Shown here piece by piece: positions 1 to 64,000 of a DNA stretch of 64,000 nt (positions are counted from its first letter, which is position 1; each line of letters starts with the position of its first letter). This DNA comes from Tubiluchus corallicola (lineage: Eukaryota; Priapulida; Priapulimorpha; Priapulimorphida; Tubiluchidae), in assembly GCA_030141605.1 (NCBI GenBank), contig JAQGDQ010000242.1:62001-126000 (forward strand). The letters are read 5' to 3'. The notes under the pieces were generated by a model that was not told the DNA's origin, ran no database searches, and saw only the letters and a program-made list of their open reading frames with translations. A program made the translations under genes and the position numbers.

Positions 1-93
1 CTGCGTGCGTGTTAATTAGGTGTTAGGCTAATTGTTGCTATAAGTAGCTCTGATTGATAGTGTGCTATGAGGTGGAGCAGTGTATGACAAGTT

Positions 94-169
94 GGACCAG
101 TAGCTCAAAAGATATAGCATATGTCGGGTAAGCAGCAGGTTCTAGGTTCGAATCCTGGTTGGTTCACCA
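94..169 (+). pseudogene. tRNA-like pseudogene with encoded CCA, in an intron
   Basis: The ends form a seven-pair acceptor stem: GGACCAG at 94-100 pairs with TTGGTTC at 159-165, counting G-T pairs. A discriminator A (166) and CCA (167-169) follow. The T arm at 142-158 is intact, with a TTCGAAT loop matching the B box. The D stem has only three good pairs and the anticodon arm is poor, so this is probably not a working tRNA. Eukaryotic tRNA genes normally lack CCA, so an encoded CCA points to a reverse-transcribed mature tRNA or a tRNA-derived retroposon. It lies just upstream of the GPAT exon acceptor. Confidence 0.5.
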
Positions 170-246
170 TTTTCAGTGCCTTTTTCAGTTAATTAACTGT
201 CAGCTTTCAATTAATTAATTTCAATCAAAATTTATTGATTTTTCAG

Positions 247-1494
247 ATATTACTAAAGATTTTTGAATATGGACGAAATAAAATACGTAAAGCTGAAAAA
301 GCCAAAAGGAAAGAACGTATTTGTTCGGTCAGTTATGGACAGGATAGTGATGACGACACTTTAGACGTCATTCTCAGGGAATCTAAATTGTCTATAGAAG
401 GAACAAACATTCCTAAGAGTAGGTCATTCGAAACACTGCGTGATGAATTTAACCTTTTGGACCCTGCAGAGTTTTGCAAGTTAGGAGTGGAGGCCATCAT
501 AGATGACGAAGTTACAAAGTGCTTTGATACTGAAGAACTTAGATCGTGGAATCTTCTTACTAGGACTAATGCAAATTATCAATATATAAGTCTAAGATTG
601 AGCATGATATGGATAATAGGCTTCTTTTTCAGATATTTTTTCTTGTTGCCATTGCGTCTAATGCTAGCAGTGATTGGTACTTGTTGGATGCTTATAGCTA
701 CAGCCTTTATTGGACTGTTTCAAGAAGGACCCCGCAAAAGATGGCTGAATGAGAAAGCTAGCCTTACCGCATATAGGATATTGTCTCGTTCTTTTTCAGC
801 TACAATAACTTATCATGATGAGCAATACAAAGCTTTACCTGGCGGAATATGCGTTGCAAACCACACTTCCCCTTTCGACGTTGTGATTCTCTCTTGCAAT
901 AACAGCTATGCTATGGTTGGCCAGAATCATAATGGATTTTTCGGGCTCTTTCAAAAAGCGATGTCAAGGGCATCAAATTCCCACATTTGGTTTGATCGTT
1001 CAAAAGCCAAAGACCGAAATTATGTGCTCGAACGATTAAAAGAAAACATCGGAGATCCAACTAAAATGCCAATCCTGATATTTCCGGAAGGAACTTGCAT
1101 AAATAACACATCAGTTATGATGTTTAAAAAAGGCAGCTTTGAAGCAGCAACTACAGTCTTTCCAGCAGCGATAAAATACGATCCAAGATTTGGTGATCCA
1201 TTTTGGAACAGTAGTAAGCAAGGTATGATAGAATATATAATAATGATGATGACAAGTTGGGCCATTGTGTGTGATGTCTGGTTTTTGCCACCTATGCATA
1301 GAGAAGAGCAAGAAAGTGCGGCAGATTTTGCCAATAGAGTTAAAGGTGCAATTGCAAGAAAAGGCGGTTTAGTTGACTTGGTCTGGGACGGACAGTTAAA
1401 AAGAATAAAAGTGAAAGATTCTTGGAAAGCAGATCAGCAGTTGTTATATAGCCAGAGACTTAAGACTGACAGCCACAGAATTAAAACCGACTGA
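247..1494 (+). CDS. GPAT4: Glycerol-3-phosphate acyltransferase 3/4, last coding exon (415 codons plus stop)
   Basis: This is a membrane enzyme of the endoplasmic reticulum that acylates glycerol-3-phosphate, the first step of triacylglycerol and phospholipid synthesis. The exon begins after the acceptor TTTTTCAG at 246; its first residues (LLKIF) match the family just after the N-terminal membrane segment, so the 5' exons lie outside the window. A hydrophobic region (about exon residues 115-157) is followed by the acyltransferase motifs NHTSPFD (about 205-211), a glycerol-phosphate site around FDRSKAKDR and the block FPEGTCINN. The C-terminal part (CDVWFLPPM, GGLVDLVWDG) is GPAT3/4-specific and separates it from LPCAT and AGPAT1/2. 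The whole region is one exon, whereas the human gene is split many times, which suggests intron loss. Invertebrates may have a single pre-duplication GPAT3/4 gene, so the symbol is approximate. Confidence 0.93.
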   Translation: MLLKIFEYGRNKIRKAEKAKRKERICSVSYGQDSDDDTLDVILRESKLSIEGTNIPKSRSFETLRDEFNLLDPAEFCKLGVEAIIDDEVTKCFDTEELRSWNLLTRTNANYQYISLRLSMIWIIGFFFRYFFLLPLRLMLAVIGTCWMLIATAFIGLFQEGPRKRWLNEKASLTAYRILSRSFSATITYHDEQYKALPGGICVANHTSPFDVVILSCNNSYAMVGQNHNGFFGLFQKAMSRASNSHIWFDRSKAKDRNYVLERLKENIGDPTKMPILIFPEGTCINNTSVMMFKKGSFEAATTVFPAAIKYDPRFGDPFWNSSKQGMIEYIIMMMTSWAIVCDVWFLPPMHREEQESAADFANRVKGAIARKGGLVDLVWDGQLKRIKVKDSWKADQQLLYSQRLKTDSHRIKTD

Positions 1495-2727
1495 CTCACA
1501 ATTAGATTTCTCCAGCACATGAGATTTTTTAATTTTAATTTGCATTGTAATTGAAAATGCAAGTTAAAATCCGTATGGTTATTATGTGTATGATTACAAT
1601 AACTATAATTACGTGTGGTTGTTATATGTCAACATGCAAGCATATTGCTTACAGTATTAATGTATAGAAGTTGCCAAGAAGTGTTTTTGCCATTTTATAA
1701 TGATATCAATTAGCAAAAACCAAAGTAGCTTGTGTGCTGTTTTTGATACGCAATGTACCATGAGGAATGTTAGGAAGAACTCTCGATAAATAGTCTGATA
1801 TCAGCTCTACTTTCTAGAAATGGAAGTATTAACCTGACTCAAACTAGCATAATAGATATTAGGCCTTGTAGTTGTATAGGCCTACTTTGTTTTCTTGTCG
1901 ATAGTAACTAGACACCATATTTGTCAATAGCTTTCACGTTTTTATCAATTATTGGTAGATACAGCAATAGAAACTTTAAGCTGCCCATGTAGTTAAATTG
2001 CACATGTTGTTGTAAATTTTTTCAAGTGGACAGAGAATGATAATCTTTTTGTGTCACATTTTTATAACGAGATTGCTTTACAATGATTATCATCCAGAAA
2101 TTACTGTACTTATTTACTTTGCCAAGAAAGTTATGCTTTCATTGTTGTTTGTTTGCCTGTTAGTTTACTAACACTTCACTGATTTATGTTTCTTTTTTTG
2201 TATCTGCTAATATGTGATATAAAAGTCTCACAACTCTCGGGAAAAACTCCCCAGCAATGTCTCTTGCAATTTAGAACATTCTTTAACCTTGCTTGAAATG
2301 CCTAAAATTAATGTTGACCGAGTTGAAATGCTCATTTGACGACCAGTTTTTGTTTAGTTTAGTAGATATTTTATTTTCGCGCAACTTATTACTGAATTGT
2401 ATAAAAGTATATTGCATACGTTGCTATTGATGCACACTGAATGCTCAACGAAGTTTTTTCCATTTGCCATTTACACACATTTGTCACTCATCAATAAGAT
2501 CTGAAATGCTTTTCTTTAGTAACTTATATCCTGTGTTATTAAATTTTTATACATTCCACATTTGTTGTTCTGTTTGTACATGTATATCTCTTATGTGCTT
2601 TTGTTATATTTAATATTATTTTACGAGTGTTATCGCCCTTTTTTGCTAAAATAGTGTGAAAATCTTTAAATTATTATATGGGCCAGTAAAGTACATGCAG
2701 TAATGTAAACTGTTAGCAAAAATGTTA

Positions 2728-2733
2728 AATAAA
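2728..2733 (+). terminator. Poly(A) signal, probably of the GPAT gene
   Basis: AATAAA about 1.23 kb after the GPAT stop, followed by a T-rich run (TTCTTTTGTCTGTCTT) typical of a downstream element. It is the first canonical hexamer in this position; earlier cleavage cannot be excluded. Confidence 0.5.
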
Positions 2734-3060
2734 TTCTTTTGTCTGTCTTAACCTTTATGCAAGTATAGTGTATTTAATTGTTCAAACAGCGGTTAAATTA
2801 ATATTGATGAATGGGATTTAGAACTTGCAAAAGTGTTGTGCAAAAATGGACTGACTTTGTCAGTGTGACTTTTCATTGCATTAGCCAGTTACAGTAACCG
2901 ACCTATGATGTAGGTGTTGCTGTGAAATTCAGGCTCTTGTCATGCAGTTACTAGGGTGGAAAAATGGATACATTTGTTTCCCTCAATCTGCTATTTCACT
3001 AAGCTGCACTAAACTGTGTGAAGAAATTAGTAGTACAGCACCCATTGTTGCTCGCGCTGA

Positions 3061-3070
3061 TATAAAAGGG
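3061..3070 (+). promoter_or_regulatory. TATA-like box upstream of AIFM1
   Basis: TATAAAAGGG, a strong TATA match, 600 bp before the AIFM1 start codon. The distance implies a long leader or a leader intron, for which there is a possible acceptor at 3638. It could be chance in such AT-rich DNA. Confidence 0.2.
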
Positions 3071-3668
3071 TTTTAGGCACCGGACGGATTGATGAAATAT
3101 TCCAGTGTTTCCAATACTGCTATACCATTTTATATGATGGCCATGACTGTAGCATAACAGCACTCAGTAATTAATTGTTATTTTGTTCCGTACCATTCTA
3201 ATGTAAGTTCTAGTCAGCATCATCATTAATAATAATTTTTTACATCTTTTATACACAATGAGCAGGCAGAATTCTAAAATTACAGAAATCTTCCTTAAGG
3301 CAGGCAAACACAACAATTAATTTTGCAAAAGCTAGACACTCTTGTGCCAATAGCTTCAATGTCAGACCACGTCAGTGTAAATTCTTGTTTTCTTCAATAT
3401 AATTCTTGTTAATGCAGTGAAAATTTTTATGCAATAAATTGAAATTGTACTGAAAGTGAATGTAATCAAGATCGTTACTTTTGCAAGCGACGAGCACGAT
3501 GCCGATGATCAAAAGCCGCTTGTTGAGTGTTTTATTATAAAATATCTAGATTAAAAATTTATTGTTGTCTTTTATGATTGTGGCTGGCTGGTCTATTTAA
3601 AGTGTTCATGTTTTATCAAATTCAGTAGCTTTGTTCAGTTGACGGCTATTTTTGGATATAAAAAAAGT

Positions 3669-5597
3669 ATGTTACAAATACACATGGCAGCAGTTAGTCA
3701 GATTTTACGTTCCCCAGGGCGTGCATCGATTTTTCTGCAGAATAGGGTTTCATTTTTGCGGAAATATTGTAATGTGCCACAAAAGCGACCAGGTGTTACT
3801 TTGAATGATATGCCTGTGCCAAAAGCAAATTGGCATGCAGTTTACACTCAGAAGCAGATGAAATACAATTTACAATTAATAGGTTCGCTTGCTGTCTTTG
3901 GTGCAACATTAACCTATATTTGGAAAAATGAAATTATATATTTGAATTCAGCTCCACCAATGACAAATCCTCCAGTCTGGGAAAAGGGTGTAGTCACTGC
4001 TAGAGATGTTGAAGAACCTTCAGAAGTTTCTGCCACTGAGGCTCCTGACTTGGCGACTTCAACTCAACAATCAGAAAAGGTTGCACAGGAAAGTAGTGCC
4101 ACACCAGTTGTATCTGCACCAGATTCAGCAAACTTAACTGACATACCAGCATATGCAGAATATCTTCTAATAGGAGCTGGAACGGCTTCATTTGCTGCAT
4201 TTCGTGCCATCAAGTCTGCAAATCCTAAAGCAAAAGTGCTAGTAGTCGGTGATGAACCCTACTATCCATACATGCGACCACCTCTCTCCAAAGAGTTATG
4301 GTTTAGCGACGATCCTGCAGCGCCTCAAAAACTCAGGTTTAAACAATGGAACGGTAAAGAAAGAAGCCTATTTTTTGAACCGGATGCATTTTATTGTGAA
4401 CCAAGGAATTTGCCTCTTCAAGAAGATGGAGGTGTTGCTGTTGTTCGTGGAAAGAAAGTTGTTCGTATCGATGTGTACAAGAAAAAAGTTATACTGGACA
4501 ACAATTTCGAAATTACTTATGATAAACTTCTTGTAGCTACTGGTGGAAAGCCACGGAACCTTAAGATTGTGGCAAGAGCGCCAGACAACGTGAAGCAAAA
4601 AGTTACATTATTTAGAGGCATTGATGACTACAGATCTTTGGACAAAATTACTAAGGCATCAAAGACGATAGCAATAATTGGTGGCGGCTTTCTTGGTAGT
4701 GAATTAGCTTGTGCACTTGGCAAACAAGGGCATGATAAAAGTTTAAAAATTGTGCAAATTTTTCCAGAGTCGGGTAATATGGGAAAAATTTTGCCAGATT
4801 ACCTGAGCTCATGGACAATGGAAAAAGTTAGAAAGGAAGGTGTGGAAGTGATGCCTGACACAGTCTTGAGAGGCGTAAAGCTAAGTGAAAACGGACAGGT
4901 TTGCTTGCGGTTGAATAAAAATAGAGAAGTGATAGCTGACCATTTGGTTATTGCTGTTGGCATAGAACCCAATGTGGAACTTGGAGTATCATCTGGGCTG
5001 GAGGTTGATCAAACACATGGAGGTTTCAAAGTTAATGCAGAGTTAGAAGCTAGGTCTAATGTATGGGTGGCTGGTGATGCAGCTTGCTTTTACGACATTA
5101 AACTTGGTAGAAGGCGGGTAGAACATCATGACCATGCTGTGGTCAGTGGGCGACTTGCAGGAGAAAACATGACCGGTGCGAGAAAACCATATTGGCACCA
5201 GTCTATGTTTTGGTCTGATCTTGGTCCAGATGTTGGATATGAAGCCATAGGAATTGTAGATTCGTTGTTACCGACTGTTGGTGTTTTTGCCAAGGCGACG
5301 GATAAAGACACTCCTAGAGGTGCTGTTGAAGCCAGCGGTGAAGCAGTACGATCGGAATCAGAAGAACACGCAAAACCAATAAAACCGGCTCAGAATTTAC
5401 CAGACTTACCAAAAGAAGGTGAAGATTACGGGAAAGGTGTGATATTTTATATGAAGGACAAAACTGTAGTTGGCATTGTGCTATGGAACGTATTTAATCG
5501 AATGCCTATTGCGAGAAGAATATTGAAAGAAGGAAAAGAGCAAGAAGATCTTGGCGAATTGGCAAAACTGTTTAACCTCCATGCTGACGATGATTGA
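3669..5597 (+). CDS. AIFM1: Apoptosis-inducing factor 1, mitochondrial (642 aa, intronless)
   Basis: FAD- and NADH-dependent oxidoreductase of the mitochondrial intermembrane space, needed for respiratory-chain biogenesis (through CHCHD4) and released in caspase-independent death. The N-terminus is basic and hydroxylated like a mitochondrial presequence, with a membrane segment at about residues 68-85. The FAD-binding fold starts with [12 protein letters not shown] (about 166-177), followed by the family signature [17 protein letters not shown]. The NADH site is [16 protein letters not shown] (about 336-351). The second FAD motif [22 protein letters not shown] and the AIF-specific C-terminal domain ([13 protein letters not shown]) end in HADDD. 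Human AIFM1 has 613 residues and 16 exons; here everything is in one exon. The first in-frame ATG (3669) is chosen; the ATG at 3684 is an alternative. The two dinucleotide sites and C-terminal domain are intact, so it is not a decayed retrocopy. Confidence 0.95.
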
Positions 5598-6440
5598 TGA
5601 TAAATTAAAATGTATAGAAATTATTTTATGATTTGTTAATACAAGTTAAAAACTCAAACATTCTATGATGCTAGTGATTGGATTGTGTGCTGATCAACTT
5701 CCTGTTGTTGCTCGACAGTTAATTATCCTATGATTGTTAAACTACTACATCTATTACTTGCAGTGACTGCAATATGTTTATAGCTAACCATGTACTGCCC
5801 GGGGTGCTAACTGTATAAAGATTATTTTTTAATTAGTGGATGTTTGAAAGTTAAAATTATGGAGAGTTAAAATTGCATCACTATGTACTTACCAGTTTTA
5901 CTGAAAATTATCGTAACAAACTTCGTTGACCGTGTCTTGAATTTGCCGTCGATTTTTCTCAAGTTTGAAATTAGTTGAAAAATTAAAATGGTTTACAACT
6001 AGATACCTGGTACACAATAAGTGTTTGTGTGTGAATTAAACCAACTTGTTAATGTTTCCTATAGTCATTTTGTTATTTATATAATTGTTGGTCTCTAGAT
6101 GACCAGCTGTTTGTTTATTGTTCATGTGTCATCTAAGTAAGATTATCAGCAGTACATTTACCAAGTTGGGTGTTGCATCAATTTTTGCTATTCGTTTCTG
6201 AAAATTTTTTGGCTAAAGCCATGTCGAAGCATTTTTACTGTTTTTGTAGCGTATTATAGGCAGCCTCATCATTCTGTAGAATTTCACGAGGTGAATTCTC
6301 AACTTTTTTGCATACTGTATTTGTATTCCAATTTAAAAGTTACACATAGCTGTTTTGAGAAAGAAATTTAGAGGACTGAAAGCAGTTATTGTGTGGACAG
6401 ATAAGTGAAAAAGAAACTAAAGCAACTGAAGAAATCTAAT

Positions 6441-6446
6441 AATAAA
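6441..6446 (+). terminator. Candidate AIFM1 poly(A) signal
   Basis: AATAAA 844 bp beyond the AIFM1 stop, with a TTTTATTAAT tract immediately downstream. It is paired with an opposite-strand hexamer 4 bp away. Confidence 0.5.
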
Positions 6447-6450
6447 GTAT

Positions 6451-6456
6451 TTTATT
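6451..6456 (-). terminator. Candidate dystrophin poly(A) signal
   Basis: TTTATT on the plus strand reads AATAAA on the minus strand, about 1.7 kb past the dystrophin stop. It faces the AIFM1 hexamer, so the two transcripts would overlap by only tens of bases. Confidence 0.5.
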
Positions 6457-8168
6457 AATCAAATATATAAAACCTAATAATCCAGCATAATTCTTAATAT
6501 TATCATGAATTGACTATGATTTTAGTTTTGATTACAAAAGTACCATAAACAAACATGTTAGAATTCAAAATCAGCACAGCTTAAAACAGAGGCAAATATT
6601 ACTTGATTCAGTGTTATTGTTTAATTAGGACTACACATTGTTCTAACTGGCATTATAATGTACATAAAACAACCTGACCAAATTTATTTCACCTATAAAT
6701 ACAAGTACACAATTACAACGGACACGTATAGACAGCATAGTCATAGAAAATACAACCTGTTTTGCATACAACCTATGTGATGTGGTTTCACTACTGGCAA
6801 TCCTTAAACATTTCGGGTTACAAATCGTGTAGAAATGTAAAAACTTAGGTAATAACAGAGTAAAAATATGGACCAGAATAATTAAATTATAGTAACTGGC
6901 AGGGATACACAAATCCTAAATCTTAAGAAATAAAAATGTTGCTAAAGAAAGAGTTCTGAATGATTGTACTTTAGGTATTAAAACTTCAAAATGGAGCATG
7001 ACAAACACGGTAGCAAATGCTACGAAATTAAAAGAAAGGACCACAGCCCATTGATACGAAATTGGGGAAAATGTTGCACTTGCATTTTAGATACTCACAA
7101 CCAATAAATGTGAACATTTGTTTTGTTAAAATACGTACAGTAAAAAAGCTATAGGCAAAATAAAAATTACAGTCATCACTAAACAGTCACAAGACGTCGT
7201 AATAAAACAATGATAAAACTGTTTAATACAACAATGAATGTTACAACAAAAAACAAAAGTATCACACGAGTGTAACTTATACGAATAAACGGACAATACA
7301 ACACTAGCATCTAACGGTCTAACACCTTTTCTTTAGTAAGTCATCTAAGCATCAGTTATCGTATAATTAGAGCCGACTTAGCACCTTGAACATGTGAACA
7401 AATGTTGCTAATGATACAAAGACTGCAGAACCAAACAACTCGTTGCAGCCGTTTTAAGAAATTCGCATATTCAAAGCTATACCGCGTTTTTATATTATCA
7501 AGACTTGAAAACCAGCAAAATAAGTGTTTAAAGTGGTGAGATGGAAGACAAATTAATACTGCAGAATAGTGGCACTTCTTTTACCCTTCCCCCTTCCCGC
7601 GCTTCATGTTAAGCAAAATGACGAATGACACAAGTTTGTGCTTGATGACAAAATGTGTAAAAAAATTTCAATGTCACAACCATTCAGGATGTTAAGAAAA
7701 TGTCAAGCCTTCCTTGTAATCACAGAAGTTAAAATGGCTATAACAGCAATAAGAAGAAGAACTTTAGTTACCGAGTAAAATGTTTTTCAGTCGCAAGCTT
7801 TTCATTCTTGAATAACAACACTGCTTTTGTATTTGAAGCTCCAAAAAGAAACTTGTAAAAAAATAAAATACTGACCTTAAAAACGGTTTACTTACAAAGG
7901 CCAATTTACATTAATCTTGTCACAGTAGACCTTTCTACCGTCACAAGACATTTAAAATCTGCAAAACTATGAAGTTACAAAGAAAATCTTACAGGAGACA
8001 TGAAAGTACAGCTATATTTTAGCTTTCGTTTGAGGATGAACGTGTAACACAGGAGTCTAGAACAAAGATGAGAGAAGCTTTAACGGATACGGCACTCCCA
8101 GCTACTTCGATTGAACATTTGACAGAGTTGCAAAACTACATAAACATATCTCCCTGGCTAATATGCAC

Positions 8169-8314
8169 TCATTTATGTACTGAAGCGGAGTGTATGGCAG
8201 CTTCTTCATCGGAAGGCGTACGTTCATCATCGGTCATGACAGTAACCAGAGTGCCTACAGCTTTACCTACGTGTCCTGCCTCCTTGAAAAGTTCACCGAC
8301 ATTTTTTGAGCCAC
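8169..8314 (-). CDS. DMD: Dystrophin last coding exon (stop TGA at 8171-8169)
   Basis: Acceptor TTTTTCTTAG before 8314; the exon starts with two bases completing a Gly codon. It encodes [20 protein letters not shown], then [10 protein letters not shown] and a short acidic tail ending SVHK. This matches the 31-residue C-terminus that vertebrate dystrophin makes when exon 78 is skipped (NVGSLFHMADDLGRAM...), not the usual hydrophilic C-terminus of full-length muscle dystrophin. Confidence 0.9.
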
Positions 8315-11300
8315 CTAAGAAAAACAAAGAGCCATTACAAAAATCAAATTGTTTTGTTTTTACTGTAGCGATGTGCAGCATTTTAAAGGAAAATACACAA
8401 AGGTTAGTAGAAACATTAGCGAGGTCCCGCAAAATGTCTGGGATGAAAATCGATTAGACTTAATTTAAACAGGTCATTGCTGTTGTTAACGTCTTCGGTA
8501 TGTTAATATTGACTGCAGCAACACCAATATGAGTATTGCAACAGCTTGAATGTGCTTAAAGAATAATTTCATAGGCTGCTAGAATAAAGATAAAGGTAGT
8601 AACAATGAAGGCTTGCGTTTTTCAGTAATACGCTACTGCACTATTTATACCGATTTTTGGCTTCCCGTGACACAAATACCCAGTAAAGTATCAATAGGAA
8701 AATGCACACAGGAAGCCAATTTTGGCTTTAGTAGATGCAAGGCAGTATCAACAACATTGAATTAACACAATGAGTTCTAGGATGCATCAACAACTATTGA
8801 TTTTTTGAGTGAGACACCATTTGGAAAACAATCCCCATTTACATTGTTAATTACCTAAAACCTATGGAAAGTTGGGTTCATCCAAGGATGGTTTCACTTG
8901 AGACAGTGTTCTGGTAAAATGCATTATTGTTTTTAAAGGACGGCTTGTTGTACCACAAAATGATAATAATGAATTAGTCATGTGAGAAATTTGAAGTGTC
9001 AAATTAGCCATAGAACAAGTTAGTCACGCTTACCTTTCCTATCTTGCTGACCTAGATGATCTTCAAATTCTTGTAACATTTCATCTAATTGACTATCCTC
9101 TCTACTTCTATCTAACGAGTTTGTACCTGGAAAATTTAGAATTTCTTAATGATGTGGCTATCGGTAATATTTTCAGTGTTATTAACAACAAGTAAATAAA
9201 GACGTGATCAAACTACATGCACTCAACGTGTGACATTACTATAGCATTTGACGTGGAAATGGAATGCTACATCCTCAGATTTAGAATAAGGGCTTCTGAT
9301 TATCTTAGAATTCCCCTTTCATTTCGAATTTAAACGTGTTTTGTCAATCTCTCGTCTGAATGCTGATGTCACTGCATTTTACATTCCTTCAAAACTGTCT
9401 AGTTTTGAAGGCAATATTATTTACTGGACATTGATTATGTTTGTTGATTCAATTTATTTGTTAATGTTTCAATTCACACAAGAGTTAATGTGTCTTAGCG
9501 TAAAATGTCAAAAAGCACGAGTTAACTCAAACCTGTCAAACCTGTCAAATTAGAATTTCTGTTCTAATAAATAAAACATGCCATGTTAACATGTAAAGAC
9601 AAATGACTCATCAACAAATGTTCATACCATTCATGTGAGCGGAAGCTGTACTAGAAACTGACGCAGTGGTGGAACGGTGATACCGGGCATCCCCGCTAGC
9701 CACGCTCGACGCTGGTGTGATGTACGGAGAGTTGCGGCTGCTTATGTTTAAGCTTGTGTCAGCTCCTTTCTGCTGCTGGTAATTAGAATAATCATGTTAG
9801 GTAACACTTCTTAAATGCAACTTAAACGTGACAGAAATCTGTTTACAACACTACTACTAAATACAAAAATGATTACTTGGAGAAAAGCAATGAAAAACTA
9901 CCTTGAACGGCATTGTGCAAAGCTAATAAAAAATTCACTTATTTGTAGGTTTGACAAATATAATTTCTTGTCTTTTCTAAATATATAGTGGCTACGTTTC
10001 CACCTTCAAACAATGCTGACCTTGTGTTTAATAAAATCAAAACTAGATTTCACTAGCATTATTACTTAAAGATGGTTACATAAATGAACAGGAGTCTCCA
10101 TACAGTAATAGTTACCTCTTCTGCCAGCAGCTGGCGAAGCCGATGCAGCTGTGCTTCTAACTGTCGATTGTGGTCCTCGAGTATCTGCATTCTAGCCTCC
10201 AGACGACCTTTGTGTTGCCTCAACAGTCGGGCCTCGGCCACCATGTCTGCATCTTTACCAGTTGGCTGTGAGTCTCCATCTAAAACGTTGTGAGTGAAAT
10301 CTTGGGGCTTTCGAGACTTTAACCGATCGTATTCTGCTTGAAGTTGCCTAGAAAATCAAACTTTATGATTATTTCTTAACCCAGAATCTTTACTGACAAC
10401 ATTTCAATGTTGACGAACCTGTTTATTACTCAGAGCAAATGCTAGAAATTTCAAATTATACGCCGACAGTTTAGCAATAATATGATTCCAGCGACTTCCA
10501 CTTGTAAGTACTGTTTTTAGAATAAGCTGCCACTGCGCACCAAAGACGAATGTCAGGCAAATGGCACTAAAGAGTTCACACAAAATTGTTTCTTTTTTTA
10601 GATCCCACACTAGTCAATGATGCACTATAACTTAGCAGTCCACACTACAGGTATGTACACTCAAACCGAGCTATAATGCCCTCCCCCTTTTATAATGCCA
10701 GCCTTGCTTAATGCCCAAATTTTTGGTAAAACAAGTATCTATATGTGCACAAACATGTATGTGTTAATGCAACTCATTATAATGCCAAACTCGTTTAATG
10801 CCAATTTTTTTTTGGAGTCCCAAAATAAGCGGTCTCAAGAGGTTTGACAGTTTTATGTACGCTAGCTTAAACGTTTATGTGCCACTCTATGATGACACCA
10901 GTTGCTCACGTGTATTCACTCAATTCACTCATGCTCATGCATATACCAACTTTTATGCCAAAGTATATGTTACAGGTTACAAGTACATGATAGGGCTCTA
11001 CACAAACAGAAAATCTCAAGTGATCACGTTAGGAAGAAACTTTTAAATTACAAAGTGTTGTGCTACACACAAAAAAATTAAGTACTGCCATTAAAATGAG
11101 TTTCAAAATAGCTTATTGTCATTAATAGAATTCACAGATGCGGTTCGCATCTGTAGCGTGTTACGACATGCTACAAAAATGCACAAAGAATGTAACTCAC
11201 CGATTTTCCTGCTCCAGTTCCTTTATCATTTGTTCCATTTCTTGCTGCTGTTCGGCATCTATCGCCTGCATGATCTGCGCTGGGCTCCGTGGCTGAAACA

Positions 11301-14300
11301 ATTTTAGCAACTTTTTTACTTTACAAATGATAAAATCAAACTCAGTGAATTTGCATGGAGTTTTTGAATAGACTAAGCATCCAACATAAAAAGTCTTTAT
11401 TGGATTAAGCATGGCTAACAACAAAAACATACTGTATCAGTAATTTCAGGTAAGACAAATAATTGAGGTAAACAAAAAATCAGTTGCAACTACAAGAACT
11501 ATTTGTGACGAAAAAACAAGAACTATTGGTGACGGAAAAAGATTTTTAATTTACTACATATTTAAATGAGCAATTTTAAGCATACTTTGTCAACACCTCA
11601 CGATTATGTGAGTAAAGGTTTATCATGTGCAATCTATATTACATTAACTAAGACAATTGTGTGGATTATCTTACCACAGGTGATGGATGATCCCCATTTA
11701 AACTTTGACAGTACTGAGCTATTAGATGATGCTCATCTTCGCTGCAAAAAAATACAAAACAGAAACTTATTATAAAGCTGAAAAAACATTTGGAAAATGT
11801 TCCATTATGTTCCAAGTGTTTGAAAAGTTGGCATTATTATATCCTTGCAAAGTGACGTGATAGTACAACTACTATTATCATAACACTAAAACCATTGACT
11901 TTATCTTGACCACCTTCATTTACAAAACAAGGAACAAATACAGAAATATGTGTACAACGACGAATTGAAAATATACACCTTAGATATTTGTAACTTGCCT
12001 ATTCACGGCAAGCAGACGATATAAACGTTGGCATTTTTGGCACTTCTTTCGCTAAACAATGTGCAAATTATCTGATAAAAGCCAACGCGTGTGCAGAAAT
12101 GTGGCATCATGCGAAAGTCGTGTGCTGAAAGTGTTATGAAAAACAAAGAGGATCTACAAACATTTTACTATAAAGAAATCATTGGTAAAAACTTCAATTA
12201 GTCTTTAGTGATTTTAACAAGTGACATGCAAGTATATTAACATCAAAAAGTTTGTATTTCCTCCCAGACAGATTTTCAAATGTTTTAACGTGAATTTTCA
12301 AAGTTAGCCACCAATAAATATCTGTGGTCTCGGAAATTTCCCAATGCTTCCAGAAATCAGTCACTGCAGGACTGTTGTATAGCAGCTCAGCATACTTACG
12401 ATTCCGGTGTGGAAGAGCTCCGTGTCCGGTTGTGCTCCACCTCAGCTAGCCGACTAGCATATAATTCCATTCTCGAGTGCATCTCTTGCGAACCTGAAGC
12501 TGGCGTGTGCAGTGGACTCTCCATACTATCCCCTTCATCCACGGACTGCACCGGTAAATAACCGAGACGCGGATGCTTCTTGAAATAGCTTTTCGACCGG
12601 AACTTGTTCTTCATACACTTGGTAAGATCTCTTACATCACTTCCAGTTGTCGTCTACAACAATTATTATGCAGTCAGTAGAAGTGAATTCATCACCAGAA
12701 AAATAAATTAAAATGTCACGGCCAGAAATAACCAACAAATTGGATGTGGATTTAACTATGATTGAATGAAGCCGCAGTTATTACTAAATTTCTGAAACTG
12801 AAGTTGACTGAAAAATGGAAACATGACAAGTCAATGCTAAATTGGATTTAACACGGAACGTTATAAGTTAGACCAGATGGTCATTATAATTACAGCAAGC
12901 TTTAATTAACATTGACTGGACAATAGGTTAAGACAATGAACAAAAGATCTCTGGTACATTTCCAGCATTCAGTTGAGACTTTTTGCACTAATTTCTTTTT
13001 GGTTAACTTTAAATTGAAAACTAATAAGTGTGCATTTATTTTACCATTAATATTGCAATGGAAATTATAAAGAATTAAAGACAATGATCTTTGCATGATT
13101 TTAGTTGTACAAGACAATACTACATACTGCACTAATGTTGCAGGCACATTCGACTGATAAGAAAATGAACAAGAAATGTGAATTAGAATGAGTGAATAAA
13201 CTGACCATTTAAGCACTTAAATATTGATTATTAGCAAAATTTTAACTACTTACTGGAATGGCATACTCTTGTACTTGATGCGTTATCTTGTGATTTTTTG
13301 ATTTACGCCCAGAAAAGAAACAGTTTTGACACATGTCAAAATTGAAACATTTTAAGCACCGGTATCTAAAAACAGAAAAAGCTGCTTCATTTATTTGAAA
13401 TATGAATTGCAGCATATTTCCTAGAAAAGAAATCATAGAAATAAAGAAACGAGATCCTGATAATTTCGGTATCAAACTATCAAAAATTTTAAGCGTCTCC
13501 TTTTTTCTTCAAATCATTAACTGCAATGGGCAATAAAATGTTGTGAAATAACTCGCATTTGTTTATCAACATTTTAGGATTAACAGTCATAATCTAATTA
13601 ATAATACCAATCATATATTTCTCAGTAATTGTTCGTATGTCAAACACTTTTATAATTTACTCAAACTCTACATCAGGCATATTTTCCATAGACTAACACT
13701 TTTACCAGCTGCACGGTACCTGACTGCTATAAACTAGCTGAATATATTTGTGAAGTTTTTTTTGCAATTCACTAATAATATGTTGCCACAAATATAGTGA
13801 GGAAACAGACAAGACAAAAGTTAACAAAGTTGATTCTTTCATTTGGAACTTTTGTACTTTGCCTAATTATGCTAATCACAGTAACCAAAAACACACTTTA
13901 ATTTTGCAAATTTAGAAATTTACAACATAAGCTACTTTTAGCAGTGCTATTCAGGGCAAACGCTAAAGTAACTGCGCACCTGAAACCCACAATAGGGAAC
14001 ATCTTGCATATGTTGCACTTAGCTTGGTGTTTAGCACTCTCGGCAGCAGCTAAGCGGTGCAACACGGGCATCCAAACTGTCGACTGAGGTTCTTTCTTCA
14101 TCCACTGAAGAAAATCAGTAGCTTGAACTTCTGGTTTGTTGTCCGTCTGAAAAGACCGTTAGTAAAGCAATGATGACGAAAAATTAGGGAAGGATTATCC
14201 TATAGGCTAGCATAAACTGCACCCTAGGGCCCCTCAAGCTTGGGAGGCCTCAAGATTGGTAACATTTGGTAAAATATCTGTTTTTTTTCATTTTGGTTGT

Positions 14301-17300
14301 GTTAGAATATGCGCTAATTTGGTTGGTAATAAATTCAAAAATAGTGGTATTTCTTAAAGAACATTTTTATTGACAAACAAAAGATAGCTATTATAATTTA
14401 ATTCTAAAGAATTGGCAATACTTTATTTCAAACTATGTAAGAGCCACTAAAATATAACAGTAGTAAAAAATATTCAAGACGGCGAGATAATGTGGCTCCG
14501 TCTAAGAGGGACCCATAATGTCTTTAATCTAGGGACCCACAAAGGTTGTAATCCAGCCCTGGCAAAAATTAAATCGTTTAGTACTCATATGGAGTTAACA
14601 TAACTACAGTTGCAAAAAAACGTAATTTCAACTTACACTTTCGAAGCAGCTTCGAACACTTGGTTCAATGTTACTACCTCCAAATGCCGCAACTTCGCCC
14701 ATTTGCCTTGGTAACTGGATGTAATCGTGCAGTAGCAAACCGAGCTTTCTCTGATCAGCCATTCCGTTGGAATCAGCGATCAGTCGGAATATGTATCTAT
14801 GTTAGAGAATGACATAAGGACTCCAGCAAAAAACTACAGATAATGTAAAGAGCTTCAAGCCAGATCCATGCACAAATTATACAATTATTATATGCATCAT
14901 TACTTTTCAATTTTGAGAGGAAATATCCTCGAAAGCAAATGGCGAATTACTACAGCGATTAAAATATTAAGCAAATCGTAATTCTTTTGTTCATTTGTTA
15001 CTGTGTGAGAAGAAAATTGTCTCTGTAAATGCAAATTATGCCTAACTCTGATAAAGCTTTGAAGAAAACTGGTATCCTTTTATGCACAGCAATTGGCACA
15101 AATGTGTACTAATATATTTACAGAAGTCAAGAAACAGTTGAACTGTCTGTATGCCAGAGTACTCTTTGCTGGTGTTTAAACATTTGCTGCAGTATGTACT
15201 GAAAAAGTACGGAAGAAATGGTTTCCACACTTACGTAAATAAACAAATAAACATTTGCGCTTGAAAAAATGCTCTTTAAAGGGTTATAAAATTTTATACC
15301 ATAGAGAACTTGCTCAAATGCAGCTGATAATGGAAAGATTGCTGTTACAAGCTACTGAGAGACACAAGATTTGTACACCCATCATTCATAAGCATTGTTC
15401 TATCTTACTTTAAAATAATAAATAAAAACACTATAAAAGGGGGATCGTTTAGCAAGAGTAATGGAGAAAACTTACCTATATTTGTCTTCCAGATGACCGC
15501 TACACAGTAGAATGATTGCGACTTTAAAAGACAAAACTCTGACCTGACCCATTCTTCCCCTGTCAATAAATAAGCAGTTAGCTTTTGACTAAGTTAATAA
15601 AATAAAGTACTTGAAAATGAATTTATTTCCACTGTCACACAAGTATTTATTCAGCGAATGATTGTTTGATACGAGGAAGAACTAAAAGAGACTTACGAGT
15701 CGTAACAGTTGAGCAACCAGTTGAGGGTCAGATCAACGGATAGCGGAACATTTATAAAATTGGGATGGTCCTCGTCCACGTTTTCATAAATCGTTGACAA
15801 ACAAGTGACCATCTCATCACAGTTCATCACTTTGTCATTTTGAGCTCTTAAGCCGTGACGGTCGAATGCGGTAATGGCAAAGTTGATCTTTAACAAATGC
15901 ACTGAAAAATATACACAGTCATCAACCTTGAGTTGTTCAGTCAACAGCAAAACTTAAACAAGCTGCAAAAAATTGTGTTCCACACAAACAGTAAGATCTA
16001 TATATAAATGTTAATGACGTATACAATATTAAGTATGGACTGAGTGGCAGAGAGGTTTTATACCGCAAAAGTTGTCCCGTTGGCCGAGGAGAGCATGCAA
16101 GGAAAACAAACATGGTATGAAACCTGTATACTACAAAGAGGTGGCTTATGAGGTTCAACTATGTAAAAACAAAGAGTTATAAAATGTTTATACCTAAGTT
16201 TTCACTGCATCAACTTATATAGCTTCAAGTTCAGTATAAAAGAAGTACAGTAAATTTTTCAGTATAATAGACAAATGACATATTTTAACCAATGTGCATC
16301 TGAATTACAGCTATACCCAACCAGCAGCGCCAGACATACTTAACCGAAATACATAACAATTAACTAGTCAAAAATGGTTTGACCTTATTTACCATAGCTG
16401 TTTCGAAGAACAGTGCAATAGAAATCTTGTATTACTGTCATGCAGCGAAAGTATAACTTGTATTTTAGGCAGCCAGATGTGTAGACTTCTTCCTAATACT
16501 GGACAATAACTTGTTTAAAATAACAGCACTGACTTACACATTTTAATGGAGTATAAGAAAGCACCTGACCAGTAAAATGAACACAGAAAGTTAATAGAAT
16601 TTAGTGATTTCTACATGTTTTATACAATTATGCAAGACTTACAGCCGAGGTGCTTCTGTAACAAGCGAAGTTTCATGGCAGTGCGATACGCAGCAAACCT
16701 AACGTCATTCAAATCGGCTGTAAAAAACAAGTAGTTTCTTATAAAATTCAAACTTTACCTTCTGTGTCAATCTGTGCTATTTCAGACAATGGATGAGACA
16801 AGGTAAATGGATTAGTGTCTTCAAATATGCACAGTCAAATTAAAAAATGTTAATTTCGAACCAGTTGACAAATACAGCAAGTTGTTTATAGTAACATTTC
16901 TGATATGATATAACTTCAACTTGTCCTCAGATACGCCTAATGAACACCATGGAATTACTTTTGTAAAAAAGAGTGCCAAGAATCAATGTAACTGGATTAG
17001 TTTACACCTATTACTTATTTTGGAAAGTAGATATCTCTACTACAGCTGAAGCTAAAAAATCATTGACTTGAGAAAAAAGCAATAAATCAAACACACTAAC
17101 ACATCAAAGAAAATCTTTACTAGCAGATAATCGGCGGTCAAAAACTAATAAGCAATTTTAAGTATGGCGACCCACTTCAATTGATCTGCTAATAAAAACC
17201 GTCATCAAATTTCCACTGACATAAACTTGTCACATTTATGACTTTTATAGGGACATAGGACAAGATTTGTGTTGTGTCCGTGTCTTAAATACACAATTCT

Positions 17301-20300
17301 ACAGAAGTCAGTTTTAAATTCTCACATTAAAATACCAATGTCTAGATCCCTAAGGTGTCTATATTTAAGTGACTAAATACATTGCTTTTGATGTATATAC
17401 TTACCTAACTGCTGGTTGAACTCTGTCATTTTTGGATGGTCCCATTTTGTAGACTCGGTTGAATGACTGTAATAATAAAAAAATTGAAACTGATATTAAA
17501 AAATCTAACATAGTTGTAGTTTATCGAAGCAACCCTATTATGTTTCAACTGGACTTGCTTAAAAGATTCAAGACATTAAGATAAATCAGTAGGAACCAGA
17601 TTACGTGAAAAGAACAATAACCTGCACTAAAATTACACTCACATCTCAGTTTAGCGGATCCCGCTTATAGGGATATCGGAAGAATCGGACAAATTTTGGA
17701 CTGTTAAAATGTTCCGCATACTACGGAACAGTCCGTTGTTTTGTGAGATGACCGCTAGTTGGCGAACCATCACTTTGTTTACATCATTACATCTGTGTAA
17801 CTAAGGAGCGTGCAACGACTGTACTTAAACGTGATTGTTTCTACGTGTATTATAGTATGTATTATATTATTTTATCACAAAAGTATCTTATTAGTATTTT
17901 ATTTAAGCATGTGCAGAGTTATTTGAGTCAACTGCAGACAGTTTGGCATACTTTTGCACAGAAACGGCCTGTACTAGATGTGTTTTGAGACAATAACGCG
18001 ATTGATATTACATTACCGTGAGTCTAATACACGATGCCTACTGTATTAGCTTAGAATGGGTAAATACAGACAATCAGCAAATTCGGACTGACATCTCCAC
18101 GCCTTTGTCAGGCAAACCGAGATTTTTGGGTCACAGGAGTCTTAAATTTCGAATTAATTAGCAAGTCATCTTTAGTTGATACCTTAGAGTGTTTTGATCA
18201 GGATACACAACTAATTGCTTCAAATGCCTTATACAGTAATTAATGGATTGTTACAAGCCAATATCTTAGAATGTGAACTCGGGTAGTATTGCGCAAACAG
18301 TTTTCTTTGCCACGTGATTTCGAAGGTTGCACCGTTTGATTGTAAAATGACAAACAAAAAAATTCAATTTAAACTTACTTTATGAAGTAAGGCACTTTAC
18401 TCGCGGTAACTCTTCTTTCCCATGGACTATCCACAGTGACTAAATTAACAAGAAATCACAAATCTTGGTATTAAAGATCTGCCACGTAAAAATTAAGTCG
18501 ACATTAAAATTAGAGGCAAAAATTAAACTTTCATTGCATAAAATGATGCTAATTTGATGAAGATTGGAAAAACAAACTGACAAATAAAAATTACAAACTG
18601 TCCAGGTTTACGAGAAATATGAATCAGCCGACGAGATACAGACAATCATTCTGTAAACAGCTGTTATGCTCAACACACGCTAAACATTTTTCAACAGGCA
18701 AACCTGAAAAATCAAGATAATTTAAAAAAGGAAAAATACCATTTAAGAAAGACTGGGGAGAGCTTCCCTGGTCATCAGCAGATAGTTCTTGTACATGCTG
18801 GACACGGTCATCCGTGCTCACTTGTAACACGTTCCACCTAGCGTTTAGTTCGTCCACTTTCTGCACTGTAGGCGTGGACAATTGCACGCCATCGCTGGCT
18901 AGGTCGCCGGCCTGACCATTCATTTCGTCCACTTGTTCCCTGATTGGTGCTATAGTATTTCTAAATTTCTGTAACACGAAATAATGACAATTAATAGCTA
19001 AAACAGAAAATATAAAATAAGACAAAAAAGATGGGAGAAAGAACGTGTTAAGACAGTATTTTGTAGTGTAGCAAGTAAGAGTGTTACAAGTAGTGTATGG
19101 AAAAGGTACATCTCATCTACATTTAATATGTTAGCATTTAGGTGTTTCATTCCTCGAGGATATAGGTAGTCGTCAACTTACGACGTATGTAACCTATGAA
19201 TGCTCGACTTTACGACCAGAGCCCAAGTTAACTAACTAATTACTCAAGACTAACTATAACTCTCATTTCCTATTCTATTCTATCAAAAAGTCCATTTCTA
19301 TCCTAGAAATGAACTTTTTAAGAGTTCTAATTTGCACATCAAATCTATTTTAGAGTGTGATACTTATATTCATTCTACTCTGCATACGAAATGTAGATCA
19401 ATTCTATTCCATAGACCTAACGATTTTACTACTTGAATTTATAAGTTTTAATCAATATGTTTATTGATTGTGTGTTAATGTAAACATTAACTGATAATCA
19501 TATAAATGTAATGATAGTCATATAATCATGTGCTTGTATATTATGCGTTTGTGTCCGATTAATTTAACCTTTATATTTAGTAATTAGATTTTAGTTAAGG
19601 CAATTTTAATTTCACGGATTTTATGTAATGTATTTTATATGGACTGTTCTTGTCTGAAATAAAATTATAATCACTCAATCAATCTATCTATTTTTTCAAC
19701 AAACAAACTTTAAATCACAAGCTATTACGAAATTCATCCACAGGTGTGCCACCATACTCAGTGCGTGTACACACAACCTAGTATGTCTTGCATGTAGGGT
19801 TACTGCTTGAACGTACGAGTCCGACTTGTGTCAAAGTTGTACGACTAATCCGGTGGAACCAAATGTCATTGTAAGTCAACGACTACCTATGTTTTGAATT
19901 TGATAGTATTCTTCAAGGTACAACTACAGTGTTAATAGAACACCTCAAACTTAATTATATTAATGATTGAATTAATCATAGAATCTCAGCCTTACTACTT
20001 AGCAACATAAAAACATTTTTACATGGTTTATTTCGGAAGTACTATTTCCATGCAGTAATCACTGGTTACAACACGCATCAGTGTATGGTAAATTTTACGT
20101 TACACAAACTTGCATTATCTACTATGCAAAGACCCAATTATTCTGTTACTATTTATACAACACTGTTTCAGTACCAACAGATATTTCTTCCAAAAGTAGT
20201 ATTAATTATTGAAAGAATAATTTTTGGCTATAAATAATAGCGTTGCAACAATAACGATACCCTAATTTCTTCTAATTTTTCAGGCACTTGATCAGCACTA

Positions 20301-23300
20301 ATTTCTTGGATGGGTTCCCACTTTGCTTTCTGTCTCTCGGCGTTTTCAAGTTTTGCGTCCAAGTCTTTCATGGCTTTCTGATGACGGATGAGTTTCTGAA
20401 ACGACATGACAATTTACTAATGATGGTGACGACGACGACGATGATAATGAGGGTAGTGACGAGCAGAATTAACGGTGGATCACCTCAAATGCAATGTTAT
20501 AAACATTTCGATATTTGCATAAAGATGGGTTCATTCTGAACTTACCGTCAATATGTCATCGAGCAGTAACTGCCAATCATCAGCGTCCTTGTCCAAATCC
20601 TTCCAAACCTTGTCCAACTCTTGTACGTTGTGACCAATCTTCTGAGCTATCTCCTGGGCCTGGTCTTCTGGCGATTTGGGAGACGAAGGTTCTTCTGTAA
20701 AAATGTATTGACATAAATTTTACGAATTTTCCGGGTGTAAAAAGTAACGGCAACGATCGGACAAAATGTCATTGCAGTAGACACATAGAATGAGCTTTAG
20801 GTGTTACGTGCACTCAACATAAACTTGAATATAGCAAAAGTAAAATAACAGCTTAAACACAAAAACCAGCATCACTCAAAACCATTTTTAAGTTAATATG
20901 AAACTTTGTTAAAAGTATACAGTTAAACCCCATTATAATGCTAACCTCACTTAACACCCAGATTTTTGGCAAAACAAAATATATCTACATTTGTATAAAC
21001 ATATACGTATGAATGCACCTGATCATAATGCCAAACTCGCTTAATGTCAACGTTTTCTAGAGTTTCAAAGTAGGCAGTATAAAGAGGTTCGGCTGTAATG
21101 GATCACTCTAAGACCATATTTTTGTCATTAAGAATTAATCACAAACCATTCAAAAACCATTTAGTACTTGAAAACAATACAGGTATTTTGTTTACAAATT
21201 GCAATTACGACACGATCCAAGCCACAACACCAGATACAAAAATGGATACATACCATCGTCGGGACTCTCCCGCTGTTGGTTCACCACATCATCGAGATCG
21301 TCCAGGTATTTGCGACCAGTGGTCAGTGTTTGAGTTATTACCGGACGCTTTTCTTCTATCTTCTTACACAGTGCTCGATGGTTGTCCACCTTTGATGAAA
21401 ATATCAGTTTCATTGCAATTAATGAATAAGAATGATCTAGTGCAAAGCAGTGCAAAAGAAGTGCAAGTGTGTGGGTATCGACTAACATATAATATATGCC
21501 AGGGTGCACCACTGACTCACCATGCCAGTGTGCACCACTGACTCACCATGCCAGTGCACACCACTGACTGACCAAAAATATTAAATCTTATTGACAAGAT
21601 ACAATAATTTATGCTTTCGCTTAATTAGCGAAGGGCATTCTATGAATGGTGTGATTATTTTTTCAAACTTGTTTCAAACGATTTAAAATTAGAATTGCTA
21701 GACTTAGCGGTCATCACAGGAATTCAAATTTTCAGTATTATACACTGTTATTATTAATACAAACTCTATGCACAATAAGACAGTATGCAGCTGATGCAAA
21801 TTTTAAAGATGATTTTTTTTAGCTTTATGTAACAAAAGGGTTTTCTTGTGCTTTAAATAAAACCTCAGACCAGCACAGGCATAGCCTTCCACAATATTTC
21901 TCTACTGGAGTTAACTTAGTGCCCGCTTAGGACAGACCATGCATATACTTGTATGACCCTCACCTGCTTCTGAACTTCAGGGATACTTCCTTTGGCTGGT
22001 TTTTCACTATTCAGTATTCGCTGTCGATCGTTAACCCACTGTATAAGATCTTGTAGATTTTCGGTAACTTTTCTCCATTGATCTGCATTTGTTTCAAGAG
22101 CCGCCCTAAAAACATTAAAAAAGAGTTGACAAAAATTTCTTTAATCATGTTGAACATTAAAGTCTTGAGTTCTCTAGATGTTATAGTGACAAAGTCAGTT
22201 TCCAAGTCAGAAAGTTTCTAAACATTGCCAAGTTTCTAAATAATGCTATAGGATACATTACAGCGACAACTTGCACATAATTTAATAATTTTGGCTTACC
22301 TGATGGCAAGTGACTGTGTGCGCAGGTTGTCCCATCTCTTGTTCATTTCATCCATCTTGCGTTGCAGCATCTGTGCATCATCCCGAGCATCCATCCCGTG
22401 CACGAGGCGCTTACCTGTGTCACCGAGCGACTGGTAAACATTACGATGATTATCTATTTCCGATTGCAAATCCTGCAGAAAAATAACGTAACTCTTTATT
22501 TATTCAAACTCAGTGAAACCTGTTGCCTTCTTCCACTGGAACTGGTAGATACATCAGTTTGAATTTGAATCGGTATGGAAATAAAGTTTTTCTGTACACT
22601 TATTTAGGACTAGAGAAAGTGTTTCCTTTCTCACAGATGTTATAGTTCTTAACATCTACCTGTCTAGCTGACATGAAAATGAAATTATCATTGAACACCC
22701 ATCCACTTATAAACCAGATCAAACTTTGTGAACTACATGCCTACCTGGAGTGCATGCAAAACCAACATTGTGATGTCAATGATTAAGCGTCTTAGCAGAA
22801 ATAACAAGCCTTAATTCATAATGTCATAATGTGAATTCACAACTATGTTTGTGGAATTGTGCACTTTGGTTTACCGGATTTTTTAATTTCTGATGTCTCA
22901 ATGCACAAGTATATTAGAATATAGATATGGTACGTTTTTACATTATTTAATAGTACTGTTGTATAAGCCAATAAAGAAAAGTTCGCCTTCTGAAAGTTAA
23001 TATATATGTAATTAGTCACTACGGCTCTCAAGTAATTGAAGGGGTTTCACTTAGTGGGCAGCAATTTACTGATTACTGGTTGATTTTCAGATCAGAAAGC
23101 TTAGCGCACAGGTTAATGGGTTCTAATCAAATATGTATTACCATGAAGCCATTTAAGGTGAATAAATAGGTGAGGCAGGTAGTTAATTACGGTACCGATT
23201 TCATTAGCGAAATTCAATGTAACCCGATGACAGAAAAGCCGGAGGCATAAGGTACTTAAATAAAATGTTTTATGAAATAAGTACACCTAATAAAAAAAGT

Positions 23301-26300
23301 TAAGCATAATTCGTAATTTATTATCCACTTCAGAATCATTTTACATTACAACCTGCATTACCACATTAGTTACAATAATTGTAACAAAATTATATTGATA
23401 TGCTATTATGTGGTGTAGTTAAGAAAAAATACAAATATAGTTACAATAATTGTAAAAGAACTATAATAATAAAGTTATTAAACTACATAATAGTTTATCA
23501 ACCAGAAATGTACGCTGCATAATGGTCAAGAAGCAAAGCTTGTGAACCCACCATGAAAAGTGAAAAAAAAACTGCTTAGAGACAGAATTATAGAAAAACA
23601 GAAAATAGTAGTGATAAAGATGCAGAGTAAAGATGGAGAAAAAGAGAAAAGAAATGAAATGGAAAGGAGTTCAGCAGAAAGTGTGACGCAAAGTATGAAA
23701 ATATGAACTGTAAAATAACGAGTCGCGGGACGTACTGTGACTATCAGTACTTCACGGAAAAACCCAAAGAATGCATTATAAGCAGGATTTGAGTAGAAGA
23801 GATTTCATATATTTTTTAAAGACATATGATGTTCGATGCATTGTAATATAAATTGATATTTTATTCTATAATTTGGAGCGGTAAATATTACAAAGTCTCT
23901 GGCAACATTGGTCGTACAAAATGAAATATCATACTCATTAAATCTGGTAAGGTGATATCAATGATTACGTACGACAGGATTTATGACATTGATGTTGAAC
24001 AGAAATTCTACTTTAATAATAATTCTGTTAAGTAATTTCAAGCAGGGCTGATATCGGTGCTTTCGCAGTACTACATCAACACGTGAACTGTCAATATCAT
24101 CAAATTTTAATCATAGACTGTCTGGCGTGCGTTTATTGCAATACTGCAAATTTAATAGGTTTACGTAACAGGCTAATGTGCATTTTAATAAGTTAGTATA
24201 AGCGATAAACTTTCTGTTGGTGTTCTCTCTGAGTACACTATTCGTTTTTATGTTCTCATCTTGTTTGTAAAATTATAACATACATGAGGCTGAAATAAAA
24301 TAAAAAACAACTAAATTATTGTTTAATAGTTTGTAAAGTAGATTTCAGCAGTATAAAATGTTTATTTCGACAAATCTTCATGTTCAAAAATTAAATAATT
24401 TATAACATGCATGTATTATTCTAAAATGTGTCAGGAAGAAACACGTTATAATTATGTTCTCATATTATGAGAAAAATGAACGAAACCCAAGATAAACGAC
24501 AGACCTGCAAAGGAAGGAATAAATCATCATGCATGACTGAGCGACGAACTTCAACCATCTCTCACCTGTATGCATTTTTCAAGTAACCGACAAAACTCTT
24601 CGTGATTCGGTGTGCCGAAAATTCGAACTTTCATCCGTAAACACGAGTTCGGAACCCGTTCGGCGGAACGGTGACGCGATGTGGAACCTGTTCCCATTGA
24701 TGATGACACCAGTAGGACGTACATAATCTTGCACAAGCATTTAGATTTCAAGCGTGAGACATACCACTCCCCGAAACTGGGATCAGCAAACAGGTGTGTG
24801 CAGAAATCTACCTCGGTTCAGCAGCATTTCAGGCATCAGAACAAATTTCAACTGACACTGGATTAGAATAAAACACGCACCATATGCCAAGCACTCGCTA
24901 CAATGCGCTAATTAACCTAAACTCTCTTATCAGTTACGATAAGAGCTTCACGAAGGAAGAAGAGAGCGTACCATCACACCGAGTCGTCAACTCAACATTT
25001 AACAAGCTGGCTGCTGCAGCCTTACGAAAGACTTAATTAAGCACAGTCGCGCAAGCAATAATTTTACCCACAGCGCACTGGGAGGCTGCGATATTTACCA
25101 ATTAAGCCAACCAGATTTACTATACAGAGACGTATAATAATGTTTAGTAACCTAGATATAGGAATGTGCACCACAATGGCCCACGCGAACTAAACTATTT
25201 TTTCGTTTGTTTTTTCACGCTCACTACAAAAGCAAATTAGATGGACAAACTGCTGCACAGCGGAGTAAGCAAACATGCAGTTATAAAGGACAAATTAACA
25301 CAACAGCGAAATGTGATACACAAATCACAGTCAGACTAACAATGCTCATTAGAATACTTAAAGCTAGTCCCCAGCGCATAAACATACAGTACATTTGATT
25401 TTGTCATAAATCTGACATTGAACGCTCAGCCAAGGTTAACTGCCCGCTATTTTTTCAAATACACTTGTACGACTCAAACAAGAATCTGTGTGCGCGTTTT
25501 TTAATTTCTTCTTTTATTCTTCGATTTTTGCACTTTTTACTTACGATTACTTATATAAAAGCCTAATCTGATGATAACGATGACGACAAAGATGATAATG
25601 AAGACGAAGTCTGTTAATAGCTGCCAACAATGCAGGCAGGTGAAGAAGAATAACTTTACTACGCATTCATTAATAGTTATAATTACTGGGAAGAGTCAGT
25701 GGAATACTCTGTCTACTCAATGAAATACCATTTTTTTATACAAATCACCCCGCCAAAGCCAGTGGCCACTCCACAAAAAGTAAAAAGTGAAAAAAAAACG
25801 AAATATAATTTTCGACAGGTCAAAAAAATGGAATCCTCAAAACTCTAAAACTAGTTCGATAGTAACTTGAGATGATTCCTAAAGAAAGTGAAATTATAAT
25901 TAACATGGAAAGAATTTCCGATAAAGAATTCCAAAAAGAAGAAGCCCAAGTTAGGTTCATATGGGGCTGCACCTAAGCATTTCAAGGCAAAATGAGCAAA
26001 ACAAGGAGTGTCAGTGAGAGCACCTTCCACAAATGCCACAAAAGAGCACAAAAGTCAGGCTTCGAAACGCAACAGATTACAGGGTTGACTCCAGACCAGA
26101 TCCAATACAAGTGTGCAATTTTGAAATGGTCTAGGTCACACAGTGAGGCACCATATCAGAAGTTACTACAGTACACAATGAATTTTGAATACACACGTGG
26201 TGTAAACAGAAGTACTAACAGGAATGTCTTTTTTACAGTAGGGTTACATTCATCCCACTTTTTTCTTTCTCCCACCTAAGATCAGAACACAAAATCGCTA

Positions 26301-29300
26301 ACAACTAATTAGCATAGACGCCAAGCTCAGGGAGTACAAATTACACAGGACATGTCAGGGCAACTGTTTTAACCATTGTCACTGAAGGATAAATGTGCAA
26401 TAATTTTAATGAAGATTTAATATACGTAAGGTCGTGGATGAACGGTAGAAACAAAGTAAAGGCAACTACAAAACCTTGAGGAACACCAGCGTTGACTTCA
26501 CACACAGCACACTATCATTCATAAAAAACTTACAATCTGCGAGTATTGAGATATGACAATCATAAGCTGCCTAACAGACTGCATACTGCGGCTTATTTCA
26601 CTTGCCACTTCTGTGACAAAAGTTTATAGAGCAAGCCTTTGTCAGAGATCTGATCTAAAGTCTTGGCCAGTGTCATGTAGTATCCTGGTTTCCTCTAGGC
26701 ACTCTAAAGCTTTTTTGTTATAGAAAACCGAAAACCAACAGGCAAACTAGCTAAACCACAGTAAATGCTCATAAGGCAGGGCTTTAAAAGTTCAATGATT
26801 TTCCTGAACTACCTGCATTTAGTAATCGCATTGTGACAATTGAACTTCCGTCACGATATCCGTTATACATTTACAGAAATGTAGAAACCTTGTAAAATGT
26901 CAACTGCAACAATTTTTCAACTTTTTAGGGTCCAATTATTTACAACATCGGTTTTATCACTTACGTCACGCGTATAACACGAGCGATTGGTCGAACGAAT
27001 TGCCTTTTGTTTTATGTGTTGTCAGAGTTTTGTGAAATTGATAAACTAATTGAATGATTTCAGTAAAATGTTACTAGTACTAATCAAAATAGCTGTTGAG
27101 TCGTGTAGGTGTATAAATGGATTTGGAAAACAGTCAAACGCATAAATCTGTTTACGCAAGAACGATGCCAAATTTCGTCAAAACAATGAAGCTGCCATTT
27201 TCAACCGAGGGATTTAAATAGGTCTCATCTTCGGATATTTTATTCTTGATAAACAGCTGGATTCCGGTCCTTACACAAATGCCAGTGCTGGTAGCCCTGG
27301 TGCTGGATATCAAGACACCACAAAGATCGTATAAATAATAGATGGTTGACAATATCCTTTAGTAAGTATTAGAGATTAGACTCCTGTTGACAAGTTTAAG
27401 TAAAATGAAAATCAGTCAAGCCTAGTTTTACTAACTGATCAGAAGCAACAGATAAACACACAGAAACAGGCTAGGTTTAAATCGAAACATCCCCTTATTA
27501 GGATGGGAAAGCAAAATGAGAAGAAACATACCAGTAACACAATAACTTAACTATGTATTCATTTTGTATTTACGTTCTCAAATCACGGCTTTTCATTCAG
27601 TTCATATCAAACGTAGAAAATTCTCATCAACTACATCATCACTTTACAGACCCTTGTTACAGACAGCTGGAATATTTCTAGGAAATAACTTTGGTTATAA
27701 ACTCTGAGATATACATTATAAAACTAATCAATGCAATGACTCAGACATGCAAAAACTGCAGATATAGCTGGCAGGTCTTGGTGGCTATTTGGGAAGAAAA
27801 GGTAAGCAACATCGAGCCTGATCACCAAATGTATGGGTGAGTGCTAGGACAACAGCTCCAAGATGGTTTCATCTGACATGCTACCGCTATTTTTGTTCGT
27901 TGACAGAGAATGTATATGCACTCGAATGCGACTTAGAAAACTACAACTACATCCTCTGTAATACCAGTTCGGTGTCTCACTGTACAAGATTACCACTTAT
28001 AAATAACTAGATGCTGGTCCCTCCACAACCACTAAACATAAGTAGCATCTTAGTGAGCATTGCCGTTGAGAATTGGGTTCCGGCTTGTAATGTACCGTTC
28101 GGTATAGAAAAAATCTTCGAAAAACGTAGAGAGAGAGACGGTGCATTATACATGGTTTGTTGACTGGGTGTTGTAGCCAGAATAAGAAGTTTAAAGTCTC
28201 AGTTCTCCCAGCAACATACCTTCACCAACGCCTATTAGCAAAATGCTACCTTTTCATTGAGATACTCGTTAGATGGTTTTATGATCCGCAAATTACTCTA
28301 TAAACCATTTCTTAATTCCCTTGTTAATGCTGTGTGTCGCAGAATCTCTTTTTTATCAGCGGTGTTTACAGTTTCTATGACAACGGGGAGTATAGAGAGG
28401 TAATAATTTCAATCAATCGCGCAACGTCCGTAATGCGGCGCTGGAGGTTTTGTGAATATATTTTAGAGATCCATGTAGAAACAAAAATGGAATTCTAAGT
28501 AAAAAAACAGAGATCAGAAAATTAAAAGTACATTCAAACTCAGTTTAACTTTAAAGAAATGAAGTGCAACTTAGTCACAAAAATATTTTAAGAACTGCTT
28601 GCAAACACACGTTACAATAATCATGTTCAAGGGATACGTGTGTGACATTTACAGGGACTGCATCATTTCAAAACTTGAAAGCCTACTATTTGGTAAAATG
28701 GCAACAATAATTTGGAAATCTTCTAAAGCAAATTTTGTGGAAATAACATACATATGCGTATCACGGACCAACTGTAGAAACAAACAATAATAAGCAATCA
28801 TAACAAATAAGCTGTCGGGAATTAATAAAACGCCAATTAAGACAAAATGACTTCGAAATTTACGATCATTTGTAAAGTCATCCCTTTTCACAGCAAAAAG
28901 ACTGAAAAACAGATGCTTAATCAACAAAAAAGACAGTTATTATTCAACATCTTGGGCACACAAATTCAGAATACATCAAAGATGCACCAGTCATGGATCT
29001 ACTCGTGAGACGGGATATTCATGATCCAAGCAGCACGCGTCCGTTTCACTTTATATATTCATATAATTACATTTTATACATATATGTATGTATGTATGTA
29101 TACATATTATATTTCACTTGCAGTAATAATTCAGACTATTCGTGCAAGCGCAACACTGCGAAGCAAACTTCCCACCATTGACATACAACAAATTTCAACT
29201 AAAACATGCAAATAATGCTGATAAGCTCATCAGTTTTAAAAACCCACTGGTAATGCTTGCTGTGGTCAGCAAAAAGAAATTAAGCCTCGTTGTATAAGTA

Positions 29301-32300
29301 CAGTTTATTTCTTTCAACTATCTTTAACAAACTGATTATATTAAAGGAGTACACACAGGCGTTTAATTTTTAGACGAGCACTTTGGTAGATGTGGAGAAA
29401 TTGGATGACAGTAGGTTTGGTGTGTACGACACAGTTCTAACGTGGACTTTTCACCAAGAGCTGGAATTATACCGCGAAGCAGCAGATATGTATATATTAA
29501 GCCTGCTTCCGGCTTAATATATGTATTGTGTAAGCATCCTAAGCATCAGTTCTTTCATAGTGAGAAATCACTGACTAAGCATTCAGAAGTGCTTCAGTGA
29601 GGTCCTTAAACGATAAGACGGAACAGCTTTTACTCTTACAATTCCTTCTTCTTGAAGAAGCCACGCAGGAGTTTCCTTATCAACTATACTCACCTTTTCC
29701 AATGATGTTAGTACATCTTGTACAGACAACTGTATGCCAATTACGGATGGGCGCAGGACACAATTAGGTGGCTCAGCTTCTACCACTAGGGGGCGCCTGT
29801 CACATAATGTCCACCGACTGCGAGCACGGCGAGCCAATGTTCTCAAAAGCCGTTACCACTACGTCGAAAACACAATGACAGTGGAGTAAGCATGCACCAC
29901 TGGTTTTCGTAACCCGGCTATAGATGTCGACACTATCGTCAAGAAAAATGCACGATTAATTTGATCAACATTTAATGGCTGCTAATGAATAGAAAAAAAC
30001 AGACATCATTAGCGAAAAAAACAGAAGCGTCGACCAGCCTTTTCAGAAACTGAATGAGTAAGACTAGCGAACGAGGACCCACCCACACACGAGCACGTGC
30101 AACACTTCAGCACACTTATGCGCCCATTACAGTAAAACTAGGGACACATCACACGACGTAATGAATTGCCTAAACACTGTCAGAGTTTAGATAATAATTA
30201 ATCCCAGTGTGCATGCAAGCCACTCGTATGTAGCAATCAATGGTAGCGTGGCTTCATCCATAGCACGCTACAGATGCGTAAAGAGCAGAAGAGGTGTCAG
30301 GTGAAGCCATTTGTTAGGTGATACCTGGCTAGTTGCGAAGTCATTAGCGCATAGGCTACAGTGACACTGCGACGTATAATAAACTCACATCACCTGGGAA
30401 GTTGAACGGCAACAAACACCCCGCTTGGGGCGCCAAGATGGCCTAACAAGTAATACATATTATCACACAAGGTCAAACCAATGGCTATTAATAAGCAAAT
30501 TATAGGAAAAATGTTTAGTCTGTCAAAAACGAGAAGAATGTTTAGTCTGCTGTCAATAATTACTTAGACATCTGCCGACAATGAGCAATATTTTAAAATA
30601 ACGAAACAAAAATAGTGTTATCAAAAACGTCTGATCTATCCAGACTGCTTTCAGAGTAATTCGGAATTAAAATGCTCACAAAATATGATCATACACGTTC
30701 ATGCTTCCATAAATGTTTATAGAAAAGTATAAATTACAAGTTCTTGTGTATACTATGGGACAACGTGTGACTAATAAATCGAAAGATAAAGAAACACGTA
30801 CAACAACGCAACCGTTGGAAAACATAATATGAAAGATTGAAAATTATTAAATTAACTATACGTCCGAAATGTAAATACTATACTTATAGTAAATACACCT
30901 ATTACTGTAATTCTTTGCCAAGATAGGTTTGTGGTCCTCAGTATGGCTAATGGCCAAACCAACTGTTGCTAACTTCTAGCCAGTGGGCTGAAACTAACAT
31001 TGATAATAGTGCAAATGAGTAACTTGTGTAAATATGGACAGAAAGATAAGCATATCACCTGAGCCTAGCCTGCCTACCTACCTAGTCAGTCTTACTTTAT
31101 GGTTTGCAAGGTACAAGATCGTTGCGCTCGTTCAAGCAAACTAAAATACAAAGTTTATTAGAGTTTTAACATTATGAAGTTATCCAAAGGGGTAAGTTAT
31201 GTTACGTAAGCTGATCAATATTTACCTTTAACAATTGTAATTTGCATTAAAATATGTAACACAGGAAAGCTTACACAGTAATTATTCTTACACGTACAGC
31301 TGCTTAAGAAAGTTTGTTATACAAGAAACTAACCAGACAATGCTTTTTCATATTTTGCTGCCTAGAAATTTTATAGAGTAGTTCGATGAATGCTGTTGTT
31401 ATACTTTAATTTCATTAGATTATCATAATTATAGTTTAGTCAAGATACCTATTGGAAATAAATCTACTCTCTTACTAAAAATTTCTAGCAAGTTTATTAC
31501 TAGGAATTTCATGCATTGTCGTGCAAATTTAGATACAATATTACGTTTTTTTAATTTCAGCAGAGAAAGAGCATTTTCATATACACATAGCGACTTACTA
31601 TTCATATCTATCATACTGAAGTATTGTGAAAGTTTTCTTATAAAGCTTTCAGAGTGTGTTAAAGCAACAACTCCATGTACTTATGTAGTATACCGGGGGT
31701 CAAAGTCGTATGTGTAAGTTCTACTATAAACATCGCAATCTGATCATCAAAGCTGATATTTTGCTTGCTCAACAACGCAAGGCGCACATTTCTATTTCTA
31801 GGCACTGACGTCAAGGGATTTGGATGGACTTATATTGAAATTTGTCAGGTTGGAAAATGAAGTAGTCACGCTGATAATTTTGTTTTGTTACAGAGAGAAT
31901 GTGTTTCTATCCACGTTGGGCAAGCTGGGGTGCAGATCGGCAATTCCTGCTGGGAACTCTACTGTCTAGAACACGACATACAACCTGATGGAACTTGTGA
32001 GAATGAAATTGAAGAGTCATACACCACATTTTTCAGTGTGACCGATTCTGGCAGGCATGTACCTAGGGCTATATTTGTGGATTTGGAACCCACAGTCATT
32101 GGTAAGCCTCGAAAAGTACACTTGGCTTAAATTTAAATAATTACCTATAAAACGTAAATAAGAACATTTAAGTTGAAGGCATTTAAAGCTCTCAGAGAGG
32201 CCATCAATAACATTTCATACAATATGCTATTCATTTATATGTAAAAACGTTCAGGTAAACAGCTGAGTTGCGATTGTATGAGCTTAGCAAACAAGCTTAA

Positions 32301-35300
32301 GCAACATCGAGCCTAGTTAGTGAATGGATGGGTAACTTCCGGTTCTATCCTCGCCCACGTAGATTTGTTTACCACACTACTCTTGGTTATTTACTATATT
32401 CTGGTAGGGTATGCATACACATCCGGCATGACTGATATATCTGCCTCATCTTAGAGAACTATCCGACTAAGCTGTATAAAAGATATAGATAGTGTAGGTA
32501 CTAAGGCATTCATTAGCACAGGCGGGCTTCAGAATCATTTAGGGGTGAGAGAAAGTTGCAGTGATGAACTTAAGTAATGCCAGCCTTAAATTGGTGAGTG
32601 CAGTCCATCTAACTGTACCAGTAAAACAACTACTGATTCTCTTTTCATGTCAAAAAATAGTTAATAAAAGGTCAAAGTACTGAATATCAGCCTGCTGTGT
32701 ATACAACTGCATATAAATTAATGTGCATAAGCGATTATCACAGTCAATACAGTTTTATTTATTTCCACAGCTATTTCTGACTTCCAATTCTCTGTTCATG
32801 TTAGCCATATGGAGTCATAATTTCCTAATTTTTCCAATGCACATGTAGATGAAGTTCGGACAGGACAATATAGACAACTCTATCATCCACAACAACTAAT
32901 AAGTGGAAAAGAAGACGCTGCCAACAATTACGCTAGAGGTCACTACACAATCGGCAAAGAAGTTATTGATGAAGTAATCGAAAGAGTGCGAAAACTGGTA
33001 AGTCCGCATATATTTGTCATACATGTATGTCATATAATTTGTTTAAGTGAAACCTTTTTAACCAAATAACACTCAAAAGTTTTTGATATTTCCTCAATGC
33101 CATAATATGCAAACCACCAAGTAATGTCTCAGTGTTTATTATTATCATAATTTAGGATTGGTTATAGGTTTCACGCTCAACCAACCACTTTCCAAATTAC
33201 ATGCAAAGGTTTAGGATTTCTCAAATTTCATTTTCTTATTTATACTGCTTGTTTCTTGAAGTAAATTGTTAAACAAGGTCAACACAGAATCATTTCCTTC
33301 TGCAGACTGACAATTGCAATGGATTACAAGGTTTCTTGGTCTTCCACAGTTTTGGAGGAGGAACAGGTTCTGGCTTCACCTCACTTCTTATGGAACGCCT
33401 ATCTGTTGACTACGGCAAAAAGTCCAAACTTGAGTTTGCTGTGTATCCAGCTCCAAGGGTAGGTTGATGATTCTTCAATATTTATAATGCATACATTTAA
33501 CAAAAATTTGAAAAAAAATGACATATTACGTTTCACAAGCTAAAATTCTTCTGCAGATTTCTACGGCAGTGGTGGAACCGTACAACTCCATCCTTACCAC
33601 CCATACAACATTGGAACACAGTGACTGTGCTTTCATGGTGGACAATGAAGCTATTTATGACATCTGTCAGCGTAACCTAAACGTAGCTCATCCCACCTAC
33701 AACAACCTCAATCGCCTTATCAGCCAGATAGTCTCCTCAATCACTGCATCCTTGAGGTTCGACGGGGCCCTCAATGTGGACCTCACTGAATTTCAAACAA
33801 ATTTAGTGCCATATCCACGAATCCATTTTCCTCTGGCAACTTACGCGCCAATTGTACCAGCTGAAAAGGCATACCACGAGCAACTAAACGTTTCAGAGAT
33901 CACCAATTCCTGCTTTGAGCCATCCAACCAGATGGTAAAATGTGATCCACGCAATGGCAAGTACATGGCTTGCTGTTTACTGTATCGTGGCGACGTGGTC
34001 CCAAAAGATGTCCAGGCAGCCATTGCAACCATCAAGACAAAAAGAACCATCCAGTTCGTCGACTGGTGTCCCACTGGCTTCAAGGTTGGCATAAATTATC
34101 AACCTCCAACGGTCGTGCCGAGTGGCGACTTGGCCAAGGTCCAACGTGCTGTCTGCATGCTGAGCAACACCACAGCAATTGCAGAGGCATGGGCGAGGTT
34201 AAATCACAAATTTGATTTGATGTACGCCAAACGTGCATTTGTGCACTGGTACGTGGGAGAGGGAATGGAGGAAGGCGAGTTTGCCGAGGCTAGGGAAGAT
34301 CTTGCTGCTCTTGAGAAAGACTATGAAGAAGTCGCAGAGGAATCCTATGACGACGACGAACAAGTAGATGAATACTGATTGTAATGTAGAACAGCTAAGT
34401 TGATTGAATAGATGCACAGTCAACGTAGTTTGAGTTTTGTAGCTGAACTTTAATAGACAGCATAACAGACTGGTTGGAAATTAGGCAGACATATCGGACG
34501 CGAATAAAGTTTGATAACCTACTACATACTATATACAGGAATTTTTATAAAGTCTAAATTTGGAATTTTGGAAAAAACGAAAAAAATTGCTAGTAAAAAA
34601 TTATTACGTAATTTTCTAGACAATGTCTTTAATATCGTTATCTTTTACATGCATTAGCAAGCCAGCATTATTTTAACAGTTAAAATAAAAACTGTCACAA
34701 TCGTTTTACCTTAATGTTTTTACCTTAATTGTGATCATCATCATCATTCGCCCATTACATCTGTTACAGACTATAATGTCTCTAAAAGAAATTTGCTCTC
34801 AAGACAATTAAACACACAATTGATCCAGTAAAAAACTAGACACTACTATGCCAGTAAGTCGGCAAGTTTCAGCCATTCAACAATATGGCTTATCTACACT
34901 TGCAAAATGTAAATCCAGTAACAAGGCAGCAACAATAACATATGGCCTTTGGCAAAATAAGCCTAGTTTCGAAAAAGACACAAATATTCGTAAAAATTGC
35001 AAGAGGTTCTTAATTTTTACGGGATTTTGGGCACAGGGTGACATCAGCACTGTACGATAACGGTTGGGGTCCAGCTAAGGGTCCAACAAAATGACCAAAT
35101 TAGTATTGTTCTTTTTGTGATTACCGCATAGGAAAAATCCTGCAATTAAAAATGTCTTTTTTCCCAAGAATGAAAGCAGAAACTGTATTTTAGCACCCCT
35201 GTTCTGCTTTTAATGAAATTTCATTCACATTTAGCTGAATCCGTCTGTGACACCATAAAAAATTATTTTACAAAAAGTTTACTGGAATGTGCAATTTAAG

Positions 35301-38300
35301 ATTTTCACAGAGTATTAAAAATAGTTTACTTAAAAACACGGCTTTCTCTGAAGAAAAAACTAGATGTTTCGTTTTTCCTGATGAGTTACAGACTCGTATT
35401 AGTTCTGTCAGAATAGGTGCATAAAATAAGCATTATACTATTAGGTGTCGCCATCTGCTGGCCAAATTATTCGTTCATTAGTCAAAAGTAACAACATTAC
35501 TTTGTACTCACTGTACGATGTTTTTTATTTTAGAGCCTCAAACTTCTTGGGTAACCATAGCAACGTGAAGACTGCGTTTAATAAAGACAATAATTTATTC
35601 TTTGTAATCATAAAGTTAATGGCTCAGCACAGAAACCTACAGGGAAATAATTATATTCAATATCACCTTTCAAAATCCTTGCTGATGAAGTCGAGAAAAA
35701 AGTACATTTATACAAGAGAAGAGTTAAATGCCAAAGCGCAGAGCCTAAAAGCATTGCTTGCTATTTACATAAACATTACAGCAGGGGAACATCGTCTATT
35801 ATTGTTATGTATGCGTTTTACCAGGCCGCAGATGTGGCATTAGAGATCTAGTTTACAAAACCACGTTTAAGAACATTAACAGTCTACATTTTCAAAAAAG
35901 TTAAAAACTCTAGCTGTAGATCTCACTGCCGCCTTTTACGTAGCAGTAAAAGGTTTTTATTTTGTTTTAATGCATTATCTGTAATTTATTTTGTTGTTTA
36001 ACATGAAGTTTTGTTGCACTTATCATCTAGTTTGCACCTGAACATTTTCATAGAACAGTGTCATAAACTACACTGACTCACTATCTTTAAAGCAAAACCG
36101 TACCCAATCTTAAATTGTAGGCCAAAACAATATACTTTTTAAAATATTGAAAGGAAACATACTATTTTTCAAAAATGACTTACGTGAAAGAATTATTACC
36201 ACACAAACACAATTTCGTGTTCGTGCCACTAGTTCTTTGCTGTTACATGCACTTCACCATTCGCTAAACGAGCACTACCCTGCATTTCAGAAACGCATTG
36301 CATAAAAAGTAGGTGCTGTATCTCAGAGTTCAGATGTGTTAGTTTGTGACGAACTACACACGTTCCACAGCTCATGCGTGAGCACAGTGGTAAAATTGAA
36401 ATTTGAATTTTTATCTTAAAACTTGCCGAGTTTTAGTACAACACACTGAATGTGTTACAGTAGCACTGCAGCACATTCATTCGCTTCAGCAAACACGTGT
36501 AACAGGCTCGTGGAATATTTCTGATGTTGAAAATTATGTTAATTTGTGATGTCGTCAATAAATGGGCTCGCCCGCCATTCTTTAAGTTTTTAATCTTTTT
36601 ATTTAATTATCAGAAACGCTTTTGCAGTATTAATAGTGTTAAAATGTATACTTTTTATCACACTTGAAAATGGGGTGGTATATGAAAAATCATCTTGTCT
36701 TCTTTTAATTGTAAAATATACATTATGATGTCATTTTTGTTAAAGGCAAATAAAGAATTTTGCTACTACTTACTTCGAAGATAAATACCTATACATAGAT
36801 TTTGGCCTACATTAGACAACCATCAAGCTTCACTGCAATGACACAGTGTTAGACGTATTGAAAGTTTAGATGTTTTTCAAATTTGAACAAAGGAAACTGT
36901 TAGAAAGTAATTTAACTGCAACACAGTTAGAATGTAACATGAACATCACCAGGTTGCTGGAACTTCACTGTGGACTGAAAAAAATGACACAGAGAGAGAC
37001 TACTAAATTGAAGCCTTAATATTATTAAGTTGATACAAATTCTTCTAGAAAGCCTCTGTCTTTCTATGACACTACCTGATATAAATATAATTTTAGTCAG
37101 TAAGCCTTTCCTTGAGCATGAGGCAACAAAAATGGGCAAATGATGAAAACATGGGAATATAATGAAATAACGAAATAACTGGAACAATCTCCTTAGTTGT
37201 AAAAGACTTAAGGTTGTAAAGATGTTGTAATACATAGCTAAACATCCTAACATCTTTATATTTCAGAATTAGTAACAAAGTGAAATAATTAGACATAACA
37301 GAGCCAAAAGTGCAATTTAAATTGTACACTTTATCTGCAGACTATATTTTTATTATTGTCAAAGAGGCAAAAAAATAAAACCTTTGGCCACAGTAACCAC
37401 TGATAAAGAGGCCTCAGGAAGAAGAAATGGTATACAGGTGGAGTAATTATTGCAGATGAAATACGTAGAAGTAGATTAATATACAATGGCACAATTATTA
37501 ACATACATCAGTACAATTAGTTTATGATTAGTACAAACTACACTTAGTTTATTTATATTTATTATGAATTTACAGAACTAATGGCAAATCAAAATGTCGT
37601 TAAAATTTTGCCATTTTGCTAAAAAAATTATTATGAGTTTAATGTAGCTCTAAATAGAGCTATAGCTACTCAAATTGAGAAAGGAAACCCTGATATAATC
37701 TACCCTTTTTATTCTATTTCAGATACTCTATATTAAAGAACAATTGTGCATTTTCGGTTCTTTAGGAAAAACAAAATCCCGTCAGCTTACCAGAACCTAA
37801 ACAATTTCAGGACTGACAAGGCAGTATTTCCGAATCGTATTGTGGTACATTCAATTAGTGATTACTGAAACTATAACCAGATGTCACCACGATACGGGAT
37901 TACGAAACCTTAGAAAACTATATCCTCTAGGTGGCTGACAGCTCGTTTATTGAGCAGGTGAGCGTTTTAGCTGCATTATATGCAAGTTACTGAAAAATGT
38001 ACATAAATTAGCACATATGACGTTAAATAATCGGCCAATTACGCCATAAATATGAACGTAGTAGACACAGTATATTCACACAAATTAATTCTTTATGTCC
38101 TGATTTTCTAGATACGAATAATGGAGATAAACTGATTTTTCTCATTGGGACCAAGGATGTCGATATTTTAAATATAGTGCGTAACTATGTAAATCATTGC
38201 TTTACGAATAGTTCATGAATTTAATTGTTAATATCTATAGGGTGCTGCAGCAATAATCTAAATTCTGTGTTTATATGGTTTTTATATTATACGTGTTTTA

Positions 38301-41300
38301 TACAACAATATGTGATGTCGTCCTATGTTTGTAAATGTTTGAATATTTTGTGAGCACGTGTGTTATGTAAATGAACTGTGACAATTTGAACTATATATTT
38401 ACTCAATAAATAATTCAATTAATGGAGCAAGTTCTGCTGCAATCTCTGCAGTTACTGAAATCATTATGTTATCATACGGTATTTATGCGTCAGTTGCGTC
38501 TGACAGACAGCAAAAACACTTAGTTCGGCATCACGCAGATCTATATTTCTACAATAAACACAGGCGCGTTGAAAACGCTTATCATCCTTTCACAAAAATG
38601 TCCATTACGAATCTGTATCGTTTTATCCACTCCGTCCACTATCGGCTGATCGAACCGAAAACCTCTTGGATCGTTCAAAAAATCGTTTACGACGCGAAGC
38701 TGACACGGAGATAACGTACGACGGCGACAACGGGTTGTCAGACGATGAGAAATGCATCAGCTATGAATGTCCCACAGAAATCAGATAATTATAAAATCAC
38801 TAAAAGCGTCTGACTGCTTTAGATATTACGTTGCAACTTCTTAATAGGCATTTTGGGCCAATCATATAAAACCAAAGCGACAAGAAATCATATTGTGGTC
38901 GTATTCGTTTTCGAAATTGAGAAAAACCATTCCCATTCTGAAAACAAGAGATGACAAGCTGATATTGATCCAAGCCAACAGAGCAGCTAGATGAAAACAC
39001 GTTTCCTTCCTCTCTAGTGGTTTGTACAACAATAGAAAATATCAATTTTACACATTTTCTTCTTCAGTGCGCGTTGGGAGAAGACAGGGCAATAAATTGT
39101 AGTCGGCAGTTATAAGAAAGGAAGTCTGGTCTACTCAGGGGTTCTTTATTATGCACCATTGGCTTCATGAAGTAGATTACGATCATTACAGCAGGAGCAC
39201 AGGAGAATGCCATATATCCTTGCCCACCGCCTAAAACAAGCTCTTGTTTATGACTGGATATTAGCTCTTGTTTCTGACTGGATATTGCGAATTAGATATA
39301 CCCCTCGGACCCCTCCCCCCCAAAAAACTTGATTAGATTTTAGTTTGCTTAGTTAACAATTTTTGTAGCGACGTATTCTTTTTTCTTTTGATTCTCATAT
39401 GCCTTTACTTAACTTCGGTCAGATATGTCAGGATCAACTCCATATTTACATCATGCAGGAAGCCTTAGGCCTATATCTAACCAAGCAATTAGACGTTTAA
39501 GCAATCAGTTCCATGTTTTTGCCATGTACAGTGGATTGTACGGTACACCAAGCAGCATGGGCCAGTCTCTCATGTTTATAAGATGTAGCAAGGTACACCA
39601 AGCAGCATGGGCCAGTCTTTCATGTTTATAAGATGTAGCACGGCACACCAAGCAGCATGGGCCAGCGTCTCATGTTTATAAGATGTAGCATGGTACACCA
39701 AGCAGCATGGGCCAGCCTCTCATGTTTATAAGATGTAGCATGGTACACCAAGCAGCATGGGCCAGCCTCTCATGTTTATAAGATGTAGCATGGTACACCA
39801 AGCAGCATGGGCCAGCCTCTCATGTTTATAAGATGTAGCATGGTACACTAAGCAGCATGGGCCAGCCTCTCATGTTTATAAGATGTAGCATGGTACACCA
39901 AGTAGCATGGGCCAGCTTCTCATGTTTATAAGATGTAGCATGGTATACCAAGCAGCATGGGCCAGCCTCTCATGTTTATAAGATGTAGCATGGTATACAA
40001 GTAGCATGGGCCAGCCTCTCATGTTTATAATATGTAGCATGGTACACCAAGCAGCAAGGGCCAGCCTCTCATGTTTATAAGATGTAGCATGGTATACCAA
40101 GCAGCATGGGCCAGCCTCTCATGTTTATAAGATGTAGCATGGTACATAAAGCAGCATGGGCCAGCCTCTCATGTTTATAAGATGTAGCATGGGCCAGCCT
40201 CTCATATTTATAAGATGTAGCATGGTATACCAAGCAGCATGGGCCAGCCCCTCATGTTTATAAGATGTAGCATGGTACACCAAGCAGCATGGATCAGCCT
40301 TATCCGACGTACACATAGCATCACTATGCCTTATACGAAGCACAGAACAGATTCATGTATGAGCCGTAAACCACGCATTACGCTCACAAGTGTCCTGTTT
40401 ACAGTTTGTAGTATAGATCAGGCTTTGCCTCGTGTCTGTATCAGGATCTTTACATGCTATAGCATTGATGAACCTTTCACATCTGCCTCATGTAACATGG
40501 TCACTGTCCAGGCCTTGCGTTTCTCCTTTTTATCATGTGAATCAGTCTCACGCTTCCACCGCCCGCTTATGTCAGGAATTGTGGATCAGGCCCATGTTTG
40601 ATTAATTGATGACGGCGCTAACTAATTTATCAGACACGCGTCTACCGGAGGCGTGAACAGAGGACGTTTTGTCTGAAAGAGGAAATGACTGCAAGACACG
40701 TAACTTCAAGGTCCCGGACTGGCTTCGCGTGACGAATAGCTTTTACATGTCGGAGATCAAAGTCGGAAAACTTCTTACATTACACGTCAGGGAATTTTGA
40801 CAGATAAATCCTGTTCAGGTCTGTTTTAGAGCCGTACTACAGTTCTAAAAACGGCAAATCCGACACAAAACGAAAAGTGTTGCTCGACAAAAACTTCGGG
40901 CGTAGTGTAAAAAAACTTAAGTAAAGTAGATTACTACAACGCGACTTTAAATTCATAAAAATAAGGGAACGCCGTCTGACAAACTGCGACATCTCTATTG
41001 GTTTATGGTAACCTGATTTGCTATACCATATAAAACACCATACAGTGGAGACAAAGATGACAAAATGACATTTATTAAAAGACCATTTCAAAGTTATGTA
41101 AATTGTATGTATCAAACACACACGCGCACACGAACATGCACGCACGCACACGTATGCACGCACTTTCGATCAAACGACTGGAAGCAACTGGTAATTTTTT
41201 TAATCATTTTACATTATTAGCTTTGCAAAACCTGAATAGTCCTGCATAATCCAAACGTAGGCCAAGTGCGAGGTAAACAACTATGGCACACGTACAACTA

Positions 41301-44300
41301 AAGTTTAGCGTCCTTCAAAGTTCAAAGACGTAACTGGAGATAAACGACTATGACGTTCATCTATAGGTAAATGACTTGAGATATATCAGCACTCCAAGAT
41401 ACGTTTATAATTTCCAAGAAATTGAGCTCACATAAAGAAAGGACTCCACTATGACTCATTTCCTTAATAATGCAATAAATTCATTTGCATTCAACAATAA
41501 GTCACAAAAGTTACTAGACACAGTTAACCGAGCGAAAATGCTTAACATATTTTATTAGCAAATGAGTTTGTACAGTATGATTATTGACGGCTTAATACTG
41601 CATAAGCAGTAACGTAAATATGACGCCAATCAACGACGAAATATTAATCAAGCAAGTAAACTAGAAAATCCAAATTCAAACAGTAAACTGAAAATAAATC
41701 TAATCTGCATTAGACGCCATTTAATTAATTAAAAGTTGGAAAAATTTACGGAATTTAACCCAGGTTAACGCAATTACGCTGTTCAGTGCATTTAATTAGG
41801 AACAATTCATTAGCGCTGCCATTAACGTTGCAGAATTTGTACACTGGACTTTTCAGTTTATTACTGAGCTTTAAGTTCTTAGTGTAAGGTCAAGGTTAAA
41901 GGGACTGTTTGTCCACTGTGTATAATTTTATTGCTCAGGTCAAGGTGCTTACTGTAAGGTCAAGGTTAAAGAGACTGTTTGTACACTGCGTTTAATTTTG
42001 TTGCTCAGGTCAAGGTGCTTACTGTAAGGTCAAGGTCAAATATACCATTGAACAAGATGACAGCAGCATTTAAGCATAATTATCAAGAATGTTTTTCTAA
42101 TTAACTATTTAAGGAAGAAAAAAGTCAATAAGCAAACCAGCAAACAAATAAAGGAAGGAACTAAAGAAGGACAAAGAGACAGACAAACAAATGAACACTT
42201 AATGAAAACACAAACACACTGCAGTTAAGCGATACTGTCATAAATGATTGTAAACCTTTAGTAAGGTGGACATACGGACACGAAAATGGTCTCTTCCGGG
42301 ATAAGTAAATATTGATTTTGCATTATGTAAATTATGGCATTTCCTGAAACCTAACTCCACAAATCTTGGAAGCGTTATGAAAACATCACCTCTATCCAAT
42401 CACAAATGTTATTACATGTGCATATCAACACAACAGGCATGTCTAAACATGATGTGGTATAAATGAAACCATAACCCCCATATAAATAGCTTCTGTCCCC
42501 AAAACTACCGATTTGTGCACTGCACATAACTACATAGCAAAACAACTATATAATTTTGATTGGTTATTTAAGATGATAGACTCCCATTGCTAATTTATTA
42601 TATTCCTGATTTTTTCGCTTTTTTCAAATGATTTTCACATTGTGACAGGAGTTTCCTATTTTTTGCATAAACAAATCTATATAAAACATACACAACTGTC
42701 AATGAAGCAATAAGCTGCTTAACTCTAAATTCTTCTGTACACGTATTAACAAAAATTAATACTTATTCACACCTACTACAGACAGTTAAATAAGATACAC
42801 TTACAATTGTAAAAATAACATTACCTACTTTTACAAATAAGCATTATAATAAATGAAATAACTGATGTTAATTGGACAGATTACATAGGAAAAGTAGTAA
42901 CTTAAAAATAAGCTAGAAAAATGAAACGACAAGCCAGGCATAATTACAACAAGATTAAGAACAGTGACATAGTTTAAAAGAAAGCGTCTCCCCTATTCCA
43001 CCTACTTGATCAATTAAAAAAAAACAACGGGCAAAACCAAAACTCAAAATTTGATCTTATGACATTGAAGCTCAATGGCTTCCTCATTAATGCTGATTTA
43101 TAGGGCGCCATGTTAAATCTTTATTATCAGAGCGTGTCACAGAGATAAACACTGGTGAGCCGAGTACATATTTATGATAGAAGGTGTTTACATTGTACAC
43201 ATTAGCCGACAAAGTTCCTCTTGATCAGTAGAGCTTAACAGCCTTAGTTATTATTCCACACAAACTCAGCCCATAGCTACACTAACAGCTAGTGAAATAG
43301 ACTAAGGAACGACCAAGATTATTGCTGAGCTTATTCAACAGAACCTTAATATAACAGATGATTTCAGCTACCAGGCTATATTAGGTTTAAATGTAATTCT
43401 GCAAAAGTGATTAAATGATCACAAACCGTTGTTTTTGATGTTTGTAAAATGCTAGTATTCAGTGCTTTTTTAAGTTATCATATCTGTTATAGCAATGCTT
43501 GCCTTAATATATATATATATATATACTTTTGTTACTGGTAATATATTTGTTTTAAAAGAAATGCTAACGGGGTACGAGTTCTAGACACTTCAGTTACTAA
43601 ACACCTAAGAAATTTCTAGAAAGTTTCACTGAAACAGCTTTGGATAGTGAAAACCACTCAGAATTGTTTTTGTACTTTTCATTAAAATTTATATGGTTCA
43701 TTACATGGTCAATCGTTAAATAGGAATTAAGCCAATGTATTCATTTAAATTGTGAATAAACTAATACCTTATATGAATGGCAAAATATTTCACCAATTAA
43801 AGGAAATTTTCAAAACCAATCCAGTCAAACCCTCAAACACATTAGTACTGAGTCTATGATTAGTTAATATTATTACTACATTTATTCTGTGTCAGCCAAT
43901 GTGACCTTCAGTATAATGTGACTCTCTAAATTAAACTTGATGTACATTTCTCTCCTATAGACAATTGATAGATTTAATACCTGCTATCAACAGCGCTAAC
44001 ACCCAATTCAAAAGTCATGAACCAAAAATCACAAAACATTTACTAACCTATTTACTTATTTCAAATGGCATGCAAGAAATAGCAATTAATATCTGAATAA
44101 AACACTTTTTCTAAGCCACATACAGTGAACTTACCATAAACGTGTCTAACCAAACGTTGACTTGCTCACTGTCCTCCAGAACACCTTCTTTAGAGATTTC
44201 ATCTTCAATGTCCTTGGTCCTCGTCTCTGTTTCTGACAGCCAGACGAAGAACTTGGCAAGAGCAGCATCAAACTGTTGCAGAACATTGAGAGAATTCTGC

Positions 44301-47300
44301 ACATTCTTCTGTCTGCCAGTTAGACTGAAAATGGAAAAGTATAAAATCATGAGGTTACAGTTTAAATGAATGGACAAGTGTAAAATCGTGAGGTTACAGT
44401 TTAAATGAATGGACAAGTATAAAATCATGAGGTTACAGTTTAAATGAATGGACCAGTATAAAATCATGAGGTTACAGTTTAAATGAATGGACCAGTATAA
44501 AATCATGAGGTTACAGTTAAAATGAATGGACAAGTATAAAATCAAGACGGTAAAGTTTAAATGAATTGACTATGTCATTACTACTTTAAAATGGTATCAT
44601 AAACATAAACATCTAACTGCAATCGTGATTGCAGGCCAAGAAATAAGCATCAGTGAGCGCTACTGAAGGTCAAGAACAATGAGGTCTCCACGAAGAACAA
44701 CCTTGTTAATCATTAGGGGAAGTCAAAACTTGTGAAGATCAACAACAACAACAGAACTGCAACAATGGCAACGACAGCAACAACAGCAGTGCAGTGGCGG
44801 CTGCAATGACGATGATGATGACAACGACAACAACAACAATAACATCTAGAACAGTAGTTATCTGGATCGAGTCACTTGACCAAAAATTGTCCGAAAGTCA
44901 AAATTACCATACAGATTAAAAATGAATGATAAGTCGCCATAACTCCAAGGTACAAACTAAATCCCACAGCCAAACTCCTATTCTTCAGCAGTTAGTCGAT
45001 TAAGAAAGAGAGAAAAAATTGATTTGATTTGCTTTTTGAACATAGAGCTTATAAAAATATTCACATTTCAATTCGTTATCTTATAACCCTGTACATTCCG
45101 GGTTCGAGGATATCAAACCGTGAAATATCAACAGATGTTAAAATAAATCATCTTAAAACATAACGGTGGTCAATATGATCAAACAACATCAGTAAAACCA
45201 GAAAGATTTGGCAAAAATCAAGAACCAACCTGAAATGCAAAATCAACGTGAAGATCAAATTCTTCCCAAAAATTAAAATGCCATTGATGAAAATCAAAAA
45301 TCATCACAAAAAGTCAAAATTATCATGAAAATGAAAAATCATCTTTCAAAGTTAAAAAATAAAAAAACGCAAAAATTCACAGGCATGTCCAAAATCGTCT
45401 ACAATGGTGGATAGATGAAAAATCATGCTAAAGACATAAGAAAACAAAAACCATTGCAAAAATCAGAAGCTATCAAGAAGAATAAATCACTAAAGAAATC
45501 AAAAAAAAAATTCTGAAAGCTAAAAGTCACAGCTGAAGGTCATAAACCACACTGAAAGTCAAAGCTCATTGATCATTACCCAAGATGATTTCTCAGATTG
45601 CACAGGAATGAAGCTTTATGTTTAAAAAACAGTCAAATAACAAATATGTTGGAAGTCCAGTTATTCTTCTTTCCAAGGGTGAAAATGAAGAAAAAGAAAT
45701 CGTAGTAACAATTAAAAAATACCAGTCATCAAAAGATGAAGCAAAACACTACAGCTACCAATGTGAAAAGACGAAGACTGTACTTTAGTCATCAATTCCA
45801 GAAATGTACTTTTTTGCACAAAGTACAATAATAACCATATGTGAGCCACACAACAAGACAGCAGGAAACCCTGGCAATTATACGTTATTTGCCCATTAAA
45901 CATTCATATGTCTCGCACTTAGCCAGGGTTAGCATCATCAGCAATGGACCACTCTGAAGAAGAAGATGATGATGACTGATGCAGGGGAAAATCAATCGAA
46001 TTCCACTTGGTCGATGCTAAATGCGATAATCAGCAAATGATTACTCGAGCATCTTCCGCAACCGGAAAACACGGGAAGACGCAGGAAGCTTGATGGCAAT
46101 TTTTAGAAAGAGCCGAAGGTCTCGTTTTCGTTCCAATTAGTTTGATAGCCTAGGTTGCGGGGAGTTTGAAAACCAACGTCCAATTTTGAGGAAAATAGCT
46201 TGTATTAGGAAGGCTGATTACGAAGCTTGTAATTCACATTTGCAGAGTATAAAAAGCTTCAACAAACACCTTACAATATGTACAGTGTTACTACCTTTGT
46301 TACTTGTAAGCCTAGATGTCTGGGTTTGTGTCTAAATTTTCATCGTATATAGAAAGGAGTAAATAATTGTAAATGTAATGTATGATGGATGTAAATATGT
46401 CACTTTAATAAATATTTTCTTATTCTCACTCACTCACACTTTTATGTGACTTAATTCTATGTGATTTAATAGTGAAACAGTTTACTAGTATGCATATTGT
46501 GAGCATATTTTAATTTATTTACTGTATTCCTGTATTTGAAGTAAAGTATTTACTGGGCTGTATTGCTGCATTAGAAGTAAAGTATTTACTGGGCTGTATT
46601 CCTGTATTAGAAGTAAAGTATTTACTGGGCTGTATTGCTGCATTAGAAGTAAAGTATTTACTGGGCTGAATTCCTGTATTAGAAGAAAAGTATTTACTAG
46701 GCTGTATTCCTGTATTAGAAGAAAAGTATTTACTGGGCTGTATTCCTGTATTAGAAGTAAAGTATTTACTGGGCTGTATTGCTGCATTAGAAGTAAAGTA
46801 TTTACTGGGCTTTATTGCTGCATTAGAAGTAAAGTAGTTACTGTATTACAAGTAAAGGCATAAAAAGCTATGGGGTGATTGTAACATTCCTATACGTCTC
46901 ATCCAGTCATTAGGGGACACGACCTTTCAATAGCCTTAGTCTTCTAGCTTATGTTGATCTCTGATAATGAAAAAGCTCAGTCTACTGAAATACATTTATA
47001 CTGAATGTATTTGTATTGATAATGCACGTAAATGAATGTCGAAATGAATGAAGATGAATGAATGAACGAATGTTATTATGTAAAGGCCAAGAACGAAATG
47101 ATTAATTTACTGGCATTCCCTGCAAGCTTTTACAAAATCAGAAACATGTACTACAATCGCATACATTTGGAATGATGACATATACATAAGTCATATAATT
47201 CTTCCTTGCAGAGACCCTTTACAGATCCAGCAAATTGTAGGCAGTAATACAGCATAATTATAACACGATTAATTTCTTCTCTGTGGTATGTACCGTTATG

Positions 47301-50300
47301 CGGGTTTTTAGAATTTCATTACTGCACAATACAATAAATAATAATAACCTTTATTTAAAATCGGGTTTAAATTCAACAGACAATGCAAGCCAACCCTGAA
47401 GCTTTTATTGCCTACTGTAAATAACAAACTACACCTACATAACTAAAAAATTATATTATTATCCAAATTTTACCCTGAATACCACGCACCAGGCAGGGCA
47501 ACTGGTAACATTTTTAAAGTTTTTGGTATAACTTTAAAATCATACCTACAATGCAGTACTGAACTCACGACCTCCTAGACGGAAAGCGGACATGTTACCA
47601 TTAGACTATACCTACTTTCTGAGTGCAGTATAAATTAATATTGCACGTTAAACAATCAATTAATAAAAAGAATAACTCGTTTTCGCCGTTTAAAATAAAA
47701 ATGTAATGTCGGTCATGTTACAGCAGATGAGTGCATGACAATTACTAAAGTATAATTAATGAAAAATAAAAACCATACTTTCCATGCCGCTTGTTTCCGC
47801 TCCTAACTGCTGCTACAGCTGACATGGTGACAATGTAGAGGGTTAAAAATCTCTAATTTCTCTTGCCTAAACTTCACTGCCAATGTACAAATGTTACACC
47901 AACTGCGGTTAATATGTCGCGACAACAATGCTTTACCAACTTCAATGCTTGGGGCTTCACGGCACAGAACGGTCAAAGTGTCAAATCGTTTTAGATAACT
48001 CAGATGTCTAAAGGTTGTTTCAAACCGAATCTACAGCATTATTTGTTCGACGGATAAACTTCGGAAACGCCACAGAGCTGAAGTATCTGTTCAAATATTA
48101 TCATTCGCTGCATCCCCGCCGCGCGTTTTAATAATTCACACAGATGAAAATATTTTATCAGAAATGATCGCAAAATTTGAGACGAACACGTGAGTTAACC
48201 GAAGCGATAAGAGAGACGTCACGCACGTTTCAAACAGAAGTCAACACTTTTACAAGCACAGACTGGAAAAGCTACAGTGATGAATTATAGATTAATGGCG
48301 CCGTACAGAGAAGCTGATTTAGCTACTGCACACTCATCTAATGCACTAATGCAATGAACACATCTAAATATATAAGAGCAATTTCATGCAGAGCAATCTT
48401 GCCGGGAGCGGATGACGGATAAAGACAGAGAGAATTACTCGTAGCTCTGCGCGCCAATCTCGGACGCTGACAGGAGCAGCTTCACTGCAGAGAGGGGATG
48501 TGCTTGACAGGAGATGCGCCTGACGAGCTGGCTTCTCCTTCAAGAGGGGCAGACGCGTTCTCGTTTTGAAAGTTTCACGGTGAGAACTACAAAGATCATA
48601 CCACAAATGGGCAATGGTCCCCATAAAGGTAAACTGCATACGAGAAACAGTTGAGTTTTGCCAACCTGCAGCGCTCCTCCCAGGCGAAGGAGAGTGTATT
48701 TGGAGACTTCCCAGCAAAATGAGCACGTCAACTTACAGTTGCATGGCTTCATTTTGACAAGCATACAATGGAATTGCTGTCAGTGCAATTATTCCGTTAT
48801 TGGGTGATCACAAATCTGATCATTCCTAATGATTAGATAGATGCCTTCATTTGCTTAGCTTAGGCAAGCCAACTGATTACTCTAAACTACTGCTGCTACT
48901 TGGGTATTAATGTATTTGAACAAAAGTAATCGTGGTACAGTTAAAGGCAAGTCTAACAAAAGTAATATTTAAATACAATGAGCAGGACCAAAACTCCCAA
49001 ATTGGTGATCGCAAAATTTCTTACTTTAAGCTGCATTTTTTCATGGAATTTGGCGTTTTTTGCAAGCTGGAATGCAGTACTCGGTGGCATGGCTCATCTG
49101 ATGTGGATGGTTGTGGCAAGACAGGAATCTAGCTTACTATCAGAATAATACTCAAAGATCAGAACACTGAACTGAACCAATGAGTGTTTCAGTAACGATT
49201 GATTTCGTATACACGCTCCTTCAAATAGGAATTTCAGACGAAACTGCTTACCAGCCACCTATCCATTTAATGATAAGGCTCGCCACTGCTTAACTCTGAT
49301 AGGTAAGTATATTCCCCTCATCAAAAAAGTGATATTTTGGGGCAAGTAACTGTAATGTAAAACAGCATGAGACCCACTGTTTCTTCTGTTTTGTTTCTCC
49401 TTCCAATGCTGTTATTATTGTACGTGAACTTTAATTGAGCCCTATAATTATCCCGTAAATGTTTGTGCCTTTGAAGCCAGTTGCACCAAAAAGTAAACGC
49501 CTCTTATCAAGCAGGAAGAACATTTCGTCAAACATCCAATATTGACAGATTCTTTTCTTCGCCAGCTTTTTATCAGCACTCAATGAAGACAAAGTAGAAA
49601 TCGTTTTTGAACTTGTTAGATAAAAATATAGAGAAATGAAATCAAACAAATGTATTGGGCGTAATAACTAGTTTGATTAGTTTCTGCTCCAGCCAATATC
49701 AGAGAAATGAAATCAATCACAATGTATGGACTTCGGCTTCGCAACAGACCATGATGGCTCAATTAAATCAGATTGTCTGGCAACGCAATTAATGTAATGT
49801 GCTGAGACGTTTCACTTGTCCCAGTGATGTCGGATGCTTCGTTTCCCAGCAGGCAATAAACATTGAAGATAGCTGTCTGTGGTTAATTCGTTATAAAAAA
49901 ATTTGACTTGAAAATGTATTTGAAGCTTAAGCCCTACAATTATGCGGTAAATGTTTGTGTCTTTAAAGCCACGGAAAAAAGGAAACGCTTCTTATCAGCC
50001 AGGGAGAACATTTCATCGCACCATCAATTGTAATTCCGAAGAATAAATTTTACGATGTTCATAAGCAAAGTTGTGTTACCTCAGCGTTCACAGTACTGAA
50101 AAGAGAAATTTTTGTTTCATTGTAGGAGCTGTCCTGTCCCTGGATAAAGTCCCGTAAGAATTTTTAACACTGATGGACCAGACCACTTGAACCATTTAGT
50201 ATAGGCAGGATTTTTAAAAATGGCGCAATAGTTGAGCAGAAAGGTGAAAAACTCACACACACGCTTTGCTGTAAAAGCTTGCAACTACGCAGAATGCTAG

Positions 50301-53300
50301 AATCCATTAATATGATCAATTTTGTAAGCGGATCTAAATAAGACTACGGCTAGCTTACGAAGGCCATATCTTAGCTACTAGAACAGGAAGTATGGTGATT
50401 TTGGTTAAATTGACAGGACACAAATTGTCATTTTATTTATACTGTCATGCATTTGCGCCGCCATTTTGGCAGGCATCTTAGCTTTATTATTGAAATGATA
50501 CCTATGCAAAAATTTACTTAGTAAAAATGAATTCTTTGACAAATAAAACCAACATTTGGACACTAAAATCACCATCCTATCTGCAATAGAAAATGCGATA
50601 AGGCGAGTGTAGTAGAAGCCGTATTTGCGGCCATCTTGGCAGCAGTCTAGTCCTAAATGGGATGGCAATACAGGAGGCTTTAAAGTATCAAAAGTAGATT
50701 CCTTCGTCTTGCAAATCAATATTTATGCACCAAAAATCATCATCATTCCACCACTAATAGCCTACATATGGCCTTTGTTGGACGCATCGAAAATAGCGAC
50801 CATAATGGAATATTTTCAATTGGCATATAAGAGGGTCAGACATTAAATATCATTAAAGAATAAACTAATACAATACGCTTAATTATAATAAAATTTGAAG
50901 CAAATAAAAAACTAATTTCTTTCAAAATAGGCAATTTTTGCCATTTTCAAAAATGGTTCTAAATTTGAGTGGCCAGACACCTTTCTGTGACATCTACGCA
51001 ATATTTTTATTATTTACAAGGATAACACTAATGACCACTACAAGTTTCTTTAGTCAGTCCAAAAATACCAAAGCAAGTCTATCCAGGAACCTGACTAGAA
51101 ATTTCAAAAGTCCGTTTAGCCATTTACGCAAATTATGAAGACTGCTTGCTTTGGAATTGGACAAGAAATGCATGCAAAACTCAAAGAAAACTCAAAGTAC
51201 GTTTAACTTTCTCCTTTCCGCTTCCCCTATTTTTGTAATTAGATGTATTGGAAACAAATACAATCTATCCGCTAGATTCTCTGGAGTAATTTGATACAAA
51301 TCAAATTGCCATGAAACAAGTTTAATTTCATTTTGAAACAATAAACTGCTCAGAGAGTCAGTCAGTGTATTATAGTGCTGGTAGTGCTGGAGGGGGGATA
51401 TAAAGTGTTATTAACAAAGTCATATAATCTTGTATATTGAACCATTTCATAATATACACGTTGGTAAATTTAAACTGGAATATGATTACTAATGATCGAT
51501 TACGAATCATTGATTAGTGACTTAGATTAGATAGTTCCAGAGCAAATGCATGACCAGGAAAAGCTCTCTCTCTCAATGATCCCTCTATAAAAACAATTTG
51601 CAGAGAATACTCAAAACGATTTCAATTCGACATGCATGGAATTGACGCTGAAATTGCTGTAAAACGCATTCTAATGGATAAAACAAAACCAATTCCGAAT
51701 TCCCGTCGTTTCGACGAAATGTCAGTTGGAACAGGGCGAATCAATAGCCAAAGTACAGCAGCGTGCAGTTGCTTAATCACTGGAATCAGACTGGCGACTA
51801 ACTGGATGATATTCTTTAGTAATTAGGCATGCGTTTGATGGGTAATTTGCATTGCAAGATTGATGGTGGACCGGTCTCTCTCTCTCTCTCTCTCTCTTTG
51901 ATGGATGGGTTTGGACAGAAATGGTAGGAGACGCAAAGTTGCAATGGTGAATCAATTCAATGCCAATTTAACAATAGTGAATTAAACCTTCACAAATGGA
52001 CAATGTTGATTTTTTAGCATGCATTGAGTATTGTGCAGTACAATGCTATAGCTAGTCATAATAGTCAGCATGAAAGATACAGAACTTAAAGGAAAGGTCA
52101 AGTCTTTTTGAAAGTTAGGCTTATTTCAATGTTTGTGAAAAAGTCAGAAGGATTTAATAATAAAAGTTAGATAAGCATCTCTTGTAACTAGTAAAATAAC
52201 TTTAAAGTCGTGTTCATTTCACGCTTGGGCGGTTCTATGTTGAAAACCCATTTTTCTACCAACAGCGTTGTCCATTGGAGCACCCCATTGTCAATTTTCG
52301 TCAAAAGTAAAATAAGTTTTTAGAAAACAATTAGATAGCCAATTTTGTGACATTCTTGCATGAACAATAGGTAAGCTGCAGAAACCTGAATTAGCTTAAG
52401 CAGCACGTGCTTACGGTAAGTTACGAAGCACTTACAAAAAGTCTCGAAGTTCAATTATGTCATAATTTTCAAGTGAAAGCCGGCCACCGTGTTTGAAAAT
52501 TTCTATACAGCGATAATATAAATTAGCTTTATGTATTATAGACGGTTTTTTTGCAAATTTCTTTGTTATATTGTTCTAAGTTTAAGTGATAACAGTAAAA
52601 TAAACTCAACGTGTTAAGTGACTTGTCCTTTCCTTTAAGATACAGACAGAAGACTGCTTGACCAAGGTTACAATGTAGAATATCCTTTTTCTCAATGTCA
52701 CTCAGAGTCAAGTTTCCATGTGTCAATGGAAAACCCTGTTTATTTTCGATTAAAACACCTTGTCACCGCTTCCATCAGAAAATATAAGGAAAAAACTTGA
52801 GGCAAAATTAAAATAACTTTTATAGGTTTAGAAAGATCACTTATGCGACTTCCTCGTAGCAAAAAATCCACAAGCTTGGTGCTAAAAAATGTAACCTAGC
52901 ATTCGCGACAAAAGGTTGATAGGTTAAGGTGAATGAATTGCTTCTTTTTTCTTCTAATAATTAACAAAAATGCACAAGCTGATATACCAAAACAAAGAGA
53001 CAAGAAATCTAAATAGCAGTGATGATAATGTGCTGAAACCTAGGTCAAAGGTCAAAAGTCACACAGATGCAAAATTCAAAATCCAGGTTTAGGAAAAACC
53101 ATTTTACTCATTTCTTTTAATCATGGACTCATGTCTATAATAGGTCACACACAGATACAGCCATACAAAGGGAAAAAATGGGTTGCAATTTTCACATTTT
53201 CCCATCAGCTTTCAGAATTTCAATGTTTCAGCACCTGGAAAACAATAGCTTCCATAGGATATACTTTAGCTTTAGTAAGACAACACACTTCAACAATTTA

Positions 53301-54998
53301 TCCAACTTACTAGGAGTTCAGGTGGCTCCATCTATTGTTCATACTATCCATTTCCTGTCTCACGCGTCGCGTATCATCCTCGTTATAATCAACGAGTAAG
53401 TCACTTGAGAGCTGATTGAGAGTTTCTACGGTCGGCTGCCACTTGTCAACTTCTTGTTGAAAGGCCTACACAAACATTCAAAGATTTGTCAGAGCCAATT
53501 ACAATAAACAGACAAATGTCATTACGATCTAAGTCAGTGTTACATTTCACTAGTACTTTGCCATGTTCAATACCCAAGGCTTACAAATTTCAGTTAAGGG
53601 ATTTCTTAATAAATCTTGATAAATACAGCGTGCATGATGCTATTAAATGTGCAAAAGTTATTAAAACGATCATTCCAATATTAAATCACAACCGATGTAA
53701 AACGATTCAGAAGCCCAGTAACGTGCTGTTTCAGTCATTGCAATGAACATCTCAAGTTTTGCACTTTTAGCTTGTGGCTCCATCTGTTGCAATTAAACCC
53801 AAGCTTTGCGTATTGCAGAAAAGGATAAGAAGCCAGCCAGGAAGACTATACACTTTACATGTATGATAAAGTAGCGCCCTCACACGATAAAATAATAATT
53901 CATTCGTATGACATCTTCACAGTTCGTAATTTCTTTTTACAAATGACATGGATCTTAATTTTTTAATTCAAACTTTTAGTAATGACCATTTAGGAGAAAG
54001 TATTAAAACCAACTTGTTATAATGCATGGTTATGAGTAAACCAATGCAATGAAAAGATATTTTGACACTACAGTAAAAAATAACTAGTTTGTGTATCTAT
54101 CTGAGCAAAATGATAGACCTAATTAATAACTGTCGGGTCTTATTGATGTTGTCAATGCATTTGTGACAGCTTTAAAAACTTTAAAGAGTTTCACAAAAAC
54201 CTCAACACAGCAAAGGCAGATTCATTGTAGTCTTATTCTTTCTTACAAAAAACAAAAAACAGATATTTCGAAATCCATTGCGGGTTTCATCACGAGTATT
54301 ATATAGGTGTGCCATATTGCCCATATAACACTGATGATGAAACCCACAATGGATTTTGAAATACCTGATTTTTGCTTTTTTGTAAGAAAGAATAAAACTT
54401 TACCATCCAAGAATCCATCCATGATTTTAGCTGCGTTGATATTTTCAATAATGGATGACAAATTGTTTCACAAAAATTTCTGAAAGAATGTTCTAGGTGT
54501 TACAGCTGACCTCTCAGCTCAGTTGGTTTTATACAAAAATATTAAATTAAGTAAGATTACTACTGATCAAACACCATTAATTCACTACTAACTGGGAAGT
54601 ATTGGTCTGTTAGAAAAGTTAATACAAAATGCAGAATAAAGAAAAATGTTCTTGAAAAATAAGCAGTGAAAAATAATAATTTTTTTGTGTTCCACTATGA
54701 AAATAAACATTATATTAAAACTTATTTAATTCTTGTCCTTGGTTGATAAATTATTGATTTTTTTTGTATTGCACAATGTGAAGTACCTTTTGATGTTCCA
54801 ACTGTGTCTCCAAGATGTCAACAGTGTGTCCCACCTCACCGAGGTCTCTCAACCGCTTCTCGGCTCCTTCCAACCAGCGGAGGAATTTTTCTTTGGCATC
54901 CTCATACGATCGGCTGTCAGTAAGCATCGACTGTAACGACTCCCGGCGTTGTCCCATCTTACTGTTGGCATCTTCCCAGTGTTCCCTCAACAACTCAA
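8169..54998 (-). CDS. DMD: Dystrophin, 3' part of the gene (24 shared coding exons, exon 53-79 equivalents)
   Basis: Actin/dystroglycan linker of the submembrane cytoskeleton. Minus-strand exons: 54998-54787, 53465-53311, 44324-44135, 22472-22300, 22105-21964, 21389-21254, 20694-20546, 20395-20261, 18968-18740, 18439-18379, 17466-17405, 16717-16643, 15901-15697, 15559-15476, 14796-14637, 14146-13980, 13365-13254, 12653-12400, 11741-11675, 11292-11201, 10347-10116, 9772-9628, 9126-9034, 8314-8169. Every junction keeps frame. The product runs from spectrin repeats 21-24 through WW, two EF-hand-like regions, the ZZ zinc finger and two coiled coils (syntrophin/dystrobrevin binding) to a short C-terminus. 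Many exon lengths equal human DMD exons (212, 155, 190, 173, 61, 62, 75, 167, 112, 93 bp). The actin-binding N-terminus and rod repeats 1-20 lie outside the window. Closeness to the dystrophin/utrophin ancestor is expected in an invertebrate. Confidence 0.96.
9034..9126 (-). CDS. DMD: Dystrophin exon, 93 bp (human exon 77 equivalent)
   Basis: Acceptor CCAG and donor GTAAGC; encodes [20 protein letters not shown] and [10 protein letters not shown]. It has the same length as human exon 77 and is spliced straight to the last exon; I see no exon 78 equivalent in between. Confidence 0.88.
9628..9772 (-). CDS. DMD: Dystrophin exon, 145 bp (human exon 76 region)
   Basis: Ser/Thr-rich, low-conservation linker after the coiled coils ([20 protein letters not shown] and onward). 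The acceptor is a tandem run of three CAGs, so the exon could also begin at 9775 or 9778, adding one or two Gln without frame change. Confidence 0.85.
10116..10347 (-). CDS. DMD: Dystrophin exon, 232 bp: coiled coil 2
   Basis: Encodes [13 protein letters not shown], then [20 protein letters not shown] and [18 protein letters not shown], nearly identical to human dystrophin. This is the second coiled coil, which pairs with dystrobrevin. Corresponds to human exons 74 (end) and 75. Confidence 0.95.
10658..10850. mobile_element. pogo/Tigger-like MITE, copy A
   Basis: About 193 bp in a dystrophin intron. The ends are imperfect inverted repeats (CACTCAAACCGAGCTATAAT and, reverse-complemented, CTGTCAAACCTCTTGAGACC), resembling the CAGTCAAACCTC termini of Tigger elements. 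Internal sequence matches copy B at 20920-21095 over most of its length (ATAATGCC blocks, TTTTTGG, CATAATGCCAAACTCG-type block). No transposase. Confidence 0.7.
11201..11292 (-). CDS. DMD: Dystrophin exon, 92 bp: coiled coil 1 / syntrophin region
   Basis: Encodes [20 protein letters not shown] and [11 protein letters not shown]; human has PRSPAQILISLESEERGELE at this point. Starts in phase 0 and ends two bases into an Arg codon. Confidence 0.95.
11675..11741 (-). CDS. DMD: Dystrophin exon, 67 bp (human exon 73 region)
   Basis: Encodes [22 protein letters not shown], matching human DDEHLLIQHYCQSLNQDSPL. Lies at the start of the syntrophin-binding region. Confidence 0.92.
12400..12653 (-). CDS. 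DMD: Dystrophin exon, 254 bp (human exons 70-72 fused)
   Basis: Encodes [34 protein letters not shown] and later [15 protein letters not shown], matching the human segment after the ZZ finger. One exon stands for three human exons; in vertebrates exons 71-74 are alternatively spliced, an option reduced here. Confidence 0.93.
13254..13365 (-). CDS. DMD: Dystrophin exon, 112 bp: second half of ZZ zinc finger
   Basis: Encodes [20 protein letters not shown] and the His-containing end ([12 protein letters not shown]). Cys and His zinc ligands of the ZZ finger, which supports beta-dystroglycan binding, are present. Same length as human exon 69. Confidence 0.95.
13980..14146 (-). CDS. DMD: Dystrophin exon, 167 bp: EF2 end and first half of ZZ finger
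   Basis: Encodes [40 protein letters not shown] and [12 protein letters not shown], containing the first CxxC zinc-ligand pair. Same length as human exon 68. Confidence 0.96.
14637..14796 (-). CDS. DMD: Dystrophin exon, 160 bp: second EF-hand region
   Basis: Encodes [40 protein letters not shown] and [13 protein letters not shown]. The last stretch matches human [12 protein letters not shown]. Human exon 67 is 158 bp. Confidence 0.95.
15476..15559 (-). CDS. DMD: Dystrophin exon, 84 bp: between the EF-hand regions
   Basis: Encodes [20 protein letters not shown] and GHLEDKY; human has [20 protein letters not shown]. Human exon 66 is 86 bp, and neighbouring exon lengths compensate the phase. 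Confidence 0.94.
15697..15901 (-). CDS. DMD: Dystrophin exon, 205 bp: first EF-hand region
   Basis: Encodes [20 protein letters not shown] and [20 protein letters not shown], then [15 protein letters not shown], aligning with human exon 65 (202 bp). This EF-hand region packs against WW to bind beta-dystroglycan. Confidence 0.95.
16643..16717 (-). CDS. DMD: Dystrophin exon, 75 bp
   Basis: Encodes [20 protein letters not shown] and KHLG; human is [20 protein letters not shown]. Same length as human exon 64. Confidence 0.96.
17405..17466 (-). CDS. DMD: Dystrophin exon, 62 bp: second half of WW domain
   Basis: Encodes [20 protein letters not shown], with the second WW Trp and the DHPKM block. 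Same length as human exon 63, the exon that vertebrate Dp71 joins. No Dp71-like first exon was found in the intron upstream (17467-18378). Confidence 0.95.
17640..17770. repeat. Structured repeat fragment with a 7-bp hairpin
   Basis: Contains TGTTCCG and CGGAACA arms seven bases apart (about 17710-17730) next to TTAGCGGATCCCGCTTATAG, wording typical of pogo-type element ends. Borders were not resolved. Confidence 0.3.
18379..18439 (-). CDS. DMD: Dystrophin exon, 61 bp: first half of WW domain
   Basis: Encodes [19 protein letters not shown], with the first WW Trp; human is SVQGPWERAISPNKVPYYI. Same length as human exon 62. Confidence 0.96.
18740..18968 (-). CDS. DMD: Dystrophin exon, 229 bp: end of spectrin repeat 24 and hinge 4
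   Basis: Encodes [20 protein letters not shown] and [20 protein letters not shown], matching human LEDLNTRWKLLQVAVEDRVR. One exon here covers human exons 60 and 61 (147+79 bp). Confidence 0.93.
19162..19890. mobile_element. 729-bp non-autonomous TIR element
   Basis: Begins ATAGGTAGTCGTCAACTTAC and ends with the inverse of ATAGGTAGTCGTTGACTTAC, a 20-bp terminal repeat with two mismatches. A TA inside each end may be the target duplication of a Tc1/mariner-type element (GGTAGTCG core). The interior has no transposase ORF; it contains a transcript-like tail (AAATAAAATTATAATCACTC) near 19660-19680. Confidence 0.65.
20261..20395 (-). CDS. DMD: Dystrophin exon, 135 bp: spectrin repeat 24
   Basis: Encodes [20 protein letters not shown] and [12 protein letters not shown]; human has the equivalent KLRQAEVIKGSWQPVGDLL. 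Phase 0 at both ends. With the next upstream exon it corresponds to human exon 59, which is therefore split here. Confidence 0.9.
20546..20694 (-). CDS. DMD: Dystrophin exon, 149 bp: spectrin repeats 23/24
   Basis: Encodes [20 protein letters not shown] and [20 protein letters not shown], aligning with human PPEERAQNVTRLLRKQ and ADWQRKIDETLERL. Confidence 0.9.
20920..21095. mobile_element. pogo/Tigger-like MITE, copy B
   Basis: Ends CAGTTAAACCCCATTATAAT and inverse CAGCCGAACCTCTTTATACT, flanked on both sides by TA (20918-20919, 21096-21097), the expected pogo/mariner target duplication. Homologous to copy A. 176 bp, non-coding. Confidence 0.75.
21254..21389 (-). CDS. DMD: Dystrophin exon, 136 bp: spectrin repeat 23
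   Basis: Encodes [20 protein letters not shown] and [18 protein letters not shown]; human is NDVHRAFKRELKTKEPVIMS. Matches human exon 58 (121 bp). Confidence 0.92.
21496..21573. repeat. Three tandem copies of a 26-bp unit
   Basis: Units start with ATGCCAG at 21496, 21522 and 21548 and contain CACCACTGACT. Located in the dystrophin intron between the exons at 21389 and 21964. Confidence 0.85.
21964..22105 (-). CDS. DMD: Dystrophin exon, 142 bp: spectrin repeat 23
   Basis: Encodes [20 protein letters not shown] and IPEVQKQ; human has SHLEASSDQWKRLHLSLQEL and FPAVQKQ. Matches human exon 57 (157 bp). Confidence 0.94.
22300..22472 (-). CDS. DMD: Dystrophin exon, 173 bp: spectrin repeat 22 (human exon 56 equivalent)
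   Basis: Encodes [20 protein letters not shown] and [20 protein letters not shown]; human starts DLQGEIEAHTDVYHNLDENS. Same length as human exon 56. It starts in phase 0 and can accept either the upstream rod exon (44135) or the short-isoform first exon (24566). Confidence 0.96.
23330..23500. repeat. AT-rich block with nested palindromes
   Basis: TTACAATAATTGTAA, a near-perfect palindrome, occurs twice about 70 bp apart, and two halves of a CTATTATGTRGT-type sequence face each other around it. Probably a decayed foldback element. Confidence 0.45.
24566..24697 (-). CDS. DMD: Candidate first exon of a short dystrophin isoform (Dp116-like)
   Basis: A 44-codon ORF starts at an ATG with good context (A at -3, G at +4; 24697) and ends exactly at a GTGAGA donor in phase 0, so it splices in frame onto the 173-bp exon at 22472 to give ...[14 protein letters not shown]. 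The first residues are [20 protein letters not shown], with no similarity to spectrin repeats. Vertebrate Dp116 (Schwann-cell isoform) starts from a promoter in intron 55 and joins its short unique N-terminus to exon 56 at the same Asp-Leu-Gln. The predicted product is about 1,016 residues: two and a half spectrin repeats, WW, EF, ZZ and coiled coils. An upstream in-frame ATG at 24724 would add nine residues. There is no acceptor AG with a pyrimidine tract upstream, as expected for a first exon. Transcript evidence would settle it. Confidence 0.7.
24924..24945. promoter_or_regulatory. Inverted pair of GATA-factor sites
   Basis: CTCTTATC and GATAAGAG form a perfect 8-bp inverted repeat around AGTTAC. 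Each arm contains the WGATAR core. It lies 227 bp upstream of the short-isoform ATG at 24697, a plausible promoter-proximal position. Confidence 0.4.
27804..27848 (+). mobile_element. 5S-rRNA-like SINE head, copy 1
   Basis: AAGCAACATCGAGCCTGATC followed by ATGGGTGAGTGCTAGG matches the 3' half of the 5S rRNA internal promoter (AAGCAGGGTCGGGCCTGGTT, GGATGGGAGACC). It shares the 16-base block AAGCAACATCGAGCCT with the copy at 32299, a block not in 5S consensus. This points to a 5S-derived (SINE3-type) family rather than two independent pseudogenes. Element ends were not resolved. Confidence 0.5.
29492..29522. repeat. Perfect 12-bp hairpin
   Basis: ATATATTAAGCC and GGCTTAATATAT are separated by seven bases. 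A small stable foldback in intronic DNA; no flanking gene. Confidence 0.7.
29783..29797 (+). promoter_or_regulatory. CTCF-like motif, forward orientation
   Basis: CCACTAGGGGGCGCC is a full match to the core CTCF motif (CCASYAGRKGGCRS). It sits in otherwise AT-rich DNA about 2.1 kb upstream of the tubulin exon at 31894. Confidence 0.5.
31894..32101 (+). CDS. TUBA: Alpha-tubulin coding exon 2
   Basis: 208 bp; starts phase 0 at R-E-C and ends one base into an Asp codon (GTAAGC donor). Carries the shortened loop that lacks Lys40. Confidence 0.93.
31894..34378 (+). CDS. TUBA: Divergent alpha-tubulin gene nested in a dystrophin intron (4 of 5 coding exons seen)
   Basis: Subunit of microtubules; binds non-exchangeable GTP. 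Coding exons: 31894-32101, 32849-32997, 33306-33458, 33557-34378. The first visible exon begins [16 protein letters not shown] after the acceptor TTGTTACAG. Alpha-tubulin genes often carry only the Met codon on exon 1, so an ATG-only exon should lie upstream; I could not fix it. With that Met the protein is 444 residues. Seen: the GTP-binding [17 protein letters not shown] block, VFVDLEPT-like block ([10 protein letters not shown]), the alpha-specific [20 protein letters not shown] and the C-terminal tail ending in DEY, so the terminal Tyr is retained. Odd: the N-terminal loop between PDG and TFFS is five residues shorter than normal and lacks the acetylation site Lys40 ([10 protein letters not shown] instead). 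It lies on the plus strand, opposite to dystrophin. Confidence 0.93.
32299..32345 (+). mobile_element. 5S-rRNA-like SINE head, copy 2, inside the first resolved tubulin intron
   Basis: AAGCAACATCGAGCCTAGTT AGT, then TGGATGGGTAACTTCCGG: a closer 5S match than copy 1, including the GGATGGG intermediate element. The following about 150 bp (ATGCATACACATCCGGCATG and onward) vaguely resembles the sequence after copy 1. Confidence 0.55.
32849..32997 (+). CDS. TUBA: Alpha-tubulin coding exon 3
   Basis: 149 bp; encodes [20 protein letters not shown] and [20 protein letters not shown], ending RVRKL in phase 0. Donor GTAAGT. Confidence 0.95.
33306..33458 (+). CDS. TUBA: Alpha-tubulin coding exon 4
   Basis: 153 bp; encodes the tubulin/FtsZ signature GGGTGSG and ends at YPAPR, phase 0 at both ends. 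Acceptor TTCTGCAG, donor GTAGGT. Confidence 0.95.
33557..34378 (+). CDS. TUBA: Alpha-tubulin last coding exon
   Basis: 822 bp including TGA; begins [20 protein letters not shown] and holds the whole intermediate and C-terminal domains, ending [13 protein letters not shown]. Glu and Asp-rich tail as expected for glutamylation. Confidence 0.97.
34503..34508 (+). terminator. Alpha-tubulin poly(A) signal
   Basis: AATAAA 125 bp after the tubulin stop, the only canonical hexamer close by. Confidence 0.7.
35446..35464 (-). promoter_or_regulatory. CTCF-like motif, reverse orientation
   Basis: Minus strand reads TGGCCAGCAGATGGCGACA, matching CCASCAGRKGGCR. It lies about 1.1 kb beyond the tubulin stop and points toward the forward motif at 29783. 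Confidence 0.5.
39541..40291. repeat. Minisatellite, 50-bp unit, about 15 copies
   Basis: Unit opens TGGTACACCAAGCAGCATGG and closes TTATAAGATGTAGCA. Units from 39541 repeat every 50 bp with few mismatches; one unit is 49 bp and one is truncated to about 33 bp (near 40190). High identity implies recent expansion or homogenisation. The unit is not a multiple of three, so overlapping ORFs are artefacts. Confidence 0.97.
41885..42040. repeat. 70-bp tandem repeat (2.2 copies) rich in AGGTCA
   Basis: Copies at 41885-41954 and 41955-42024 plus a partial third. Six AGGTCA half-sites occur (41887, 41937, 41957, 42007, 42027, 42033), the last two abutting to give TCAAGGTCA, the monomer site of ERR/SF-1-type nuclear receptors. 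Confidence 0.85.
44135..44324 (-). CDS. DMD: Dystrophin exon, 190 bp: spectrin repeat 21/22 (human exon 55 equivalent)
   Basis: Encodes [40 protein letters not shown] and [17 protein letters not shown]; human has FLAWLTEAETTANVLQD and LLEDSKGVKELMKQWQ. Same length as human exon 55. Preceded by a 39-bp minisatellite only 13 bp from the acceptor. Confidence 0.94.
44338..44571. repeat. Minisatellite, 39-bp unit, six copies
   Basis: Units start AGTATAAAATCATGAGGTTA at 44338, 44377, 44416, 44455, 44494 and 44533. The array ends 13 bp from the acceptor boundary of the 190-bp dystrophin exon, and on the minus strand its 13-codon unit reads open into the exon. Confidence 0.96.
46522..46845. repeat. 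Minisatellite, 36-bp unit, nine copies
   Basis: Units start CTGTATTSCTGYATTAGAAG every 36 bp from 46522. A multiple of three, so an ORF of 12-residue repeats appears on the minus strand; there is no start, splice or neighbour support for a protein. Confidence 0.96.
47328..47620 (-). mobile_element. tRNA-derived SINE with TTA-rich tail
   Basis: On the minus strand the head (about 47615-47560) reads TATAGTCTAATGGTAACATG with an A-box-like TAGTCTAATGG, then GGAGGTCGTGAGTTC as a weak B box. A non-tRNA body follows and ends AATAAAGGTTATTATTATTT at about 47340, a repeat tail typical of LINE-mobilised SINEs. No clear target duplication was found. Confidence 0.55.
49434..50035. repeat. Two direct copies of a ~110-bp sequence
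   Basis: 49434-49545 and 49926-50035 share CCCTAYAATTATSCSGTAAA TGTTTGTG-type text, then AAACGCYTCTTATCA and GAACATTTC. They are about 490 bp apart, diverged, same orientation; probably two fragments of one interspersed family. Confidence 0.7.
50447..50750. repeat. Diverged tandem duplication (~171-bp spacing) with YY1-like sites
   Basis: ATTTGCGCCGCCATTTTGGC (50451) and ATTTGCGGCCATCTTGGCAG (50622) head two related blocks that both end near AAAATCAYCATC. Each head, read on the minus strand, contains an AAGATGGC/AAAATGGCGGC YY1-type core. Confidence 0.55.
51875..51897. repeat. TC microsatellite
   Basis: Uninterrupted TC run of about 11 units. Confidence 0.95.
53311..53465 (-). CDS. DMD: Dystrophin exon, 155 bp (human exon 54 equivalent)
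   Basis: Encodes [40 protein letters not shown] and WSHLNS; human has QLAKDLRQWQTNVDVANDLA and DYSADDTRKVHMITENINAS. Same length as human exon 54. Donor GTAAGT overlaps a TAG that would end the ORF if unspliced. Confidence 0.93.
54230..54398. repeat. Long foldback hairpin, arms about 67 bp
   Basis: Left arm 54230-54296 and right arm 54332-54398 are inverted copies (both contain TTATTCTTTCTTACAAAAAA and AATCCATTG.GGGTTTCATC) with roughly 88 percent identity by eye and a loop of about 35 bases. Likely a foldback MITE; transcription of either strand would give long dsRNA. Confidence 0.8.
54787..54998 (-). CDS. DMD: Dystrophin exon, 212 bp (human exon 53 equivalent)
   Basis: Encodes [20 protein letters not shown] and [32 protein letters not shown]; human has ERIQNQWDEVQEHLQNRRQQ and VDAIQKKITETK. 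Same length as human exon 53. The upstream rod exon was not found to 64000. Confidence 0.93.
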
Positions 54999-56215
54999 CT
55001 GAAAAAATACCACAGCGTTTAATAAAATGTCAGTTCAACTTCCAAAGTACAAACACCGAGTACAAAACAAGTGGGTTGTGAAAAAATTATTTGAATTTAA
55101 ATTATAAAATATTTTCCTATCAGTTTATGTTTTTTATACAGTTCAGCGTGTTATTATAAGCTGCAATAAAGCATTCAGTGAAAGCCCTATTGATACTGAA
55201 TGGTTGTGGTAAGACTGGAACATAGCTCATTATATAGCATATAGATTATTATCTGAAACTGGCACAGGATGTTTCAGTTTTGTTCAGGAGGATGCAGACT
55301 GCATATGCTCCCTGAATGATACGATGCCTGAGCAGTACAGCAAACGAAACTGCCATGTTTCGGGGTAAGCAATGCTTAATTCTGCAGCCAAGCACACCCG
55401 TATCCACTCAGCTATTCACTCTTCCAAAATTATAAAGCAAGTTCAAGCAACATAAAATTGTCTGTTAGCGTTTTTGCTTTTAATCAGGTATCTAGTGTCA
55501 GTAGTGTATTGTATTACTGTTGCAATACTTGTGTTATCGTTTTCAAATTACAAACAGAAAAATAAATTGTTGTGCACTTAAATGCAAATAAAATTGTGTT
55601 GCAAGCAAGAACCAAATGAACTGAAAAATATGTAAACACTACTGAGGCCTTAGGCTTACTTAATTACTTACATTAATTATGACCCAAAATAAGTATTTGC
55701 AGTGTGATAACGAAATATCATATAACCTCTCTTGTTTGTAACGCCAATTTATCAGAACAGACTTATAGTCACAGTCAAACAGTAGTGGTGATGATGGCAG
55801 AGGCCGTGATGATGATGACAACATCAACAGCACTTATTTCAGTCCAGTTTTATTTCATTCTTAAGTGATTGTATTGCTAGAATCAGACGTTATTGATACC
55901 CTGCTTTTGAGTAAATTCTGTTATCGCTTACGGAAGGAAACACACAATGCTGACAGCGGTAGAAGATTAACTGCCTGTGGAGCCTAATGGAGAACAAGCT
56001 GAGAAAAACAAATCACTATTTAACCGGGAAAGGCGTCAAAAATTTCTGCACAGATTTATTTCATCTCAAAACGAGTCGGAGCTGGTAATCCAACTAAAGT
56101 GTTTCCGCGAGGGGAAATATATGAATGAGCAAGGTTTAAAACTTCAGTTTCTTAGATGCAGACTGGAGTAGCAGAAATCAGCTCTGCAATTTGGAATGAA
56201 ACCCTTAGCACCAGT

Positions 56216-56456
56216 ATTCAAATTTCCAGTGAATTGGCAGGCCTCGCATCAGCACTGAAATTTTTGAATAGGCAAGCCTTACATCAGCAGCACTCAAATT
56301 TCTGAATTGGCAGGCCTCACATCAGCACTCAAATTTCTGAGTTGACAGGCCTCACAACAACATTCAAATTTCTGAATAGATAAGCCTTACACTAGCATCC
56401 AAATTTCTGTATAGGCAAGCCTTTACACCAACACTCAAATTTCTGAACGGTCAGGT
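56216..56456. repeat. Degenerate minisatellite, ~36-bp unit, six to seven copies
   Basis: Core CAAATTTCTGAATTGGCAGG CCTCACATCAGCACT recurs with many substitutions and small indels; clearly older than the other arrays. Confidence 0.85.
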
Positions 56457-57650
56457 CACGTACACAAGCATGGGAAAGTTAGACTAGTTAGCAATCCAAC
56501 GAATGTCTCAAGAAATTGGTGGATGGACAAATTACTAAATAAATAAAATCAACTCTAAGCCAGAAAGTATAGCTTATAGAACTGTTTATAGCTTATTTAT
56601 AAAATGCCACACTATGTTTCCCATAATTCTGTGCAGATACAAAAATTGAGGATTCTAGCTATAATAGCTAGGCTGGACAAAAAGCAAACAAACGAAGCCA
56701 AAAAGTTTTTAAGCAACCGGTTTTGTTTGGCCATGCCATATGCCAAATCAATGAGAGTTGTCACACACGAGTGAAAAACCATTAATATAGCGGCACTAGC
56801 GCTAAGCTTCTACCTTAAAAAAAATAGTCGAGAGGAATAATCAGCCTAGCAAAAATTGACCATAAAACTCACAAAAGCCTGTTTCGGGAATTTCAGAAGC
56901 CTTGCAGGAATTTCAGGAATTTTAGAATGAATCCTGCCCCTTTATTGAAAACCTTGACTACTGAAGCAGATTCAAAGAAGTGTCTCAACGCGGCGGCACT
57001 GTGTGACAATATTAATCGGCAAAGATGAAAAGCGCGGGCCGCGACCCCCCGGGGAAGCAGCACTGCTTGAAGCCATAGAAAAAGTTCAAATATGGGGCAC
57101 TACTGACAATCTAGCTGTTGTTCCATTTGAACCACTCCAAGAACCGGATTCACGCGTCGTTGTCGTTCCCGTCGTCGGACACAGCCAAAAATCAGACAAG
57201 TGAGACCACATTGGACGTGCGACCTACCCTTCTAATTTGTTGACCGTTCCGCGGAAAATGGTCCAAACAATGTATGTATATTTAGATTCTATATACAATG
57301 TTCCCTGAAAGCATTGTGGCATTCCAACTCTAATTTAAAAAATTGCCATGTCAATGAATATAGCAAGAAATTAATATTATGACAATGTGCAATATCAAAA
57401 ACAAATTTTGTTGTTCCTGATTTTCCTGTTGCTGCTGGCGTTGTTGATGTTGTTATCTGTTCATGCAAACTTGTGATGATATTGAAGTCTGTAACGTCAT
57501 TATAGAGAAACTGTAGATAATACCAACAATGAATGTATCATAGTGAAGTTAGTGCAAATGTTAAAAACGAATTTTGCTGGCATAAACTTGAGGTTATAAT
57601 GAAGTCTGTAACGTCATAACAGTAAAATCGCAGATAATACCAACAATGAA

Positions 57651-57700
57651 TTTGTTGTTGTTGTTGATGCTGCCGCTGCTGTTGCTGCTGCTGCTGCTGC
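57651..57700. repeat. GTT/GCT trinucleotide microsatellite
   Basis: TTGTTGTTG passes into GCTGCTGCTGCTGC with interruptions. Similar GTT-type runs occur just upstream at about 57430. Confidence 0.9.
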
Positions 57701-59283
57701 GGCCGACATTGTCACCGCTGTCGTTGTCGTAGTCAAGTTTTTCTTGTTCAAATGATGTTAATAATGATGATGGTGGTTGATAATGAAACTCGTAACGTCG
57801 TCATAATAAAATTACGGCAAATGTAAATAATGAATATGAAGATGACATTTGAAATGAAATTCAATAGTTGATCTTTGCTCCTGTGTATATTTGCTGAAGG
57901 AAAATTAGCTTTTGCAAAGTGCACGAACGAAACAGACGTTTCATTTCGATTCTATAATTTCGCAACAAAATTGATTCTACAAATATGAACGAGGTAACAG
58001 TAAATTATGCTCATGCTTTCGGAAACTATTACAGAAAGTCCCCCTCACTGACATCTCTAGTAAGGCAGATTGTGTCAGGAACTTCAGTTTTAGACAAGAG
58101 TGGATAAGTTAGTCATCAGTCACCTTATGCCTTAAAATGTTGACAATAGATTTTAATTCCACAACATGTTAGCCCTCTTAGTTAAAACAGCTTGTCGACT
58201 CTTAAGGGACTTAGGAATATTTTAATGAATAATGAATAATTTAATGAATTACAATAAAAGTTGAATAATTTTATTACAAAAATAAACGCTGACTGTATGT
58301 GTCTCCCAGCCCACATTAGTATGTAAACTATAAATGCAATTACACATGTAATATTTTCAAAATGTGATGTGGGTTGAATAAAAAAAATGAAATAAAAAAT
58401 AAAGAAATAAACGTTAATGGGGCGAAGAAAATTTTTGGGGAATCATTCAAGTTTTTTGTAAACTCGGATATACAAACGTTTGCAAAATAATTGATAAGAT
58501 ACCTACTGTAACTCATAAAAAGGCAAAAACGAGCTTTACTGTAATGAAATTCGCTTGCATAAATGCACGAAAACTTCTTTTTTAAAGATACGTGTATAAC
58601 TTTGCATTAATGATAGAGCTCGAATTTTTTTTTTAACACTAAAAATGATAAAAGTAAAGGAACTATGGCAAAAAAGGGCTGAGAACCACTAGACAATGGA
58701 CAGAAGGAATTCTGAAGTAAAAAATCTGCCATCAAGATAAAGTAAACACAGCACCTAACCCAGCAAGTACTAGACATGGCTATGCTATGACACTGGCTTC
58801 ATGGCACCACTACCTTTCAAAATATTAAGAACATTTAGATCGATACGTGATCGGATATCGCCGCAGTCCTAGTTCTGCTATTTACGGCACAATTACATTC
58901 AACATTGAACTTGATCCTTTTGTTTGCAAAATGCAAATGGCTACTTGGCTAGTTGTTACTATAGCAACGCTTGAAAACAACTTCTAGGACGGGATTTGGT
59001 GCTGAGAAAATAAATAACAATAACGTTACAAACGCCGTTCACTTTAGCCTTTTTAATTAACAGATCGGGTGTTTGTAGTAATTAGCAAATGAAACCCATA
59101 AAACTTTTATGTGAACAGTAAATTGGACATTAATTGGGTGTTAATCAATATGCAAACAGCCATGTGTACCACACTGACAGTGTATTCATTCATGATAATC
59201 CTATTGATGTATGGTTAATTACAGGTGTGCAGGCAATAACAGGATGCTAAGATACAAGAAAAGCTACGAGTGTGAAGCCTTAC

Positions 59284-59329
59284 CTGCTGATTCAGTCACT
59301 GCTGTCAGCTTCTGAAGCCAATATGCCAT
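59284..59329 (-). CDS. DMD: Candidate alternative first exon of a dystrophin isoform
   Basis: An ATG at 59329 in good context (GCGGCAATGG) opens MAYWLQKLTAVTESA and reaches a GTAAGG donor one base into the next codon. That phase matches the 212-bp exon at 54998, giving ...[14 protein letters not shown]. The residues do not resemble the human exon 52 end, an in-frame TAA lies 27 bp upstream of the ATG, and no good acceptor precedes it, so a first exon is more likely than an internal one. The resulting protein would be 1,173 residues. The ORF is short, so chance is possible. Confidence 0.4.
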
Positions 59330-62300
59330 TGCCGCTCGCACAAGAACTGCTTCTTAAGACATTTTTATTTTTATTATTTTAGATTCGTCATTCTCCACGT
59401 TTAGATCATTTGTTGTAAAGTAAAAGTCATGCCGTCATTCTCCATTTATGAAGCTGAGAGATGCGTCACTCTTGCAGAAATTTCAGATGGAACAAGCAAA
59501 TCTTTGCACCGTATATAACAACGATAGGAATCACAGGAAATTTCATTCAAGTTTATCCACTTACGAAATCACATACATTCACAGAAAAAACATACAAATA
59601 CTATAAGACAACACAAATATACAATAGAAAAAGCAAAAACTAACGAAGCTTTGTAAATCTAAATAAGAACGCTCGAAGCACTCGTACTTAAATATTGAGA
59701 AAGTTGTCCAACATAATCATGTCGATTCTCGCATCAATATTAGCTCTAGTAAGTGCGACAGCACGTGGAATACAAAACTTTTTCAATCCCACAACGCACT
59801 GGCGCAGTGTCCACAGTTGACATAATCTAACAGATACACAGTCAGCTCGTGTCAATAGTTGACAATCGCAATATACCACAAAGGATCCGAGAATATGCAA
59901 ATATACATACAACAGGTCACAAGGCACTAGTTCTGGGTGCTGAGTAGCGTAAAAATCTTTCTGTCCTTTCTTCTTTGACAGCACAGAACACAATATTGTC
60001 CAACAGTTCAGCAAAAATGTAACATGTAATCCCAAAAGTGAATTGCAATGAGAAACAATTTGATGAGTTATAATCGCATTACGGCAGCAAACGTAAAAAG
60101 ACAGAGAACGACAAATGGACAATTTTCGAGATCGGATTGTTTTTCAAACAAGATCAGATGTTAACAATCAGGGATACCATCATTGACAATAATTGCATTC
60201 CAAAGGTCCGCAGACATTTATACATGCCGGTGAAACCTGCCTTTTCCACACAATTTGGAGGCGAGCCGCATGGCTGTGTGGTTACTACGTCGTATTTGGT
60301 GACCGAAGTTAAGGAAGTCGGTTAGTTAAGGATAGGTGAACCAGTCTGGTGGTCGCTCTGGGCGGGTTTACTTGCTGACCTTGATTGACTCCCGAGAAAG
60401 AGTGCAGTTCTTTGATAAACAGAACATTTAGAAAAAAAATGATTACATATAGTTACTGGCCTTATTGATAAACAGACTGTCACACCGACCCTCTACTGTT
60501 ACTTCTATGTTTCCTGTTCCTACACGAAATTTTCACGTACTTCTTGAGACATAACTCTTTCTTTACACGTCTACCCCTCAAGCACTAAAGACGGTTATGC
60601 AACTTATTTTACGCGAAATTGTTAAATAACTTTCCAGTTCGGTCAGACGTGTCATTTCACAAAGACTAAACGACAGTGAAGCAGACAAGCAATCAGCGAA
60701 CAGACACTGATGTAAGCCGACAACCTTTTACATGTCACTACATAAATCGACAATAACGAGTAGGCGCTTTGAAAAGAACGAAAATATCTCTGAGATTGAT
60801 CCTCATTAAGTGGACTCGAAGCCGCATTTAGAAAGCATTAGGGGAGGAAATTTGAAATGGGAGAAAACCCGAATTAACATAGCAAACACGTCCAGCGTGA
60901 TTAGCGTCAAAGCACGGAATGCTGCGTGGTCATGGAGACAGATGAAGATGCTGTAGGTACATATAGATGCTTAATGTACATGTGACACAACTAGTATCCT
61001 GGATGAAGAACATAATTATAATGTGCACGTGTCCTAAAACAGCGCATCTGAGATACGCTTATCCAAACAGTTTACCTTTTACTAATATTACTACCTTGTG
61101 CGCTACTAGCAATCATGTAGATCTGTTATAAAGATGTTTTGAACCTGTTTTAACTGCACTTTAAATAAGTTTGTGTATTTGTTATTTATAGGCCTGTCAT
61201 CCTGCATTTGCTGCTAATAAAGTTATATCAATAAACATAACTACTACTACTACTAATACTCCATACGAAATAATGTTTTGCTAAATTTGTGGCAGTTTAA
61301 CGGATCTCTAAATTAACATTTAATTAATAGCAACGGAGTCACGCAAACAAGAAAAGTTGAAGCAGTTAGAAAAGTTATAAAAATTATAATCACGTGGTCA
61401 TAATCGTTGGGCGGAAGTGGGCACGAATTGTCGTGCCTTATATAGTACACCGCCCGCTTTTGATGCAAAACGACAATTTCTTATGCAGCATTCAGTGACA
61501 GGATCCACTTAATATAGACAGTTGTGGCAAAATCAGAATCCATTCAATTACCAATGAACATTTTTTGAACAGGTAGATTGGCATTCTAAGATGAAACAGT
61601 AACAAGCAAAGGAGTCTTAGAACTAATTAGTTCGAATCAGGCACACACTGCTCTACTGGACTTCCAAACTGCGTTAATATTAAAGGAAAACAAGATGATT
61701 TATCACGTTACGAGCTATTTTGAAATACAGTAAATATACATTGAACTACAATAATGCCAAAGTGTTTCTGGTAATTAAATAAGAAATTAAAACTTAATTA
61801 ATAGCAGGCGAGCTCAACTAGTGATGACATCACAATTGGTCATAATTTTCGAAAGCCCAAACGTTCCTGGAGCTTGTTACACGTGCTTGTGAAAGAATAA
61901 ATTGAAGTACAATGCTACTACACAACATTTAGTGTGATATAAAAAAACTCTGCAAGCTTAATATTCAAATTTCAAGTTTACCACTGTTCTCACGCAACTC
62001 TCGAAAGTGTGCAGTGTGTCACAATTGAGTACCTTTGAACTGAAACGTACTGCAGTTGTTCTTTTTGTGCAAAGATTTTTCCGATATGCAGATGCACATC
62101 TAACAAGCGAATGGCGAAATGCATGTAATAGCGAATGTAAGACTGCCATTCTGTGGCAATAATTATTTCACAGTTACTTATTGTTGAAAAAAATAGTATG
62201 CTCTCTTTCGATATTTTACAAGGTAGAATATTTACAGCTATAGTTTAAGATTTTGTCCGGTTTTCCTTTAAATGCAAATAAGAAATTTTAAAATTGTTAA

Positions 62301-62644
62301 GCGAATTTAAAAGCATTAATTTAACAACATCAAGGAGAAACTGATGTTTAGGCAAATGTGTTACTCTGAGACTCCATTAGATGACCCAGTACTTTATTAT
62401 GGTGCTTCATTTTGGCCATTTACATGTAAAGGTTGCATATACACAAGATGAAGGACTACAATAAAATGATCTACACGCAAATAAAACGAAAGTTAGTATC
62501 GTGACTCTTGTTCTATGTTAGTAAATATACAAGTGTCATGTGACAAATTCCAGGAGCAGGTAAGCAGTTTGTAAATACAGCAAACCATACCAAAGCAAAT
62601 CCAAAGACATACTCAAGTTATACAGCAAACGAAACAACACAGTC

Positions 62645-62889
62645 ATGCCTGCGAAAAAATATTTCTGCCAATTATTCTGCGCTTTTGTCATTTTGCTGCC
62701 CATCCTCTTAGCAGATGCGGCAAACACCACGCCCAATATCATCATAATGCTTGCTGATGATTTGGGATACGGTGACCTCAGCTATTTTGCGCATCCTACC
62801 TCTTCTACACCAAACATTGACAACATGGCTCAGAACGGTTTAGTTCTTACTCAGTTCTACACAGCCAGCTCAAGATGCACTCCATCCAG
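62645..62889 (+). CDS. ARSA: Arylsulfatase A-like, first coding exon
   Basis: Lysosomal-type sulfatase that removes sulfate esters (ARSA acts on sulfatide). The ATG at 62645 starts a hydrophobic signal peptide of about 24 residues, with cleavage likely near ADAANTTP. The sulfatase fold begins at NIIIMLADDLGYGDL, whose paired Asp bind calcium, and the exon ends inside the active-site signature C-T-P-S-R, where Cys is converted to formylglycine. The donor GTGAGT splits the Arg codon of that motif. The next exon is 63308-63696. Similarity to human ARSA (IFADDLGYGDLGCYG, LCTPSRAALLTG) is higher than to ARSB or GALNS, but the full gene extends beyond the window, so subfamily is not certain. The promoter region upstream shows nothing recognisable. 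Confidence 0.9.
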
Positions 62890-63307
62890 GTGAGTACGAT
62901 ATCATAATCATGTATAGGGAAAGAGCTAATTTTCTACGACAATTGCCATTGTTCTTGGTTTATGAGATCAGGACATGGAGCAGTTGTTATATATGCTAGT
63001 GTCTTATCTAAACAAGCTGGTATAGTCACTATTGTTTTCACATGCGTTTTCACCACTTTTTTGCATAGGCAAAGTAAGCACAATTTATAGCATTTTGTAT
63101 ACTTAGAAAATTTATATTATAGTATTGATCATGGGGTATGTTTGCTATCAATGTACCCAGCTCACAAGGTTGCAAACCAATGGGTTGTTAACAGATTTGC
63201 TCGAACGGGCCAGAAAATGATGATGCGTGTGCATAAGAGTGCTATTTATAAGAACTATAATAACTCATTGCATGTAAAAGGCTTACCAACTTTATTTCTA
63301 TTTGAAG

Positions 63308-63696
63308 GGCTTCAATATTAACTGGGAAATACCCAGTAAGAAGTGGGATGTATCCAGGAGTTTTCAGTCCTAAGAGCATAGGAGGCTTACCCCTTGAGGA
63401 GCTAACTATTGCAGAATTCCTCAAAGACAATGGCTACAGCACAAGTCTGGTTGGCAAGTGGCATCTGGGATACGGAGAAAATGGAATGTACTTACCACTT
63501 TACCATGGATTTGATGAATACTACGGCATACCGTATTCACACGACAACTGCCAATGTGAGACTTGTTTCTACCCGGATATCGAATGCACAAACAAGTGTT
63601 ACCCATCACAAAACACAGTTCCTTGTCCGGTTATAGACAACACAACCATCGTAGAACAACCAGTGGATTTGACAGAAATGTCAAGCAGACATCTGG
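63308..63696 (+). CDS. ARSA: Arylsulfatase A-like, second coding exon
   Basis: 389 bp, acceptor TTTGAAG, donor GTAAGT. Encodes ASILTGKYPVRSGMYPGVFS, LPLEELTIAEFLKDNGYSTS and VGKWHLGYGENGMYLPLYHG FDEYYGIPYSHD. The GKWHLG lysine/histidine are active-site residues, and human ARSA has the same LPLEEVTVAEVLA and GIPYSHD text. A Cys-rich loop (CQCETCFYPDIECTNKCYP) follows. Exons beyond 63696 lie outside the window; 63697-64000 is intron with no exon seen. Confidence 0.92.
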
Positions 63697-64000
63697 GTAA
63701 GTAAACCAATTACAAAAACCACTATGTCCACTGGCTAACAATCCAAAAACAGAATGGTATATACTATTTGAAACAAGTGATAACAAAAATAGGATTAGCT
63801 TCTGACATCCTTCTCTTAGCCTTTAGAAAGAATAGCTATATAACATATGTAATAATCAAAGCATGTAGATAGACAACATGAAAGAAATATTATTCCTCTA
63901 ACAGATATGAATACCAGAACAACTGATGATGCTTGCCAGCCTTGGTTATGCTCCACCAGATTCCACATTTAATTACCAACTAAAGCCTAATTAAGACAGT

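Follow-up and report, generated by a model that had tools for sequence, protein, structure and literature searches.

Human Dp116 (S-dystrophin) is a known isoform of dystrophin. According to the part of PMC5664101 available to us, its exon S1, of 91 bp, sits in intron 55 of DMD, 755 bp upstream of exon 56, and residues 2740-3685 of full-length dystrophin are common to both proteins. The same part of that paper gives MLHRKTYHVK as the residues encoded by exon S1, with 24 residues instead if the upstream ATG of the proposed Dp118 is used, and describes utrophin Up113 as having 48 private residues and diverging at the same point as Dp116. For invertebrates, Jin et al. 2007 (PMC1790709), in the passages available, conclude from sea urchin SuDp98 and fly Dp205 that this intron holds an ancient promoter, and SuDp98 is said there to use an internal translation start.

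The window analysed here, a stretch of 64,000 nucleotides from Tubiluchus corallicola, carries on its minus strand the 3' portion of a dystrophin gene (8172 to 55014, outer bounds approximate), which runs on upstream past the window. A tblastn search with human dystrophin as the query (3,685 residues, with DLQGEIEAH at 2740 in that query) gave colinear minus-strand exons for the spectrin rod, WW, EF-hand, ZZ and C-terminal parts, and matches to the EF-hand_3 and ZZ families back the assignment of the host gene to dystrophin. EF-hand_3 occurs at two places in the assembly, the host gene and one other, which fits a single dystrophin gene and one relative. Exons 55 and 56 of human DMD are 190 and 173 nt long. 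The exon 56 homologue aligns with human dystrophin from residue 2740 on, and all 58 of its residues match solved dystrophin (PDB 9c3c_D, 2733-2790) from end to end with an E-value of 1.7e-13. The exon 55 homologue shows an 18-residue spacing to its donor, as in the human ERLLEDSKGVKELMKQWQ before the splice point (alignment p 0.014). Because these two homologues flank it, both in phase 0, the intron that holds the open reading frame (ORF) discussed below is the orthologue of DMD intron 55. The features concerned are as follows.

22300 to 22472, minus strand: homologue of DMD exon 56 (173 nt, start in phase 0, first residues DLQSEI)
44135 to 44324, minus strand: homologue of DMD exon 55 (190 nt, phase 0 at its end)
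22473 to 44134, minus strand: intron orthologous to DMD intron 55 (21,662 bp, flanked by the phase-0 exon 55 and 56 homologues)
24566 to 24697, minus strand: coding portion of a candidate alternative first exon (132 nt, 44 codons, phase-0 end)
24698 to 24724, minus strand: stretch that lengthens the ORF in frame, starting from an earlier ATG at 24724 (53 codons in total)
24560 to 24565, minus strand: donor GTGAGA of the candidate exon (CAG/GTGAGA, score 11.5)

The ORF is free of stops over the 44 codons that the earlier note had claimed, ends exactly at its strong donor and, as that note had also said, reads as one open frame when 24697-24566 is joined to 22472-22300, so that donor sequence and frame both fit a predicted in-frame join to exon 56. 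Its frame extends over 88 codons from stop to stop and is open back to 24817. The "good ATG context" attributed to 24697 did not survive inspection, since the context is TCATCAATGG, with T at -3 and G at +4; this codon is also preceded in the same frame by another ATG, 24724, with A at -3. Eight ATGs, the in-frame 24724 among them, lie within 303 bases upstream of the ORF, and one that is out of frame, at 24740, begins a frame of 53 codons overlapping it. Together with the T at -3, these upstream ATGs weigh against the first-exon reading. Compared with Pfam, the ORF matched no family. It has one match in its own assembly, by DNA and by protein, which lends no support to an origin from a repeat or transposon; the overlapping out-of-frame peptide, transposase-like by eye, likewise has one match in the assembly and no Pfam family.

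We give a probability of roughly 45% to an alternative first exon, akin to Dp116 S1 and to that of Up113, whose coding part would be the ORF; like the odds for the three readings weighed against it, this figure is a judgement for which shuffles and controls support the order of magnitude only. Transcription would start a little above 24724 on the minus strand and translation at 24724 or 24697, and splicing from the donor at 24566 would remove 2,093 bp and lead into the conserved exon 56. This would yield a short dystrophin whose private N-terminus has 44 or 53 residues and which continues with the rod from exon 56 on, keeping the WW, EF-hand, ZZ and C-terminal parts and being devoid of the actin-binding end. 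The promoter, transcription, splicing, translation and function of this putative exon are what we infer from the letters, and it is a good and plausible candidate rather than a demonstrated first exon.

The partial text of PMC5664101 agrees with the earlier note that Dp116 begins in DMD intron 55 and continues into exon 56, and the join point and phase predicted for the candidate are those given for human Dp116. The two are also alike, as far as that text goes, in the orthologous intron, in a position towards the 3' end of a long intron and in having more than one possible in-frame ATG; the distance to exon 56 is 2.1 kb for the candidate versus 755 bp for human S1, and the private residues number 10 in Dp116 (24 in Dp118) versus 44 or 53 here. 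Dp116 is a known isoform, the candidate a predicted one. In length the candidate is nearer to Up113 (G-utrophin), for which the same excerpt gives 48 private residues and the same divergence point; this is a vertebrate paralogue, likened to the candidate by length and join point. SuDp98 and Drosophila Dp205 are invertebrate short dystrophins said in the available passages of PMC1790709 to arise within the orthologous intron, but there SuDp98 is credited with its internal translation start and Dp205 is said to be larger.

That the N-termini are unrelated in sequence was borne out: the ORF gave a local score of 15 against the private residues of human Dp116/Dp118, versus a shuffled mean of 17.8, with 80% of shuffles as high, and a likeness to Dp118 seen by eye was thereby ruled out. 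Such similarity to vertebrate Dp116 is not required over this distance. Nor do we claim that the final residues of the ORF resemble those closing human exon 55, where p was 0.05-0.11 with 8 to 14 of them compared and 0.15 with 18; for the exon 55 homologue of the window itself p was 0.07-0.49. Of an earlier suggestion that the intragenic promoter is homologous to that of Dp116, the orthologous intron and the equal predicted join point stand, but the join point cannot by itself serve as proof of homology, because it is expected of any intron-55 first exon that is spliced to the next conserved acceptor. The accompanying inference of an ancient promoter is already in print in Jin et al. 2007, as the available part of PMC1790709 makes clear.

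The same part of Jin et al. cites Neuman et al. for a link between large introns and promoters. Other introns of the gene measure 132 to 1,312 bp (19 downstream) and 1,321 and 8,986 bp (the two preceding), sizes that rest on exon placements made here, from which small exons may be absent. The case for a promoter from the size of the intron is weakened, since a tubulin gene nested on the opposite strand accounts for part of it and two sulfatase genes lie in a larger upstream interval.

31894 to 34378, plus strand: nested tubulin gene in the intron (last exon matching Tubulin_C, E 7.1e-53)

The tubulin gene, antisense to dystrophin, reads open in its four located exons; the first exon, which would carry the ATG, was not found. 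We take it to be of alpha type by its features, and it ends in tyrosine. The two sulfatase genes stand in tandem, antisense and nested in a dystrophin interval further upstream that spans ~35 kb at most, the one at 62645-64000 on the plus strand running beyond the window and the other beginning 2,833 bases past the window end.

CpG density at the ORF counts in favour of a real exon.

24588 to 24687, no strand assigned: CpG-dense 100 bp (14 CpG versus a mean of 2.05; second in 214 kb of the contig)

Counting CpG in windows of 400 bp puts this place third in the intron, and the top place in the 214 kb lies in the same intron at 38633-38732 (15 in 100 bp), with a core that has no other match and a low-coordinate edge, 38300-38421, that matches many places. 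The starts of the two nearby sulfatase genes are absent from the 25 CpG-densest places of the 214 kb, and CpG density is therefore not established here as a mark of promoters; at the ORF it is suggestive only.

It is quite possible, if not our preferred reading, that the ORF is open by accident, in a part of the intron where local GC richness leaves few stop codons to be expected, happens to end at a decoy phase-0 donor and does nothing. Among 19 phase-0 candidates in the intron (donor score at least 4, ATG frame of at least 5 codons) the ORF has both the longest frame and the highest donor score, and its donor is the second best on the sense strand of the intron, where two score at least 11 in any frame (24566 at 11.5 and 29694 at 12.2); the matrix is generic rather than trained on this species, and 17 donors of the dystrophin gene score 2.9 to 12.4 on it. 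When the intron was shuffled 400 times with dinucleotides kept within 1-kb blocks, 1.0% of the shuffles gave a donor of at least 11.5 with an ATG frame of at least 53 codons and 2.5% a donor of at least 11 with at least 44 codons, thresholds that were set from the candidate's own values after it had been seen. So low a rate with local composition kept speaks against mere chance, as does the antisense strand of the intron, which holds no match with a donor of at least 8 and at least 30 codons, and the ORF with its donor is moderately beyond chance. On the other side, the rate scaled to three phases and both strands of the 268 kb surveyed predicts ~1.9 false matches. The survey returned seven frames with a donor of at least 11 and at least 44 codons, the candidate included, and five of the six others match Pfam (Ras 9.6e-9, Sulfatase 8.5e-12 and 4.9e-13, CH 2.4e-4, which is below Pfam's curated cut-off, and Spectrin 1.4e-11), a result that speaks for a real exon. 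The sixth, at 90233 in extended window coordinates, has no match to Pfam or to any dystrophin of the PDB; it is rod-like by eye, with a human dystrophin match of only E 0.21. At 35 to 43 codons there were three more frames, two without a Pfam family and one in C2279. Several control loci had been picked for spectrin, ZZ or other family matches and are exon-richer than average, the stretches of C2046 being unselected. With ~1.9 false matches expected, one unexplained survey frame is also compatible with chance. The lack of any relative of the ORF in Pfam or elsewhere in the assembly sits well with an accidental frame, and so does its codon score of -0.03 to -0.05 bits per codon, versus 0.04 to 0.57 in 12 dystrophin exons, which 57% of 831 GC-matched open stretches equal or better, making it intron-like; a synonymous-only score, which barely separates exons from intron, is no better than intron. 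The first 44 codons of the two sulfatase first exons also score close to zero, however (-0.018 and 0.001), so that the codon test, its training set being mostly spectrin-like, says little on first exons, and we do not use codon usage as evidence against coding.

Two further readings would accept activity in the intron and assign the ORF a different part in it, or none. One places an old short-isoform promoter in the intron with another or a non-coding first exon, for example at donor 29694, and with a methionine start within exon 56.

29694 to 29852, minus strand: rival 53-codon open frame lacking an ATG (phase-0 end at AAG/GTGAGT, score 12.2)

This donor, the best on the sense strand of the intron and as such a point against the candidate, stands beside a GC- and CpG-rich block (29723-30122, single match), the exon 56 homologue offers in-frame ATGs at 22394, 22370, 22355 and 22346 (with a purine at -3 for 22394, 22355 and 22346), and the internal start described for SuDp98 in the passages of PMC1790709 available would be a precedent. 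But the open frame preceding 29694, which has one match in the assembly, contains no ATG and matches no Pfam family, and we regard this reading as unlikely. That the ORF instead belongs to a cassette exon between 55 and 56, or to an unrelated nested gene on the minus strand, seems highly improbable, even with a frame open back to 24817 and an intron that already houses one nested gene. AGs from 25000 to 24580 that preserve the frame without a stop score -4.4 to -8.1, whereas 14 of the gene's own acceptors reach -1.1 to 5.7 by this rough measure, a fifteenth having no AG in reach; the fair AGs at 24776 (2.6) and 24687 (0.3) would shift the frame, as the exon length is then no multiple of three. 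The ORF also resembles no Pfam family. As an exon, the ORF would more probably be a first than an internal one. The further idea that it is the relic of a small exon lost between 55 and 56 was abandoned, as exon 55 runs to a phase-0 donor with the human spacing.

Should the ORF indeed be a coding first exon of the Dp116 type, a private coded N-terminus of the Dp116/Up113 type, and not just a promoter, would predate vertebrates, with its letters diverged beyond recognition. Use of such an exon, located in the orthologue of DMD intron 55, by an invertebrate whose dystrophin gene is long and vertebrate-like is a tentative proposition, somewhat short of an even bet. Even if used, the candidate would not by itself be a new idea; it would add one more invertebrate, beside sea urchin and fly, with a short dystrophin starting in this intron, and would bear on whether short dystrophins without the actin-binding end belong to the original functions of the gene. 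The prediction is concrete in that it names a junction, 24566/22472.

Three minor features of the window may be recorded. A match to the Rfam tRNA family at 94-166 on the plus strand scores 35.5 bits against a gathering score of 29 and is not reported by ARAGORN. Tandemly repeated frames with a period of ~50 bases occupy 39508-40352 on the minus strand and are CpG-poor. The stretch 36086-36708 belongs to a repeat family for which the assembly gives 39 or more near-full-length matches, at 84-88% identity.
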